From NCBI RefSeq assembly GCF_031583025.1, contig NZ_CP134062.1, positions 1,240,001-1,304,000 of the forward strand: a stretch of 64,000 nucleotides of DNA. Reading direction: 5' to 3'. Source of the DNA: Mycobacterium sp. Z3061. Lineage in GTDB: Bacteria > Actinomycetota > Actinomycetes > Mycobacteriales > Mycobacteriaceae. Below, piece after piece: positions 1 to 64,000 of the stretch. Below the pieces are notes generated by a model. The model was not told the DNA's origin and did not search any database. It worked only from the letters and a program-made list of their open reading frames with translations. The position numbers and the translations under genes were made by a program. Every line of letters begins with the position of its first letter. The first letter of the stretch is position 1.

Positions 1-125
1 GTGACAACACCAACATCTCGGTGAAGCTGATCCAGCCCGTCGCCATGGACGACGGTCTGCGGTTCGCGATCCGTGAAGGTGGCCGCACCGTCGGCGCCGG
101 CCGGGTCACCAAGATCATCAAGTAG
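1..125 (+). CDS. tuf: Elongation factor Tu, 3' end (partial)
   Basis: The gene runs in from the left edge; reading from base 3 gives about 40 codons ending in [15 protein letters not shown] and a TAG at 123-125. This is the usual C terminus of EF-Tu (beta-barrel domain 3), the GTPase that delivers aminoacyl-tRNA to the ribosome. The GTP-binding domain lies outside the window. A strong hairpin terminator follows 15 bases after the stop, so this is the end of the str-type operon (rpsL-rpsG-fusA-tuf in mycobacteria). Confidence 0.95.
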
Positions 126-140
126 CGTTCACCGCGCGAC

Positions 141-190
141 CAGACGTAAAAGCCCCCGAAAACCTCGGTTTTCGGGGGCTTTTACGTCTG
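141..190 (+). terminator. Intrinsic terminator after tuf (TRIT-like)
   Basis: A perfect 24-bp inverted repeat (arms 141-164 and 167-190) with a 2-base spacer. The right arm reads through GGGGGCTTTTACGTCTG, so a GC-rich stem is followed by a T-run that is itself paired with an A-run in the left arm, making it symmetrical. The base of the stem (CAGACGTAAAA) is shared with the terminators at 22898 and 42588. It resembles the TRIT class of long mycobacterial terminators. Confidence 0.9.
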
Positions 191-282
191 CTGGGCGGGC
201 TGACTTGTGATCGGTAGAGGCCGTGCGAGCGCTAATCTGACATCCTCGGGCACCCGACCCGAGCAGAGTGAGGAGAAAACAC

Positions 283-1083
283 ATGCTCGCGCGGTACATC
301 AAGATGCAGCTGCTGGTGCTGTTGTGCGGCGGCCTGGTCGGACCGATCTTCCTGGTCGTCTACTTCACCCTCGGCTTCGGTCAGCTGCTGTCGTGGATGT
401 TCTACGTCGGTCTGCTCATCACCGTCGCCGACGTGCTGATCGCGATCGGGCTGACGTACTGGAGCGTCAACACGGCCGCCAAGAACGAGGCGCTCGAGCA
501 GACCGGAGTGCTGGCGCTGGCGCAGATCACCGGTCTGAGCGAGACGGGTACCCGGATCAACGAGCAGCCGGTGGTCAAGGTGCATCTGCACGTATCCGGA
601 CCTGGGATCGCGCCCTTCGACAGTGAGGACCGGGTGATCGCGAGCGTGACGCGGCTGGGCAACTTGACGGCCCGCAAGCTCGTCGTCCTGGTCGACCCCA
701 CCACGAACGAGTACCGGATCGATTGGGAGCGAAGCGCTTTGGTGAACGGCCTGGTGCCCGCGCAGTTCACCGTCGAGGAGGACAACCGGACCTACGACCT
801 CAGTGGCCAGGCCGGGCCGCTGATGGAGATCCTGCAGCTGCTCAAGGCCAACAACATCCCGCTCAACCGCATCGTCGATGTGCGTTCCAATCCGGCTCTC
901 CGTCAGCAGCTGCACGCGGTGGTGCGCCGTGCCGGCCAGCAGCAGGCGGGTCAGACCGCCCAGCCCCAGGCACAGGGCTCGATCGCCGACCGGCTGCAGG
1001 AGCTGGAATCGCTGAAGGCCAGCGGCGTGGTGAACGACCAGGAGTACGCGAGCCGGCGTGCTCAGATCATCTCCGAGATCTGA
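283..1083 (+). CDS. Membrane protein with C-terminal SHOCT domain (Rv0686-like)
   Basis: 266 residues. Two hydrophobic helices near the N terminus (about residues 7-30 and 36-58) are followed by a soluble beta-rich region and a Gln-rich linker. The last ~32 residues (IADRLQELESLKASGVVNDQ onward) form a SHOCT-type short helical domain, usually an oligomerisation element. I chose the ATG at 283 because the Shine-Dalgarno AGGAG sits at 271-275; the alternative GTG at 268 lies upstream of it. Position after tuf and length agree with M. tuberculosis Rv0686. The function is unknown. Confidence 0.85.
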   Translation: MLARYIKMQLLVLLCGGLVGPIFLVVYFTLGFGQLLSWMFYVGLLITVADVLIAIGLTYWSVNTAAKNEALEQTGVLALAQITGLSETGTRINEQPVVKVHLHVSGPGIAPFDSEDRVIASVTRLGNLTARKLVVLVDPTTNEYRIDWERSALVNGLVPAQFTVEEDNRTYDLSGQAGPLMEILQLLKANNIPLNRIVDVRSNPALRQQLHAVVRRAGQQQAGQTAQPQAQGSIADRLQELESLKASGVVNDQEYASRRAQIISEI

Positions 1084-1161
1084 GCACGCCTCCACGAACG
1101 GAACCTGGCTGCGAATTCTGGCGCGAAATCTCGCGGTGCGGTTCCGTTCGCGGCACCCTAG

Positions 1162-2052
<891 letters not shown>

Positions 2053-2077
2053 TTGTCTACCGTGCTATGAACTCCAC

Positions 2078-3253
2078 GTGAGCACACACGGAATCGTGAT
2101 CGTCGGCGGCGGGCTGGCTGCCGCCCGGACCGCCGAGCAACTGCGTCGTGCGGAGTACGCCGGCCCCATCACCATCGTCAGCGACGAGGTGCACCTGCCC
2201 TACGACAGGCCGCCGCTGTCCAAGGAGGTGCTGCGCAGCGAGATCGATGACACCGCTCTCAAACCGCGCGACTGGTACGACGAGAAGGACATCACCCTTC
2301 GCCTGGGTCAGGCGGCGACCGGCATCGACACCGCGGCGCAGACGGTGACGCTGGCCGACGGCACCTCGCTGGGCTACGACGAACTCGTCATCGCCACCGG
2401 GCTGGTGCCGCGCCGGATCCCGAGCCTGCCCGACCTGGACGGCATTCGGGTGTTGCGGTCGTTCGACGAATGCATGGCGCTGCGCACCCACGCGTCCTCG
2501 GCCAAGAAGGCGGTGGTGGTCGGCGCGGGATTCATCGGCTGTGAGGTCGCGGCCAGCCTGCGTGGTCTCGGCGTCGACGTGGTCCTGGTGGAACCGCAGC
2601 CGACGCCGTTGGCATCGGTGCTGGGCGAGCAGATCGGTGCGCTGGTCACCCGGCTGCACCGCGACGAAGGTGTCGACGTGCGCACCGGCATCGGGGTGGC
2701 CGAGGTCCGCGGGCAGGGGCATGTCGACACGGTGGTGCTCAGCGACGGCACGGAGGTTCCCGCCGACCTCGTTGTGGTCGGAATCGGCTCGCATCCGGCC
2801 ACCGACTGGCTCGACGGCAGCGGCATCGAGGTCGATAACGGTGTCGTCTGCGACGAGTCCGGCCGCACCAGCGCCCCGCACGTCTGGGCGCTCGGTGATG
2901 TCGCTTCCTGGCGCGATGCCGCGGGACACCAAGTGCGCGTGGAGCATTGGAGCAACGTGGCCGACCAGACCCGGGTGGTGGTGCCCGCGATGCTGGGCCG
3001 CGAGGTGCCGTCGACGGTCGTCGTCCCGTATTTCTGGAGCGATCAGTACGACGTCAAGATCCAGTGCCTGGGCGAACCCGAGGCCACCGACACCGTGCAC
3101 ATCGTCGAGGACGACGGGCGCAAGTTCCTGGCGTACTACGAACGCGACGGCGCCCTGGTGGGTGTGGTCGGCGGCGGGCTGCCCGGCAAGGTCATGAAGG
3201 TGCGCGCCAAAGTCGCAGCAGCCGTTCCGATTTCGGAGATGCTGGACGGCTAG
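2078..3253 (+). CDS. FAD-dependent NAD(P)H:ferredoxin reductase (Rv0688-like)
   Basis: 391 residues, GTG start 25 bases after the SDR stop, so probably co-transcribed. An N-terminal FAD-binding motif VGGGLAAARTA, a second dinucleotide-binding motif GAGFIGCEVAASL near residue 150 for NAD(P)H, and a late FAD contact VWALGDVAS near residue 270 mark the rhodocoxin/putidaredoxin-reductase family. Such enzymes pass electrons from NAD(P)H to a ferredoxin that feeds P450s or dioxygenases. No ferredoxin gene is adjacent. The 3' end overlaps the convergent VOC gene by 4 bases. Confidence 0.88.
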   Translation: MSTHGIVIVGGGLAAARTAEQLRRAEYAGPITIVSDEVHLPYDRPPLSKEVLRSEIDDTALKPRDWYDEKDITLRLGQAATGIDTAAQTVTLADGTSLGYDELVIATGLVPRRIPSLPDLDGIRVLRSFDECMALRTHASSAKKAVVVGAGFIGCEVAASLRGLGVDVVLVEPQPTPLASVLGEQIGALVTRLHRDEGVDVRTGIGVAEVRGQGHVDTVVLSDGTEVPADLVVVGIGSHPATDWLDGSGIEVDNGVVCDESGRTSAPHVWALGDVASWRDAAGHQVRVEHWSNVADQTRVVVPAMLGREVPSTVVVPYFWSDQYDVKIQCLGEPEATDTVHIVEDDGRKFLAYYERDGALVGVVGGGLPGKVMKVRAKVAAAVPISEMLDG

Positions 3254-4506
3254 AACTGCCCCAGGTAGAAGCGCGAGCCCTGGTCGTCGGTGCACTCGGC
3301 GGACAGTCCGTACGGCTGGCGGGACGGCTCGTCCAGCACGGTGCCGCCGGCTTCGCGGACCCGGGCCACCGCGGCGTCGATGTCGTCGACGGTCCACATC
3401 GGCACCGTGGTGCGGCGCGGGCTCCCGCCGGCGGCGCCCGACATCGGGTGAGCGTCGCGCACCTGCCACCCGTCGGCGACGCGGCCAGGTTCGAACGTCC
3501 ACCCCAGCACCCGCCCGTAGAAGTCCCGGAAGCCCGCGGACTCCGTCACGTCGTAGGTCACGTAGGCCAGCTCGCCGGGACCAGATCCGTTGAGCTGCGG
3601 ACGTTCCCGGCCCGCTGCCGGTTCGAACACCGCGAACGGCGCACCTTGCGGATCGGTGGCTTCCAGCGTGATGCCGTGCTCGCTGCGCCGAGTCTCACCG
3701 ACCGACCCGCCGGCCGCGGTGATCGCCGCGCGCGCCTCGGCCAGGTCGGCGACGGCGTAGCCGCAGAACATGCCCGGCTCACCGGCTCGGATGTCGGTGG
3801 GCAGGTCGGTGCTGGTCACCCGATGCGACGCCGCGTCGACGGTCCACCCCAGTACGTGTGCGTAAAAGTCAGCGGCGCGCTGCGCGTCAGGAACCTGCAG
3901 CCAGATGTAACCCAGGTCGCCCTGCCTGATTCCGGCGATCGGGGTCGCCACCGGGCCGCTGAGCATCCAGCGGTGACCGAATGGGTCGACGAGGGTCGCG
4001 TTGCGCGCGCCGTGCCCCTCATAGATTTCGCGCTGCACCATCGCACCGTGCTCACGAGCCCGCCGCAACGCGGCATCGGTATCGGCGACATGCAGCATCA
4101 GGCTGACCGACACGGCGCCAGGTTGCGGACCCCGTAAGCCCAACTCGGGGTACTCGTCGGCCAGATACAGCACACCGGTTCCGATCTCGAGCTCGGCATG
4201 CCCAATTCGGCCGTCGTCCATCACGATTGGCTCACCGACCACCACTGCGCCGAACGCCGCGGCGTACCAGTCGATCGCGGCACGCGCGTCCCGCAGGGAG
4301 AGATAGGGGAGTGCGGCCGGGCGGGGGGCGGCGGCGGGCTGTTCGGACAGTTCGGAAATGGTTGCGCTGATGCCACTCATGACAACTCCTTCGGGTAGTG
4401 ACAATGCGGACTCCAGCCGCGCCCGCAACCGCGCGGCGAAGCCCGGATCGGGTTGCACCGGAAGGTCTTCGGTGTGCAGCACGTTGAGCGGATCGCGCAG
4501 ACTCAT
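3250..4506 (-). CDS. Triple VOC (glyoxalase-like) domain protein coupled to ECF sigma gene
   Basis: 418 residues. After an N-terminal stretch with the motif PVQPDPGFAARLRARLESAL come three glyoxalase/bleomycin-resistance-type (VOC) modules: about residues 65-180 (starting PYLSLRDARAAIDWY), 195-305 (GDLGYIWLQVPDAQRAADFY) and 313-418 (GELAYVTYDVTESAGFRDFY). The ATG at 4506 overlaps the stop of the sigma gene in an ATGA arrangement, so the two are translationally coupled. A longer reading upstream would run through the sigma gene in another frame and is unlikely. VOC domains bind metals and small molecules; here the protein may sense a ligand or partner the sigma factor. No substrate can be assigned. 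Confidence 0.8.
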   Translation of the reverse strand: MSLRDPLNVLHTEDLPVQPDPGFAARLRARLESALSLPEGVVMSGISATISELSEQPAAAPRPAALPYLSLRDARAAIDWYAAAFGAVVVGEPIVMDDGRIGHAELEIGTGVLYLADEYPELGLRGPQPGAVSVSLMLHVADTDAALRRAREHGAMVQREIYEGHGARNATLVDPFGHRWMLSGPVATPIAGIRQGDLGYIWLQVPDAQRAADFYAHVLGWTVDAASHRVTSTDLPTDIRAGEPGMFCGYAVADLAEARAAITAAGGSVGETRRSEHGITLEATDPQGAPFAVFEPAAGRERPQLNGSGPGELAYVTYDVTESAGFRDFYGRVLGWTFEPGRVADGWQVRDAHPMSGAAGGSPRRTTVPMWTVDDIDAAVARVREAGGTVLDEPSRQPYGLSAECTDDQGSRFYLGQF

Positions 4507-5018
4507 GCCGTGCCCCCTTCCGGATACTCCTTGCGGAACGCTTTCTTGGCGCGAACCAGCAGCGCCTCGGTGGCGTGCACGGTCCGGCCGAGCAGTGCGG
4601 CGCACTCACCGACGCTGCAGTCGTCCATGTAGCGCAGCACCAGCACCGCGCGGTGTGAGTCGCTCAGTCTTTCCAGCACGCTCTCGGCGACCAACCGGTC
4701 CAGCTCGGCATCCCAGTCATCGGGTGGGTCGACCGGCTCCGGCGGATCGGCCACCGGCACCGGGTCACGCCGGCCCCGGTAATGGTCGGCCAGTTTGTGC
4801 CGCGCCACTCCCATCAGCCAGGGCATGGCGATCGGCGGTGGATCGTTGCGGCGCACTGCATCCATCCCGGCCAGAAACGTCTCCGACGTCAGATCCTCCG
4901 CCGTCCCCCGGTCTCCGCAGCGGCGCACGAAGTAGCCGTAGACCACAGGCAGCGCTTCGTCGTACAGCTCCAGCAGCGCGCTCGCGGCGTCGCGCTGGCG
5001 GTGCGGTTGGGCGCTCAC
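4503..5018 (-). CDS. ECF-family RNA polymerase sigma factor
   Basis: 171 residues, GTG start. Region sigma-2 is visible at about residues 20-85 (VYGYFVRRCGDRGTAEDLTSE then PWLMGVARHKLADHYRGRRD) and sigma-4 with its helix-turn-helix at about 110-165 (LSDSHRAVLVLRYMDDCSVGECAALLGRT). No anti-sigma factor with a transmembrane helix follows; the coupled downstream gene is the VOC protein. A perfect dyad and an ECF-like promoter lie directly upstream, suggesting autoregulation. I do not assign it to a named M. tuberculosis sigma factor. Confidence 0.87.
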   Translation of the reverse strand: MSAQPHRQRDAASALLELYDEALPVVYGYFVRRCGDRGTAEDLTSETFLAGMDAVRRNDPPPIAMPWLMGVARHKLADHYRGRRDPVPVADPPEPVDPPDDWDAELDRLVAESVLERLSDSHRAVLVLRYMDDCSVGECAALLGRTVHATEALLVRAKKAFRKEYPEGGTA

Positions 5019-5050
5019 ATCCTTGACGTCGTTGTGGCGGCCCGAATTCC

Positions 5051-5076
5051 GACGGGGTAATCGGAAAAATTTTCCG
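5051..5076 (-). promoter_or_regulatory. Putative ECF-type autoregulatory promoter / dyad
   Basis: In the 64-base gap upstream of the sigma gene, bases 5062-5076 form a perfect 15-bp dyad (CGGAAAA-A-TTTTCCG). Read on the minus strand it supplies GGAAAA (5075-5070), followed after 15 bases by CGTC (5054-5051). GGAA with a downstream CGTC-type element is the general form of ECF promoters, so the sigma factor may drive itself. The spacing is slightly short, and the assignment is inferred from sequence only. Confidence 0.4.
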
Positions 5077-5082
5077 CTGGTG

Positions 5083-6132
5083 TCACTGCCAGTGCACCGG
5101 CGCGCCGTGGGCGTGGCATTCGGCCAGCACGCGATCCTCGCCGCCGGGCCAGGCCGTGGCCCGCACCAGGAACTTCAACGCGCCGTCCGGTCCCTCGCGT
5201 GCCGGCTCGAGAGTCAGGTGCGCGAACGGCTTCCGCGCGTCCGCCTGCGCGGCCAGGCTGTCGATCCCGGCCCGCACCGTCGCGCGTTCGTCGGCGGAGA
5301 GGTACTGCCAGGTGATCGAATGCCACAGCACGGTCAGCGCTCCTTCGGTCAGGGTGAGCCCGGCGACCGCAGCCGCGGCCGACCGGCGCTCCAACTGCGC
5401 CGGTACCTCGCGGGCCACCGCGATGGCGCCGCGCACCCGGGTCAATCTGGCCTGCTGGTCCGGCCACACATAGCTGAGCACGGTGAGCTCCCCGTCGGGT
5501 TCGGTCACGTCGATGGGCGCGATGTCGTACCCGTACCGTTCGGTGATGCGCAGCCTGCCACCCGGGGGGAGTTGACCGTGCCAGGCGTCGTCAATCACCA
5601 CCGGCGAATCGGGCGGTCCCCACTGATTGCCGGCGTAGCGGTAGTGGTACCGGTCGGCACGCAGGTTCAGTCCGGCGCTGCTGCCGATCTCGAAAAGCCG
5701 TATAGGCAGCTGGAATTCGCTGTCAAGGTGCAGTAGGCCGCCGATCAGTGCCGCCGACCGGCCCACCTCATTGGTCTGCGGCGGCGAGCGCAGCGCCGCC
5801 CGCAGCGCGTCGGGCTGCTCGTCGGCGAGGCGCAGGATCTCGGGCCAGGCGCGCTGCGCGTCCCAGCTGCCACCCGCGCTGGGATACCAGCGGCGCAGGT
5901 GCGCCGCCCGCCCGTCGAGCACCATCCGGTGCAGCCCGCCGAGTAATCGCAGCGGCACCGCCTGGCCCGAGGACGCCTCCTCCTGGCCGGCGAGGATGGC
6001 CGCGAAGACGCCGCCGCTTTCCACATCGCCGGCCACCAGTTCGAAGAGCTCGCCATACATCGCCGATCCGGATCGCGCGCAGAACCGGCCCTGTGACCGC
6101 AGGGTGTGCAACAAATGGTCGATATCGCTCAC
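5083..6132 (-). CDS. DUF2332 protein (Rv0690c-like)
   Basis: 349 residues, the same length as I recall for Rv0690c. The GTG at 6132 overlaps the mftR stop (GTGA), so it is the second gene of an mftR transcript. The protein has a central segment [20 protein letters not shown] that looks like a SAM-methyltransferase-type glycine motif and another at [16 protein letters not shown]. The family is uncharacterised. Linkage to mftR across this interval hints at a link to mycofactocin metabolism, but nothing in the sequence proves it. Confidence 0.8.
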
Positions 6133-6722
6133 TCGAGTGAGTCCAGGGCGGCCCCGACGACGTCGAACGCATTCCCCAGCGCCTCGGGCAGCGAGACCGA
6201 CTCGTCGCCGAGCCAGTACTCGTAGGCGCTCAGCGCGACCCCGAGCATGGTCCATGCGACGGTCTGCGGCATCAGGTCGGTCGTCTTGCCGCCCGACCTG
6301 CTGGCCACGAAGCCCGCGATCACCTCCCGCCAACCCGCGTACATCGTCATCGAATATGCTTGCAGCTCAGCCGTTTCCAGGATGACTCGCATGCGCTGGC
6401 GATGCCGGACCGACTCGCATTCGTCGAAGGTGTTGAACGCCAGCAGCGCCCCGCGCAGCGCCTCCCGCAACGGCACCCGTGGATCGACTCGGTCCAGCAG
6501 TTCCTGCAACTGCTCGAGGTGGGCGTCGAAGTCGCCCCACGGGATCGCGTTCTTGGAGGAGTAGTAGCGGAACAGGGTCCGGCGCGCGATGCCGGCGGCA
6601 TGGGCGACGTCGTCGACGCTGACCTCGGCGAACCCGCGCGCGGCGAACAGGTCGATCGCGACGTCGGTGATGTGCAGCGGCGTCGTCGAGCGGCGCCTGC
6701 CCACCCGCGACTCCGGCAGCAT
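6129..6722 (-). CDS. mftR: Mycofactocin system TetR-family regulator MftR
   Basis: 197 residues. The N-terminal helix-turn-helix ([19 protein letters not shown], about residues 36-54) is typical TetR; the C-terminal region is the ligand and dimer domain. The ATG at 6722 gives the family's usual length; a longer frame runs further upstream into the operator. MftR of M. smegmatis is reported to repress the mft operon and to respond to long-chain acyl-CoA. It is divergent from mftA, with a strong palindrome between them at 6761-6788. Confidence 0.93.
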
Positions 6723-6760
6723 CAGACCCGCCCTTCCATTTCGGCACTCGATGCCATATT

Positions 6761-6788
6761 CTGGCCACGATCGTGTGATTGTGACCAG
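6761..6788. promoter_or_regulatory. Probable MftR operator
   Basis: A 28-bp imperfect palindrome, CTGGCCACGATC then GTGT then GATTGTGACCAG: 10 of the 12 positions in each arm pair with the other. It lies centrally between the divergent mftR (start 6722) and mftA (start 6833), where a TetR dimer could control both. The size fits a TetR-family site. Binding has not been shown for this sequence. Confidence 0.65.
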
Positions 6789-6832
6789 CACCACCCATCA
6801 TTGTCGAGTCCCTTCAATGAAAGGCAACCGCC

Positions 6833-6922
6833 ATGGACAACGAAAACCAGACTGAGACCGAGCTCGTCACCGAGACCCTGGTGGAAGAGGTTTCCATCGA
6901 CGGCATGTGCGGGGTCTACTGA
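6833..6922 (+). CDS. mftA: Mycofactocin precursor peptide MftA
   Basis: 29-residue RiPP precursor ending in IDGMCGVY. The C-terminal Val-Tyr dipeptide is the part that becomes the cofactor: MftC removes the Tyr carboxylate and cross-links Val to Tyr, and MftE then releases the core. The Glu/Thr-rich N-terminal part is the leader recognised by MftB. AAAGG at 6820-6824 sits 8 bases before the ATG. The first gene of mftABCDEFG; mftB starts two bases after its stop. Confidence 0.97.
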
Positions 6923-6924
6923 CG

Positions 6925-7230
6925 GTGGCCGCGCCCGCGCCGGCCTCGGAGACCGCGCAGTTCGACCCGGACAGCGCCTGGCGCCTGCATCCGCAGGTGG
7001 CGATCCGGCCGGAACCCTTTGGGGCGCTGCTGTATCACTTCGGCACCCGCAAACTCTCGTTCCTGAAGAACCGCACCATTCTGACGGTGGTGAAGTCACT
7101 GGGCGAGCACCCTGACGTCCGGTCCGCTTGCCGGGCCGCCGGCGTCGACGACCCCGACCAGGGCCCCTATCTGCACGCACTGGGTGTGCTGGCCCGCTCT
7201 ACCATGCTGGTCCCCCGGGAGGAACGATGA
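6925..7230 (+). CDS. mftB: Mycofactocin biosynthesis chaperone MftB
   Basis: 101 residues from GTG 6925; an ATG at 6907 would lie inside mftA and is less likely. MftB is a small RiPP-recognition-element protein related to PqqD that binds MftA and presents it to MftC. The segment WRLHPQVAIRPEPFGALLYH is the conserved beta-hairpin opening of the fold. The stop overlaps the start of mftC (ATGA), consistent with a stoichiometric MftB-MftC pair. Confidence 0.94.
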   Translation: MAAPAPASETAQFDPDSAWRLHPQVAIRPEPFGALLYHFGTRKLSFLKNRTILTVVKSLGEHPDVRSACRAAGVDDPDQGPYLHALGVLARSTMLVPREER

Positions 7231-8420
7231 GCACCGCAGCCAGAGTCCCCGCACTGATCGAGCAGTTCGAGCACGGGCTGGACGCGCCGATCTGCCTGAC
7301 CTGGGAGCTGACCTACGCCTGCAACCTGGCGTGTGTGCACTGCCTGTCGTCGTCGGGCAAACGTGATCCGGGTGAGCTGTCCACCCGCCAGTGCAAGGAC
7401 ATCATCGACGAGCTGGAACGCATGCAGGTGTTCTACGTGAACATCGGCGGCGGCGAACCCACTGTGCGGCCGGACTTCTGGGAATTGGTGGACTACGCGA
7501 CCGAACACCATGTCGGGGTGAAGTTCTCCACCAACGGCGTGCGCATCACGCCGGAGGTGGCGGCCCGGCTGGCGGCCAGCGACTACGTGGACGTCCAGAT
7601 ATCGCTGGACGGCGCCACCGCCGAAGTCAACGACGCCGTTCGTGGGCCCGGGTCGTTCGCCATGGCGGTGCGGGCGCTGGAGAACCTGGCTGCCGCGGGT
7701 TTCCGCGACGCCAAGATCTCGGTCGTGGTGACCCGGCACAATGTGGATCAGCTCGACGAATTCGCGGCGCTGGCAAGCCGTTACGGTGCCACGTTACGCA
7801 TCACCAGGCTGCGCCCGTCGGGGCGCGGCGCCGATGTCTGGGAGGACCTGCACCCCACCGCCGCCCAGCAGGTGCAGTTGTACGACTGGCTGGTGGCCAA
7901 GGGTGAGGGCGTGCTGACCGGAGACTCCTTCTTCCACCTGGCGCCGCTGGGGTCGCCGGGCGCGCTGGCCGGGCTGAACATGTGCGGGGCCGGCCGGGTG
8001 GTGTGCCTGATCGACCCGGTGGGCGACGTGTACGCCTGCCCATTTGCCATCCATGACCGCTTCCTGGCCGGAAACGTTTTGACGGATAGCGGTTTCGGCC
8101 TCGGCTTTTCCAATGTCTGGAAGAACGCGCCACTGTTCCGCGAACTGCGCGAGCCACAGTCCGCCGGAGCCTGCGGCAGTTGCGGGCACTACGACAGCTG
8201 CCGGGGCGGCTGCATGGCGGCGAAATTCTTCACCGGCCTGCCGATGGACGGCCCCGATCCCGAGTGCGTACAGGGCCACGGGGCGCCGGCGCTGGAATCC
8301 GAGCGCCAGACGCCGAGGCCGCGCGTCGACCACTCCCGCGGTAAACGGATCACCACGCCGGTGCCGTTGACCCTGTCCATGAGGCCGCCGTCGCGGCTGT
8401 GCAATGAAAGTCCCGTATAA
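7227..8420 (+). CDS. mftC: Mycofactocin radical SAM maturase MftC
   Basis: 397 residues. The radical-SAM [4Fe-4S] motif CNLACVHC places the three cluster cysteines at residues 32, 36 and 39. The C-terminal SPASM region carries further cysteines (CGAGRVVC, YACPFA, CGSCGHYDSCRGGC) for auxiliary clusters. The enzyme decarboxylates the C-terminal Tyr of MftA and forms the Val-Tyr carbon-carbon bond. Start ATG 7227 overlaps the mftB stop. The C-terminal tail beyond the SPASM cysteines (about 55 residues, Arg/Pro-rich) looks unstructured. Confidence 0.96.
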   Translation: MSTAARVPALIEQFEHGLDAPICLTWELTYACNLACVHCLSSSGKRDPGELSTRQCKDIIDELERMQVFYVNIGGGEPTVRPDFWELVDYATEHHVGVKFSTNGVRITPEVAARLAASDYVDVQISLDGATAEVNDAVRGPGSFAMAVRALENLAAAGFRDAKISVVVTRHNVDQLDEFAALASRYGATLRITRLRPSGRGADVWEDLHPTAAQQVQLYDWLVAKGEGVLTGDSFFHLAPLGSPGALAGLNMCGAGRVVCLIDPVGDVYACPFAIHDRFLAGNVLTDSGFGLGFSNVWKNAPLFRELREPQSAGACGSCGHYDSCRGGCMAAKFFTGLPMDGPDPECVQGHGAPALESERQTPRPRVDHSRGKRITTPVPLTLSMRPPSRLCNESPV

Positions 8421-8422
8421 CC

Positions 8423-9598
8423 ATGGCCGACCAATGGTTTGAAACAGTCGCCATTGCCCAGCAACGCGCTAAGCGGCGGCTGCCGAAATCCGTCTATTCG
8501 TCGCTTATCTCGGCCAGCGAAAAAGGCGTGACGGTGGCCGACAATGTGGCGGCATTCAGCGAACTCGGATTCGCGCCGCACGTCATCGGTGCCAGCGCGA
8601 AACGCGACCTCTCGACCACGGTTATGGGCCAGGACATTTCGATGCCGGTGCTCATTTCACCGACCGGCGTTCAGGCGGTCGACCCCGACGGCGAGGTCGC
8701 AGTCGCACGTGCCGCCGCCGCCCGCGGCACGGCAATGGGTCTGTCCTCATTCGCCAGCAAGCCGATCGAGGAGGTCATCGCCGCCAACCCCAAGATCTTC
8801 TTCCAGATCTACTGGCTCGGCGGGCGGGACGCGATCGCCGAACGCGCCGAGCGGGCGCGGGCGGCAGGTGCGGCCGGGTTGATCGTCACCACCGACTGGA
8901 CGTTCTCCCACGGCCGCGACTGGGGCAGCCCCAAGATCCCCGAAGAGATGAACCTGAAGAACATCCTGAAGCTTTCACCGGAGGCGATCACCAAGCCGCG
9001 CTGGCTGTGGAAGTTCGGCAAGACGATGCGGCCGCCGGACCTGCGAGTCCCCAACCAGGGCCGCCGCGGCGAGCCCGGCCCGCCGTTCTTCTCCGCGTAC
9101 GGCGAATGGATGGGCACACCGCCGCCTACCTGGGAGGACATCGCCTGGCTGCGGGAACTGTGGGGCGGACCCTTCATGCTCAAGGGCGTGATGCGCGTCG
9201 ACGACGCCAAAAGGGCGGTCGACGCGGGTGTTTCGGCGATCTCGGTGTCCAACCACGGCGGTAACAACCTGGACGGCACACCCGCGTCGATCCGCGCGCT
9301 GCCCGCGGTGGCGCAGGCCGTCGGTGACCAGGTGGAGGTCCTGCTCGACGGAGGCATCCGGCGGGGGAGTGACGTCGTGAAGGCGGTGGCGCTGGGGGCG
9401 CGTGCGGTGATGATCGGACGGGCCTACCTGTGGGGGCTGGCGGCGGCGGGCCAAGCCGGCGTCGAGAACGTGCTGGACATCCTGCGCGGTGGAATCGACT
9501 CGGCGCTGATGGGTCTCGGGCATTCGTCCATTCATGACCTCACTGCGGATGACATATTGATACCGCCCGGCTTCACCAGGGAGCTGGGAGCGCGCTGA
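8423..9598 (+). CDS. mftD: Pre-mycofactocin synthase MftD (lldD1-type FMN dehydrogenase)
   Basis: 391 residues of the FMN-dependent alpha-hydroxy-acid dehydrogenase family, annotated lldD1 in M. tuberculosis. The catalytic His is in SNHGGNNLDGTPAS and the FMN phosphate site in LLDGGIRRGSDVVKAVALGARAV (quoted only as a region near residues 308-330). In the pathway MftD oxidatively deaminates the released AHDP intermediate to pre-mycofactocin. Begins 2 bases after mftC. The next gene starts only after a 219-base gap, unlike the tight packing elsewhere in the operon. Confidence 0.93.
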   Translation: MADQWFETVAIAQQRAKRRLPKSVYSSLISASEKGVTVADNVAAFSELGFAPHVIGASAKRDLSTTVMGQDISMPVLISPTGVQAVDPDGEVAVARAAAARGTAMGLSSFASKPIEEVIAANPKIFFQIYWLGGRDAIAERAERARAAGAAGLIVTTDWTFSHGRDWGSPKIPEEMNLKNILKLSPEAITKPRWLWKFGKTMRPPDLRVPNQGRRGEPGPPFFSAYGEWMGTPPPTWEDIAWLRELWGGPFMLKGVMRVDDAKRAVDAGVSAISVSNHGGNNLDGTPASIRALPAVAQAVGDQVEVLLDGGIRRGSDVVKAVALGARAVMIGRAYLWGLAAAGQAGVENVLDILRGGIDSALMGLGHSSIHDLTADDILIPPGFTRELGAR

Positions 9599-9817
9599 AC
9601 ACGCGCCGGCCGGCCGAATCGCGCACCGTCTGGCCGCATTGCGAAACGGTCATTTCGGTGCGCCGGGCCGTACCACACAGTGGGCGGTTCGGGAACGGCC
9701 ATTTGCCGGAATCTGATACTGGCGGGGCAGTCGTGGCGGACGAGCAGCGTTTTTCTCTATCGATCAACACCACGGAAAAAAAATTCGATAGATAGGGCAA
9801 CAATTGGTGCACGCCAG
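9599..9817 (+). other. mftD-mftE gap with AT-rich dyad
   Basis: No convincing gene. Within it, TCTATCGA (9756-9763) and TCGATAGA (9785-9792) form an 8-bp inverted repeat around an A-rich loop with a run of eight or more A residues, unusual in this GC-rich region. It could be an internal promoter or operator, a weak hairpin, or a remnant of lost sequence. An in-frame extension of mftE through this region has no good start or conserved residues. Confidence 0.4.
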
Positions 9818-10546
9818 GTGAATTCGTCTTACCATCGGCGGGTGCCTGTACACGGCGAACTGGGGGATTCGACGTCGAGCCAACTCTCAATATCTGCGCC
9901 GCCGTCAATGACGATTCCCCTAGGGGCTACCGAACAACATGGTCCACACCTACCTCTGGACACCGACACCCGAATCGCCACGGCGGTCGCCCGCGCCGTG
10001 GGCGAGCGGCTCGACTGGCTCGTGGCGCCGGCGATCGCTTACGGTGCCAGCGGTGAGCACCAGAGTTTCGACGGAACGATCTCGATCGGCACTGATGCCT
10101 TGACCACGCTGTTGGTGGAGTACGGGCGATCGGCCGCCTGCTGGGCGCAGCGGCTGGTCTTCGTCAACGGCCACGGCGGCAACGTGAGCGCATTGAAGAA
10201 CGCGATCGGCCGGCTTCGTGCCGAGGGCCGCGACGCCGCATGGTGCCCGTGCGCCAGCGCCGGTGGCGATGCGCATGCCGGCCACACCGAAACATCCGTG
10301 CTGCTCCACATCTCACCGGACGTCGTGCACACCGACCGCATGCTCGCCGGCAACGACGCGCCGCTGCGCGAATTGCTGCCGTCGATGCGACGGGGCGGGG
10401 TGGCGGCCGTCAGTCCGATCGGGGTGCTGGGAGATCCGACCACGGCCACCGCGGCCGCGGGAAGCCGGATCTTCACCGAGATGGTGGACGACTGTGTCCG
10501 GCGCATCGGCCGGTGGACTCCCGGTGCCGACGGGATGCTGACGTGA
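9818..10546 (+). CDS. mftE: Mycofactocin system peptidase MftE (creatininase family)
   Basis: 242 residues from GTG 9818 ([15 protein letters not shown]), the start that matches my memory of Rv0695. Creatininase-family metal ligands are visible in [21 protein letters not shown] (residues ~110-114) and HAGHTETSV. MftE cuts the modified MftA to release the Val-Tyr-derived core. The stop overlaps the mftF start (GTGA). A longer frame from 9680 exists but lacks family features. Confidence 0.93.
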
Positions 10547-11973
10547 CCGCGCCGGTGACCCGGCTGCCGAACGGATTTGCCGTGCAGGTCGATCGCCGGG
10601 TGCGGGTGCTCGGCGACGGCAAGGCCCTGCTGGGTGGCTCGCCGACCCGGCTGCTGCGGTTGGCGCCCGCCGCGCAGAGCATGCTCTGCGACGGCCGCCT
10701 CAAGGTCCGCGACGAGGTCAGCGCGCAGCTGGCGCGCACCCTGCTGGACGCCACGGTAGCTCACCCGCGCCCCGCGACGGGTCCGTCCCACCGGGACGTC
10801 ACCGTCGTTATCCCGGTGCGGGACAACATAACCGGTGTACGACGGTTGGTGACGTCGCTGCGCGGGCTGCGGGTCATCGTGGTGGACGACGGATCCTCCA
10901 CGCCCATCGAACTGGAGGATTTCGCCGGCTCGCACTGCGATATCGAAGTGCTGCACCACGTTCGCAACAAGGGTCCGGCGGCCGCTCGGAACACCGGCCT
11001 GGCGGCCTGCACCACCGACTTCGTCGCGTTCCTGGACTCCGACGTGGCACCACGCCGCGGCTGGCTCGAAGCTTTGCTGGGACACTTCTGCGACCCGACG
11101 GTCGCACTGGTGGCGCCGCGGATCGTCGGTCTGGGGCAGGACGAGAACGTGATCGCCCGCTACGAAGCGGTGCACTCGTCACTGGATCTGGGTCTGCGGG
11201 AAGCGCCGGTGCTGCCGCACAGCGCGGTGTCTTACGTGCCCAGCGCGGCGATCGTGTGCCGCACGTCGGCGATCCGGGCCGTCGGTGGCTTCGACGAGAC
11301 GATGCATTCCGGCGAGGACGTCGACCTGTGCTGGCGACTGGTGGAAGCCGGCGCCCGGTTGCGGTACGAACCGATCGCGTTGGTCGCCCACGACCACCGG
11401 ACCGAGTTGCGGGACTGGATCGCGCGCAAAGCGTTCTACGGGGGCTCGGCGGCGCCCTTGTCGGTGCGCCACCCTGACAAGACCGCGCCGGTGGTGATTT
11501 CCGGCTGGGCACTGGCGGCCTGGATTCTGATGTCGCTCGGCACCGGTCTTGCGCAACTGGCTTCGATCGTCATCGCCGTGCTCACCGGCCGCCGGATCGC
11601 CAAGGCCCTGCGCGGCGCCGACACGTCCGTCGAGACCTCGCTCTGGGATGTGGCCGTGATCGCCACCCGGGGACTGTGGTCGGCGGCGCTGCAGCTGGCA
11701 TCGGCTATCTGCCGGCACTACTGGCCGGTGGCTCTGCTGGCGGCGATGCTGTCGCGCCACTTCCGGCACGTCGTGGTGGTCGCGGCGATCGTCGACGGGG
11801 TGGCGGACTGGTTGCGCCGCCGGGACGCCGTCGGGGAGGACGCCGAGCCGATCGGGTTGCTGACCTTCCTGTTGCTCAAGCGCATCGACGACCTGGCCTA
11901 TGGGATCGGCCTCTGGTACGGGGTGATACGCGAACGCAACATCGGCGCACTCAAGCCACAGATCCGGACGTAA
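10543..11973 (+). CDS. mftF: Mycofactocin glycosyltransferase MftF
   Basis: 476 residues from GTG 10543. A GT2-type GT-A domain follows a ~80-residue N-terminal region: [26 protein letters not shown], the DxD-type motif [12 protein letters not shown], and the acceptor-side [19 protein letters not shown]. Several hydrophobic segments in the C-terminal third suggest membrane association. The enzyme adds beta-1,4-glucose units to pre-mycofactocin to give the oligoglycosylated cofactor. The upstream reading frame overlapping mftE is not coding. Confidence 0.93.
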
Positions 11974-11981
11974 CGGCCGCC

Positions 11982-13415
11982 TTGTCTGCAGCCGCCCGGC
12001 ACAGCGATGTGCTGATCGTCGGTGCCGGAAGCGCCGGTTCGGTTGTCGCCGAACGCCTTTCCGCCGATCCAAGTTGCAGGGTGACGGTGCTGGAGGCAGG
12101 TCCCGGACTCGCCGATGCCCAGCTGCTGGCGCGGACCCGCAACGGACTGCAGCTGCCCATCGGTGCGGGCAGCCCGTTGGCCGAGCGCTATGCGACGACG
12201 CTCACCGACCATCCGGCGCGGCAGGCGTCGCTGGTGCGGGGGACCACGGTCGGCGGTTCCGGCGCCGTCAACGGCGGCTATTTCTGCCGGGGGTTGCCCG
12301 GCGACTTCGACCGAATGGCGATACCCGGTTGGGCATGGGCCGACGTGCTGCACCACTTCCGGGCCATCGAGACGGATCTGGACTTCGCCACCCCCGCCCA
12401 CGGTGACGCGGGTCCGATCCCGGTGGGTCGCACCCGCGATCTGACCGGCGTCACCGAGACTTTCGTCGCCGCCAGCGCACGGGCGGGATTCGGGTGGGTC
12501 ACCGACCTCAACGATGTCGGACCCGAGCTGCCCGCGGGTGTGGGGGCCGTGCCGCTCAACATCGTCGAGGGCGTGCGCACCGGCTCCGGAGCCGCCTTTC
12601 TGTTACCCGCGCTGCAACGAGCGAACCTGACGCTGCTGGACCGAACCCGGGCGGTGCGCCTGCGCATCACCGGCGCCACCGCGGTGGGCGTGGATGTCAT
12701 CGGGCCGGACGGTGCCCGGGATCTGACGGCGGATCGAATTATTCTGTGCTGCGGGACAATTCGATCGGCGCATCTACTGATGCTGTCCGGTGTGGGCGAG
12801 CCGGAGATGCTGCGCGCCGCCGGCGTCAAAGTTGTTGCGGCGCTGCCGGTCGGGCTGCGATGCAGCGATCACCCGGAGTGGGTGATACCGACCAACTGGG
12901 CGGTCGCCCCCGACCATCCGGTGCTGGAAGTGGCGCTGAGCACCGCAGACGGAATCGAAATCCGGCCCTACACGGGCGGTTTCATAGCGATGACCGGCGA
13001 CGGCGTTGCCGGGCACAGTGATTGGCCGCACCTCGGTGTGGCGCTGATGCGGCCACGGTCCCGGGGCCGCATCTCTCTGGTGGCAGCAGACCCGGGCACG
13101 CCGCCGCGAATCGAGCATCATTACGACAGCGAGCCGGACGACGTCGCGGACCTGCGTGCGGGAACTGAGTTGGCCCGCGAGTTCTGTCCCACCACAACAG
13201 GTCCCGTGGCCTGGTCGACATCGCAACATCTGTGCGGCAGCGCCCCGATGGGTGTCGACGGTGACCCTGATGCGGTGGTGGACAACAGGTGTCGTGTTCT
13301 GGGATTCGAAAACCTCTGGGTGATAGACGGATCGATCCTGCCGGTGGTCCCCAGTCGCGGACCGCACGCCACCATCGTCATGGTCGGCCACCGTGCGGCC
13401 GAATTCGTTCAGTGA
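11982..13415 (+). CDS. mftG: Mycofactocin dehydrogenase MftG (GMC oxidoreductase)
   Basis: 477 residues of the glucose-methanol-choline flavoprotein family. FAD-binding GAGSAGSVVAERL is near the N terminus; the signature VRGTTVGGSGAVNGGYFCRG follows near residue 85; the C terminus holds the active-site His regions SSQHLCGSAPMG-like (STSQHLCGSAPMG) and PSRGPHATIVMVGHRAAEF. There is no ATG or GTG at the expected place: TTG 11982, 8 bases after mftF, is the best start. MftG is reported to re-oxidise mycofactocinol and pass electrons toward the respiratory chain. Confidence 0.9.
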   Translation: MSAAARHSDVLIVGAGSAGSVVAERLSADPSCRVTVLEAGPGLADAQLLARTRNGLQLPIGAGSPLAERYATTLTDHPARQASLVRGTTVGGSGAVNGGYFCRGLPGDFDRMAIPGWAWADVLHHFRAIETDLDFATPAHGDAGPIPVGRTRDLTGVTETFVAASARAGFGWVTDLNDVGPELPAGVGAVPLNIVEGVRTGSGAAFLLPALQRANLTLLDRTRAVRLRITGATAVGVDVIGPDGARDLTADRIILCCGTIRSAHLLMLSGVGEPEMLRAAGVKVVAALPVGLRCSDHPEWVIPTNWAVAPDHPVLEVALSTADGIEIRPYTGGFIAMTGDGVAGHSDWPHLGVALMRPRSRGRISLVAADPGTPPRIEHHYDSEPDDVADLRAGTELAREFCPTTTGPVAWSTSQHLCGSAPMGVDGDPDAVVDNRCRVLGFENLWVIDGSILPVVPSRGPHATIVMVGHRAAEFVQ

Positions 13416-13419
13416 ACGA

Positions 13420-14115
13420 TCAGCTCGCCGCCGGCGCCGCTTCGCCGGAAGATTCCACCCGCGCCGTCGGGGCGCCGGCGATCGCAGCTGCCGGTACCGC
13501 CCGCGCCGCCAGCGGAGCCGGCAATGCGGAGACGGCGGTCGTCTCCTCGATCTCGACGGGCTCCGCGGCGCTAACCTGTAGCGCAGGTTGCCGGGTCGCC
13601 GATCCCGCCGACCCAACCGACGCCGCCGCGACCGCCGACCCCACCGATCCCACCGGCGTCAACGCCGGAGCCATCGCCGAGCCCACCGGTCCGGCTACCG
13701 CCGCCGAACCGACAGCCATCGTCTGTGCCGCCGCGGCTGCCGCCGGCGCCGCGTAGGCACTCTGGGCCAACACCCCGGGCCCCAGCGTCTGCTGCGGCAT
13801 ATTCGCGACGTCGGACTGAATGCTCGACACGTTCGCCGCCTCGGTGACGGCGTAGGACTGCGAACCCAGATTCATCAACTGCACGAACTGGTCGTGGAAG
13901 GCCGCCGCCTGTGCGCTGATCGCCTGGAATGCCTCGGCATGCGCGCCGAACAGGGCCGCGATTTCCGTTGACACCGCGTCCGCACCGGCCGGGATGAAGG
14001 CCCCGGTCGTCGGAATCGCGGCCGCGGCGTTGGCATCGCTGATCGCCGAGCCGATATTCGCCAGATCCGTAGCTGCGGCAGCCACGTACTCCGGCGCAGC
14101 GATTACGTACGACAT
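13420..14115 (-). CDS. PE family protein
   Basis: 231 residues. The first ~95 form a PE domain (MSYVIAAPEYVAAAATDLAN at the start; Pro8-Glu9) with two amphipathic helices and the type VII secretion motif YAVTE (YxxxE). The remainder is Ala/Val/Pro/Ser-rich low complexity without PGRS repeats. PE proteins are exported by ESX systems to the cell surface. It is convergent with mftG, 4 bases apart, and has no PPE partner in the window. I recall no PE gene at this place in M. tuberculosis, so it is probably an insertion. Confidence 0.88.
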   Translation of the reverse strand: MSYVIAAPEYVAAAATDLANIGSAISDANAAAAIPTTGAFIPAGADAVSTEIAALFGAHAEAFQAISAQAAAFHDQFVQLMNLGSQSYAVTEAANVSSIQSDVANMPQQTLGPGVLAQSAYAAPAAAAAAQTMAVGSAAVAGPVGSAMAPALTPVGSVGSAVAAASVGSAGSATRQPALQVSAAEPVEIEETTAVSALPAPLAARAVPAAAIAGAPTARVESSGEAAPAAS

Positions 14116-14216
14116 GCGGCCCCCCAGCCAAACATGGATCGTGTCCGACGCCCGTTACGAACCTTTCCCCTCTTCGGATGGTAGCCCCGCCACGGGGACG
14201 CGCGCGGCGTTTTGGC

Positions 14217-15806
14217 TCAATGCGATCCGGCGGTAGTGTGGCCGCCCCGGATGCGGCGGACCGGGCGCAGCTGGCGCCCGTCGCGCCCGGGAGCCCAGAA
14301 CCCGATCAGCACCGCGGCCACGGCGACGATCACCGCCATCGCGATCGTCGACGCGTGCATGGCGTGCAGAAAGGCCGTCTGACTCAGCGTCGCCAGCTGA
14401 TCACCTTGCGGGCCAAGCTTTTCCGATACTTCGACGGCCTTGGCCAGCGAGTCGGACGCGGGGCCGCGCACCGGCTCGGGGAACCCCGTCAGCCTCGGCC
14501 GGAGTTCGTCGCTGTAGCTCCCGGCAAGGATGGAACCCGCCACCGCGATCCCCAGGGCGCCGCCCAACTCGCGTGCGGTGTCGTTGACCGCGGACGCGAC
14601 GCCCTGTTTCTCGTCGGGGACGGCGGCCATGATCGCCGAGGTGGTGGGCGCGGTGCAGAACCCGATGCCCGTGCTGAGGATCAGGGTCGGCCAGGCGAAG
14701 TTGAGGTAGGACGAGTGCAGGTCCAGTACGAGCATGCACAGGAAGCCCACCGCCATCAGCAGGGTGCCCAGAAACAGTACGAGGCGCAGTCCCAGCTTCG
14801 GCACGTACCACCATGACAGCGCCGAGCAGATACCGAGCGGCACCATGAACGGACCGAGGGCCACCGCCGTCATCAGGGGTGAGTAGCCCATGATCTGCTG
14901 GACGTACTGCATGGCGAGAAAGAAGAAGCCGAACGTTGCGCCGAACAGCACCACGATGGTTGCCACGCCCGTCGCGAAACTGGGGTCGGCGAACAGTCGC
15001 ACGTCCAGAAGTGGTTGCTTCCTGCGAAATTCGAACGCCGCGAAGAGCCCGGCGATGATCGCGCCCAGCACCAGCCCGCCCCACACCTGGGTGTCGTCCC
15101 AGCCCCGCGTCGGTGCCTGCAGGATCGCGAACACGCCGATGGCGACCGCCGCGGCGATCAGCACCGCGCCCCACCAGTCGACGCGGGGAGCGTCGTGGTC
15201 GCGGGACGGCGAAATGGTGCACGCCATCGCGAAGATCACCAGGCCGGCAGCGCCCAACGACCAGAAGATGGCGTGCCAGTCCCAAAACCGAAGCAGCAGG
15301 CCGGAACCGAGCATGCCGATCACCCCGCCGGACCCCGCGGTGCCGGCCCAGATGCCAACGGCCCGCATCCGCTGCGCCTTCGGATATGCCACGGTCAGCA
15401 GCGACAGTGTCGCGGGCATGACGAGCGCGGCGCCGACACCGGCCACCGCGCGTCCCGCGATGATCTGGGTAGGGGAGTGCAGCAGCGCCGGCGCGACCGA
15501 GGCCAGCGAGAAGATGATCAGCCCGGTGAGCAGCGCGCCCCGGCGGCCGTACCGGTCACCGACGGCGCCCGCGGGTAGCAGCAGGCAGGCCAGCGCCACG
15601 GTGTATCCGTCGACGATCCACGTGAGTTGGGTCTGCGTGGCCGAAGTGGCGACCGCGATGTCGCCGAGTGCGGTGTTCAGCGCTGTCATCGACGCGACCA
15701 CCAGCGACACCCCCAGGCACGCCACGGTCAGCGTCCAGCGCTGCGCCCGGGTGCTGTGGCCTGCGCGGTTCCCGCGCTCCTCGGGCCGGATTAAGGTCTG
15801 GACCAT
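14217..15806 (-). CDS. MFS drug exporter, DHA2 (14-TM) family
   Basis: 529 residues with about 14 hydrophobic helices. The motif-A loop GDRYGRRGALLTG and the motif-C-type region (GVGAALVMPATLSLL) mark a proton-driven DHA2 (EmrB/QacA-like) antiporter. N-terminal ~25 residues are polar and cytoplasmic. Divergently transcribed from a TetR regulator with two operator-like palindromes between them, the usual layout for an exporter induced by its substrate. Substrate unknown. Confidence 0.87.
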   Translation of the reverse strand: MVQTLIRPEERGNRAGHSTRAQRWTLTVACLGVSLVVASMTALNTALGDIAVATSATQTQLTWIVDGYTVALACLLLPAGAVGDRYGRRGALLTGLIIFSLASVAPALLHSPTQIIAGRAVAGVGAALVMPATLSLLTVAYPKAQRMRAVGIWAGTAGSGGVIGMLGSGLLLRFWDWHAIFWSLGAAGLVIFAMACTISPSRDHDAPRVDWWGAVLIAAAVAIGVFAILQAPTRGWDDTQVWGGLVLGAIIAGLFAAFEFRRKQPLLDVRLFADPSFATGVATIVVLFGATFGFFFLAMQYVQQIMGYSPLMTAVALGPFMVPLGICSALSWWYVPKLGLRLVLFLGTLLMAVGFLCMLVLDLHSSYLNFAWPTLILSTGIGFCTAPTTSAIMAAVPDEKQGVASAVNDTARELGGALGIAVAGSILAGSYSDELRPRLTGFPEPVRGPASDSLAKAVEVSEKLGPQGDQLATLSQTAFLHAMHASTIAMAVIVAVAAVLIGFWAPGRDGRQLRPVRRIRGGHTTAGSH

Positions 15807-15840
15807 GTGTGGCGCCCCCTCTCGGTGGCGAAGTAGTGAC

Positions 15841-15877
15841 CGAGACTAATGGTCTCGTAGGTAGACCGTTAATCTCG
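15841..15877. promoter_or_regulatory. Paired operator sites between MFS and TetR genes
   Basis: Site 1 (15841-15856) is CGAGACTAATGGTCTCG-like, with arms CGAGAC and GTCTCG. Site 2 (15862-15877), read on the minus strand, is CGAGATTAACGGTCTA, the same pattern with four changes. Their centres are 21 bp apart, two helical turns, so two TetR dimers could bind on one face of the DNA. Confidence 0.6.
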
Positions 15878-15902
15878 ATTCCAAACAGGGAGGTGCATCA
15901 CA

Positions 15903-16562
15903 ATCGGCGATGGGAGTTACCGGGACCCCCGTCCGGCACGCTCGCGGGCTCGTCTGCTGGAGGCCGCCGCCTCGCTGCTGCGCAGCGGCGGTCCCAGCGC
16001 GGTGACCGTCGACGCGGTCACCCGCGCCGCCAATGTCGCCAGGGCCACCCTCTATCGCCACTTTCCGAGCGGAAACGATTTGCTGGCAGCAACATTCAGC
16101 AGTCTGATACCGCCCGCGCCGATGCCGACGGCCGACGGGCCGTTGCGCGAGCGGCTGCTGGCGCTGGTGCTGGCCCAAGCCGAGGTGATCGCCGAAGCGC
16201 CCGCGGTGCTGACCGCGATGGCGTGGCTGGCGCTGGGCCCGGACCTGCAGGGGCTACCCGAACCGAGCGGCTCGCCGGCCGCCCAGAGCGCGATCTCCGG
16301 CCTGCGCGAGCGCATCGCCCAGCAGTACGCGGCGCCCTTCGACGCGCTGTTCGACGGCCCGCAGGCCGCCGAGTCGGGCCTCGAATTGGGTGAGGTGGAC
16401 CGCTCGAGCGCGATCGCGCTGCTGATCGGCCCCCTGGTGCTCGGCCGATTGAGCACGCTGCCTGACTTCGACTACCGGGAAACGGCGCGCGCCGCCGTCG
16501 ACGGCTTCCTCGAGGTCCAGTCCCGTCGGGCACGGACGCTCAAAGACCGGTCCGGTCCCTGA
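15903..16562 (+). CDS. TetR-family regulator (no canonical start codon)
   Basis: About 219 residues when read from 15903. The HTH is clear (VTVDAVTRAANVARATLYRHF), followed by a typical ligand domain. The open frame begins after TAA at 15870, but has no ATG, GTG or TTG before GTG 16002, which would remove the first HTH helix. GGGAGG at 15888-15893 is a good ribosome site; ATC at 15903 (9 bases away) or ATC at 15897 would be the start, or a one-base error shifts the frame from GTG 15893. Likely repressor of the adjacent exporter. Confidence 0.7.
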   Translation: MGDGSYRDPRPARSRARLLEAAASLLRSGGPSAVTVDAVTRAANVARATLYRHFPSGNDLLAATFSSLIPPAPMPTADGPLRERLLALVLAQAEVIAEAPAVLTAMAWLALGPDLQGLPEPSGSPAAQSAISGLRERIAQQYAAPFDALFDGPQAAESGLELGEVDRSSAIALLIGPLVLGRLSTLPDFDYRETARAAVDGFLEVQSRRARTLKDRSGP

Positions 16563-16926
16563 TCCGCTGCCGAACCGCGGCCTTGCCTTCCTCCAGCGTT
16601 GTCAGGCCCAGCCGGGTAGCGCTCCAACGAAACTCGTTGTCGACGATCCAGCGCACGTACGCCAGTTCGGAATGCTGCAACAGCTGAATGGCTTCCAGTA
16701 ACGACTCCTGCACCGGACGGGCCGGCACGATCAGGCCCCGGCGCTGCGGAAAGCCCCGGAACATCCAGTCGCTGAAGTCGGACAACGCCAGGACCGGAAC
16801 GCGCCTGGGCACGTCGGGTCCGAAGGCGGACATGAGTTCGGCGGCCAGTTCGGCCGGCGGCGCCCCGTTGATCCAGTCGATCATGGGTTGTGCGGCGTCT
16901 GGTTCTCCCGGATTGGGACCCATCAC
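16540..16926 (-). CDS. Conserved hypothetical protein
   Basis: 128 residues (GTG 16926 or ATG 16923). No domain recognised. Composition is that of a soluble globular protein; notable stretches are VLALSDFSDWMFRGFPQRRG and a C-terminal basic helix GKAAVRQRIRDRTGL. The 3' end overlaps the convergent TetR gene by 23 bases, which is common for tail-to-tail pairs. Upstream lies the S10 operon leader, transcribed away from it. Confidence 0.6.
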   Translation of the reverse strand: MMGPNPGEPDAAQPMIDWINGAPPAELAAELMSAFGPDVPRRVPVLALSDFSDWMFRGFPQRRGLIVPARPVQESLLEAIQLLQHSELAYVRWIVDNEFRWSATRLGLTTLEEGKAAVRQRIRDRTGL

Positions 16927-17391
16927 GGCCTGGAAGCCTACGCCGACCGGTCAACGCCGGTCTCGGTGCTGGCCCAAGACCCGCTAAAAGCCCTGGTAGG
17001 GTCGCTGTGCACGACGGTCGGGGACCGTCAGGCGCGGACCGCCCGCGGTCAGCACCCGGGATTTGGCCCAGGCGCTGATCTGGGGCATACTGTTCAGGTT
17101 GCCCTGCGCCAGGTTCATCCTGGTCGGGCATACGACCAGCGCCCAGCAGGGCGCGTCCGGTCCCAACCTTGGAGCGCGGCTATTTCGGTCGCCTACGAGG
17201 CTGCGTGCGGGTGACACACCCGAGCGCGGGGAGCGGTTGAACCACGACAGGTAAACAGCGGCGCAGTATCCGGCGCAACGCTCGATCGGCCCTCGACAGG
17301 GGGTCGGTCCGCGCGCCGGGGGGCACTGGGGTCGAAGAACGACTGAAGTCCGGTTACGGGCTCACAGTGTGGGAGAAGAGGTAGGAGAAGC
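16927..17391 (+). other. S10 operon leader and promoter region
   Basis: 465 bases without a gene I can support. A possible promoter has TTGGCC at 17063-17068 and TACTGT at 17088-17093 with a 19-base spacer, which would leave a leader of almost 300 bases before rpsJ. Long ribosomal leaders can carry autoregulatory structure, but I cannot identify an L4-type binding site by eye. AGGAG at 17382-17386 serves rpsJ. Confidence 0.45.
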
Positions 17392-17697
17392 GTGGCGGGA
17401 CAAAAGATCCGCATCAGGCTCAAGGCCTACGACCATGAGGCTATTGACGCGTCGGCGCGCAAGATCGTCGAGACCGTCGTCCGTACCGGAGCCAGCGTCG
17501 TGGGACCGGTGCCGCTGCCGACGGAAAAGAACGTGTACTGCGTCATCCGCTCTCCGCATAAGTACAAGGACTCGCGGGAGCACTTCGAGATGCGTACACA
17601 CAAGCGTCTGATCGACATCCTCGACCCGACGCCGAAGACCGTTGACGCATTGATGCGCATCGATCTTCCGGCCAGCGTCGACGTCAACATCCAGTAG
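17392..17697 (+). CDS. rpsJ: 30S ribosomal protein S10 (uS10)
   Basis: 101 residues ([20 protein letters not shown] near the start), the full family length. S10 sits in the 30S head and, as NusE, also takes part in transcription antitermination. GTG start preceded by AGGAG. First gene of the S10 operon; rplC follows after 14 bases. Confidence 0.98.
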
Positions 17698-17711
17698 GAG
17701 CTTGGGCAGCA

Positions 17712-18365
17712 ATGGCAAGAAAAGGCATTCTGGGTACCAAGCTGGGCATGACGCAGGTATTCGACGAGAACAACAAAGTCGTGCCGGTGACTGTGGTCAA
17801 GGCCGGGCCGAACGTGGTGACCCGTGTGCGTACCCCGGAGCGGGACGGATACAGCGCCGTGCAACTGGCTTACGGCGAAATCAGCCCACGCAAGGTCAAC
17901 AAGCCGGTCACCGGTCAGTACGCGGCGGCGGGAGTCAACCCGCGCCGGCACCTGGCCGAGTTGCGGCTGGACGACGCGGAGGCGGCGGCCGAGTACGAGG
18001 TCGGCCAGGAGCTGACGGCGGAGATCTTCGCCGACGGCGCCTACGTCGACGTCACCGGCACCTCCAAGGGCAAGGGCTTCGCGGGAACCATGAAGCGGCA
18101 CGGCTTCCGCGGGCAGGGCGCCAGCCACGGCGCCCAGGCGGTGCACCGCCGCCCGGGTTCCATTGGCGGATGTGCCACTCCGGCAAGGGTGTTCAAGGGC
18201 ACCCGGATGTCGGGCCGGATGGGTAACGACCGGGTGACCGTGCAGAACCTGGTGGTGCACAAGGTCGACGCCGCCAACGGCGTGCTGTTGATCAAGGGCG
18301 CGGTTCCCGGCCGCACCGGTGGACTCGTCGTGGTCCGCAGCGCGATCAAACGAGGTGAGAAGTAA
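17712..18365 (+). CDS. rplC: 50S ribosomal protein L3 (uL3)
   Basis: 217 residues. Starts [20 protein letters not shown]; the conserved loop [20 protein letters not shown] (residues ~130-150) reaches toward the peptidyl-transferase centre. L3 is an early assembly protein of the 50S subunit. Its TAA shares one base with the ATG of rplD, which couples the two. Confidence 0.98.
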
Positions 18366-19033
18366 TGGCTCTCAAAATTGACGTGAAGACGCCGGCGGGC
18401 AAGGTTGACGGCTCTGTCGAGCTGCCCGCCGAGCTGTTCGACGCGCCGGCCAACATCGCACTGATGCACCAGGTGGTCACGGCGCAGCGCGCCGCGGCTC
18501 GCCAGGGCACGCACTCCACCAAGACCCGCGGTGACGTCAGTGGCGGTGGCCGCAAGCCTTACCGGCAGAAGGGAACCGGTCGCGCCCGGCAGGGTTCGAC
18601 CCGCGCTCCGCAGTTCACCGGCGGTGGCGTGGTGCACGGCCCGAAGCCGCGCGACTACAGCCAGCGCACGCCCAAGAAGATGATCGCCGCCGCGTTGCGC
18701 GGGGCGCTGTCCGACCGGGCCCGCAACGGTCGCATCCACGCGGTCACCGAGCTGGTAGAGGGGCAGACCCCTTCGACCAAGAGCGCCAAGGCTTTCCTGG
18801 CCACCCTGACCGAACGCAAGCAGGTCCTGGTGGTCGTCGGCCGTAGCGACGAGGCCGGTGTTAAGAGCGTGCGCAACCTGCCCGGTGTGCACATCCTGCC
18901 GCCGGACCAGCTCAACACCTACGACGTGTTGCGCGCCGACGACGTGGTGTTCAGTGTCGAGGCCTTGAACGCCTATATCTCAGCCAACACCGCCAACGCG
19001 GCATCTTCAGCTTCCGAGGAGGTTTCGGCCTGA
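18365..19033 (+). CDS. rplD: 50S ribosomal protein L4 (uL4)
   Basis: 222 residues. The extended loop with [20 protein letters not shown] lines the peptide exit tunnel, and the Lys/Arg-rich part contacts 23S rRNA. The C terminus carries a short Ala/Ser-rich tail. In enterobacteria L4 represses this operon; whether it does so here is not visible. One-base overlap with rplC and rplW. Confidence 0.98.
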
Positions 19034-19335
19034 TGGCAACCATCGCTGACCCCCGCGACATCATCCTGGCGCCGGTCATCTCCGAGAAGTCCTACGGGCT
19101 GCTGGACAACAACGTGTACACCTTCGTGGTGCACCCCGACTCGAACAAGACGCAGATCAAGATCGCTATCGAGAAGATCTTCGCCGTCAAGGTCGCCTCG
19201 GTGAACACCGCGAATCGGCAGGGCAAGCGCAAGCGCACCCGGTCCGGTTACGGGACGCGCAAGAGCACCAAGCGCGCCATCGTCACCCTGGCGCCGGGCA
19301 GCAAGCAGATTGACCTGTTCGGAGCCCCGGCCTAG
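19033..19335 (+). CDS. rplW: 50S ribosomal protein L23 (uL23)
   Basis: 100 residues, [20 protein letters not shown] at the start. L23 surrounds the exit-tunnel mouth and docks trigger factor and SRP. ATG shares a base with the rplD stop; rplB starts 29 bases downstream. Confidence 0.98.
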
Positions 19336-19364
19336 CCGAGCGCGAGAGAAAGATCTGATTAGAC

Positions 19365-20207
<843 letters not shown>

Positions 20208-20225
20208 GACAGGGAGTAGCCGATA

Positions 20226-20503
20226 ATGCCACGCAGCCTGAAGAAGGGCCCGTTCGTCGACGACCATCTGCTCAAGAAGGTCGACGTGCAGAACGAGAAG
20301 AACACCAAGCAGGTCATCAAGACCTGGTCGCGACGGTCGACGATCATTCCGGACTTCATCGGACACACGTTCGCGGTGCACGACGGCCGCAAGCACGTGC
20401 CGGTGTTCGTCACCGAATCGATGGTGGGTCACAAGCTGGGGGAGTTCGCGCCCACCCGCACCTTCAAGGGACACATCAAGGACGACCGGAAGAGTAAGCG
20501 GCG

Positions 20504-20507
<4 letters not shown>
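20226..20507 (+). CDS. rpsS: 30S ribosomal protein S19 (uS19)
   Basis: 93 residues ([19 protein letters not shown]), standard size. Binds the 30S head next to S13. The stop overlaps the rplV start in an ATGA, indicating coupled translation. Confidence 0.98.
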
Positions 20508-21882
<1,375 letters not shown>

Positions 21883-21885
21883 ATC

Positions 21886-22302
21886 ATGCTGATTCCCCGC
21901 AAGGTCAAACACCGTAAGCAGCACCACCCCCGTCAGCGCGGCATCGCCAGTGGCGGCACCGCGGTGAACTTCGGTGACTACGGTATCCAGGCGCTCGAAC
22001 ACGCCTACGTCACCAACCGGCAGATCGAGTCCGCTCGTATCGCCATCAACCGGCACATCAAGCGTGGCGGCAAGGTGTGGATCAACATCTTCCCGGACCG
22101 GCCGCTGACCAAGAAGCCCGCCGAGACCCGGATGGGTTCGGGTAAGGGTTCGCCGGAGTGGTGGGTGGTCAACGTCAAGCCCGGACGGGTGCTGTTCGAG
22201 CTGAGCTACCCGAACGAGCAGATCGCGCGGGCGGCGCTCACCCGGGCTATCCACAAGCTGCCGATCAAGGCACGCATCGTTACCCGAGAGGAGCAGTTCT
22301 GA
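21886..22302 (+). CDS. rplP: 50S ribosomal protein L16 (uL16)
   Basis: 138 residues ([20 protein letters not shown]). Includes [20 protein letters not shown], a conserved loop near the A-site. The stop shares a base with the rpmC start. Confidence 0.98.
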
Positions 22303-22535
22303 TGGCAGTGGGAATCTCCCCTGGCGAACTGCGCGAGCTCACCGACGAGGAGCTGCAGGAGCGGGTTCGCGAGTCCAAGGAAGAGCTGTTCAATCTGCGC
22401 TTCCAGATGGCCACCGGCCAGCTCAGCAACAACCGCCGGCTCCGCGTGGTGCGTCAGGAGATCGCGCGCGTCTACACGGTGCTGCGTGAACGAGAACTGG
22501 GTCTGGCCAGCGGGCCCGACGGTAAGGAGTCGTGA
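22302..22535 (+). CDS. rpmC: 50S ribosomal protein L29 (uL29)
   Basis: 77 residues ([20 protein letters not shown]). A small two-helix protein at the exit tunnel beside L23. I chose ATG 22302, which overlaps the rplP stop; a longer frame inside rplP is not coding. Overlaps rpsQ by four bases. Confidence 0.97.
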
Positions 22536-22882
22536 TGGCAGAGGCTAAGAAGGCGGCCCCGAAAGCGGCCCAGAAGGCGGACGCCCCGGCAAAAGACAAG
22601 GGCCCCAAGCACACTCCGGCCAACCCCAAGCCGCGCGGTCGTCGTAAGACCCGCATCGGCTACGTGGTGAGCGACAAGATGCAGAAGACCATCGTCGTCG
22701 AGCTCGAAGACCGTGTGCGGCACCCGTTGTACGGCAAGATCATTCGGACGACCAAGAAGGTCAAGGCGCACGACGAGAACAGCATCGCCGGTATCGGCGA
22801 CCGCGTCTCGCTGATGGAGACGCGGCCCCTGTCGGCCACCAAGCGCTGGCGCCTCGTGGAGATCCTCGAGAAGGCCAAGTAA
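22532..22882 (+). CDS. rpsQ: 30S ribosomal protein S17 (uS17), N-terminally extended
   Basis: 116 residues from GTG 22532 (ATG 22535 equally possible). Residues ~35-116 are ordinary S17 ([20 protein letters not shown]). The first ~35 residues are a Lys/Ala/Pro-rich extension, seen in other mycobacteria. Last gene of the S10 operon; a very strong terminator begins 15 bases later. Confidence 0.97.
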
Positions 22883-22897
22883 CTCTCGGTAACTCCC

Positions 22898-22957
22898 GCG
22901 AGCAGACGTAAAAACCCCCGTTTCATCGCCGAAACGGGGGTTTTTACGTCTGCTCGC
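22898..22957 (+). terminator. Terminator of the S10 operon (TRIT-like)
   Basis: Perfect 27-bp arms (22898-22924 and 22931-22957) around the loop ATCGCC. The stem contains ACCCCCGTTTC opposite GAAACGGGGGTTTTT and the outer part GAGCAGACGTAAA shared with the other two ribosomal terminators in this window. Strong enough to isolate the following small gene from ribosomal transcription. Confidence 0.93.
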
Positions 22958-22967
22958 CACCGAACTC

Positions 22968-23081
22968 GTCCACCGATCGGGGGACACGGAATACCGCCCG
23001 ACTCGGGCTTATCGGTGGACATCGCCGGCTGATCTGCGTTGTTAGTTTCTAATTGCGCAATTCAATCAGCGAATAAAGGAG
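22968..23081 (+). promoter_or_regulatory. Structured upstream region of the 26-codon gene
   Basis: Contains (a) a 10-bp inverted repeat GTCCACCGAT (22968-22977) / ATCGGTGGAC (23011-23020); (b) nested inside it a 6-bp hairpin GCCCGA-C-TCGGGC (22996-23008); (c) a perfect 12-bp palindrome AATTGCGCAATT at 23051-23062; and (d) AAAGGAG at 23075-23081, a strong ribosome site 5 bases before ATG 23087. A possible -10 element TCTAAT overlaps at 23048-23053. The arrangement suggests regulated expression of the small gene; none of the elements matches a riboswitch I know. Confidence 0.5.
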
Positions 23082-23086
23082 AAACC

Positions 23087-23167
23087 ATGTCCCACGAGAT
23101 GCTGTTCAACGAGAGCGAGATCGTCTACTCGGCGCCGATCTACAGCGCCACCGACGCCTGCGAATAA
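23087..23167 (+). CDS. 26-residue peptide, candidate RiPP precursor
   Basis: ATG 23087 to TAA 23165-23167. The first 13 residues are acidic and amphipathic (Met/Leu/Phe/Glu), like a leader; the last 13 are [13 protein letters not shown], with a repeated Tyr-Ser-Ala and a single Cys at position 25. It has one of the clearest ribosome sites in the window and sits 101 bases before a P450 on the same strand. Short precursors next to a single P450 are the pattern of P450-cross-linked RiPPs (atropopeptides, biarylitides), but I recognise no known core motif. It could also be a leader peptide that controls the P450, or a free-standing small protein. Family unknown. Confidence 0.6.
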
Positions 23168-23268
23168 GCACGCACGAGGAAGTCGATCCTGACCCCGGCC
23201 GTACCTGCGACCACCTGCGGGTGGGTCGGGGTCAGCGGCATCAGTCGCCTCATTCCCGATTGGACATC

Positions 23269-24507
23269 ATGACCAGCTGCCTCCTGCCGGCCCGGCTCGG
23301 TTTCGACCTCACCGACCCGGACAACTTCGACAACGGCTTCCCGTACCACATCTTCGAGACCCACCGACTCCAGGCGCCGGTGTTCTGGCATGAGCCCACC
23401 GAGCACACACCCGACGGGGAGGGCTTCTGGTCGGTCGCCACGTACGCCGAAACTATTGCCGTGCTGCGTGATTCGACGACCTTCTCGTCGGAGACCGGCG
23501 GCAAGCGACCGTACGGCGGCACGTTGCTGCAAGACTTCCCGGTGTCCGGCCGGCTGATCAACATGATGGATGACCCGCGGCACGCCGCTATCCGGCGATT
23601 GGTCAGCTCGGGTCTGGGGCCGCGGATCATCGGCCGCATCGAGGACGACCTGCGTCACCGGGCTCGCCGGTTGTTCGACCAGATCAAGCCCGGCGAGGCG
23701 TTCGATTTCGCCGTCGACGTGGCCGCCGAACTGCCCACCCAGATGATCTGCATGCTGCTGGGCGTGCCCGAAGTCGACCGGCACTGGTTGTTCGACGAGA
23801 TCGAGGCGGGGTTGAACTTCCGCGGCTCCAGCAAAGAGTTCGTGTCATGGATCTACGGCACCGACGCGCAATCCCGGCGGGATGATTACGGCCGCGAGCT
23901 GATCGCGCGCAAGCGGGCCGAACCTGGCGACGACATGTTGTCGATCGTGGCCAACGCGACCGTCGACGGCAAGCCGTTCATGTCGGACGAAGAGGTCTAT
24001 CTGTTCTTCCATCAGCTGTTCAGCGCCGGCAGTGACACCACCCGCAGCGTCACGTCCGTCAGCCTGCTCGCCCTGGCCGAGCGGCCCGATCAATGGCGGC
24101 AGTTACGCAGCGACCCGGGCATGCTGCCGGTGGCGATCGAAGAATTCGTGCGATGGACGACACCGTCACCGTCCAAGCGGCGCACCGCCACCCGCGATGT
24201 CACCCTCGGCGGGCACCGCATCGAGGAGGGGCAGAAGGTGCTCGTCTGGGATGCCTCGGCCAACCGTGACCCCAGTGTGTTCGACCGCCCCGACGAGTTC
24301 GACATCACGCGAAAGCCCAACCCGCATCTGGGTTTCGGGCAAGGCGTGCACTACTGCCTCGGAGCGACCCTGGCTCGCCTGGAACTGCGGGTGTTCTTCG
24401 AAGAACTGCTGCCGCGCTTCGAGCGCATCGAGGTGTTGGCGCCACCGGAGTGGGTCGGCAGTAACCGGCGCAACGGTCTGCGGAGCCTGCAGGTCCGGAT
24501 GCACTGA
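23269..24507 (+). CDS. Cytochrome P450 next to the 26-residue peptide gene
   Basis: 412 residues from ATG 23269; a GTG at 23221 would add 16 residues and cannot be excluded, and neither has a strong ribosome site. I-helix SAGSDTT (Asp256, Thr257), ExxR at Glu292/Arg295, and heme-ligand motif [10 protein letters not shown] with Cys363 are all present, so it should be an active soluble class I P450 needing ferredoxin and reductase. The N-terminal part ([20 protein letters not shown]) resembles mycobacterial steroid/fatty-acid P450s. Inserted between rpsQ and atsA, where M. tuberculosis, as I recall, has no gene. Substrate may be the peptide encoded upstream, a lipid, or a sterol. Confidence 0.9.
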
Positions 24508-24603
24508 CCCGCCCCGGGACCCCCCGAAATCTCAGCTGTTTTCTACCTGGCGCGTGTAATGTCCTCGGACGTTCGGGTGGTCATTTCAACGGTGAGGCTG
24601 GGT

Positions 24604-26961
24604 ATGACGGGGTCGGCGCAGTTTGGCGGCAAGATCGAATTGGACATTCGCGATTCGGAACCGGATTGGGGTCCGTACGCGGCGCCGACCGCCCCGGAGA
24701 ATGCCCCCAATGTCTTGTACCTGGTGTGGGACGACACCGGCATCGCCACCTGGGACTGCTTCGGCGGTCTGGTCGAGATGCCGGCCATGACGCGCATCGC
24801 CGAGCGCGGCGTGCGCCTGTCACAGTTCCACACCACGGCGCTGTGCTCCCCGACGCGGGCATCGCTGCTGACCGGCCGCAACGCCACCACGGTCGGTATG
24901 GCCACTATTGAGGAGTTCACCGACGGCTTCCCCAACTGCAACGGCCGCATCCCGGCGGATACCGCGTTGCTCTCCGAGGTGCTCAGCGAGCGCGGCTACA
25001 ACACCTACTGCGTGGGCAAGTGGCACCTGACGCCGCTGGAGGAGTCCAGCATGGCCGCCACCAAGCGGCACTGGCCGACCTCGCGTGGCTTCGAGCGGTT
25101 CTACGGGTTCATGGGCGGAGAGACCGACCAGTGGTACCCCGACCTGATGTACGACAACCACCCGGTGAATCCGCCGGGCACCCCCGAAGACGGCTACCAC
25201 CTGTCGAAAGACCTTGCCGACAAGACAATTCAGTTCATCCGCGACGCCAAGGTGATCGCGCCCGACAAGCCGTGGTTCAGCTACGTCTGCCCGGGCGCGG
25301 GCCACGCGCCGCACCACGTGTTCAAGGAATGGGCCGACAAGTACGACGGCGTGTTCGACATGGGCTATGAGAAGTACCGCGAGATCGCGCTGGAAAAGCA
25401 GAAGACGATGGGGATCGTGCCCACGGACACCGAGTTGTCGCCGATCAACCCCTATCTCGACGTCAAGGGACCCAACGGCGAGCCGTGGCCGCTGCAGGAC
25501 ACGGTACGGCCCTGGGATTCGCTCAACGACGAAGAGAAGAAGCTGTTCAGCCGGATGGCCGAGGTGTTCGCCGGCTTTCTGAGTTACACCGACGCCCAGA
25601 TCGGCCGGATCCTGGACTACCTGGAAGAGTCCGGCCAGCTGGACAACACCATCATCGTGGTGATTTCCGACAACGGGGCCAGCGGCGAAGGCGGACCGAA
25701 CGGTTCGGTCAACGAAGGCAAGTTCTTCAACGGTTACATCGACACCGTCGAGGAGAGCATGAAACTCTTCGATCAACTCGGCGGCCCGCAGACCTACAAC
25801 CACTACCCGATCGGGTGGGCGATGGCGTTCAACACGCCCTACAAGCTGTTCAAGCGCTACGCCTCACACGAAGGTGGTATCGCCGACACGGCAATCATCT
25901 CCTGGCCCAACGGAATTGCCGCACACGGTGAGGTCCGGGACAACTACGTCAACGTCAGCGACATCACCCCCACCGTCTACGACCTGCTGGGCATGACGCC
26001 ACCGGAGACCGTCAAGGGCATCGCGCAGAAGCCGCTGGACGGAGTGAGTTTCAAGGCCGCCCTTGAGGATCCTGGTGCCGACACCGGCAAGAAGACGCAG
26101 TTCTACACGATGCTGGGCACCCGGGGGATCTGGCATGAGGGATGGTTCGCCAACACCGTCCACGCCGCCACCCCCGCCGGCTGGTCGCACTTCGACGCCG
26201 ACCGCTGGGAACTGTTCCACATCGAAGCCGACCGCAGCCAATGCCGCGACCTGGCCACCGAGCACCCGGACAAGCTCGAAGAGCTCAAAGCGCTGTGGTA
26301 CTCCGAGGCCGAGAAGTACAACGGGCTCCCGCTTTCGGACCTGAACATCATGGAGACGATGATGCGCTCGCGGCCCTACCTGGTGGGCGAGCGCGACAGC
26401 TACGTCTACTACCCCGACTGCGCCGACGTCGGCATCGGTGCCGCCGCGGAGATTCGGGGCCGTTCCTTCACGGTGCTGGCCGACGTGACGGTCGAGACCA
26501 CCGGCGCCGAAGGCGTGATCTACAAGCAGGGTGGAGCGCACGGCGGACACGTGCTCTTCATTCAGGACGGCCGCCTGCAATACGTCTACAACTTTCTCGG
26601 TGAACGCCAGCAGCAGATCCAGTCGAACGGACCGATCCCGTTGGGCAGGCACCTGTTCGGCGTTCGCTACGAACGTACCGGGACCGTCCCGAACAGCCAC
26701 ACGCCGATCGGAAACGTGACGCTGTACTTCGACGAACACGCGGTCGGAATGCTTCCCGACGTGATCACCCACCCCGGGACATTCGGGCTGGCCGGCGCCG
26801 GCATCACGGTGGGCCGCAACGGCGGCTCCGCCGTCTCCAGCAAGTACAAGGCCCCGTTCGTGCTGACCGGCGCGAGGGTCGCCCAGGTCACCATCGACCT
26901 TTCCGGCCGGCCCTACGAGGACGTGGAAAAGGAACTTGCGCTTGCCTTTTCGCGGGACTGA
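24604..26961 (+). CDS. atsA: Arylsulfatase AtsA (Rv0711-like)
   Basis: 785 residues from ATG 24604 (GGTGAGG upstream); an in-frame start at 24559 would add 15. The sulfatase signature LCSPTRASLLTGR contains Cys81, which must be converted to formylglycine (C-x-P-x-R) for activity. Metal ligands include WDD near residue 43 and the later SDNGASGEGGPNGS. A C-terminal ~200-residue beta-rich part follows the catalytic domain. It hydrolyses sulfate esters, possibly host or cell-wall sulfolipids. The activating FGE is encoded two genes downstream. Confidence 0.95.
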   Translation: MTGSAQFGGKIELDIRDSEPDWGPYAAPTAPENAPNVLYLVWDDTGIATWDCFGGLVEMPAMTRIAERGVRLSQFHTTALCSPTRASLLTGRNATTVGMATIEEFTDGFPNCNGRIPADTALLSEVLSERGYNTYCVGKWHLTPLEESSMAATKRHWPTSRGFERFYGFMGGETDQWYPDLMYDNHPVNPPGTPEDGYHLSKDLADKTIQFIRDAKVIAPDKPWFSYVCPGAGHAPHHVFKEWADKYDGVFDMGYEKYREIALEKQKTMGIVPTDTELSPINPYLDVKGPNGEPWPLQDTVRPWDSLNDEEKKLFSRMAEVFAGFLSYTDAQIGRILDYLEESGQLDNTIIVVISDNGASGEGGPNGSVNEGKFFNGYIDTVEESMKLFDQLGGPQTYNHYPIGWAMAFNTPYKLFKRYASHEGGIADTAIISWPNGIAAHGEVRDNYVNVSDITPTVYDLLGMTPPETVKGIAQKPLDGVSFKAALEDPGADTGKKTQFYTMLGTRGIWHEGWFANTVHAATPAGWSHFDADRWELFHIEADRSQCRDLATEHPDKLEELKALWYSEAEKYNGLPLSDLNIMETMMRSRPYLVGERDSYVYYPDCADVGIGAAAEIRGRSFTVLADVTVETTGAEGVIYKQGGAHGGHVLFIQDGRLQYVYNFLGERQQQIQSNGPIPLGRHLFGVRYERTGTVPNSHTPIGNVTLYFDEHAVGMLPDVITHPGTFGLAGAGITVGRNGGSAVSSKYKAPFVLTGARVAQVTIDLSGRPYEDVEKELALAFSRD

Positions 26962-26962
26962 G

Positions 26963-27610
26963 GTGTCCGCGCAGCGGGTGCGCCTGGTCGGCCTGGTCTG
27001 TCTGCTGGGCGTTCTTGCCGGTTGCGACTCGCACACCGGAGGATCCGCCGCGCCCGCGCCGCACTCGGATCCCGCCGAACCGGTGCCCGGCATCGCACCC
27101 ACCCACCCCGACCGTATTCCGCCCAACGCACTGTCGTGTGTCGTGGCGCCGGTGGGTGACGGCGATCCCACGCCGGCCGCCGTATCCGATCCCGATGCCC
27201 CGCGAATCACCATCACGGTGCCGCGGGGCTGGACCTCGACACCCGGCGCCGGCGACACCGCGCTGACGTCCAGTGGCCCGGACACCCTGACCGCGACGGT
27301 CACCATTGCGGCGACCGACCTGACACCCGAAAGCGCGTTCCTGCGCCATACGTCCACGGTCGGCGGGGCATTGCCGCGGCTGAAGTTCTCGGTCACCGGC
27401 TCGCCGTTCTGCGGGTACAGCAGCCAGCAACTCACCGGAACCCTGCAGGGGCCGTCCGGCGGCATCGACTTCGCCGATCGCATCACCCACATCTGGACCA
27501 ACACCAAGCAGTACCTGGTGACCATTCATGTGCAGGCGAACGCCGGCACTCCCGGGTTCAGGGAGGCGAGATCCGCGTTGACACAGGATTTCGCGGTCGT
27601 CATACCCTGA
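26963..27610 (+). CDS. Lipoprotein, LpqN/LpqT-like
   Basis: 215 residues from GTG 26963, one base after the atsA stop. Signal peptide with lipobox LAGC (RLVGLVCLLGVLAGC), so the mature protein is lipid-anchored outside the membrane. The rest contains PRITITVPRGWTSTPGAGDT and a C-terminal beta-rich fold resembling the LpqN/LpqT family, whose function is unsettled. Lies between the sulfatase and its FGE and is probably co-transcribed with them; the protein might work with secreted or surface sulfatase, but this is inference. Confidence 0.78.
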   Translation: MSAQRVRLVGLVCLLGVLAGCDSHTGGSAAPAPHSDPAEPVPGIAPTHPDRIPPNALSCVVAPVGDGDPTPAAVSDPDAPRITITVPRGWTSTPGAGDTALTSSGPDTLTATVTIAATDLTPESAFLRHTSTVGGALPRLKFSVTGSPFCGYSSQQLTGTLQGPSGGIDFADRITHIWTNTKQYLVTIHVQANAGTPGFREARSALTQDFAVVIP

Positions 27611-27614
27611 AGCG

Positions 27615-28508
27615 GTGTTGACAGAGCTGGTCGAACTCCCTGGCGGGTCTTTCCGGATGGGTTCCACGAGCTTCTATCCCGAAGAGGCGCCGATCCATAC
27701 CGCGACCGTGGCCCCTTTTGCGATCGAGCGGCACCCGGTGACCAACGCGCAGTTCGCCGAATTCGTGGACGCCACAGGCTATGTGACGGTGGCGGAGCAG
27801 CCGCTGGATCCCGCGCTGTATCCCGGTGCCAACCCCGACGACCTGGTTCCCGGAGCAATGGTGTTCCGGCCGACGGCTGGTCCGGTTGATCTGCGCGACT
27901 GGCGGCAGTGGTGGGACTGGGCGCCGGAGGCCAGTTGGCGCCGCCCGTTCGGCGTCGGCAGTGACCACCCGGCCGACCGAGCCGAGCACCCCGTAGTGCA
28001 GGTGGCATATCCCGACGCCGCGGCCTATGCCCGGTGGGCCGGCCGCCGCCTGCCCACCGAAGCCGAATGGGAGTACGCCGCCCGGGCCGGGGCCACGGGC
28101 ACCTACTCGTGGGGGGACGAGGAAAAGCCGGGCGGCCAACTGATGGCCAACACGTGGCAGGGCAGATTTCCGTACCGCAACGACGGTGCGCTGGGCTGGA
28201 TCGGGACCTCGCCGGTGGGGACGTTTCCGGCCAACGGCTTCGGCCTGGTCGACATGATCGGCAATGTCTGGGAGTGGACCACCACCGAGTTCAGTGCCCA
28301 CCACCGAATCACGCAGCCGCCCAAGGCGTGTTGCACACCGAGCGGTCCCGCCGATCCGACGGTCAGCCAGACCCTCAAGGGCGGATCGCACCTGTGCGCA
28401 CCCGAGTACTGCCACCGCTACCGGCCGGCGGCGCGTTCGCCGCAGTCGCAGGACACCGCGACCACCCACATCGGGTTCCGGTGCGTGGTGGATCTCAAGA
28501 CGAGCTAA
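27615..28508 (+). CDS. Formylglycine-generating enzyme (sulfatase-modifying factor, Rv0712-like)
   Basis: 297 residues (GTG 27615, or TTG 27618). FGE-sulfatase fold: VELPGGSFRMGS at the start, RLPTEAEWEYAARAGA near residue 145, MIGNVWEWT near 214. The active-site pair is Cys261 and Cys266 in GGSHLCAPEYCHRYR. It oxidises the sulfatase Cys (Cys81 of AtsA) to formylglycine using O2 and copper. Four bases after the lipoprotein stop. Confidence 0.94.
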   Translation: MLTELVELPGGSFRMGSTSFYPEEAPIHTATVAPFAIERHPVTNAQFAEFVDATGYVTVAEQPLDPALYPGANPDDLVPGAMVFRPTAGPVDLRDWRQWWDWAPEASWRRPFGVGSDHPADRAEHPVVQVAYPDAAAYARWAGRRLPTEAEWEYAARAGATGTYSWGDEEKPGGQLMANTWQGRFPYRNDGALGWIGTSPVGTFPANGFGLVDMIGNVWEWTTTEFSAHHRITQPPKACCTPSGPADPTVSQTLKGGSHLCAPEYCHRYRPAARSPQSQDTATTHIGFRCVVDLKTS

Positions 28509-28605
28509 AGAAATTCGTGTATCTATCGCTCTGCGCGTTGTTGCCGGTTAATGTGTGACGAGTTTCGCCTCATACGCCCGTGCTGTCACCGAAAGGCCGC
28601 GATCG

Positions 28606-29541
28606 ATGAGCCACCAGGCCCCGCCGCCCGCACCCCCGGCACCGCCCGCCCCCACGGCACCGTCATCGCCGCCGCCGAAGTCGTCGCGGGGCAAACGCAT
28701 CCTGATCGACATCGGCGTGATCCTGGCCGTGGTCGTGGTCTATGTGCTCTCGCTGGTCGGCGTGCACCTGCTGGCCACCTCGGCTGAGGGGCTGCCGGAA
28801 GCCGACATGGGCACCACCGAAGACACCGTGGTGCAGGTGAAGATCGAGGAACTGGACACCGTCAACAACCGCCTCAAGGTGAGTGTGCTTGTCATTCCTG
28901 AGGATTCGAAGTTCGACAAGAAATTCCACACGCTGACTCAAGACCTCACCGTGCGGATGTACCCGGAGAATGACCTGGGGGACCTGCAGTACCCGGTGGG
29001 TAAGTCACCCGCCCAACAGACCACCTATCTCGACGCGCAGGGCGACCCCGCCAACTGGCCCTTCGACTCCTACACCACCGGCACCATCCAGGCCCAGGTG
29101 TTCGCCGGAACCGGCGAGAACCGGACGGTGGAGGACGCCCGTGTCGAGGTGATCGGAGAGGTCGGCGGCTGGGACGCCACCGTCAGGCGCGTCGGTGAGT
29201 CGACCCAGAGTTCGCCCCGCCCGGACGACGTGATCATCACGCTGCACCGGTCCAAGAGCACGCTGATCTTCGACGTCGGCATCGTCCTGGTGCTCATCGC
29301 CCTGCCGGCGCTGGCGCTGTGGGTGTCCATCCCAATGGCGTTGGGCAAGAAGAAGTTCTTGCCACCGTTCGTGTCGTGGTTCGCCGCCATGCTGTTCGCA
29401 GTGGTCCCGTTGCGCAATATCTTCCCCGGCAAGCCGCCGGAAGGGTCATGGGTCGACCAGGCCATCACCCTGTGGGTGCTGCTCGCACTGATCGTCGCGA
29501 TGACGTTGTTCATCATGGCGTACCGAAAACAGTCGGACTGA
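28606..29541 (+). CDS. DUF4436 membrane protein, copy 1 (Rv0713-like)
   Basis: 311 residues from ATG 28606. Pro-rich cytoplasmic N terminus, one TM (~residues 30-53), a ~185-residue extracytoplasmic domain, then three C-terminal TMs (ending WVLLALIVAMTLFIMAY). Conserved landmarks shared with the three paralogues here: NDLGDLQYPVGKSPAQ, NWPFDSYTT and FLPPFVSWFAAMLFAVVPLRN. The family is restricted mainly to actinobacteria and has no known role. Rv0713 holds the same position in M. tuberculosis. Confidence 0.88.
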   Translation: MSHQAPPPAPPAPPAPTAPSSPPPKSSRGKRILIDIGVILAVVVVYVLSLVGVHLLATSAEGLPEADMGTTEDTVVQVKIEELDTVNNRLKVSVLVIPEDSKFDKKFHTLTQDLTVRMYPENDLGDLQYPVGKSPAQQTTYLDAQGDPANWPFDSYTTGTIQAQVFAGTGENRTVEDARVEVIGEVGGWDATVRRVGESTQSSPRPDDVIITLHRSKSTLIFDVGIVLVLIALPALALWVSIPMALGKKKFLPPFVSWFAAMLFAVVPLRNIFPGKPPEGSWVDQAITLWVLLALIVAMTLFIMAYRKQSD

Positions 29542-29543
29542 GG

Positions 29544-30686
29544 TCAGGCGGGCGGTTCACTCCGCTGCGGTGCGTCGCCCACCGCGCCGATCGCGTCGAC
29601 GGCTTCGGACACCCGGGCCTGAAATCCAGCCGGCAACGGGATGTAGCCGAACTTGTTCAGATCGACTTGACCCGGGCCGATCGCGGCTTGCAGGAACGCC
29701 TTGACCGCCAGTGCGACTTCTGGTGTGGGGTACTTGGAGCAGACGATCTCATAGGTGGCCAGCACGATCGGGTAGACGTCCGGTTGTGCCGGGTTGTAGA
29801 ACGACGAGATGTCGAGCACGAGGTTGTTGCCCTCGCCGACGATCTTGGCTCCGCTGATGGTTTTGCCGACGGTGTCGGTGCCGATCCGTACGGGCCGCAG
29901 CGACCGGCGGCTCGCGGGCGTCTTGATCTCGGCGGCATAGAGACCCTGTTCGAGGGCGAAGGACAATTCGTTGTAGCTGATCGCGCCTTCGGTGGATTTG
30001 ACCAACTCCGCCGTGCCCTTGTTGCCGACGGCGCCGACGCCGACCGCGCCGTTGAAGGCCTTGCCGGTGCCTTGCTTCCACGCCCCGGCCGACGCGGCGT
30101 TCAGATAGGACTGGAAATTGTCGGTGGTTCCTGACGCGTCGCTGCGGTAGACGACGCGGATGTCTTCGGCCGGCATCGATGCATTCAGCGCGGTGAGCGC
30201 AGGGTCGTCCCAGCGCGTGATCGTGCCGTTGAAAATCTTGGCGAGCGTGGGCCCGTCGAGCACCAGGGTGTCGACGTTGGCGAGGTTGTAGGTGATGGCC
30301 ATCGGGCCGAACACGACGGGCAGGTTCCAGGCGTCGGCCCCGCCACACCGCTGTTTGGCGGCGGCGTACTGATCGCTCGCCAGGGGCGTGTCAGATCCCG
30401 CCAAATCGGTCTTGCCGGAGAGGAATTCGTTGATCCCGGCGCCAGAGCCGATGGCGTTGTAGTTGAGCGTCTGTTCGGAGCACGCCTTGTGGTAGGCGTC
30501 GATGAACCGCGTCATCGCATGAGCCTGCGCGGTCGAGCCGCTGGCGGTCAGCGTCTGTTTGCCGCCGCATGCCACCTTGGCCCCGCTCACGTAGGGGAGG
30601 GTGGCCTGTGCGGTGGTGCAGGCCGAGAGCACCAGGGAGCCGGCGGCCAGCAGGCCGACCCCGACGGCCGGTCGGTTGCGCGTCAT
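29544..30686 (-). CDS. pstS: PstS-like phosphate-binding lipoprotein
   Basis: 380 residues from ATG 30686 (GAGAGGGG upstream). Signal peptide with lipobox LSAC, then the PstS fold: [12 protein letters not shown] (the phosphate loop), [15 protein letters not shown] and [14 protein letters not shown]. It would capture phosphate outside the membrane for the PstCAB importer, but no pstC, pstA or pstB is in the window. The gene stands alone between two DUF4436 genes, and M. tuberculosis, as I recall, has no such gene here; it may be an extra copy that works with a distant transporter. Confidence 0.88.
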
Positions 30687-30947
30687 GCGGTGGCCCCTCT
30701 CAAAGCAGCAGACGCTCATGCTGACACCGACATCTGTCCGAATCGGCGCGGTCAGGAGAACATCGGGTGAACCGGTCGGCTTTTCTCGGTTAACGTCCGG
30801 TGTCTCGGGTAGCGCAGCCGACCAGGCTGCTGGATTACAGCCAGATGTATTGCGGGTGAACCGAATTCAGTCGAGGCGCAAGAGTCCGGGTAGTTCGCTA
30901 GCATCTGACCTCGAGCGGTGGGGATGCGTGGCGAGCGGAGGTGTGCG
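30687..30947. other. Divergent intergenic region, pstS / DUF4436 copy 2
   Basis: 261 bases with no gene I can support. Promoters for both flanking genes should lie here. GGAGG at about 30936-30940 serves copy 2. I see no clear Pho-box-type repeat. Confidence 0.35.
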
Positions 30948-31919
30948 ATGACCACTGAGGCTCCACCCACCCCGTCGACGGACAAACCGCGACCCGCGGC
31001 GGAGAAGCCGCACAAGAAGAAGAAAAAGCCAGCGCCGAAGAAGCCGGAGAAATCGCGGATCCTGGTCGGCATCATCATTTTGACGGTCATCGTCATCTTC
31101 TACGTGCTGTCACTGGTCGGGGTACACATTCTGCAAAGATCTGAGGGCCCGCTTCCCCCGCTGGACCTCAGCCAGGGCGGTGGCGATGCCACGATCGTGC
31201 AGCTGCGGCTGGAGGAACTGAAGCCGGTCGCCAACCGACTGACGGTGGATGTGCTTGTCTATCCCAGCATTTCGTCGTATGACAATCGCTTCGACGTGCT
31301 GGGCACCGACGTCGCCGTGCGCCTCTATCCCACCAGCGACCTGGGCGACCTGCACTACCCGAAAGGCAAAGCCCCGGCACAACTGAGCACCACCGTGGAA
31401 GCGCACGGCGATCCCGGCAACTGGCCATTCGATTCCTATCGCACTGAACCGATCGCCGCCGACGCGTTCGTCGGGTCCGGCGACAACCTCAAGAAGGTAC
31501 CTGCCCGGGTGGAGGTGACCGGAGCGCTCGACGGTTGGGAGATCAGCGTCAACCGGGTGCTCGATCCCGCTGCTCTTCCCACCTCACGGGCCATGGACAA
31601 CGGCAACGTGGTCGTGACCTTCAAAAGGGCGAAGGGCCCGTTGATCTTCGATCTCGGCATCTGTCTGGTCCTCATCGCGCTGCCGACGCTGGCTCTTCTG
31701 GTGGCAGTCCCGATGGCATTGGGCAGGCGGAAGTTTCTGCCGCCGTTCGCAACCTGGTACGCCGCAAACCTGTTCGCCATCGTTCCGTTGCGCAACATCC
31801 TTCCGGGCGCTCCGCCACCCGGATCGTGGATCGACCAGGCGATCGTGCAGTGGGTGCTGATCGCGCTCGTGACGGCGATGAGCCTGTATATCGTCGCTTG
31901 GGTGCGTCAAGGGGACTGA
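30948..31919 (+). CDS. DUF4436 membrane protein, copy 2
   Basis: 323 residues from ATG 30948. The cytoplasmic N terminus is very Lys-rich (HKKKKKPAPKKPEKSR). One TM (~45-68), extracytoplasmic domain with SDLGDLHYPKGKAPAQ and NWPFDSYRTEP, three C-terminal TMs. Followed after 16 bases by copy 3, so the two form an operon. Confidence 0.87.
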   Translation: MTTEAPPTPSTDKPRPAAEKPHKKKKKPAPKKPEKSRILVGIIILTVIVIFYVLSLVGVHILQRSEGPLPPLDLSQGGGDATIVQLRLEELKPVANRLTVDVLVYPSISSYDNRFDVLGTDVAVRLYPTSDLGDLHYPKGKAPAQLSTTVEAHGDPGNWPFDSYRTEPIAADAFVGSGDNLKKVPARVEVTGALDGWEISVNRVLDPAALPTSRAMDNGNVVVTFKRAKGPLIFDLGICLVLIALPTLALLVAVPMALGRRKFLPPFATWYAANLFAIVPLRNILPGAPPPGSWIDQAIVQWVLIALVTAMSLYIVAWVRQGD

Positions 31920-31935
31920 TCTACCATCTGACTTC

Positions 31936-32826
31936 GTGTCGGCCGATGCTCCCCCGCCTGAGCCGGGGATCCCCGAGCACAAACACATGTCGGTGCGAAA
32001 GCACCTGATCCTCGACTCCTCGATACTCATCGGCTTCGCCGCGGTCTACATCTTCACCCTGCTGAACTATCAGTGGCTGGCCCCGCACCCGCTGCCCAAG
32101 GTGGATCTGCGATCCCCCAAGGACACCGTGGTGAAGGTGCACATCGACGGCCTGCGCAACAAAGAGAACATGCTCGACGTGACGCTGGTGCTCAAGCCGG
32201 ACGAGGCGATCGTCGACAAGAAGACCGGCCGGCTGAACATCGACACTGCGGTGCGCTTTCCCATGCAGGACGACCTGGGGGAGGTGTCGTACGAACTGAA
32301 TAAGGCGCCCGAACCGAAAAAGACCGCGATCGAGGCGCGCGGTGAGCCGCGCAACTGGCCGCTGGACACCTACACCACCGACCCGATCCGAGCCGAATGG
32401 CTGGCCGGTGCGGGCCAGGACCGCCACTACGAAGCGGCCAGGGTCGAGGTGGACGGATCGGCGGACGGCTTCGACATCGACGTCGCAGAAGTCGCCGACA
32501 GCCCCAACGACGTCGTCATCACCCTGAAGCGGACGCGGGCGCAACGGATCTTCGACATCGGCATCTGTCTGGTGCTCATCACGCTGCCGGCGGTGGCGCT
32601 GTTCGTCGCGATTCAGATGGTGACGCGCCGGCGGCCGTTCCTGCCGCCGTTCGGCACCTGGTACGCGGCGATGCTGTTCGCGGTGGCGCCGCTGCGCAAC
32701 TTCCTGCCGGGTTCGCCGCCGACGGGGGCATGGATCGACCAGGGCCTGGTGATCTGGGTGTTGCTGGGGCTGGCCGCCGCCATGGTCATCTACATCGTGG
32801 CGTGGTACCGGGACAGGCCGACTTAG
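31936..32826 (+). CDS. DUF4436 membrane protein, copy 3
   Basis: 296 residues from GTG 31936. The most divergent copy: short N terminus, and the conserved element reads DDLGEVSYELNKAPEPK with NWPLDTYTTDP. C-terminal TMs and FLPPFGTWYAAMLFAVAPLRN are retained. The 3' end overlaps the PE_PGRS gene's stop by 4 bases (convergent). Confidence 0.87.
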   Translation: MSADAPPPEPGIPEHKHMSVRKHLILDSSILIGFAAVYIFTLLNYQWLAPHPLPKVDLRSPKDTVVKVHIDGLRNKENMLDVTLVLKPDEAIVDKKTGRLNIDTAVRFPMQDDLGEVSYELNKAPEPKKTAIEARGEPRNWPLDTYTTDPIRAEWLAGAGQDRHYEAARVEVDGSADGFDIDVAEVADSPNDVVITLKRTRAQRIFDIGICLVLITLPAVALFVAIQMVTRRRPFLPPFGTWYAAMLFAVAPLRNFLPGSPPTGAWIDQGLVIWVLLGLAAAMVIYIVAWYRDRPT

Positions 32827-35800
32827 ACCCTGCCGCCGCCGAGGCCACCCGTGCCGCCTCCGCCACCGGTGCCGGGGACACCATTGGCAGCCGGGGTGCC
32901 GGATTTGCCGACATCGCCCAGGCCGCCGACCACTCCGTTGCCGCTGGTGCCGCCATGAGCGCCGCCGCCGCCGAACCCGCCGTCACCGGCGGCGCCGTTC
33001 GTGGTGCCCGTTCCGCCGACGCCGCCCGCACCGCCGGTACCGCCGGCGCCGCCGTTACCGCCGCGGAGCCCGGTGTTCGACAGTGCGTTGCCGCCCGTGC
33101 CGCCGACACCGCCGACACCGCCCTGGCCGCCCACGCCGCCGATCGCGCCCGGAGATCGGAAGAGCACACGTCCGCCCGTCCCGGCTGCGCCGCCGGTGCC
33201 GCCGAAGCCGCCGCTGAAGATGCCGCTCCCGGGCGAGCCGGAGCCGCCGGCCCCGCCGGTGCCGCCGATTCCGCCGGCGCCCGCAGTGTTCTGCAGGACG
33301 CCGCCGGAGCTCGCGCCCCCGGTACCGCCGGTGCCGCCGACGCCGCCGTTGCCGCCGGTAATGCTGCCCGAGGTGCTCGACTGGGTGATAACGCTGCCGC
33401 GCCCGCCGTCGCCACCCTGGCCGCCATTGCCACCCGTCGCGTAAAGGTCACCGCTACCAGCGGCGCCGCCGGCCCCGCCTTTACCGCCGCCACCGCCGGT
33501 CACGCCCTTGAGGATTCCGCTGTCGATGTAGTTGGGCTTGGCGGCGCCACCGGCACCGCCCTTGCCGCCGTCCCCGCCGGCCCCGCCTATCTCACTGAGC
33601 GCGCCGCCAGTTCCCGCTTTGCCACCCGCACCGCCATTGCCACCGGCACCGCCGAGGCCCCGGCGGGCGCCGCGGCCCGCACGCCGGCACCACCGGCACC
33701 GCCGTCGCCTCCGTCGCCCCCGGCGCCGCTGGCGCCGTTGACTCCGCCGAAGCCGGAATTGCCGCCGTCGCCGCCGATGCCGCCGTCGCCGCCGCGACCG
33801 CCGACGTCACCCGCGCCGGGGAGTCCGCCGACGTAAATCGAGTCGGCGCCGGTAGCGCCCGCGCCACCGTTGCCGCCGCGGCCACCGGCTCCGCCATCGC
33901 CCCATACGGCGCCATCCCCGGCGTTGCCGCCGCGGCCTCCGGCCCCGCCTTGGCTGCCCGCCGGAGCCGTCGCCCCGCCTTGACCCAGGTCGGCGCCGCC
34001 TGCGCCGCCCTGCCCGCCCACGCCGCCGGCGCCACCGTCACCGCCGGCGCCGGTGGTTCCGCCCGAACCTCCGGCGCCGCCCCGGCCACCGGCCGCGCCG
34101 AGTCCACCGTCGTAGCCGGCCTTACCGGTGGCACCGCTGCCACCGGTACCTCCAACTCCGCCCTGGCCGCCAGTGCCATCGAGTCCGGCCGTGCCGCCGG
34201 TGCCGACGCCACCGGCCGCGCCGCCGGAACCGCTGTTGCCACCGCGGCCGCCGTTGCCGCCGGCGGTGGCGTTGTTATTGCCGTCGTCGTTGTAGCCCGC
34301 CCCGCCGTTGCCGCCGTGACCGCCGACACCGCCGGCGCCGCCGGCACCACTGGTCCCGGTCGCGCCACCGGCGCTGCCGCCGGTGGTTCCGCCCGAACCT
34401 CCGGCGCCGCCCCGGCCACCGGCCGCGCCGAGTCCACCGTCGTAGCCGGCCTTACCGGTGGCACCGCTGCCACCGGTACCTCCAACTCCGCCCTGGCCGC
34501 CAGTGCCATCGAGTCCGGCCGTGCCGCCGGTGCCGACGCCACCGGCCGCGCCGCCGGAACCGCTGTTGCCACCGCGGCCGCCGTTGCCGCCGGCGGTGGC
34601 GTTGTTATTGCCGTCGTCGTTGTAGCCCGCCCCGCCGTTGCCGCCGTGACCGCCGACACCGCCGGCGCCGCCGGCACCACTGGTCCCGGTCGCGCCACCG
34701 GCGCTGCCGCCCTGGCCGCCCTGACCGCCCTTGCCGCCGAAGCCGCCGTCGCCGCCGAGTTGCGAGGCGGATACGGCGGCTGATCCGTTGCCGCCCACTC
34801 CGCCGTTGCCGCCGGTGCCGGCCTTGCCGCCGGCGCCAACCGTGCCTCCGGCACCGCCGGTGCCTGCCGCGCCACCGACGCCGCCGTCACCACCCGCTCC
34901 GCCCTGACCGCCCCCGCCGGCACCTGTCCCGATGTCTGCACCACCGGCACCACCGCCACCGCCCGCGCCGCCTGCTCCACCCGCACCGCCGGAGCCGTTG
35001 AAGCCGGCATTGCTTGAGTTGCCTCCCGCGCCGCCATTGCCGCCGGTTCCGCCGCGGTACCCGTCTGCCGCAAGACCGCCGCCCGGCCCGCGCGACGCGC
35101 CGACATCCCCGGTAGCGCCCGATCCGCCGACGCCGCCGTTTCCACCCACGCCGGCGTTGCCGGCACCGCCGCCGAGGCCGAGCAATCCGCCGGCTCCACC
35201 GGCGCCACCCGACCCGGCAGCGCCACCCGAGGCGCCATTACCGCCGTTCCCGCCGACCGTGCCGAAGCCCGCACCGGCCCCGCCGGACCCGCCGTCGCCG
35301 CCCGCACCGCCGTTGCCACCCAGGCCCCCGATGCCGCCTTTACTGAAAAGTCCCTGCGCCGCCCCGCCGGCACCGCCGGTGCCGCCGGTGCCGCCGGTGG
35401 AGCCGTCTGCGCCGGCCCAACCACCGTCGGCACCCGCGGCACCGAATCCGCCCGCACCACCGTTACCGCCGGCCCCGCCGGTGCCACCGGAAGACAGGCC
35501 GAGTGCCCGGCTGACGCCCCCGGTGCCGCCCGACCCGCCGGCTCCACCGACCTGGCCGGCCGCCCCGGCAGAGCCGTCGCCGCCGGCTCCGCCCGCACCA
35601 CCCGTGCCGCCCAGGTAGCCACTGGCGCCTCCGGACCCGCCGGCACCTCCTGACACGCCGGTGCCGGCAGCACCGGCACCGCCGGCTCCTCCGTCACCCC
35701 CGCTGCCGAAGAGGAATCCACCCGCACCTCCGGATCCCCCGGCGAAGCCGGCCGCGCCGGCTCCGCCGATGCCGCCGCTGCCGAACAAGACCGCAGATCC

Positions 35801-36418
35801 GCCCGCGCCCCCTGGCGCGCCGGTGCCGCCGGCCCCGCCGGCGCCTCCATTGCCGAACAGCAACCCGCCGTTGCCTCCGGATCCGCCGGCGACACCGCTC
35901 GCCCCGACACCGCCGGTCCCGCCGTTGCCGAACAAGCCGGCCGCGCCGCCGCTACCGCCCAGGCCGTTGTAGCCGTGGCCACCGTTGCCCCACAACAGTC
36001 CGCCGGACTGCCCGTTGGGGTTTGCCGCCGTGCCGGCGGCGCCGTCGCCGATCAGTCGGCGCCGGACCAGGAATTCGGTCGGCGCGTTGATCGTGTCGAC
36101 TACGGCCTGCTCGAGTGCCTGCAGGGGCGATGTGTTGGCGGCCTCAGCGAGGCCGTACGCTTCCCCGCCCGCGGTCAAGGTCCGGACGAATTGCTCGTGA
36201 AAATTCGCGACGTCTCCGGAGAGTGCCTGGTAATCCCTCGCGAAATTGCCGAAAAGTGCTGAGATTGCCACCGACACTTCGTCGGCCCCCGCCGCGAGAA
36301 CCCGGGTCGTGGAATTGGCCGCGGCCGAGTTGGCCGCGGTGATCGCAGATCGGATTCGGATCAGATCCTGCGACGCGGTCGCGAACGCATCAGGCACTGC
36401 ACTCACGAAAGTAGACAT
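32823..36418 (-). CDS. PE_PGRS protein, frame interrupted and partly unreliable
   Basis: Starts at ATG 36418 with a PE domain ([19 protein letters not shown]; YxxxE motif YGLAE), a linker with RRRLIGDGA (GRPLI-like), then hundreds of GGxGGx repeats. The repeat frame runs to about 33690, is lost, and resumes in another frame from about 33660 to the TAA at 32823. One missing G in the run at 33658-33661 would restore a single frame of roughly 1200 residues. The gene also holds a 330-bp perfect tandem duplication (34051-34710) and an adapter-like sequence (33153-33172), so length and integrity are uncertain. PE_PGRS proteins are surface or secreted ESX-5 substrates. Confidence 0.8.
33153..33172 (+). 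other. Sequencing-adapter remnant
   Basis: Twenty bases, AGATCGGAAGAGCACACGTC, equal the start of the Illumina TruSeq read-1 adapter. In the coding frame it gives RVLFRS, a familiar contamination peptide, interrupting the PGRS repeats. The base composition differs sharply from both sides. Confidence 0.9.
34051..34710. repeat. Perfect 330-bp tandem duplication in PE_PGRS
   Basis: Bases 34051-34380 and 34381-34710 are identical as far as I can compare line by line. The unit is 110 codons, so the frame is kept. It includes a distinctive non-glycine patch, [13 protein letters not shown]. Identity without a single change implies a very recent duplication or an assembly error. Confidence 0.9.
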
Positions 36419-37036
36419 GGAACTCCGATCGCAGAAACAACGGCACGACGACAAAGGCAGACATTGAAAGGGTCGCTAGGTCAGCTGCGGTCACATTGCC
36501 ATGCTTCAGCCGGACTACCCGGTCGCCGAATTCTGCTGACGGGCAACGTTAAAGGTGTCGTGTCGCGAAAAGCACGGCGCCAATAGCGGTCCCGGTGGCG
36601 CCCTGCTCGCCTCGAGCCTGGTTACGGCTCATCAGCCGCCCTACCTGGCGTTAACCCGATGAAGGCAACACCGAAACAGTTAACAGCCGGTTCCCTGAAT
36701 GGAGTTCGCAGCGCGCATTTGTCATCGGTGCGAAGTCACCGAAAAGCACAACGAGTTTTCATAGAAACACGTTGACGCGAAACATAAGCGCGGTGCCGAC
36801 AAACAACCTTTTCGCCGCAGTGGATCGTAGTTCGAAAGCTGTTGGGCCCGGTGCGGTCACAACGGGGCTCACTGCGGCTGTCGACATTCCGCTCGAGACG
36901 CGCTGGGCAAGTTGGTCGGAGATCGTAAGCAGAGGTCGCTACCGCCGTGTTAACGCAGGTGACACGCAATGTTACGGGCGCGTAGCGCGTCGTACCAAAA
37001 GCTGCTAGCAAACAAATCAATTGCTAATCTGCCGCA
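36419..37036. other. Divergent intergenic region, PE_PGRS / DUF4436 copy 4
   Basis: 618 bases, lower in GC than its surroundings, with no gene I can support. GTTAAC or near-GTTAA motifs recur (about 36650, 36678, 36950), and TAGCAA/TTGCTA (about 37006-37028) form an inverted repeat near the copy 4 start. Probably promoter and control sequence for both genes. Confidence 0.4.
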
Positions 37037-38002
37037 GTGACAGTGCACAGGGAGCTGGCCGCACCGGCGGGCCCTCGACCCGAGTTCGACCTGGACGAGA
37101 CGTTCGCGCTGCCCGCGCACAGCCCCGCGGATACGGATCAGCGGCGTCGCCGCCGCCACCTCATCCTCGATGTCTCCGTCGTCCTCAGCGTGGTCGTCGT
37201 CTACCTGTTGTCGCTGTTCGGTTACCACCTGCTGGCCACCTCGCCCGGGCCGCTGCCCGAGCCGGACATGACGACCACGGACAACAGCGTGGTCCTGGTG
37301 CGCATCGAGCAACTGCACGCCGTCGAACATCGCCTGGACGTCAAAGTCCTTGTCAAGCCCGATGATTCGATGGTCGACCCGCGCCTGAACGTGTTGAACA
37401 CCGATACCTCGGTGCGATTCTTCCCACAGAACGACCTGGGTGACCTGCAGTACCCGATGGGCAAGTCGCCGGCGCAGGTGGCCACCACCATCCCGGCGCA
37501 CGGCGAACCCGGCGACTGGCCGTTCGACACCTACACGACTGACACCATCCAGGCCGATGTGCTGGTCGGAACCGGCGACGGCCGTCAGTACAAGCCGGCC
37601 CGGGTGGAGGTGACCGGCGTGCTGGAGGGCTGGGACGTCTCGGCAACCCGGGTCGGGCGGGACAGTCACGACCCCAACCGCCCCGACAACGTGATCATCA
37701 CCATCAAGCGGGCCAAGGGGCCGCTCGTCTTCGATCTGGGGATCTGCCTGGTGCTGGTGGCCCTGCCGACGCTGGCGCTGTTCGTGGCCATCCAGATGCT
37801 GACCGGCCGGCGCAAGTTCCTGCCGCCGTTCTCCACCTGGTATGCCGCGATGCTGTTCGCGGTGGTGCCGCTGCGCAACATCCTGCCCGGTTCTCCGCCG
37901 GCCGGCTCCTGGGTCGACCAGGCGGTGGTGATCTGGGTGCTGATCGGGCTCGCGACCGCGTTGATCCTCTACATCCTGGCCTGGCACCGGCAGGGGGACT
38001 AG
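37037..38002 (+). CDS. DUF4436 membrane protein, copy 4
   Basis: 321 residues from GTG 37037. Arg-rich stretch (DQRRRRRHLI) just before the first TM at ~38-63; extracytoplasmic domain with NDLGDLQYPMGKSPAQ and DWPFDTYTTD; C-terminal TMs with FLPPFSTWYAAMLFAVVPLRN. Closest by eye to copy 1. Separated from copies 1-3 by the PE_PGRS gene. Confidence 0.87.
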   Translation: MTVHRELAAPAGPRPEFDLDETFALPAHSPADTDQRRRRRHLILDVSVVLSVVVVYLLSLFGYHLLATSPGPLPEPDMTTTDNSVVLVRIEQLHAVEHRLDVKVLVKPDDSMVDPRLNVLNTDTSVRFFPQNDLGDLQYPMGKSPAQVATTIPAHGEPGDWPFDTYTTDTIQADVLVGTGDGRQYKPARVEVTGVLEGWDVSATRVGRDSHDPNRPDNVIITIKRAKGPLVFDLGICLVLVALPTLALFVAIQMLTGRRKFLPPFSTWYAAMLFAVVPLRNILPGSPPAGSWVDQAVVIWVLIGLATALILYILAWHRQGD

Positions 38003-38208
38003 GACGCCGGGGGGCGGCTCCTGGTTTTCGGTGGCGGATAAACAGATCTGGCTATCGTCGCCGAGATCCATCCGATCAACCAGCCGCCGGCGAAGATCAG
38101 GAAGGTGTGCAGGCGGTCGGGGTAGGTCAGCGCAACGACGATGAGGACCACTGCCCAGGTCAATGCGCAACCGACGCTGTAAGCCGCATAGGTCCCGCGC
38201 AGCCGCAT
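37999..38208 (-). CDS. Small two-TM membrane protein
   Basis: 69 residues from ATG 38208. Two hydrophobic helices (about residues 8-27 and 34-53) and a basic C-terminal tail (YPPPKTRSRPPAS). Overlaps the DUF4436 copy 4 stop by 4 bases. No family recognised; the hydrophobic pattern and clean tail-to-tail position make it likely to be real. Confidence 0.55.
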   Translation of the reverse strand: MRLRGTYAAYSVGCALTWAVVLIVVALTYPDRLHTFLIFAGGWLIGWISATIARSVYPPPKTRSRPPAS

Positions 38209-38253
38209 ACCACCGAAAGTACTCGCCGACAGGGGTGGGCGGCCCGGGACAAT

Positions 38254-38289
38254 TTGGTGCTGAGCTGGGTGTCCCCTAGACTCTAGGGG
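38254..38289 (+). promoter_or_regulatory. Probable spc operon promoter with overlapping dyad
   Basis: TTGGTG (38254-38259) and TAGACT (38277-38282) with a 17-base spacer form a plausible sigma-A promoter. The -10 lies in a perfect 17-bp dyad, CCCCTAGA-C-TCTAGGGG (38273-38289). Transcription would start near 38289, leaving a ~150-base leader before rplN. Confidence 0.55.
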
Positions 38290-38439
38290 TTGCCTTGGGC
38301 AGACCTCGGCTGGCTTTGCGGTTTGAAAGCCGGCCCCGCGTGCCTTTCGGTGACAAACAGTTTTTCAAGACCGCGCACGTCAGGCTCACTGAGCTTGTTT
38401 CAGCCTGCCGCGCACACGTCCACCAGGTCAGGAGATCGA

Positions 38440-38808
38440 GTGATTCAGCAGGAATCGCGGCTGAAGGTCGCCGACAACACCGGCGCCAAGGAGATCTTGT
38501 GCATCCGCGTGCTCGGCGGCTCGTCGCGACGCTATGCCGGCATCGGCGACATCATCGTCGCCACGGTCAAGGACGCCATCCCGGGCGGCAACGTCAAACG
38601 GGGTGACGTCGTGAAGGCCGTCGTGGTGCGCACCGTCAAGGAGCGCAGGCGCCCCGACGGCAGCTACATCAAGTTCGATGAGAACGCCGCGGTGATCATC
38701 AAGCCCGACAACGACCCGCGCGGTACCCGCATCTTCGGGCCGGTCGGCCGCGAACTGCGGGAGAAGAAGTTCATGAAGATCATCTCGCTCGCCCCGGAGG
38801 TGTTGTAG
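38440..38808 (+). CDS. rplN: 50S ribosomal protein L14 (uL14)
   Basis: 122 residues from GTG 38440 with GGAGA at 38431. [20 protein letters not shown] and the C-terminal [15 protein letters not shown] are invariant L14 features. Forms bridges to 16S rRNA. A longer open frame reaches upstream to 38290 but is leader sequence. First gene of the spc operon. Confidence 0.98.
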
Positions 38809-39126
38809 GTGAAGGTCCATAAAGGCGACACCGTGCTGGTCATCGCCGGCAAAGACAAAGGGGCGAAGGGCAAGGTCATTCAGGCCTACCCGGACCGCAA
38901 CCGGGTGCTGGTCGAAGGCGTCAACCGGATCAAGAAGCACACCGCGATCTCGACCAACCAGCGCGGCGCCCGCTCGGGTGGCATCGTCACCCAGGAAGCG
39001 CCGATCCACGTGTCCAACGTGATGGTGGTCGACTCCGACGGCAAGCCCACCCGCATCGGCTACCGCGTGGACGAAGAGACCGGCAAGCGCGTCCGCATCT
39101 CCAAGCGCAACGGCAAGGACATCTGA
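38809..39126 (+). CDS. rplX: 50S ribosomal protein L24 (uL24)
   Basis: 105 residues with the KOW motif ([20 protein letters not shown]). Assembly initiator of the 50S. GTG start directly after the rplN stop. Confidence 0.98.
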
Positions 39127-39128
39127 CG

Positions 39129-39692
39129 ATGACTACTGCAGAGAAAACGCAGCCGCGCTTGAAAGAGCGCTACCGCAATGAAATCCGCGACGCACTGCAC
39201 AAGCAGTTCGGCTACGGCAACGTCATGCAGATCCCGACGGTGACCAAGGTTGTGGTCAACATGGGTGTCGGCGAGGCCGCCCGGGACGCCAAACTGATCA
39301 ACGGCGCCGTCAACGACCTGTCGCTGATCACCGGGCAGAAGCCGGAGATCCGCAAGGCGCGCAAGTCCATTGCGCAGTTCAAGTTGCGCGAAGGCATGCC
39401 GATCGGCGCGCGGGTCACCCTGCGTGGCGACCGTATGTGGGAGTTCCTCGACCGGCTCACCTCGATCGCGCTGCCCCGTATCCGTGACTTCCGCGGGTTG
39501 TCGCCCAAGCAGTTCGACGGTGTCGGCAACTACACCTTCGGTCTCGCCGAGCAGTCGGTCTTCCACGAGATCGACGTGGACAAGATCGACCGCGTCCGCG
39601 GTATGGACATCAGCGTCGTCACCTCGGCGACGAACGACGACGAAGGACGAGCGCTGTTGCGGGCCCTCGGCTTTCCCTTCAAGGAGAACTGA
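39129..39692 (+). CDS. rplE: 50S ribosomal protein L5 (uL5)
   Basis: 187 residues; [20 protein letters not shown] and [20 protein letters not shown] are typical. Binds 5S rRNA in the central protuberance. Two bases after rplX. Confidence 0.98.
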
Positions 39693-39696
39693 GCAG

Positions 39697-39882
39697 ATGG
39701 CGAAGAAGGCACTGGTCAACAAAGCCAACCGCAAGCCGAAGTTCGCGGTGCGCGGCTACACGCGCTGCAGCAAGTGCGGTCGTCCGCGCGCGGTGTTCCG
39801 CAAGTTCGGGCTCTGCCGAATCTGCTTGCGCGAGATGGCGCATGCGGGCGAGTTGCCCGGCGTGCAGAAGAGCAGTTGGTGA
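39697..39882 (+). CDS. rpsN: 30S ribosomal protein S14, zinc-binding type (uS14)
   Basis: 61 residues. Cys24, Cys27, Cys40 and Cys43 (CSKC and CRIC) form the zinc ribbon, so this is the C+ form (rpsN1/rpsZ in mycobacteria) as opposed to the zinc-free paralogue made during zinc starvation. Confidence 0.98.
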
Positions 39883-39902
39883 CAGGACACAGGGACTAAA
39901 CC

Positions 39903-40301
39903 ATGACGATGACGGACCCAATCGCGGACTTCTTGACACGTCTGCGCAACGCCAACTCGGCGTACCACGACGAAGTGACCCTGCCGCACTCCAAGATCAA
40001 GGCCAACATCGCCCAGATCCTGAAGAGCGAGGGTTACATCACCGACTTCCGCACCGAGGATGCTCGGGTCGGCAAGTCGCTGATCGTCCAGCTCAAGTAC
40101 GGACCCAGCCGCGAGCGCAGCATCGCTGGTCTGAAGCGGGTGTCCAAGCCCGGCTTGCGGGTGTACGCAAAGTCCACCAACCTGCCGCGGGTACTGGGAG
40201 GCCTTGGCGTCGCGATCATTTCGACGTCGTCGGGTCTGCTCACCGACCGTCAGGCAGCCAGACAAGGCGTGGGCGGCGAAGTCCTCGCGTACGTATGGTG
40301 A
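39903..40301 (+). CDS. rpsH: 30S ribosomal protein S8 (uS8)
   Basis: 132 residues ([21 protein letters not shown]-terminal [14 protein letters not shown]). Central-domain 16S rRNA binder and, in E. coli, repressor of this operon. Confidence 0.98.
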
Positions 40302-40312
40302 GGGGTTAGACG

Positions 40313-40852
40313 ATGTCGCGTATTGGTAAGCAACCGGTTCCGATTCCCGCGGGAGTCGACGTAACCATCGAGGGCCAGAACGTCTCGGTCAAGGGGCCCA
40401 AGGGCACTCTGGAACTGACTGTCGCCGAACCGATTACGGTGGCCCGCAACGACGACGGCGCCATCGTGGTCGCCCGTCCGAACGACGAACGGCAGAACCG
40501 TTCGCTGCACGGGCTGTCGCGCACCCTGGTGGCCAACCTGGTCACGGGTGTGACCGAGGGCTACACCACCAAGATGGAGATCTACGGGGTGGGCTACCGC
40601 GTGCAACTCAAAGGCAGCAACCTGGAGTTCGCGCTCGGTTACAGCCACCCGGTGGTGATCGAGGCGCCTGAGGGCATCACGTTCGCCGTGCAGGCCCCGA
40701 CGAAGTTCACCGTCACGGGTATCGACAAGCAGAAGGTCGGCCAGATCTCGGCGAACATCCGCCGTCTGCGCCGCCCCGACCCGTACAAGGGCAAGGGCGT
40801 GCGCTACGAGGGTGAGCAGATCCGCCGCAAGGTCGGAAAGACAGGTAAGTAG
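40313..40852 (+). CDS. rplF: 50S ribosomal protein L6 (uL6)
   Basis: 179 residues ([21 protein letters not shown]-terminal [19 protein letters not shown]). Two-domain protein near the sarcin-ricin loop. Confidence 0.98.
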
Positions 40853-40854
40853 TC

Positions 40855-41256
40855 ATGGCGCAATCACAGGCTGAAGCGCAAAAGCCCGTGGGGCAGAGCG
40901 TATCCGCGACCCGCCGGGTCTCGCGGCTGCGCCGGCACGCACGGCTGCGCAAGAAGATCTCCGGCACCGCGGAGCGTCCCCGACTGGTGGTCAACCGGTC
41001 TTCGCGGCACATTCACGTGCAACTGGTGAATGACCTGAACGGCACCACGGTGGCTGCGGCTTCGTCGATCGAATCCGACGTGCGCGGACTGGATGGGGAC
41101 AAGAAAGCCCGTAGCGTGCGGGTCGGACAGTTGATCGCCGAGCGGGCCAAGGCTGCCGGCGTCGACTCCGTGGTCTTCGACCGCGGCGGCTACACCTACG
41201 GTGGACGGATCGCGGCATTGGCCGATGCTGCCCGCGAGAACGGATTGAGTTTCTGA
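40855..41256 (+). CDS. rplR: 50S ribosomal protein L18 (uL18)
   Basis: 133 residues. A ~20-residue N-terminal extension precedes the ordinary L18 ([20 protein letters not shown]). Binds 5S rRNA with L5. Confidence 0.98.
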
Positions 41257-41275
41257 TGAACGGAAGGACCGCATA

Positions 41276-41953
41276 ATGGCGGAACAGTCCGCTGGGGGTC
41301 AGGGCCCCGACAGCCGTGACGGCGGCCGCGACTCGCGCGACGGACGGGGCCGCCGCGACGGCGGTGGCCGTGGCGGTCGCGACCGCGACCGCGACGGTGA
41401 CAAGAGCAATTACCTGGAGCGGGTCGTCGCGATCAACCGTGTCTCCAAGGTGGTCAAGGGTGGTCGGCGATTCAGCTTCACCGCTCTGGTCATCGTCGGT
41501 GACGGCAACGGGATGGTCGGTGTCGGCTACGGCAAGGCCAAAGAGGTTCCGGCCGCGATCGCCAAGGGCGTCGAGGAGGCCCGCAAGGGTTTCTTCCGGG
41601 TGCCGTTGATCCGCGGGACCATCACGCACCCGGTACAGGGCGAGGCCGCCGCCGGCGTCGTGCTGCTGCGCCCGGCCAGTCCGGGTACCGGTGTGATCGC
41701 CGGTGGTGCGGCGCGTGCGGTGCTGGAATGCGCCGGCGTGCACGACATCCTGGCCAAGTCGCTCGGTAGCGACAACGCGATCAACGTGGTGCATGCGACC
41801 GTCGCCGCGTTGAAGATGCTGCAGCGTCCCGAAGAGGTGGCCGCTCGCCGCGGTCTGCCCATCGAGGACGTCGCCCCGGCCGGGATGCTCAAGGCGCGCC
41901 GCGAGAGCGACGCCCTGGCCGCTGCCGCGGCACGAGAGGGAACAGCACAATGA
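41276..41953 (+). CDS. rpsE: 30S ribosomal protein S5 (uS5), N-terminally extended
   Basis: 225 residues. The first ~45 are Asp/Arg/Gly-rich low complexity ([20 protein letters not shown]), an extension found in mycobacteria; S5 proper follows ([20 protein letters not shown]). S5 works in decoding accuracy. Overlaps rpmD by 4 bases. Confidence 0.98.
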
Positions 41954-42147
41954 GCCAGTTGAAGATCACCCAGGTGCGCAGCACCATCGGTGCGCGCTGG
42001 AAGCAGCGCGAAAGCCTGCGCACGCTGGGCCTGCGCAAGATTCGCCACTCGGTGATCCGCGAAGACAACCCGCAGACGCGCGGGTTGATCGCAGTGGTGA
42101 ACCACCTGGTTGAGGTGGAGTCGGCGCCCGAAGGGAAGACACAGTGA
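41950..42147 (+). CDS. rpmD: 50S ribosomal protein L30 (uL30)
   Basis: 65 residues ([20 protein letters not shown]). Short form typical of bacteria. Coupled to rpsE (ATGA) and rplO (GTGA). Confidence 0.97.
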
Positions 42148-42584
42148 CCATCAAGCTGCACGACCTGCGGCCTGCGCCCGGGTCGAAGACCGCGCGCACC
42201 CGAGTCGGCCGCGGTGAAGGCTCCAAGGGCAAGACCGCGGGCCGCGGTACCAAGGGTACGAAGGCTCGCAAGAATGTTCCATCGACCTTCGAGGGTGGGC
42301 AGATGCCCATCCACATGCGACTGCCCAAGTTGAAGGGCTTCCGCAACCGGTTCCGCACCGAGTACCAGGTGGTCAACGTCGGCGACATCAGCCGCTTGTT
42401 CCCCGAGGGCGGCACCGTCGGCATCGACGAGTTGGTGGCCAAGGGCGCGGTTCGCAAGAACGGGTTGGTCAAGGTGCTCGGCGACGGCAAGCTGACTGTG
42501 AAGGTCGACCTGACCGCACACAAGTTCAGCGGCAGCGCACGGGAGAAGATCACTGCGGCCGGCGGCAGCGCCACCGAGCTGTAG
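42144..42584 (+). CDS. rplO: 50S ribosomal protein L15 (uL15)
   Basis: 146 residues ([40 protein letters not shown]). GTG start overlaps rpmD. In many bacteria secY follows directly; here it is displaced by about 21 kb or more, beyond the right edge. Confidence 0.98.
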
Positions 42585-42587
42585 TCT

Positions 42588-42649
42588 CGCGAGCAGACGT
42601 AAAAGCCCCCGCACGCCCGGCGTGTCGGGGGCTTTTACGTCTGCTCGCG
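42588..42649 (+). terminator. Terminator of the spc operon (TRIT-like)
   Basis: Perfect 23-bp arms (42588-42610 and 42627-42649) around a small loop with an inner CACG/CGTG stem. The outer sequence GCGAGCAGACGTAAAA matches the S10 terminator; the inner stem differs. Confidence 0.92.
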
Positions 42650-42653
42650 CGAG

Positions 42654-43580
42654 CTAACTCAGCCGCGGAATCACTTCTGCGGCAAGGCGTTCCATCTGCT
42701 CGCGGTCCTCAGCGACGTCCGCGCCGACCGGATTGAACAGCAGCATCTGCGCGCCCGCGTACATCACCTCCCGCAGACCGCGGATCACATCTTTGGGTGT
42801 GCCGTAGACCGGAACAGCGTCAATGCCGGCCATGCCGCCATAGATGCGACGCAGCCCGGCGAGCACACGTTCGCGGGCCCGCTCGGCATCATCGTCGATC
42901 ATCAGGTAGACACGCTTGCCGATGGTGAAGTCCACCGGGTCCTTGTGTTGTTCGGCGAGTTCGCGGCGCACGATCTCCACGGCCTTGGCGAAGTCCGCAG
43001 TCGTGGAAGAACCGGCGCCGAGAAAGGCGTCACCGTGCCGCACCGCCCGGGCCAGGGCCTTGGGCGCCAGGCCGCCGAACCAGATCGGCGGATGCGGCCG
43101 CTGCGCAGGCTTGGGGGCGATGGGCAGGTCGTCGACATCGCGGAACCTGCCGTGAAACGTCACCCGGGGCTCGTCGGACCACGCGGCCTTCATCAACTGC
43201 AGGCCTTCGGTGAAGTAGCTGATGAAACTGTCCTGCTCCACGCCGAAAGCGGCGAAACGGCGACGGCCACCGCCGGGGGCGATACCCACGTCGAGCCGGC
43301 CGTGGCTGAGGCGGTCGACGGCGGTGATCGCCGAGGCCAGTTGCAACGGATCATGCAGTGACGTGACGAGAACGGCGACTCCCAGGCGCAGCCGCTGCGT
43401 GCAGGCCGCCGCGTAGGCGAGCAACTCCAGCGGTGCCAGCAGGGGTGCGTCCCCGATGATCTGCTCGAGGACCCAGCCGCCCTCAAACCCGAGTTGCTCC
43501 GCCCGGGCGAGATAGGAACGCAGCCCGTCCGCGTCGAAGTCGCCCGAAATGAGTTGGGGGATGGCTATCGAATACCTCAC
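42654..43580 (-). CDS. LLM-class flavin-dependent oxidoreductase (luciferase-like)
   Basis: 308 residues from GTG 43580 (RYSIAIPQLISGDFDADGL). Luciferase-like TIM barrel: LGVAVLVTSLHDPLQLAS, RLDVGIAPGGGRRRFAAFGV, PIWFGGLAPKALARAVRHGD. Members use F420 or FMN; the family in mycobacteria is often F420-linked, but the cofactor is not decided by what I see. The 3' end abuts the spc terminator, and the gene is not in my recollection of this locus in M. tuberculosis. Confidence 0.82.
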   Translation of the reverse strand: MRYSIAIPQLISGDFDADGLRSYLARAEQLGFEGGWVLEQIIGDAPLLAPLELLAYAAACTQRLRLGVAVLVTSLHDPLQLASAITAVDRLSHGRLDVGIAPGGGRRRFAAFGVEQDSFISYFTEGLQLMKAAWSDEPRVTFHGRFRDVDDLPIAPKPAQRPHPPIWFGGLAPKALARAVRHGDAFLGAGSSTTADFAKAVEIVRRELAEQHKDPVDFTIGKRVYLMIDDDAERARERVLAGLRRIYGGMAGIDAVPVYGTPKDVIRGLREVMYAGAQMLLFNPVGADVAEDREQMERLAAEVIPRLS

Positions 43581-43629
43581 GGGCTCCACCGTACGGGCCG
43601 GATCGGGGCCGGTCGGTAGGCTATCTAAG

Positions 43630-45423
43630 ATGTTCGCGTTTATGCCCTCACTGCCCGGAGTCAACGAAGTCCGTGCCCTTGTCGACCGGGTCGACACCGC
43701 CCGGCACCACGGCGTGCCGAACGGTTGCGTGCTGGAGTTGAACCTGCAGAGCGCGCCACCGGAGACCACCGGCTTCGACCCGTTCACCATCCTCACCGGC
43801 GGTGGGCGTCAGATGTCGCTGCGCGAGACGGTCGCCGCCATCCATCGTGCCGCCGAGGACCCCCGGGTCGCGGGGCTGATCGCGCGTGTGCAGCTGCCGC
43901 CGTCGCCGATCGGGGCGGTACAGGAGCTGCGGGATGCCATCGCCGCGTTCAGCGCCGTCAAGCCGTCCGTGGCGTGGGCGGAGACCTACCCGGGCACGCT
44001 GTCGTACTACGTGGCTTCCGCGTTCCGGGAGATCTGGATGCAGCCTTCCGGTGGTGTCGGGCTGATCGGCTTCGCGGCGAACGCGATGTTTCTGCGGGAT
44101 GCGCTGCACAAGGCGGGTATCGAGGCGCAGTTCGTAGCCCGTGGTGAATACAAGTCTGCGGCAAACCTTTTCACCGAAGACGGCTTCACCGACGCGCACC
44201 GCGAAGCGGTCACCCGCATGCTGGAGAGCCTGCAGAGCCAGGTGTGGCAGGCGGTGGCCGAGTCGCGCAAGATCACTGTCGAGGACTTGGACGCGATGGC
44301 CGATCGCGCTCCGCTGATGCGCGACGACGCCCTGGCCTCGGGGCTGGTCGACCACATCGGATTCCGCGACGAGGCCTACGCCCGCATGGCGGAATTGGCC
44401 GGCGGGACAACGGGTTCGCAAGACGATGACGCCGACGCCGAGGAGAAGCCGCCGCGGATGTACCTGGCGCGCTATGCGGGTTCGGCCCGGTCGCGTCTGG
44501 CGCCGCCGGTGCCCGCCATCCCGGGGCGGCGCGCCAAGCCCACCATCGCCGTGGTCACTGTCGAAGGCGCGATCGTCAACGGTCGGGGCGGGCCGCAGGG
44601 TGTGCCTTTCGGTCCGTCCAACGCCGGCGGCGACACCATCGCTGCGGCGCTACGCGAGGTGGCGGCCGACGATTCGGTGTCGGCGATCGTGGTCCGCGTG
44701 GACAGTCCCGGTGGTTCGGTGACCGCATCGGAGACCATCTGGCGCGAGGTGAAACGAGCCCGCGAACGCGGCAAGCCGGTGGTGGCCTCGATGGGCTCGG
44801 TCGCCGCTTCCGGCGGGTACTACGTCTCGATGGCCGCCGACGCGATAGTCGCCAACCCGGGAACGATCACCGGCTCGATCGGTGTCATCACCGGGAAGCT
44901 GGTGGTGCGCGACCTCAAGGACCGGTTGGGGGTGGGCTCGGACACGGTGCGCACCAACGCGAATGCCGATGCCTGGTCGATAGACGCCCCGTTCACCCCG
45001 GAGCAGCAGGCCCGGCAGGAGGCCGACGCCGACCTGTTCTACACCGACTTCGTGCAGCGCGTCGCAGACGGCCGCAACCTGACCACCAAAGACGTGGATA
45101 CCGTTGCGCGCGGCCGGGTTTGGACGGGCGCCGACGCGCTGGAGCGTGGGCTGGTCGATGAGCTCGGTGGCTTCCGCACCGCGGTGCGCCGCGCAAAGGT
45201 ACTGGCCGGGCTGGACCCGGACACCGAGGTTCGGGTGCTGAGCTATCCGGGATCGTCGTTGCTGGACATGCTGCGCCCCCGGGCGTCGTCACAGCCCGGA
45301 GCGGCTTCGTTGCCCGAGGCCGTCGGTGCACTGCTCACCCGCTCGGTGGCCGGGATCGTCGACAACGTCGAGCAGACGTTGAGTGGCGCCCGCGTTCTGT
45401 GGGCAGGTCAGTCGCGCTTCTGA
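43630..45423 (+). CDS. sppA: Signal peptide peptidase SppA (protease IV, Rv0724-like)
   Basis: 597 residues from ATG 43630. Two tandem SppA domains as in the 67K type; the N-terminal one provides Lys175 (RGEYKSAANLF) and the C-terminal one Ser394 (GSVAASGGYY), together a Ser-Lys dyad. It degrades signal peptides left in the membrane. An N-terminal membrane helix is not obvious. Divergent from the LLM gene, 49 bases away. Confidence 0.93.
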   Translation: MFAFMPSLPGVNEVRALVDRVDTARHHGVPNGCVLELNLQSAPPETTGFDPFTILTGGGRQMSLRETVAAIHRAAEDPRVAGLIARVQLPPSPIGAVQELRDAIAAFSAVKPSVAWAETYPGTLSYYVASAFREIWMQPSGGVGLIGFAANAMFLRDALHKAGIEAQFVARGEYKSAANLFTEDGFTDAHREAVTRMLESLQSQVWQAVAESRKITVEDLDAMADRAPLMRDDALASGLVDHIGFRDEAYARMAELAGGTTGSQDDDADAEEKPPRMYLARYAGSARSRLAPPVPAIPGRRAKPTIAVVTVEGAIVNGRGGPQGVPFGPSNAGGDTIAAALREVAADDSVSAIVVRVDSPGGSVTASETIWREVKRARERGKPVVASMGSVAASGGYYVSMAADAIVANPGTITGSIGVITGKLVVRDLKDRLGVGSDTVRTNANADAWSIDAPFTPEQQARQEADADLFYTDFVQRVADGRNLTTKDVDTVARGRVWTGADALERGLVDELGGFRTAVRRAKVLAGLDPDTEVRVLSYPGSSLLDMLRPRASSQPGAASLPEAVGALLTRSVAGIVDNVEQTLSGARVLWAGQSRF

Positions 45424-45470
45424 GGCCGGCCAGATGGCGGCGGCCCGGCTACGTTCGATGGCGATCGCCG

Positions 45471-46382
45471 CTAAGTCAGCCTCGCGCTGATGAAGATGAT
45501 CTCGCCGAGCGGGTCGTCATCTCCGGGGGCGGGAAGCTGCAGACCGTGTTGCTTGAACAGCTCGGTCCGCGTCACCCCGTCGGCCTGCCAGCCCTTGTCG
45601 CGCAGATAGTCGACGACATGGGTGCGCGACCCGGAGTACACCAGCGAGGCCATGTCGATGTCCAACCCGTGGTTGCGGAACCGTCCGGACATTTCACGGA
45701 CCTTTTCCGCGTCGAAATCGACTATGCCGGGCACGAATTCGGTCGCGACGGTGCTGCCTGGGGCACTGAGCGCGGTGATGTTGTCGAACAACCGGTCCTG
45801 AGCTTCCGGGGGCAGGTAGATCAGCAGCCCCTCGGCGAGCCACGCCGTCGGCTGTGACGGGTCCAGGCCGGCCTCCCTGAGTGCGGAGGGCCAGTCGCCG
45901 CGCAGGTCGATGGCCACGGTGCGCCGTGTGGCGGTCGGTTCGGCCCCGATCTCGGCGAGGGTGGTTGTCTTGAACTCGATGACCTGGGGTTGGTCGATCT
46001 CGTAGACGACCGTCCCGTCGGGCCAGGGCAGCCGGTAGCCGCGCGCATCCAACCCGGACGCCAGGATCACCACCTGCCTGATACCGGATTCGGTCGCGGC
46101 GGTGAAGTATTCGTCAAAGTACTTGGTGCGCACTCCCATTCCGCCGATCATCGCCTGTACCCGCTCAGGCTTGAAGTCCTCGAGCGCCTCGGTTTGCAGC
46201 TCCCCGTCCAGCATCTTGGTGAAGAAGTCCACACCGACCGCCCGCACCAGCGGTTCGGCGAAGGGGTCCTTGATCAGGCCGTCGGGAGCCTTGGTCACCA
46301 TCGCGCGGCCGGCCGCGACCATGGTCGCGGTGGCGCCGACACTCGACGCGAGATCCCAGTTGTCGTCGTGAGCGCGTGGCAT
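45471..46382 (-). CDS. SAM-dependent methyltransferase, Rv0726c family
   Basis: 303 residues from ATG 46382. Family hallmarks [36 protein letters not shown] and [16 protein letters not shown] (the SAM motif) identify the leucine-carboxyl-methyltransferase-like O-methyltransferases expanded in mycobacteria. Substrates are unknown. Closely related to the two genes at 61864 and 62790. Confidence 0.9.
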
Positions 46383-46506
46383 GCGTGTCCTATCTGTCGC
46401 GGTTAGTGCCGTGTATACAACGTTCGGCTCGCCCACCGCATTTCCGTCCCCGCAAATTGACCCGAATAGGTTCCGGTCGGCGGTCTGGTTAGGGCACGCT
46501 GAAGCG

Positions 46507-47277
46507 ATGAGTAGCGGCAAAGTGGAAGGCAAACACGTCCTCATCACGGGTGCGTCATCGGGAATCGGTGCGGCCCTGGCCCGGGCGATGGCTGCCCGGG
46601 GCGCGACGGTGGGTGTGGTGGCGCGCCGCGAAGACCGGCTGGCCGACGTCTTGGCTGACTGCCGTGCCAGCTCACCGGACTCGGTGATGTGGGTCGCCGA
46701 TCTTGCCGACGGCATCACGGCCAGCAGGCTGGCGCTGCAGGCATGGCACGCCATGAGTGGCATCGACATCCTGGTGAACAACGCCGCAATTCCCAAGCGG
46801 CGCAGCGTGGCCGCGCTCAAGCCGTTCGAGGTGGAGAATGTCATGCAGGTCAACTTCATCGCGCCGATGCGGCTGACGCTCGCGCTGTTGCCGCGCATGC
46901 TGGCCCGGCGTGCCGGCACCATCATCAACGTGTCGAGCGTTGCCGGCCGGCTCGGCATTGCTACCGAATCCGCATACTGCGCCAGCAAGTTCGCCCTGTG
47001 CGGCTGGACCGAGGCGATGGCCATCGACCTGGCGGACACCGGCGTCTCGGTGAAATTGATTCAGCCCGGTCCGGTTGACACCGAGATCTGGGACCAGCCC
47101 GACAACGAACCGCCCGCCTACACCGGACCCAAGGTCACGCCGGAGGAGGTTGCCGAGGGCATCATCGGCGCAATGGACAGCGACCGCTTCGAGCACTACC
47201 TACCCGACCTCAAAGCGGTGGTCGATGCCAAGAACGCCGATCTCGACGCGTTCATCGCCGGCATGACGCAACCGTGA
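46507..47277 (+). CDS. Short-chain dehydrogenase/reductase
   Basis: 256 residues from ATG 46507. Classical [15 protein letters not shown], Ser in INVSSVAGR, and YCASK (Tyr-x3-Lys). Lacks the expanded mycofactocin-type loop. Substrate unknown. Overlaps the following dehydrogenase by 4 bases, so the two were an operon. Confidence 0.87.
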
Positions 47278-47840
47278 GGGCACTCGTCTACGGGGTGTCG
47301 CCCGAGCCCCATGATGTTCCGGCGGACGCGGGTGTGCTTGTCCAGAATCTCGCCCGGACTCCCACCGCATTGCGTGAGATTCCGGATCCCATTCTGCTGC
47401 ATGACGATTGGGTGATCACCCGACCCCGGTTGACGGGTATCTGTGGGTCGGACTCCAAGCAGATACTGATGGACTTCGGCGCGGATGACGCCGACAACGC
47501 CCTGGCCGCGTTCTGTTCTTTCCCGCAGGTGATGGGCCACGAGGTGGTGGCCGATGTAGTCGAGTTGGGGCCGGAAGCCCGGGGGATCGAGGTCGGTCAG
47601 CGCGTGGTGCTCAACCCGTGGCTCTCCTGTGGGCCCCGTGGCATCCACCCGCCATGTCCGGCTTGCGACAGCGGAGACTACAGCCTGTGCTGGAGCTTCA
47701 CCGACGGCGACATCAAACCCGGCATCCACACCGGCGTTTCCGCCGATGTCACCGGCGGATACGCGGAGTTGATGCCGGCACACGACAGCATGCTGTTCCC
47801 GGTTCCTGATTCGGTGCCCGACGAGATTGCGGTGTTCGCG
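47274..47840 (+). pseudogene. Zinc alcohol dehydrogenase, 3' part lost
   Basis: From GTG 47274 the protein is an MDR alcohol dehydrogenase: GICGSDSKQ (catalytic zinc Cys), MGHEVVADVVELG (His-Glu), CPACDSGDYSLC (structural zinc). Homology stops near PDEIAVFA at about 47838. The frame then runs on to 48155 through sequence antisense to the HNH gene. No NAD-binding domain follows, so the enzyme is non-functional as it stands. The break adjoins a 13E12-type gene, which points to element insertion plus deletion. Confidence 0.8.
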
Positions 47841-47899
47841 CAGCGGCGCGGTCAAGGTGGCGATCGATCAGCGCTAGGTATGCATGGTCTCAAGCCCGG

Positions 47900-49273
47900 T
47901 CAATCGGGTTCGTCATCATCCTCGCTTGGGTCGGGGGTGAACAGTTTTTCCGGGTGGTGGAATGTATTTATTCGCGGTTGGCCGTGGTCCAAGTGCGCGG
48001 GCGGGAGCCATTGGGTGTCGCCTTTGGCGTTTTTGCGGGTGGTCCAGCCTTTTTCGGCGAGGCGGTTATCCGGACCGCAGGCGAGGGTGAGGTCGTGGAT
48101 GTCGGTGACGTGGGTGTTCGTCCAGCCGCTGGCATGGTGCACCTGGGTGTGGTAGCCGGGGACGTCGCAACCCGGCCGGGTGCAGCCACCGTCTCTGGCC
48201 AGCAACATCATTCGCTGAGCCAGGTTCGCCAAGCGTTTGGTGTGAAACAGCGCCAGCGGCTTGGCCCGGTCGAACACGGCCAAGTAATGGTGGGAGTTGG
48301 CGGCCCAGCGGATCAGGACAGGCAGGGGGATCCGGGTGCCCCCGGCGGTGCGGGCGCGTCCCGCCCCGGCCTCGAGGTCTTTGAGACTGGTGGTGACGAT
48401 GATGCTGACGGGTAGGCCGTTGTGGGTGCCCAGCTCGCCGGAGGCGAACAGCTCCCGAATGGCGGTGACCATGGCGTCGTGGTTGCGTTGGGGTTGGCTG
48501 CGGGTGTCGTGGCGGGCGGCGTCGTCATCGGGTGCGCCGTCGAGGACGGGCGTGTCGTCCTCGGGGTTGGCGGCGCCGGGGGCGGCGAGTTTGGCCCACA
48601 GCGCTTCGATCAACGCCCGTAGTTCGGGGGTGATCAGGCCGCTGATGCGCGACATGCCGTCGTACTGCTGGGGCCCCAGGATCAGGCCGCGTTTGCGGGC
48701 GCATTCCTCGTCGGTGTAGTCGCCATCGGGGTGCAGCACTGCCATCAGTTCGCGGGCGTATTTGGCGACCTGGTCCGGGCGGAAATCGCACGCCTTGCCG
48801 GCGAGGTCTTTTTCGGCGGCTTCCCAGGTGTCCAGATCGATGGTCGTGGGCAGGTGGGCGAGGAAGTCGCGGATCACTTTCACTGCGGCATCACCGACCA
48901 ACCCGGCGCATTGGGCGGCCGCGGTCGCGGTCAACAGCGGTGCCAGTGGCTCGCCCGTGAGTGCGCGTCGCTGGCCGAGGTCTTCGGCTTCGGCGATGCG
49001 GCGGTTGGCGTCGGCTTTGGTGATGCGCAGCCGATCGGCCAGTGCGGCGGGCAGTTTGCCGCCGAGTTCTTCTTCGGTGGCCTGGGTTTTGATCTGGTTG
49101 ATCAGGGCGTGGCGTACCGACCGCGAGCGGCGTTCCCGGCGTTCCTCGCGCTCGAGGGCCCGCAGCAGCTCCGGGGTGGTCAGCGCCTCAAAGCTCAACG
49201 CGCACAGCCGGTCCTGCACCTCGTCGGACGCGTCGAAGACCTCCACGATCTCCTCGCGCGTACTCGATGCCAT
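47900..49273 (-). mobile_element. 13E12-family HNH endonuclease (DUF222) gene
   Basis: 457 residues from ATG 49273. N-terminal DUF222 helical region ([20 protein letters not shown] onward) and a C-terminal HNH nuclease with [29 protein letters not shown] and [11 protein letters not shown]. This is the protein of REP13E12-type repeats, scattered in mycobacterial genomes and used as phage attachment sites in M. tuberculosis. It lies against the broken dehydrogenase. I found no clear flanking direct repeat. Confidence 0.85.
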
Positions 49274-49399
49274 ACTCACGATTTTACGAAGGGCCACCGA
49301 CAACAATTCGCGCCAAACCCGCTCGGCAGAGCCGCATTTCGCTCACGGCATAAGCGCACTGCTCGCGACCGAAAGCTCTGAAATCAGATGCTGACCCAC

Positions 49400-50056
49400 C
49401 TATGCCGGACGCACGGCCTGGTAATACGCGAGTTGTCCGACCACCCGTTGCGATTGCGTGGCAACCTCGCTGCACTCGAACCCGGCCTCGCTCAGCAGCC
49501 GAGGAACCGCGTCGCCGATGTTCTCGCTGAAGTGCGGATTGCGCTTCACCAGACGTGCCAGGATGCCGTGGTGGGCGTGCGCGCCGCCGGCGATGTCGAC
49601 CAGATGCAACCGGCCGCCCGGACGCAGCACCCGGAAAATCTCGGCGGCAACCTCGGGCTTCGCGTCGCCGCCGACATGGTGCAGCATCATCGACGACAGC
49701 ACCCGGTCGAACTCGCCGTCGGCGTACGGCAACCGTTGGGCGTAGGCATGGTCGAACCGAATGCCGGTCAATCCAGCGGCTTTTCGCCGCGCCCGGTCGA
49801 GTATCCGAGGGTCGGGGTCGGATCCCACCGCCTCGATCCCGGGCCGAGACCTCTTGGCTCGGATGATCACATTGCCAGTGCCGCAGCCGATTTCAAGCAC
49901 GCGTTGTCCGTCGGCAAGTTCGGCCTGCCGGATCAGCTTCTGGTAGACGTTGTTGAATCCCATGACGCGGGACATGAGGTCGTAGGCGGGCAGTAGCGCC
50001 TGGTGACCGGTCGCAGGCAGATAGTCATTTGGATGATGCTTGGTCATACTGTCCAT
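49400..50056 (-). CDS. Class I SAM methyltransferase (UbiE-like)
   Basis: 218 residues. SAM motif I VLEIGCGTGNVIIRAKR, then VGSDPDPRILDRAR and LRPGGRLHLVDIAGG. A general small-molecule methyltransferase; substrate unknown. Start ATG 50056 or 50047. Divergent from an AraC regulator, 65 bases apart, which probably controls it. Confidence 0.82.
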   Translation of the reverse strand: MDSMTKHHPNDYLPATGHQALLPAYDLMSRVMGFNNVYQKLIRQAELADGQRVLEIGCGTGNVIIRAKRSRPGIEAVGSDPDPRILDRARRKAAGLTGIRFDHAYAQRLPYADGEFDRVLSSMMLHHVGGDAKPEVAAEIFRVLRPGGRLHLVDIAGGAHAHHGILARLVKRNPHFSENIGDAVPRLLSEAGFECSEVATQSQRVVGQLAYYQAVRPA

Positions 50057-50121
50057 AATCGCCGCCTCGGCAACAGCATGATTGGGTGATCATCGCCTCG
50101 ACTTGGACTATCTTTGGCAAT

Positions 50122-50985
50122 ATGACGCAAGCCACCCGGCTCAGCCGGCACCGCGATGGCGTGCCCGTCTACCGGTACCGGACCGATCCCGGAACACCTC
50201 CCGTTTCAGTGGTCCGCTACCACGAGTTCGCCGAGGGCCGTCCGCACATCCATGATTTTCCGGCGCTCTGGTATGTGCCCGCGGCCGGTGTGGTCTACGT
50301 GGCGGCTCCCGGCAAGGTGCTCAATCCTAAGCAGGTCTTTCCGGTCGGGGACGGGGTGGCGGTGTTCTTCGATCCGGTCGCCCTGGGTGAGGACGCGCGC
50401 TCGCCCTGGCCTGCCTGGCGGACGCACCCGCTGCTGTTCCCGTTCCTGCACGGGGAATCCGGCGGGGTGTTGCGGCTGCAGCTGCCTGGTGACCGTAAAT
50501 CACTGTGGGACAGCACGATCAGCTCCATCGAAAGCGAACTTGGGCTACGCCGGGAAAGTTATCAACAGGCCACATTGGCGCACCTGACCCTACTGCTGAT
50601 CGAACTGGCCCGCCTGGCCGGTGACATCGTCGACGGTCTGCGCCGCAGTGGCGAACCGCTGCTGGCCGACGTGTTCGCGGTGATCGACCGCCGCCTCGGT
50701 GAGCCGCTGTCGCTGCGCGACGTGGCCGGGGAGGTGGGGATGACGCCCGGGCACCTGACCACGGTGGTTCGTCGGCGTACCGGACGGACGGTGCAGGAGT
50801 GGATCATCGAACGGCGTATGGCCGAAGCGCGGGAGTTGTTGGCCGAGACCGATATACCCATCGGTGAAATCGCGCGACGTGTCGGCATATCCGACGCGGG
50901 CTATTTCAGCCGGCTCTTCAGCCGCGCACACGGCGGCTCGCCTCGTCAGTGGCGTGCCGGGCACGCGCTCTCGGGTCACCGTTAG
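50122..50985 (+). CDS. AraC-family transcriptional regulator
   Basis: 287 residues from ATG 50122. N-terminal cupin-like sensor (PHIHDFPALWYVPAAGVVYV) and C-terminal double HTH (LSLRDVAGEVGMTPGHLTTV; IPIGEIARRVGISDAGYFSR). Probably activates the divergent methyltransferase. The 3' end overlaps the DapB-like gene by 4 bases. Confidence 0.87.
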   Translation: MTQATRLSRHRDGVPVYRYRTDPGTPPVSVVRYHEFAEGRPHIHDFPALWYVPAAGVVYVAAPGKVLNPKQVFPVGDGVAVFFDPVALGEDARSPWPAWRTHPLLFPFLHGESGGVLRLQLPGDRKSLWDSTISSIESELGLRRESYQQATLAHLTLLLIELARLAGDIVDGLRRSGEPLLADVFAVIDRRLGEPLSLRDVAGEVGMTPGHLTTVVRRRTGRTVQEWIIERRMAEARELLAETDIPIGEIARRVGISDAGYFSRLFSRAHGGSPRQWRAGHALSGHR

Positions 50986-52010
50986 TTCAGCGACCCATAT
51001 GATCCGGTGATCGGCAGGTCTATCGGCGTCATAACCCCCGGCGCCGCCTCGCACACGAAGGGGATGGCGTTGACGGCCGCGACCGCGGTGCTGTCCATCA
51101 GCACGGTCATCGCGTCCTGTCCGGGTTTCCCGAAGCGGATCGTCGCGTCGACGTACGGCTCCCCATCGATCACGATGCTGAAACCCTCGGGATCCTCCCA
51201 TTGCGGATCGAGCCCGTCGCCGCTCATGGTCCAACAGATGGCCAGCTCGATCACCGGTCTCCCGTTGCGCAACCCTCGGTAGGTCCGGCGCTGGCCACCG
51301 ACCGTACCGGCCTCGTAGGTCGTCCAGCCGAGATCCAAATCCTGCTTCACCACGGCGTTTTCGACGAAAGCCTCCTTGCCGTCGAGTTCGGCGCCCAGCA
51401 TGGCGGCCACCATGTCCAGCGTCTCGAAGTACCCGAGGCCGAACCGCTGGGTGGCCGGGTCGATCGGCGTGACCCGTTGCCGCGGCGGCTTGCCGAACCC
51501 CAGCACCCGCCAGGCGTCCCGCACCGGATAGGTCGTGCAGTCCAACGTCTCCGCCAACCGGACGTTGCGCACGCGAGGGCACGCGCCGGTGAGAAAACCC
51601 GCCACCACGTTGATGAAACCGGGCTCGAACCCGGTGCCGAGGAAGGTCGCGCCACCGGAACGGGCGGCCGCTTCGAGGGCCGCGCGCTCCGTCGGATGGT
51701 GGCTGCCGGTCAGGAAGTCACCCGTCGTGACGACGTTGATGCCGCGGCCCAGCATCCTGGCCACCAACTCGTAGTCGATCAGGCGCGGCAGGTAGTTCAC
51801 GCAATCCGGCGCCAGGTCCAGCAGGGCGTCGACATCGTCGGTTGCCGCCAACCCGATGGGTTCTCGGCCGGCCAGCACACCGGCGTCGCAACCGACTTTG
51901 TCGGCACCGAAGGCATGGACACCCGCGACGTGCAGGTCGTCGCGGTCGAGCAGGATACCCAGCGCCCGCTTGCCGATATTGCCGGTGGACCATTGCACCA
52001 CTTGCCGCAT
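50982..52010 (-). CDS. DapB-like NAD(P)-binding oxidoreductase
   Basis: 342 residues from ATG 52010 (RQVVQWSTGNIGKRALGILL). Dihydrodipicolinate-reductase-like Rossmann domain followed by GTGFEPGFINVVAGFLTGAC. This group is common next to catabolic and P450 genes in mycobacteria; it is not the lysine-pathway DapB. Divergent from the TetR-P450 operon, with an operator-like palindrome between them. Confidence 0.8.
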   Translation of the reverse strand: MRQVVQWSTGNIGKRALGILLDRDDLHVAGVHAFGADKVGCDAGVLAGREPIGLAATDDVDALLDLAPDCVNYLPRLIDYELVARMLGRGINVVTTGDFLTGSHHPTERAALEAAARSGGATFLGTGFEPGFINVVAGFLTGACPRVRNVRLAETLDCTTYPVRDAWRVLGFGKPPRQRVTPIDPATQRFGLGYFETLDMVAAMLGAELDGKEAFVENAVVKQDLDLGWTTYEAGTVGGQRRTYRGLRNGRPVIELAICWTMSGDGLDPQWEDPEGFSIVIDGEPYVDATIRFGKPGQDAMTVLMDSTAVAAVNAIPFVCEAAPGVMTPIDLPITGSYGSLN

Positions 52011-52025
52011 GCCCAACGGTAACCG

Positions 52026-52070
52026 TTGACAGCCCGACTCGAACACTGTTCTAATCAGAACATTGTTCGA
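52026..52070 (+). promoter_or_regulatory. Promoter inside a long palindromic operator
   Basis: A consensus -35 TTGACA (52026-52031) and TCTAAT (52050-52055) with 18 bases between them. Overlapping the -10 is a 32-bp dyad, TCGAACACTGTTC then TAATCA then GAACATTGTTCGA (52039-52070). A TetR dimer bound there would block transcription of its own gene and the P450, and might act on the divergent oxidoreductase. Confidence 0.7.
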
Positions 52071-52082
52071 AATGGGGGTGGC

Positions 52083-52637
52083 ATGGAGGCGCCGGTACTG
52101 CGCTACGGCGCTCTGGATCGCGAGCATCTGATCAAGCACCTGTGGCAACTGGCCAAACGCGTCGGCGTGCACAAGGTGACGATGCGGGAGTTGGCTGCCG
52201 AAGCGGGCACCCGGCCGTCCTCGGTGTACTACCACGTCCGCGACAAGTCCGAACTGCTCGATCTGCTGATCGAATCGGTACTGGCGCAGATCGAGGTGCC
52301 ACCGCAGGGTGACTGGGAATCCCGGCTGGTCGCGCTCTATATGAACGCCTGGCAGGTGCTTGTCGAGGTCCCGGGGATCGCTGGGCTGCTGCAGGGGCAT
52401 CCGCACACCGCGGCGGCAACCGAGATGGACCGGGCGACCCGCCGCATCCTGAACGAATCAGGTTTGCGGGCTGAGCATTTCGAGGCGGCACACGCTGCGC
52501 TGTACGTGCACCTGCTGGGCTCGGTGCAGCTTGAACATCTACGCCGCACCGCCGACGGACCCAGCGACGGGATGTTCTCCTACGGCTTGCGCCTGATCCT
52601 GAGCGGTCTACGCAACGAGATCAGGGGGGCTTCATGA
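52083..52637 (+). CDS. TetR-family regulator
   Basis: 184 residues from ATG 52083. HTH VTMRELAAEAGTRPSSVYYH; C-terminal domain of the TetR_C type (WQVLVEVPGIAGLLQGHP). Overlaps the P450 start (ATGA). Autoregulated if it binds the palindrome at 52039-52070. Confidence 0.88.
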   Translation: MEAPVLRYGALDREHLIKHLWQLAKRVGVHKVTMRELAAEAGTRPSSVYYHVRDKSELLDLLIESVLAQIEVPPQGDWESRLVALYMNAWQVLVEVPGIAGLLQGHPHTAAATEMDRATRRILNESGLRAEHFEAAHAALYVHLLGSVQLEHLRRTADGPSDGMFSYGLRLILSGLRNEIRGAS

Positions 52638-53860
52638 CGGATACGGTGATCGATCTCGCTGACCCTGAATTGTGGGCGTCGGATTTTCCGGACGCATTGT
52701 TCGAGCAGTTGCGGGCCGGTACCCCCGTGTTCCACCAGGAACTCACCGACGACGTCAAATCGGCTGTCGGCCGCGAATTCTGGGTGTGCACCAGACATGC
52801 CGACGTCGCGCGGGTGCACCGCGATCACGAGTCGTTCACCGCCACCCGAGGACCGCTCATCCAGGATGTGCCGCTGTTCGACGCGTATCCGGCCATCGTG
52901 AGTCTGGATCCACCGGATCACACCATTCGCCGCAGAGTCATCACGCGCGCCTTCACGCCGCGCGCCGTGGCCAAGCTGGAGGACGGCATTCGTGCCCGCG
53001 CCCAGGAGATGGCAGGCGTTTTGTTGCGCGATGGCGGCGGCGAATTCGTCGATCTGGCCGCGGGACTGCCGATTTCGGTGATCGGGGATATTGTCGGGAT
53101 ACCCGGGGCCGACCGGCCGCGCGTGTTCGAACTGATCGACAAAGTGCTCAAGACCGCCGGCGGCCAACTGTCGGTCCCCGACGGCGACGACTTGATGCCT
53201 TTCCTCGAATTGTTCCAATACGCCAGCGAGCTGACCGCCCATAAACGTGAACATCCCGTGGACGACATCTGGAGCGCGCTGTGCACCACGGAGATCACCG
53301 CGGAATCGGGGGAGACCTTCCTGCTGCCCGCCAACGAGCTGGAGATCTTCTTCTTCATTCTCGGCCTGGCCGGGGCGGACACCACCCGAAATGCGTTGTG
53401 CGACGGCATCCGGGCGTTCGTGGCCAATCCGGACCAGACGGCGCGCTACCGCGACGATCCGCAGGCGCGCCCCACCGCGGTCGAGGAGGTGATCCGCTAC
53501 TCCACGCCGATCATGTTCTGGGTGCGTGGCGCGACCAGGGACGTGGTGCTGGGCGACACCATGATTCCGGAGGGCGCACGGGTGGTCACCATGTTGCGTT
53601 CGGCCAACCGCGACGAGGACGTCTTCACCGACCCCTACCGCTTCGACATCCGCCGGGATCCCAACCCGCACCAGTCTTTCGGGGGCGGCGGCGCCCATCA
53701 CTGCCTGGGGGCGATGCTGGCCCGGGCCGAGGTGAGGGCCGCCCTTGACGAGATTCTGTTGCCTACCAACAACATTGAACTGGGCGAGCCTAGGCTACGG
53801 CTACCACACCTGGCCAACAACATGACCGTGTACGAATCTGTGCCGGTGACCTTGAGCTAA
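52634..53860 (+). CDS. Cytochrome P450 (TetR-linked)
   Basis: 408 residues. I-helix LAGADTTRN (Asp249, Thr250) and heme motif FGGGGAHHCLG with Cys357; ExxR intact in VEEVIRY. A soluble class I P450. Coupled to a TetR repressor and opposite a metallo-beta-lactamase gene, so probably inducible catabolism or detoxification. Overlaps the MBL gene by 4 bases. Confidence 0.92.
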   Translation: MTDTVIDLADPELWASDFPDALFEQLRAGTPVFHQELTDDVKSAVGREFWVCTRHADVARVHRDHESFTATRGPLIQDVPLFDAYPAIVSLDPPDHTIRRRVITRAFTPRAVAKLEDGIRARAQEMAGVLLRDGGGEFVDLAAGLPISVIGDIVGIPGADRPRVFELIDKVLKTAGGQLSVPDGDDLMPFLELFQYASELTAHKREHPVDDIWSALCTTEITAESGETFLLPANELEIFFFILGLAGADTTRNALCDGIRAFVANPDQTARYRDDPQARPTAVEEVIRYSTPIMFWVRGATRDVVLGDTMIPEGARVVTMLRSANRDEDVFTDPYRFDIRRDPNPHQSFGGGGAHHCLGAMLARAEVRAALDEILLPTNNIELGEPRLRLPHLANNMTVYESVPVTLS

Positions 53861-54768
53861 AGCGGCTCGATGTCCAGCCAGTGGTCGATCTCGAACCGGT
53901 CGGCCACGGTGCGCAGCGTCGCGCCTCCGTGTCCGGGGTAGTGCGCGGGTACGACGGCCGCACCGGACGCGGCGGCCTCGGAGAAGATCCGGCGGCGGGT
54001 GACGGCGGCGGCGGCCTGGTCGATGTCGAAGGCGCAGGGGTCGTCGGGGCGGCGCACCTGTATGGGGTTGTGGGTGAGGTCGCCGACGAAGACCGCCGGA
54101 CGGCCCGCGTCGAGCCAGAGCACCGAGGAGCCGGGAGTGTGCCCCGGCGCGGGGCGTAACCGCAGCGAGGGACTGATCTCGAAGTCCTCCGACCATTGGA
54201 CGATCTGGGCATCCACGGGCAGGACGCTGTCCTCGAACACCAGCCGGTTGCCGCGCTGCTGCAGCTCCTCATCTTCGGTGCGCGGATTCTGTTGTGCCGC
54301 TGCCCCGTCCGGGTGAAAGTGGCGGTAGTCGGGTTCCGGGACCAGGTATCGGGCGTTCGGGAACGTCGGCAACCACGCGCCGTCGTGCAGCGTGGTGTTC
54401 CATCCGACGTGATCGGAGTGGACGTGCGTGTTGACCACGACGTCGACAGCGGTGCGGTCGATGCCGGCCGATTGCAGCGCCGCCAGATAGCCGGTTTTCA
54501 AGTGGTCCAGCGGCGGCATCTGCGGGCGGGTCCGGTCGTTGCCGACGCCGGTGTCCACGACGATGGTCAGTCCGTCGACCTCGATCACCCAGCTCTGGAT
54601 CGCGATGTGCCACTGATCGGTATCGGGGTCGAAGAAATCGGGCGCCAACAGGTCGGCATTGTCGCGCCACCCGGCGGGCGGCGTGTGCGGGAAGGCGCGC
54701 GTCGGCAGGTCGAACCGCAACTCCAGCACCCGCTTCACGGTGGCGCGTCCCAGTTCAACCGCAGCCAT
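53857..54768 (-). CDS. Metallo-beta-lactamase-fold hydrolase
   Basis: 303 residues from ATG 54768, preceded by a perfect AGGAGG. Metal motif THVHSDHVGW (HxHxDH), later APGHTPGSSVLW and VGDLTHNP. Likely a lactonase or similar hydrolase. No signal peptide. Substrate unknown. Confidence 0.85.
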   Translation of the reverse strand: MAAVELGRATVKRVLELRFDLPTRAFPHTPPAGWRDNADLLAPDFFDPDTDQWHIAIQSWVIEVDGLTIVVDTGVGNDRTRPQMPPLDHLKTGYLAALQSAGIDRTAVDVVVNTHVHSDHVGWNTTLHDGAWLPTFPNARYLVPEPDYRHFHPDGAAAQQNPRTEDEELQQRGNRLVFEDSVLPVDAQIVQWSEDFEISPSLRLRPAPGHTPGSSVLWLDAGRPAVFVGDLTHNPIQVRRPDDPCAFDIDQAAAAVTRRRIFSEAAASGAAVVPAHYPGHGGATLRTVADRFEIDHWLDIEPL

Positions 54769-54851
54769 CAATTCCTCCTCGGCGGGTGCGAAACAGGCGA
54801 CGTATCCACGGCGCGTCGCGTCGCAGAATTCACAACGGGCGCATGCCGGCG

Positions 54852-55502
54852 TCAGAGACTGCGCAGGTAGGTGTACACACCGGCGAAGTTGCGGTTCACT
54901 TCCTCGGGCACCGGCACGTAGCCACCGAGTGCCCTTGCGCCCCAAGCAATTTGCGCAGTGCGCTCGACCAGTGCGGTAATGTGCATCACCTTGTCGGGAC
55001 GCGGTCCCACGGCCACCAGGCCGTGGTTGGCGATCAGGGCGGCGCCCCGTCCTTCCAGTGCCTTGACCGCGTTGGCGCCGACGTCGGGACTACCCGATGC
55101 GGCGTACTCGGCGCAGCGCACGTCCCCGCCGCAGTACACCGCGAACTCGTCGATGCAGGCCGGGATCGGCTGATGCGCGACGGCGAACATGGTGGCCCAC
55201 ACCGGGTGGCTGTGGATGACGCTGCCGATGTCGTCGAACGCCTGATAGCAGGCCAGGTGTAGCTGCATCTCGGTCGAGGGCATGCGCCCGTCCTTCGCCT
55301 GCAGCACGCCGCCGTCCGGGTCCACCAGGACCAAATCATCGAGGACCATGTCTGCGTAGTCGACCGATGAGGGCGTGATCACCAGGTTGCCGTCGGAGCG
55401 TCGCGCCGAGATGTTGCCTGCGGTGCCCTCCACCAGACCGCGGCGCAGCATGTCCTTGGCCGCCGCCAGCACGGCGTCTTCCGCGTTCTCAACGAATTTC
55501 AT
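54852..55502 (-). CDS. fucA: Class II aldolase, fuculose-phosphate type (Rv0727c-like)
   Basis: 216 residues. GTAGNISARR, TPSS, the base STEMQLH and zinc ligands HSHPVW and later ANHG. Cleaves a sugar phosphate to dihydroxyacetone phosphate and an aldehyde; the sugar is not known in mycobacteria. ATGA overlap with serA2. Confidence 0.9.
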   Translation of the reverse strand: MKFVENAEDAVLAAAKDMLRRGLVEGTAGNISARRSDGNLVITPSSVDYADMVLDDLVLVDPDGGVLQAKDGRMPSTEMQLHLACYQAFDDIGSVIHSHPVWATMFAVAHQPIPACIDEFAVYCGGDVRCAEYAASGSPDVGANAVKALEGRGAALIANHGLVAVGPRPDKVMHITALVERTAQIAWGARALGGYVPVPEEVNRNFAGVYTYLRSL

Positions 55503-56479
55503 GAGCCCAGCACCTCCGGGTTGACGATATGGGCGGGCCTCCCGCCGGACAGCAGCGCCTCCAGATCGTCGGCGACCAGCTGTGCCTGCCGTGCCTCAGT
55601 GTTCCATGTGGCGCCGCCGATGTGCGGGGTCAGCACGACGTTGGGCATCGTGGTCAGCGGGTGATCGGCGGGCAGCCATTCGCCGGCGAAATGGTCCAGG
55701 CCCGCCGCCGCCACCTTGCCGGTCTGCAGCGCGTCGACCAGGGCGTCGGTGTCGTGCAACTGGGCCCGCGCGGAATTGAGGAAGACGACGCCGTCGCGCA
55801 TCGCCGCGAACTGTTGCGCTCCGATCATCCCGACGGTGTCGTCGGTGACCGGTGCGTGCAGGGAGACGACGTCGGACTCGGCCAGCAGCTGCTCCAGCGT
55901 GTGGTGGGCGTCGTCGCAGTACGGATCGTGCGCGATGACCCGCAGGCCCAGCCCCGACAGCCGCCACTGGGTGGCCCGGCCGACGGCGCCCAGGCCCACC
56001 AGCCCGGCGGTGAGCCCGGCGATCTCCCAGCCGCGGAACCGCTGATAGGGGATGCTGCCGTCGCGAAAGATATTGCCGCTGCGCACATCCGCGTCGGCAG
56101 CGACCAGCCGGCGGGTGGCCGCGAGCAGCAGCGCGACCGTCATCTCCGCGACCGCGTCGGCATTGCGGGCCGGGGTGTTGAGCACCGGGATGCCGGCCGC
56201 CGTGGCACCGGCGACGTCGACGTTGTTGGGGTCGCCCCGGGTGGCCGCGATCGCCCGCAGCCCCAACTCGAACACCGGTCCTTTCACCGAATCGCTCTCC
56301 ACCACAACGATATCGGCGGACTCGGCGGTGATCCGGTCGGCCAGTTGTCCGGCGTTGTAGATGCGCAGCGGCGTCTGTTCTATCCAGGGGTCGTAGACCA
56401 CGTCGGCAAGTTCCGCGAGCTTGGCGAACCCCGGGCCGCGCAGCGGGGCCGTCACCAGGGCGCGTGGTCGAGATGTCAC
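55499..56479 (-). CDS. serA2: D-2-hydroxyacid dehydrogenase (SerA2-like, Rv0728c)
   Basis: 326 residues from GTG 56479 (TTG 56488 also possible). NAD motif GLVGLGAVGRATQWRL, the Arg/Glu/His triad in SARAQLHDTDAL and TPHIGGATWN. Not the main serine-pathway enzyme. With fucA and divergent xylB it forms a sugar-acid-type cluster. Confidence 0.88.
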   Translation of the reverse strand: MTSRPRALVTAPLRGPGFAKLAELADVVYDPWIEQTPLRIYNAGQLADRITAESADIVVVESDSVKGPVFELGLRAIAATRGDPNNVDVAGATAAGIPVLNTPARNADAVAEMTVALLLAATRRLVAADADVRSGNIFRDGSIPYQRFRGWEIAGLTAGLVGLGAVGRATQWRLSGLGLRVIAHDPYCDDAHHTLEQLLAESDVVSLHAPVTDDTVGMIGAQQFAAMRDGVVFLNSARAQLHDTDALVDALQTGKVAAAGLDHFAGEWLPADHPLTTMPNVVLTPHIGGATWNTEARQAQLVADDLEALLSGGRPAHIVNPEVLGS

Positions 56480-56509
56480 GAAACCCAATGCTGGCGTACC
56501 GTGGCGCCC

Positions 56510-57847
56510 GTGTCACGCGAAGACGTCACAATCGGCATCGACGTCGGCACGACGGCCGCGAAGGCGGTGGCGGTCGACGAAAGCGGCCGGGTGCACGCGC
56601 GGGCGCGCATTCCGCATCAGCTGCTGGTCCCGGCCCCCGACCGGCTGGAGCACAACGCAGAAGAAGCCTGGCGGGAGGGACCCCTCACGGCGCTGCGCCG
56701 GCTGAACCGGCCAGACGCCAAAGCGGTGGCCGTGTCGTCGATGGTGCCGTCTCTGACCGCTGTCGACGCCGACGGCCGGCCCCTCACCCCGGGGTTGCTG
56801 TACGGCGACAGCCGCGGCCGGGTGCCCGACGGCGCGGAGCAACCCGTGCCCGCCGTGGGCGAGGCCGCCGAGTTCCTGCGCTGGACGGCCGCGGAGGCCC
56901 CTGGTGCCGCGGGGTACTGGCCGGCGCCCGCCGTCGCCAATCACGCGCTGGCGGGCGAGGCGGTGATCGACTTCGCCACCGCGATCACCTCGCTGCCACT
57001 CTTCGACGGGACGGGTTGGAATGCGGCGGCCCTCGCCGACTGCGGTGCCACGGTCGATCAGATGCCGCGCGTCGAGACGTTCGGGAAACCGGTGGGACAG
57101 GTCCGGGGAACAGCAGCGGTGCTGGCGACCGGCGCCATCGACGCCCTGTGCGAGCAGATCGTCGCCGGAGCCGATCACGACGGCGACGTCCTCGTCCTGT
57201 GCGGCACCACCCTGATCGTCTGGATCACCGTTCCCGAAGCCCGCCAGGTACCCGGGTTGTGGACGATCCCGCACACCGCGGTGGGAAAGAGCCAGATCGG
57301 CGGAGCCAGCAATGCCGGCGGATTGTTCCTCGGGTGGATGGATCGGGTTGTTGCGCAAGCTGATCCACTGGGCGCTGATCCGAGGCGGGTGCCGGTGTGG
57401 TTGCCCTACATCCGCGGTGAACGCACGCCGTTCCACGACCCCGATCGGCGCGCGGCCCTGCACGGCGTCGATCTCACCCAGGACGCCGCATCCGTGCGGC
57501 GGGCCGCCTACGAGGCGTCGGGCTTCGTGGTCCGGCAGATCCTCGAGTTGAGCGGCGCGCCAGTGCGTCGCATCATCGCCTGCGGCGGCGGGACCCGCGT
57601 CCAACCGTGGATGCAGGCCATTGCCGACGCGACCGGTCGGCCCGTCGAGGTGTCCGCGGTCGCCGAGGGGGCGGCGCTGGGCGCTGCGTTTCTCGCGCGG
57701 ATGGCGGTGGGACTGGAATCGGTGATCACCGACGCGGCCCGCTGGGCCGCGGTTGAGCGGGTCGTCGAACCGCGTCCTGACTGGGTGCGGCCGACGAAGG
57801 ACAGGTACCGGCGCTTCCTGGAACTCAGCGGATCGCGATTGGCCTGA
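56510..57847 (+). CDS. xylB: FGGY-family carbohydrate kinase (XylB-like, Rv0729)
   Basis: 445 residues from GTG 56510. ATPase motif IGIDVGTTAAKAVAVD, and the second phosphate motif GGGTRVQPWMQAIADATGRP. Phosphorylates a ketose or pentitol; the position opposite fucA-serA2 supports a pathway from a sugar to a fuculose-phosphate-type substrate. A long frame upstream is antisense to serA2 and not coding. Confidence 0.88.
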   Translation: MSREDVTIGIDVGTTAAKAVAVDESGRVHARARIPHQLLVPAPDRLEHNAEEAWREGPLTALRRLNRPDAKAVAVSSMVPSLTAVDADGRPLTPGLLYGDSRGRVPDGAEQPVPAVGEAAEFLRWTAAEAPGAAGYWPAPAVANHALAGEAVIDFATAITSLPLFDGTGWNAAALADCGATVDQMPRVETFGKPVGQVRGTAAVLATGAIDALCEQIVAGADHDGDVLVLCGTTLIVWITVPEARQVPGLWTIPHTAVGKSQIGGASNAGGLFLGWMDRVVAQADPLGADPRRVPVWLPYIRGERTPFHDPDRRAALHGVDLTQDAASVRRAAYEASGFVVRQILELSGAPVRRIIACGGGTRVQPWMQAIADATGRPVEVSAVAEGAALGAAFLARMAVGLESVITDAARWAAVERVVEPRPDWVRPTKDRYRRFLELSGSRLA

Positions 57848-57888
57848 CTGATGGCGCGTTCACGCGTCCGTCGTTCTACGCTAGTGCA

Positions 57889-58554
57889 ATGACTGACCAC
57901 GACCAGACCGCAGCCCGTCGAGAGATCGCAGACGCTTTGCTTGCCGCGTTGGAGCGCCGGCACGAGGTCGCTGATGCCATTGTCGAGGCCAAGAACAAGC
58001 CGGCGGCGGTCGAGGCGATCGTCGCGCTGCTGGGTACCTCGCATCTGGCTGCTGAAGCCGTGATGAGTATGTCCTTCGAACAGCTGACCCAGGACGCGCG
58101 CGCGAAGATCCTCGCGGAGCTCGACGACCTGAACAACCAACTCAGCTTCGCCCTCGGCGACCGGCCGGCAAGTTCGGGGGAGACCCTCGAGCTGCGGCCC
58201 TTCTCCGCTGCCGAGGACCGTGACATTTTCACCACCCGCACCGACGAGATCAAGTTTGCCGGCGACGGATCCGGCGCTCCGGCCGGCAGCATCGACGACG
58301 AGATCAGCAAGGCGCTCAAGCGTCTGCACGACGAAGAGGCCGTGTGGTTCGTTGCCGTCGATTCAGGTGAGAAGGTCGGCATGGTGTTCGGCGAACTGCT
58401 GAACGGTGAGGTGAATGTCAGGATTTGGATCCACCCCGAGCACCGCAAGAAGGGCTACGGCACGGCGGCGCTGCGCAAGTCGCGCTCGGAGATGGCATGG
58501 GCCTTCCCGGCCGTGCCGATGGTCGTTCGGGCACCCGCCGCCAATCCCGGCTGA
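57889..58554 (+). CDS. GNAT acetyltransferase with GyrA-like N-terminal region (Rv0730-like)
   Basis: 221 residues. The C-terminal ~115 residues are GNAT, with the acetyl-CoA loop HPEHRKKGYGTAALR. The first ~85 residues, with LAALERRHEVADAIVEAKNK and SMSFEQLTQDARAKILAELD, look like the coiled-coil part of DNA gyrase A or ParC. I infer a fusion. Substrate unknown. Confidence 0.8.
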   Translation: MTDHDQTAARREIADALLAALERRHEVADAIVEAKNKPAAVEAIVALLGTSHLAAEAVMSMSFEQLTQDARAKILAELDDLNNQLSFALGDRPASSGETLELRPFSAAEDRDIFTTRTDEIKFAGDGSGAPAGSIDDEISKALKRLHDEEAVWFVAVDSGEKVGMVFGELLNGEVNVRIWIHPEHRKKGYGTAALRKSRSEMAWAFPAVPMVVRAPAANPG

Positions 58555-58751
58555 TCCCCGGGTAGGACGCAACTTCATTTACACGCTCGTCACACGCGCT
58601 TAAGATCGAGCCGTCCGTATTACCGTCACAGCCCACTTGCGGGGGGTCATGTGCCATCGGTCGAGCAGAGCTGCCGAGTTGGCGCGAATATCTGTGTGCC
58701 TCTTGCGTTTTCCTCGCATTCCCACTGGGCCTTGGCGACATCTACAGAACG

Positions 58752-60569
58752 GTGGTCCAGGTGAGTCGTCAATGGTATGAGCATCCTTCGCTGGTTCTGC
58801 AACTCAAGGCGCTGGCTGGACTGCGCAATGATCTACGCGACCACAACCTTTTTGAAGGTGACGGAATCCGTCCCAAGGACGATCTGGGGGAGGCCACCGA
58901 GGAGGTCAAGCGGGCGCGCACCCCGGACGGCACCTGGAACGACCTCTCCGAACCATGGATGGGGGCAAAGGGAACCGGCTTCGGGCGCAACGTCCCGCTG
59001 GCGAAGACCGTCACCGATACCAAGCGGTTGCTCGACCCGGACCCGCGGCTGATCAGCCGGCGGCTGATGGCGCGCGACGAATTCAAGCCCGCCGGAATCA
59101 TCAACGCGCTGGCCGCGGCATGGCTGCAGTTCGAAAACCACAACTGGTTCTTCCACGGCGATGGTCTGGCGGACAAGACAATCGACATCCCGCTACGCAA
59201 GGGTGACGAGTTTCCCGAGGATCCGATGCGGATTCGCTGCACCATCCCGCCGCGCGGTGAAATCGTGGACGGCTGTCCGGCGCCGGTGTTCAGCAACGTT
59301 GAAACCCATTGGTGGGACGGGTCGCAGATCTACGGCAGCGGCAGGGAGCGCCAGGCCGAGGTGCGAACCTTTGTCGACGGCAAGATCAAGGTCGGCGACG
59401 ACGGCCGACTGCCCAAGAGTGACATCCCCGGTATCGACCTGACCGGCATGCGGGAGAACTGGTGGGTCGGAGTCGGCATCCTGCACACCCTTTTCGCCCG
59501 CGAACACAACGCCGTGTGCGACGCCCTGAAGAAGGCATACCCGAGCTTCGACGACCAGCGCCTGTTCGAACTCGGCGTCCTGGTGGTCTCGGCGCTGATC
59601 GCCAAGATCCACACCGTCGAGTGGACGACGTGCGTCCTGCGCCACCCCGCACTGCAGATCGGCATGAACGCCAACTGGTACGGCGCCCTCGGTGAGACGT
59701 TCCGGGACCGCATCGGCCGCGTCGGAGACAGCGAAGCTTTGTCGGGCATCATCGGCTCGCCGACCGATCACCACTCCGCGCCGTTCTCCCTGACCGAGGA
59801 ATTCGTCTCGGTCTACCGCATGCACCCACTGATCCCCGACGACTGGAACTTCTTCTCGCTGGCATCGGGTGAGCATCTGGAGAAGCGCGAATTCACCGAG
59901 CTGCAAGGGCGTTTCACTCGTGACTTCATGGACCGGATGGAATTCGGCGACATGTGGTACTCGTTCGGCCTGGCCAGCGCGGGAGCGGTGTGCCTGCACA
60001 ACTACCCGAACGCACTGCGCCAGTTGACGCGGGTGGACGGTCAGGTCACCGACCTGGCCACGCTGGACATCGTGCGTGACCGGGAACGCGGGGTGCCCCG
60101 ATACAACGACTTCCGCGAAGCCCTGCGGATGCCGCGCCGTAAGAGCATCGACGACATCACGCCCAACAAGCAGTGGGCCAAGGAGATCAACGAGGTCTAC
60201 AACGGCGACGTCGACGCGGTGGATCTGCAGATCGGAATGCAGGCCGAGCAGCCCCCCAAGGGGTTCGGCTTCTCCGACACCGCTTTTCGCATCTTCATCC
60301 TGATGGCGTCCCGTCGGCTGAAGAGCGACCGGTTCTTCACCAAGGACTTCCGGCCCGAGGTCTACACTCAGATCGGCTACGACTGGGTGAATCACACGAC
60401 GATGAAAGACGTGCTGCTGCGCCACTACCCGGAGCTGGAGACGGTGATCGGCGATGTGGAGCGGGTGTTCGCCCCGTGGCCGAAGCTGGGTGCGCCGGCC
60501 GAGGGTAAGAAGCGCCGGGTGGTGCAACTCGCCGACACCGTGCGTGCCTACATCCCCTGGGGGTCCTAA
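58752..60569 (+). CDS. Fatty-acid alpha-dioxygenase / animal-type heme peroxidase family
   Basis: 605 residues from GTG 58752 (GTG 58761 possible). Landmarks match plant alpha-dioxygenases: FGRNVP near residue 78, distal His130 in FENHNW, SNVETHWWDGSQIYGS (181-196), LFAREHNAVCDALKKAYP (248-265), and YRMHPLIPD with catalytic Tyr355 and proximal His358. Such enzymes oxygenate fatty acids at C-alpha with a tyrosyl radical, giving 2-hydroperoxides. No signal peptide. The P450 gene starts 3 bases after the stop. Confidence 0.9.
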   Translation: MVQVSRQWYEHPSLVLQLKALAGLRNDLRDHNLFEGDGIRPKDDLGEATEEVKRARTPDGTWNDLSEPWMGAKGTGFGRNVPLAKTVTDTKRLLDPDPRLISRRLMARDEFKPAGIINALAAAWLQFENHNWFFHGDGLADKTIDIPLRKGDEFPEDPMRIRCTIPPRGEIVDGCPAPVFSNVETHWWDGSQIYGSGRERQAEVRTFVDGKIKVGDDGRLPKSDIPGIDLTGMRENWWVGVGILHTLFAREHNAVCDALKKAYPSFDDQRLFELGVLVVSALIAKIHTVEWTTCVLRHPALQIGMNANWYGALGETFRDRIGRVGDSEALSGIIGSPTDHHSAPFSLTEEFVSVYRMHPLIPDDWNFFSLASGEHLEKREFTELQGRFTRDFMDRMEFGDMWYSFGLASAGAVCLHNYPNALRQLTRVDGQVTDLATLDIVRDRERGVPRYNDFREALRMPRRKSIDDITPNKQWAKEINEVYNGDVDAVDLQIGMQAEQPPKGFGFSDTAFRIFILMASRRLKSDRFFTKDFRPEVYTQIGYDWVNHTTMKDVLLRHYPELETVIGDVERVFAPWPKLGAPAEGKKRRVVQLADTVRAYIPWGS

Positions 60570-60572
60570 CCC

Positions 60573-61880
60573 GTGGCTGAGGATTTCAAGCACGCCTCCA
60601 CGCTGGAAGGCATCAGGTTCACGGCTCAGGTCGCCGTCCCCAACGTGGTGTTGGGCCTGTTCAACAAACGGGAGTTGCCCAGCCGGGTGGCCTCCACCGT
60701 CGGAGCCGACTACCTGGGTTACCGACTGGTGGACGGGATGGTGCGCAGCTACGGTCCGGCGCCGTTCTATGTGCGCGTCGCCAAGGACGAGGCGCTGCTG
60801 GTGCACCACCCCGACGACCTGAAGTTCGTGCTGGGTGGTTCTCCCGATCCTTTCGCGTCGGACCCGGAGGCGAAACGCAAGGGCATGAAGGCATTTCAGC
60901 CCGAGGCCCTGACCCTGTCCCAGGGACGGGCGTGGGAGCAACGGCGGAAGTTCGCCGAGGCGGTGCTGGATACCGGCAAACCCGTACACCGGCTGGCCCA
61001 ACCGTTCGCGGACGTCGCTGCCCAGACCGCCGAGGCGCTGTCCGGCGACAAGATCGACTGGCCGGCCGCCAACAAGGCCTTTCAGCGGATGACGCGGCGG
61101 GTGCTGTTCGGTGATCCCGCCGCAGACGACGAGGGCCTCACCGAGCTGCTCGGCGAGATGATGTCGGCCGGCAACAAGATGCCCGACGAGCCGGCGCCGC
61201 AGTACGGCGAGTTCATCGCGCGGCTGGAGAGCTATCTCGCCAGCCCTGCGGAAGGCAGTCTGGCCGCACTGGTGCCGCAGGCGCCCGACCCGGGCTCCAA
61301 CCCCGCCGGCCAGTTGGTGCACTGGATGTTCGCAATGGGAGACACGCTGGCGGCCAACACATTTCGCACACTCGGGGTGCTGTCGAGCCACGACGAGCAG
61401 CTCAATGAAGTCAAGGCGGAGATGGCCGATGCGGACATAAGCTCCGCCGCGGGAATCGCCAAGCTGGAGTACCTGGCCGGGTGCCTTTTCGAAGCCATGC
61501 GGCTGTGGCCCACCACCCAGCTGTTCGGCCGGGTCACCACCCGCGACGTCGAATTCCCCAATGGCGCCGTGCTGCCGGAGGGACGCCAGGTGCTGATCTA
61601 CAACGTCTTCAACCACCGCAACCGGCAGCGAATCCCGTACGCGGACCGGTTCTCGCCGGGCGAGTGGGTCAGCGGAGACGCGGGCAGCGACTGGTCATAC
61701 AACTTCTTCAGCCACGGGCCTCAGGTGTGCCCAGGGGCGGACCTGTCGATCTTCCTCGGTCAAGCGGTCCTGGCTCACCTGATCGACGCCGGAGCCACCA
61801 CTCTGTCAGGCGATCGGCTCAACCCCGGTAAGCCACTGCCGCACAACTACGACCTCTACGGCTTCAGCGTTTCGCGGTGA
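60573..61880 (+). CDS. Cytochrome P450, unusual type, paired with the dioxygenase
   Basis: 435 residues from GTG 60573. Heme Cys386 lies in NFFSHGPQVCPGADLS; ExxR is Glu307-Ala-Met-Arg310. The I-helix reads FAMGDTLAANTFR, where the usual acid-alcohol pair (A/G-G-x-D/E-T) is not in standard form. This suggests it need not activate O2 and may rearrange or cleave hydroperoxides from the neighbouring dioxygenase, as CYP74 enzymes or the P450 half of fungal diol synthases do. Overlaps the methyltransferase 3' end by 17 bases. Confidence 0.85.
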   Translation: MAEDFKHASTLEGIRFTAQVAVPNVVLGLFNKRELPSRVASTVGADYLGYRLVDGMVRSYGPAPFYVRVAKDEALLVHHPDDLKFVLGGSPDPFASDPEAKRKGMKAFQPEALTLSQGRAWEQRRKFAEAVLDTGKPVHRLAQPFADVAAQTAEALSGDKIDWPAANKAFQRMTRRVLFGDPAADDEGLTELLGEMMSAGNKMPDEPAPQYGEFIARLESYLASPAEGSLAALVPQAPDPGSNPAGQLVHWMFAMGDTLAANTFRTLGVLSSHDEQLNEVKAEMADADISSAAGIAKLEYLAGCLFEAMRLWPTTQLFGRVTTRDVEFPNGAVLPEGRQVLIYNVFNHRNRQRIPYADRFSPGEWVSGDAGSDWSYNFFSHGPQVCPGADLSIFLGQAVLAHLIDAGATTLSGDRLNPGKPLPHNYDLYGFSVSR

Positions 61881-62787
61881 CGGTGACGATGTTGCGCATG
61901 GTGGCCGAGTCGGGGTCGTCGGGGAAGACGCGGCCGTAGTCGGCGTAGAACTCCCGTCGTGGCCGGGTGCTCACCGTCCAGCCCGCAGCGGTCAGGTAGT
62001 CGACCACGTTGTTGCGCTCTCCTTCGTAGAACAGGGTCGACAGATTGATGTCGCAACCCAGGTTCGCCCAGCGCTGGTTGAACTGCTGGGCGCGCTGGCT
62101 CACCGGTACACCCGAGTCGGGATGGTATTCGGTGGCGATCCTGCTGCCGGGTCCGCTGAGCGCGGTGATGTTGTCGAAGAGCAGGTCCTGCGCGTCGGGC
62201 GGAAGGTACATCAGCAGGCCCTCGGCGCTCCAAGCGGTCGCCTGAGAGGGGTCGAATCCACTGCGGCGCAGCGCTTCCGGCCAGTCGTCGCGAAGGTCGA
62301 TGCTGACCGCCTTGCGGTGTGCGGACGGAGTCGCGCCCAGCGCCGCCATCGCTGAGTTCTTGAACTCGATGACCTGGGGCTGGTCGACCTCGTACACCAC
62401 GGTGCCGCGCGGCCAGGACAACCGGTAACCCCGGGCGTCGAGTCCGGCTGCCAGGATCACGGCCTGCCGTACCCCCTCGCGGGCCGCGCCGAGGAAGAAG
62501 TCGTCGAAGAAGCGGGTGCGCACCGCAATCGAGTCCGTCTCGAATTGCAGGTCACGTCCGTCGGCCGCGTCGGGCAGCGCCTGCTCTAGCGGCAGGTCGC
62601 CGTTGACCAGGCGGGTGAAGAAATCCAGCCCGACGGCCCGCACCAACGGTGCCGCGAACGGGTCGTCGATGATCGGGTTGTCCTGCGCGGAGGCCACCGC
62701 CCGCGCGGCGGCGACCATGGTTGCGGTAGCCCCGACGCTCGAGGCCAGGTCCCAGCTGTCTCCGGCGGACCGCTCAGTGCTTGCCAT
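61864..62787 (-). CDS. SAM-dependent methyltransferase, Rv0726c family
   Basis: 307 residues. [36 protein letters not shown] and [16 protein letters not shown]. Second gene of a pair: it starts 3 bases after its neighbour's end. Possible substrate methyl-esterification of fatty acids, but unproven. Confidence 0.88.
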   Translation of the reverse strand: MASTERSAGDSWDLASSVGATATMVAAARAVASAQDNPIIDDPFAAPLVRAVGLDFFTRLVNGDLPLEQALPDAADGRDLQFETDSIAVRTRFFDDFFLGAAREGVRQAVILAAGLDARGYRLSWPRGTVVYEVDQPQVIEFKNSAMAALGATPSAHRKAVSIDLRDDWPEALRRSGFDPSQATAWSAEGLLMYLPPDAQDLLFDNITALSGPGSRIATEYHPDSGVPVSQRAQQFNQRWANLGCDINLSTLFYEGERNNVVDYLTAAGWTVSTRPRREFYADYGRVFPDDPDSATMRNIVTVTAKR

Positions 62788-62789
62788 GG

Positions 62790-63734
62790 TTACCGCCGCT
62801 CCGCACTCAGGTAGACCACCTCGCCGAACGGCGCATCGTCACCGGAGGCCGGCTCCAGCCCGTGCTGAGCGAACAACTCAGAGTTGCGCCTGCTGGTGGT
62901 CTGCCAGCCGTGAGCGGCCAGGTAGGTCCCCGCGTCGGTGCGATCGTCGAAATACACCAGCGCGGCCATGTCGAAGTCCAGACCGTGGCGGCTCCACCGC
63001 TCGTTCTGCCGCTTCATCCGGGTGCGCAGTTCCTCTTGGTTGATCTCGTTGATGTCCAGCAGGCCCTCGGTTGCGAACCGGCTCCCCGGGACACTGAGCG
63101 CGCCGATCTGATCCAGCAGCCGGTCCTGGGCGTCGGCCGGCAGGTAGCCCAGCAAGCCTTCGGCGATCCAGGCGGTGCGTTGCGTGGGGTCGAAGCCGGC
63201 CTCGCGCAGGGCGGCGGGCCAGTCCTCACGCAGGTCGACGGCCACGGTGCGCCGGTCCGCGGTCGGCTGAGCGCCCAAACCGGACAGCGTCGCGGTCTTG
63301 AACTCGATCACCTGAGGCTGGTCCACTTCGAACACGGTGGTGCCCGACGGCCAGGGCAACCGGTAGGCGCGGGAGTCCAGGCCCGCGGCCAGGATGACGG
63401 CCTGCCGGATGCCGGCCTCGGTCGCGGCGCCGAAGAAGTCGTCGAAGAAGCGGGTCCGGATGGCCATCGCGTTGGCGAAGTGCACCGTGCCGGTCGCTGT
63501 CTCCTCGTCCAATTCGGCCAGGTCCAGCTCGCCGCCGGCCAGCCGGGAGAAGAAGTCGACGCCAACCGCGCGGACCAGCGGCTCGGCGAAGGAATCGGTG
63601 GCCACCGCGCCCGCTCCATGGGTGTCGCGTGCCGCCACGGCACGCGCCGCCGCGACCATCGTGGCCGTCAGGCCCACGCTGGACGCCAGGTCCCAGGTGT
63701 CGCCCTCATACCGTGCGCTGCTTATTTGGGTCAT
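62790..63734 (-). CDS. SAM-dependent methyltransferase (Rv0731c-like)
   Basis: 314 residues from ATG 63734. [52 protein letters not shown]. Matches Rv0731c in place and length (318 recalled). Its pair at 61864 is an apparent duplicate. Confidence 0.88.
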
Positions 63735-64000
63735 CTAGCTGCTCCCGAAAACGTGCGATCTGATACTTAGCAAATATAACGAGCTTCTCGGACTGTACGC
63801 CGGAAAGTTGACCGTCTGCTGTCAGCGGAGGCCACCCTGGACGGACCAGTGCGCACCAGCTGTTAGTCTCGTACACGGTTTGACGCGCTTGGATCTTGGC
63901 TGGCCGTATGTCCTGGCCTGCCGGTGTTGGGCGCGTGACGCGAGATGACCTCGGGAACTATTAGACATTGGAACCAGCCGGCCAGTCCCGGTTGGCATGC
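63735..64000. other. Intergenic region before expected secY
   Basis: 266 bases, no gene. It should hold the promoter of the methyltransferase pair (AT-rich stretch near 63760-63780) and of secY, which is expected just beyond the edge. TAGTCT at about 63864-63869 could be a -10 element for secY, without a convincing -35. Confidence 0.35.

Follow-up and report, generated by a model that had tools for sequence, protein, structure and literature searches.

A scattered YcaO-TfuA-associated peptide family in Mycobacterium and a candidate precursor paired with a duplicated CYP126-type P450

A short gene and a P450 share the site between rpsQ and atsA

The window analyzed here is a 64,000-nucleotide stretch of the genome of Mycobacterium sp. 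Z3061 (NZ_CP134062.1, positions 1,240,001 to 1,304,000). Between the end of the S10 operon and a sulfatase gene it carries a 26-codon open reading frame followed by a cytochrome P450 gene, with these features:

22535..22882, + strand: 30S ribosomal protein S17 gene (rpsQ; NF004123 E=2.4e-34, TIGR03635 E=1.7e-32), end of the S10 operon and left border of the cassette site
22914..22945, + strand: S10-operon terminator-like hairpin with T-run, ACCCCCGTTTC...GAAACGGGGGT, seen by eye after rpsQ
23075..23081, + strand: Shine-Dalgarno sequence AAAGGAG, with a 5-nt spacer to the ATG at 23087
23087..23167, + strand: putative precursor peptide gene of 26 codons, ATG at 23087, TAA at 23165-23167
23190..23234, + strand: strong RNA hairpin, TGACCCCGGCC...GGTCGGGGTCA, between peptide and P450, from folding energies
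23269..24507, + strand: cytochrome P450, CYP126-family duplicate of 412 aa, ATG at 23269, stop at 24505-24507, the proposed tailoring enzyme
24559..26961, + strand: atsA-like sulfatase (arylsulfatase model PRK13759, E=3.7e-23, under the model cut-off), right border of the site and outside the system

Direct reading confirmed the arrangement that an earlier note on this DNA had described, in which the 26-codon gene has an AAAGGAG site, the P450 begins (ATG 23269) 101 bases 3' of the peptide stop, and the pair lies between rpsQ and atsA. The open reading frame list gives rpsQ a GTG at 22532 as well as the ATG at 22535. An automatic scan of 22800-24700 returned 0 promoters, 0 terminators and no terminator consensus.

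Residues 1-13 of the window peptide are leader-like and residues 14-26 core-like, and we infer a leader/core border after residue 13. The P450 retains AGSDTT, EEFVRW and a third, 10-residue stretch, all of which we take to be P450 motifs, and its nearest relative in the named genome set, from M. gordonae CTRI 14-8773, is 98% identical; together with a same-species genome (G006) in the genus sample, this makes the window M. gordonae-like. A longer P450 starting at GTG 23221 (428 aa) is the less likely reading, as the aligned range of a relative, G047, contains a TAG, and the position of the called gene in G047 places that TAG within the GTG extension.

The short gene belongs to a peptide family that tracks YcaO-TfuA

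A single-sequence search of 198 congeneric genomes with the window peptide gave 62 matches, spread over 17 genomes including its own. We extracted 48 of the 61 non-window matches, and in 46 of these an SD-like GGAG, GAGG, AAGG or AGGA lies within 20 nt upstream. In a 44-row alignment (A1), which omits exact duplicates, the run-on copy of genome G057 and one insertion-bearing copy, L6 and F7 are invariant, M1, E4, E9, E11 and Y14 are at least 90% conserved (M1, at 90%, partly by construction, as six GTG or TTG starts were entered as M), and the second half is variable. A chance open reading frame, for which only the short length of the gene speaks, is refuted by the 62 matches in 17 genomes and by the two columns that are invariant over 44 rows, and we regard its probability as practically nil. 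A profile built from A1 found 1 to 25 matches per genome in 19 of the 198 genus genomes at E<=0.1, seven of them in the window's own genome. Across the order (298 genomes from 76 genera), matches at E<=0.001 came from 4 genomes only, all Mycobacterium, and an NCBIfam scan of the window peptide matched no model.

Many copies directly precede a YcaO gene (PF02624 E=1.3e-60; TIGR00702), and at one such locus (L046) a TfuA gene (PF07812 E=1.2e-40) is the next gene after YcaO. YcaO was found in 19 and TfuA in 18 of the 198 genus genomes, with the best 9 candidates per genome scored in the YcaO search, and all 18 TfuA genomes have both YcaO and the peptide. The peptide is thus present in 18/18 YcaO-TfuA genomes versus 1/180 others (Fisher p=1.2e-24), the one exception (G109) being a single weak partial match (E=0.003) without YcaO. 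An exception of the other kind is the 3.3-Mb genome G075, which holds a YcaO remnant with 8 in-frame stops (C1:1848519-1849247) and no peptide matches, which suggests that this genome has lost the system. When 37 of the 45 YcaO matches were used for distances, and 8 fragments, remnants or distant ones omitted, a peptide match was found within 1 kb of 28 of these 37 near-full-length YcaO copies.

The window's own genome encodes both enzymes at a single locus at 3.20 Mb, where YcaO lies directly behind the peptide MAYETLFCETECAYTIPLFAVGDATE and is followed by TfuA. The window peptide has no such adjacency, lying 1.9 Mb away, and this distance counts against the reading that we favor. On that reading, which we consider probable, the window peptide is a scattered YcaO-TfuA RiPP precursor that would be thioamidated in trans and tailored by its own adjacent P450. 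In A1 the window copy and the YcaO-adjacent copies have the same leader.

The same distance would suit a RiPP that the P450 cross-links without thioamidation at the window locus, as would the direct adjacency of peptide and P450 and the presence of Tyr14 and Tyr19. Against this, the leader is identical in type to that of YcaO-adjacent copies, and the P450 is found only in YcaO-TfuA genomes (see below), and we judge a P450-only product to be highly unlikely. The proposal of the earlier note, a P450-only RiPP like the atropopeptides or biarylitides, was not supported: the family tracks YcaO-TfuA and has a linked P450 near only 11 of its 140 profile matches.

A distinct group of CYP126-type P450s accompanies the peptide

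The window P450 matches PF00067, and its nearest structure in the PDB is CYP126A1 (5li6, E=2.4e-185). P450 families are assigned by a 40% identity rule; at 62-69% identity to canonical CYP126 among the matches listed, the window P450 belongs to the CYP126 family. We ruled out an ordinary CYP126 orthologue from the second CYP126 copy elsewhere in the same genome (66% identity to the window P450) and from a tree, unrooted, in which 11 linked rows split from 71 canonical rows with a branch support of 100/100. At E<=1e-150, 164 of the 198 genomes have a CYP126-like gene, and 10 have at least two, all of them among the 18 YcaO-TfuA genomes (p=2.2e-12, best 8 candidates per genome). On the same best 8 candidates, the linked P450 occurs in 10/18 YcaO-TfuA genomes versus 0/180 others.

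The linked group also diverges faster. Over 28 pairs from the same eight species the mean distance is 0.240 for the linked P450, 0.118 for canonical CYP126 and 0.083 for atsA, and the linked P450 diverges more than canonical CYP126 in 28/28 pairs. At sixteen positions every linked row departs from a residue that at least 90% of canonical rows share; six of these positions fall within 177-205 (p=0.0004, for a region picked post hoc). The available text of a CYP126A1 study names nine pocket residues (PMC5270475), for which we took the numbering from the 5li6 match. Two of these, L249 and H401, are invariant in 71/71 canonical rows and are Q or T and R, respectively, in 11/11 linked rows; T83, A253, S300, K303 and R400 are unchanged in 11/11 linked rows and N96 in 9/11, and M190 varies in both groups alike. 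The two replacements count in favor of our preferred reading; the unchanged positions and the marginal test for two of nine (p=0.04) count against it. The linked P450 is, judging from its sequence, a dedicated CYP126 duplicate with a putatively altered pocket.

In the genus sample, a family peptide is present at the site in 10/10 linked-P450 genomes, in one case run on past the normal stop. We checked 30 CYP126 loci: the ten best matches, each from a different genome, adjoin rpsQ and/or atsA and have the peptide upstream, and within 1.5 kb of the remaining 20 there is no peptide and no such flanking gene; CYP126 matches beyond these 30 were classed as canonical by identity and number only. The exception among the ten is G015, in which the peptide sits between two P450 copies. 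Among 80 loci of named genomes, a pattern search found the peptide in 9/9 rpsQ-P450-atsA loci versus 0/71 canonical loci, two of which have less than 1.5 kb of upstream sequence. The nine come from two M. gordonae strains, two MAGs, M. persicum, M. attenuatum, M. gastri, M. simulans and M. simiae. Pattern searches may miss decayed peptides; a stricter pattern missed that of G057, which the single-sequence, profile and loosened-pattern searches caught. Both the look of a RiPP precursor and the specific tie to this P450, as first noticed in the window, thus held up across these 10 genomes and 80 loci.

Counted from the P450, a peptide match lies within 1 kb of 11/11 linked copies; counted from the peptide, a linked P450 lies within 1.5 kb of only 11/140 profile matches. 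The eight YcaO-TfuA genomes without a linked P450 have nine atsA loci, and these show no peptide (pattern search, about 1.5 kb upstream) and no intact P450; at seven of them, the stretch analyzed also includes rpsQ upstream. The atsA locus of one genome, G074, has a 24-residue stretch that is 75% like the C-terminal part of the P450 and is probably a P450 relic.

Loss of the peptide where the P450 is kept, which would have told against the pairing, was approached most closely in M. attenuatum and M. simiae, and both cases count against our preferred reading. In M. attenuatum (G057) the peptide continues beyond the usual stop position, with an altered second half, and the P450 is open. The rearranged rpsQ-atsA site of M. 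simiae (L160 3400-6000) has two P450s, one intact peptide and an rpsQ fragment. By eye, this M. simiae site also has a decayed P450 C-terminal end and a decayed second peptide.

Peptide and P450 do not always form one operon, which counts against our preferred reading: a methyltransferase gene separates the two in three genomes, running opposite to them in G120 and G105 and in the same direction in G057. The separation by an opposite-strand gene in G120 and G105 would be expected if the peptide were a YcaO-TfuA precursor and the P450 a mere neighbor, sharing the insertion site and acting on some other substrate. That most family copies have no linked P450 is in keeping with this, as is the fact that a natural substrate of CYP126A1 had not been identified as of 2016, according to the available text of PMC5270475. 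Yet the duplicate occurs only in YcaO-TfuA genomes (10/18 versus 0/180), P450 and peptide are absent together from the site in the remaining YcaO-TfuA genomes, and residue 19 of the peptide differs at P450 loci. We consider a mere neighbor unlikely.

Residue 19 differs in peptides at P450 loci

We compared 12 distinct P450-locus peptides, one of which (from G029) lies about 3.5 kb from its P450, with 32 unlinked peptides. Position 14 is Tyr in 12/12 P450-locus and 28/32 unlinked peptides; as the latter have no P450 nearby, the conservation of Tyr14 is not owed to the P450. Position 19, in a count that leaves aside the run-on peptide and 3 unlinked ones bearing insertions, is Tyr in 7, Cys in 2 and Phe in 3 P450-locus peptides, versus Phe in 30, Tyr in 1 and Leu in 1 unlinked peptide. 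For Tyr19 the contrast is 7/12 versus 1/32 (p=1.5e-4, a value that related sequences inflate and that is indicative only). The comparison makes residue 19, in combination with Tyr14, the candidate site of P450 action.

A cross-link between Tyr14 and Tyr19 had been guessed at from the window copy. With Tyr14 invariant at P450 loci and residue 19 shifted (Tyr or Cys in 9/12, versus Phe in 30/32 unlinked), this guess is better than it looked, but Phe19 in 3/12 means that a Tyr-Tyr or Tyr-Cys coupling cannot be universal. The alternative guess, a cross-link from Tyr to Cys25, is unlikely, and we set Cys25 aside as a cross-link residue, because only 4 of the 12 distinct P450-locus peptides have it. 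Accordingly, the 'single Cys' and the 'repeated Tyr-Ser-Ala' describe the window copy correctly but not the family, given Cys25 in 4/12 and Tyr19 in 7/12 P450-locus peptides.

Selection on the P450-locus peptides is weak (mean pN 0.23, pS 0.37, 45 pairs), a point against our preferred reading, and the leader is more constrained (pN 0.20, pS 0.42) than the core (pN 0.26, pS 0.33). Measured against the window copy, pN/pS is lowest, at 0.30, for the AWTP1-6 MAG and exceeds 1 for two M. simulans copies (1.25 and 1.07) and for M. simiae (1.36), over about 15 synonymous sites. The earlier note had named drift without purifying selection as a reason to abandon its proposal. On the P450-locus copies alone the answer is divided, as purifying selection is visible near home but not demonstrable at distance, and the argument for it therefore rests on the conserved columns of the wider family.

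A strong hairpin follows many of the precursor genes

The 101 nt from peptide to P450 (23168-23268) fold at -47.3 kcal/mol (z=-3.26). We surveyed 48 family copies, namely the window and 47 of the 48 extracted copies, one being too close to a contig end. In the 90 nt after the stop the mean z is -3.18, with 33/48 below -2, and in an upstream control from the same 48 copies it is -0.37, with 2/48 below -2; these figures are folding energies of related copies that are not independent, and a five-row alignment of the region was poor. A strong stem 3' of the precursor gene is a common trait of the family. Eight of the 12 P450-locus copies in the survey have z<-2 and four are near 0, and the missing hairpin in these four speaks against our preferred reading.

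Such a stem would fit an output of more precursor than enzyme, and we infer a processing or attenuation element that yields more of the peptide than of the P450. A short open reading frame followed by a strong hairpin could instead be a regulatory leader peptide whose attenuator controls the P450. However, copies in front of unrelated genes keep the amino-acid sequence, and the family tracks YcaO-TfuA, which makes regulation of this kind a very remote prospect.

Methyltransferases and other neighbors of scattered copies

A class I SAM methyltransferase (PF13649/PF08241) is a further partner of the family. At E<=1e-20, with up to 14 candidates per genome, it was found in 18 of the 198 genomes, comprising 15 of the 18 YcaO-TfuA genomes and 3 of the 180 others, and in one of these 3 the gene has in-frame stops. 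Of the 32 methyltransferase matches, 21 have a peptide match no more than 1 kb away. In a 6.5-Mb genome that has eight peptide copies, only about 0.3% of the sequence would be as close to one, a figure to set also against the 28/37 for YcaO and the 11/11 for the linked P450. It is this methyltransferase that separates peptide and P450 at the rpsQ-atsA site of G120, G057 and G105. The window's own genome has a methyltransferase between two family peptides (G000 C1:2688757-2689431). In a tally of distances over all 140 peptide matches, weak ones included, and all 32 methyltransferase matches, 70 of the 140 peptide matches are near none of YcaO, linked P450 or methyltransferase. Scattered precursors of this kind would escape a genome search built on clusters, as many copies are remote from the core enzymes.

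Several of these surroundings deserve description. In the window's own genome, a peptide, MDHELLFFEDEAAYTMPQATFNAYNCE, lies divergently beside a distant P450 (G000 C1:2559000-2570000; 25% identity to the window P450 over 236 residues), the called frame of which overlaps the start of the peptide. Two more copies in this genome, at C1:1423078 and C1:4390140, precede an alpha/beta-hydrolase (PF20091) and a zinc-type dehydrogenase (PF00107/PF08240), respectively. Relatives of these two enzymes recur elsewhere: in G047 such a hydrolase comes after a copy, separated from it by a methyltransferase, and in G120 such a dehydrogenase comes after a copy. Two genomes, G113 and G023, have 24-25 peptide matches each, weak ones counted, and several YcaO-TfuA loci. 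In G113 (C109:4000-17000) four family peptides of the [MV]NHE[IV]LF.E type stand in tandem over about 620 bases; a downstream 201-aa protein groups with methyltransferases by BLAST clustering yet is absent from the methyltransferase matches. G113 has no linked P450; immediately upstream of its atsA is a methyltransferase from the same family (C31:287678-288325), so the cassette at the rpsQ-atsA site seems to vary.

A proposed pathway

If the window peptide is a scattered precursor of YcaO-TfuA with its own P450, the N-terminal half, MSHE.LFxExE, would be the recognition leader. The single distant YcaO-TfuA pair would act in trans on the C-terminal half, most probably installing at least one backbone thioamide, and the adjacent P450 would oxidize the same core, after or before YcaO-TfuA. 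Its target would probably be Tyr14 and/or residue 19, and the reaction an aromatic coupling or a hydroxylation. The post-peptide hairpin may keep the level of the precursor above that of the enzyme, and leader removal and export would presumably also be part of the pathway.

A more far-reaching version can be put forward only tentatively, and we regard it as doubtful as a whole: a modular RiPP system in which one YcaO-TfuA pair serves many scattered precursors, sites contribute their own P450 or methyltransferase, and Tyr14 is coupled to Tyr or Cys at position 19. Were this true, one genome would yield a small peptide library, and the rpsQ-atsA site would yield natural thioamidated, cross-linked peptides.

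What appeared to be a lone 26-codon open reading frame is a member of a large peptide family, and a candidate substrate can be offered for a CYP126-type P450. The findings suggest that mycobacteria such as M. gordonae and M. simiae may make families of modified peptides from scattered precursors.

Comparison with known systems

A network of mycobacterial YcaO-TfuA precursors was predicted in 2019 (Santos-Aberturas et al., PMC6511847). According to the main text of that paper, many mycobacteria encode YcaO-TfuA, and 'Network 1', the largest TfuA-linked peptide network, is usually found near a type III PKS and a sulfotransferase. The family described here is likely to be Network 1, given that it is present in every one of the 18 TfuA genomes sampled and that a type III PKS lies about 15-20 kb from a YcaO in four genomes (G000, G029, G023 and G064). 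Network 1 as described in the available text of PMC6511847 differs in that neither a methyltransferase partner nor precursors away from YcaO-TfuA are mentioned, and the word 'P450' occurs 0 times in the main text. A 2021 survey puts the number of TfuA clusters in M. szulgai and M. angelicum at six and, in its available text, mentions P450s as a general occurrence in such clusters (PMC8120280). In the open literature, supplements aside, the titles and abstract openings among the matches listed report no CYP126-type P450, methyltransferase or scattered precursors for the family, and literal leader strings matched, by title, only word fragments such as 'shellfish'. The expectation that the peptide would be new was therefore right only in part: the family was partly foreseen by the 2019 network, as far as the text of PMC6511847 goes, but the P450 link, with its dedicated CYP126 duplicate, looks new, as do the partnership with a methyltransferase, the scattered placement of the copies and the hairpin.

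Among characterized products, thiostreptamide S4 requires both YcaO and TfuA for thioamidation, according to the text of PMC8153245. Like the thioamitides to which it belongs, the present system would combine thioamidation of a ribosomal precursor by YcaO and TfuA with accessory tailoring enzymes (PMC8153245, same text). Thiostreptamide S4, as that text describes it, has an AviMeCys macrocycle and a single gene cluster (PMC8153245). The family analyzed here has instead scattered precursors of about 26 aa, with a CYP126-type P450 or a SAM methyltransferase as partner.

In biarylitides, atropopeptides and aminopyruvatide, a single P450 encoded next to a short precursor joins aromatic residues of that precursor, and the window likewise has a short putative precursor adjoining one P450. 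The window precursor has 26 residues, whereas that of the biarylitides has five, by the available text of PMC13417212. Against the model of the aminopyruvatide P450 ApyO (NF050147), the window P450 scores 52.4 bits, where the cut-off is 525. As to the atropopeptides, the observation is that the nearest PDB structure of the window P450 is CYP126A1. With a P450 of the CYP126 type and a peptide family tied to YcaO-TfuA, the present system appears to differ from these groups.

The linked P450 shares its family with CYP126A1 (5li6). It differs from canonical CYP126 in its locus, as a pattern search found no peptide gene at the 71 named canonical loci, and in its residues at L249, H401 and positions 177-205.

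The nearest parallel for the two proposed modifications is an engineered one. A thioamidated biarylitide made in 2026, which its authors call, to their knowledge, the first thioamide-containing biarylitide, combines YcaO/TfuA-type thioamidation (ThoH/I) with a P450 cross-link on one peptide, according to the available text of PMC12951456. In Mycobacterium, a natural genome arrangement suggests a comparable combination.
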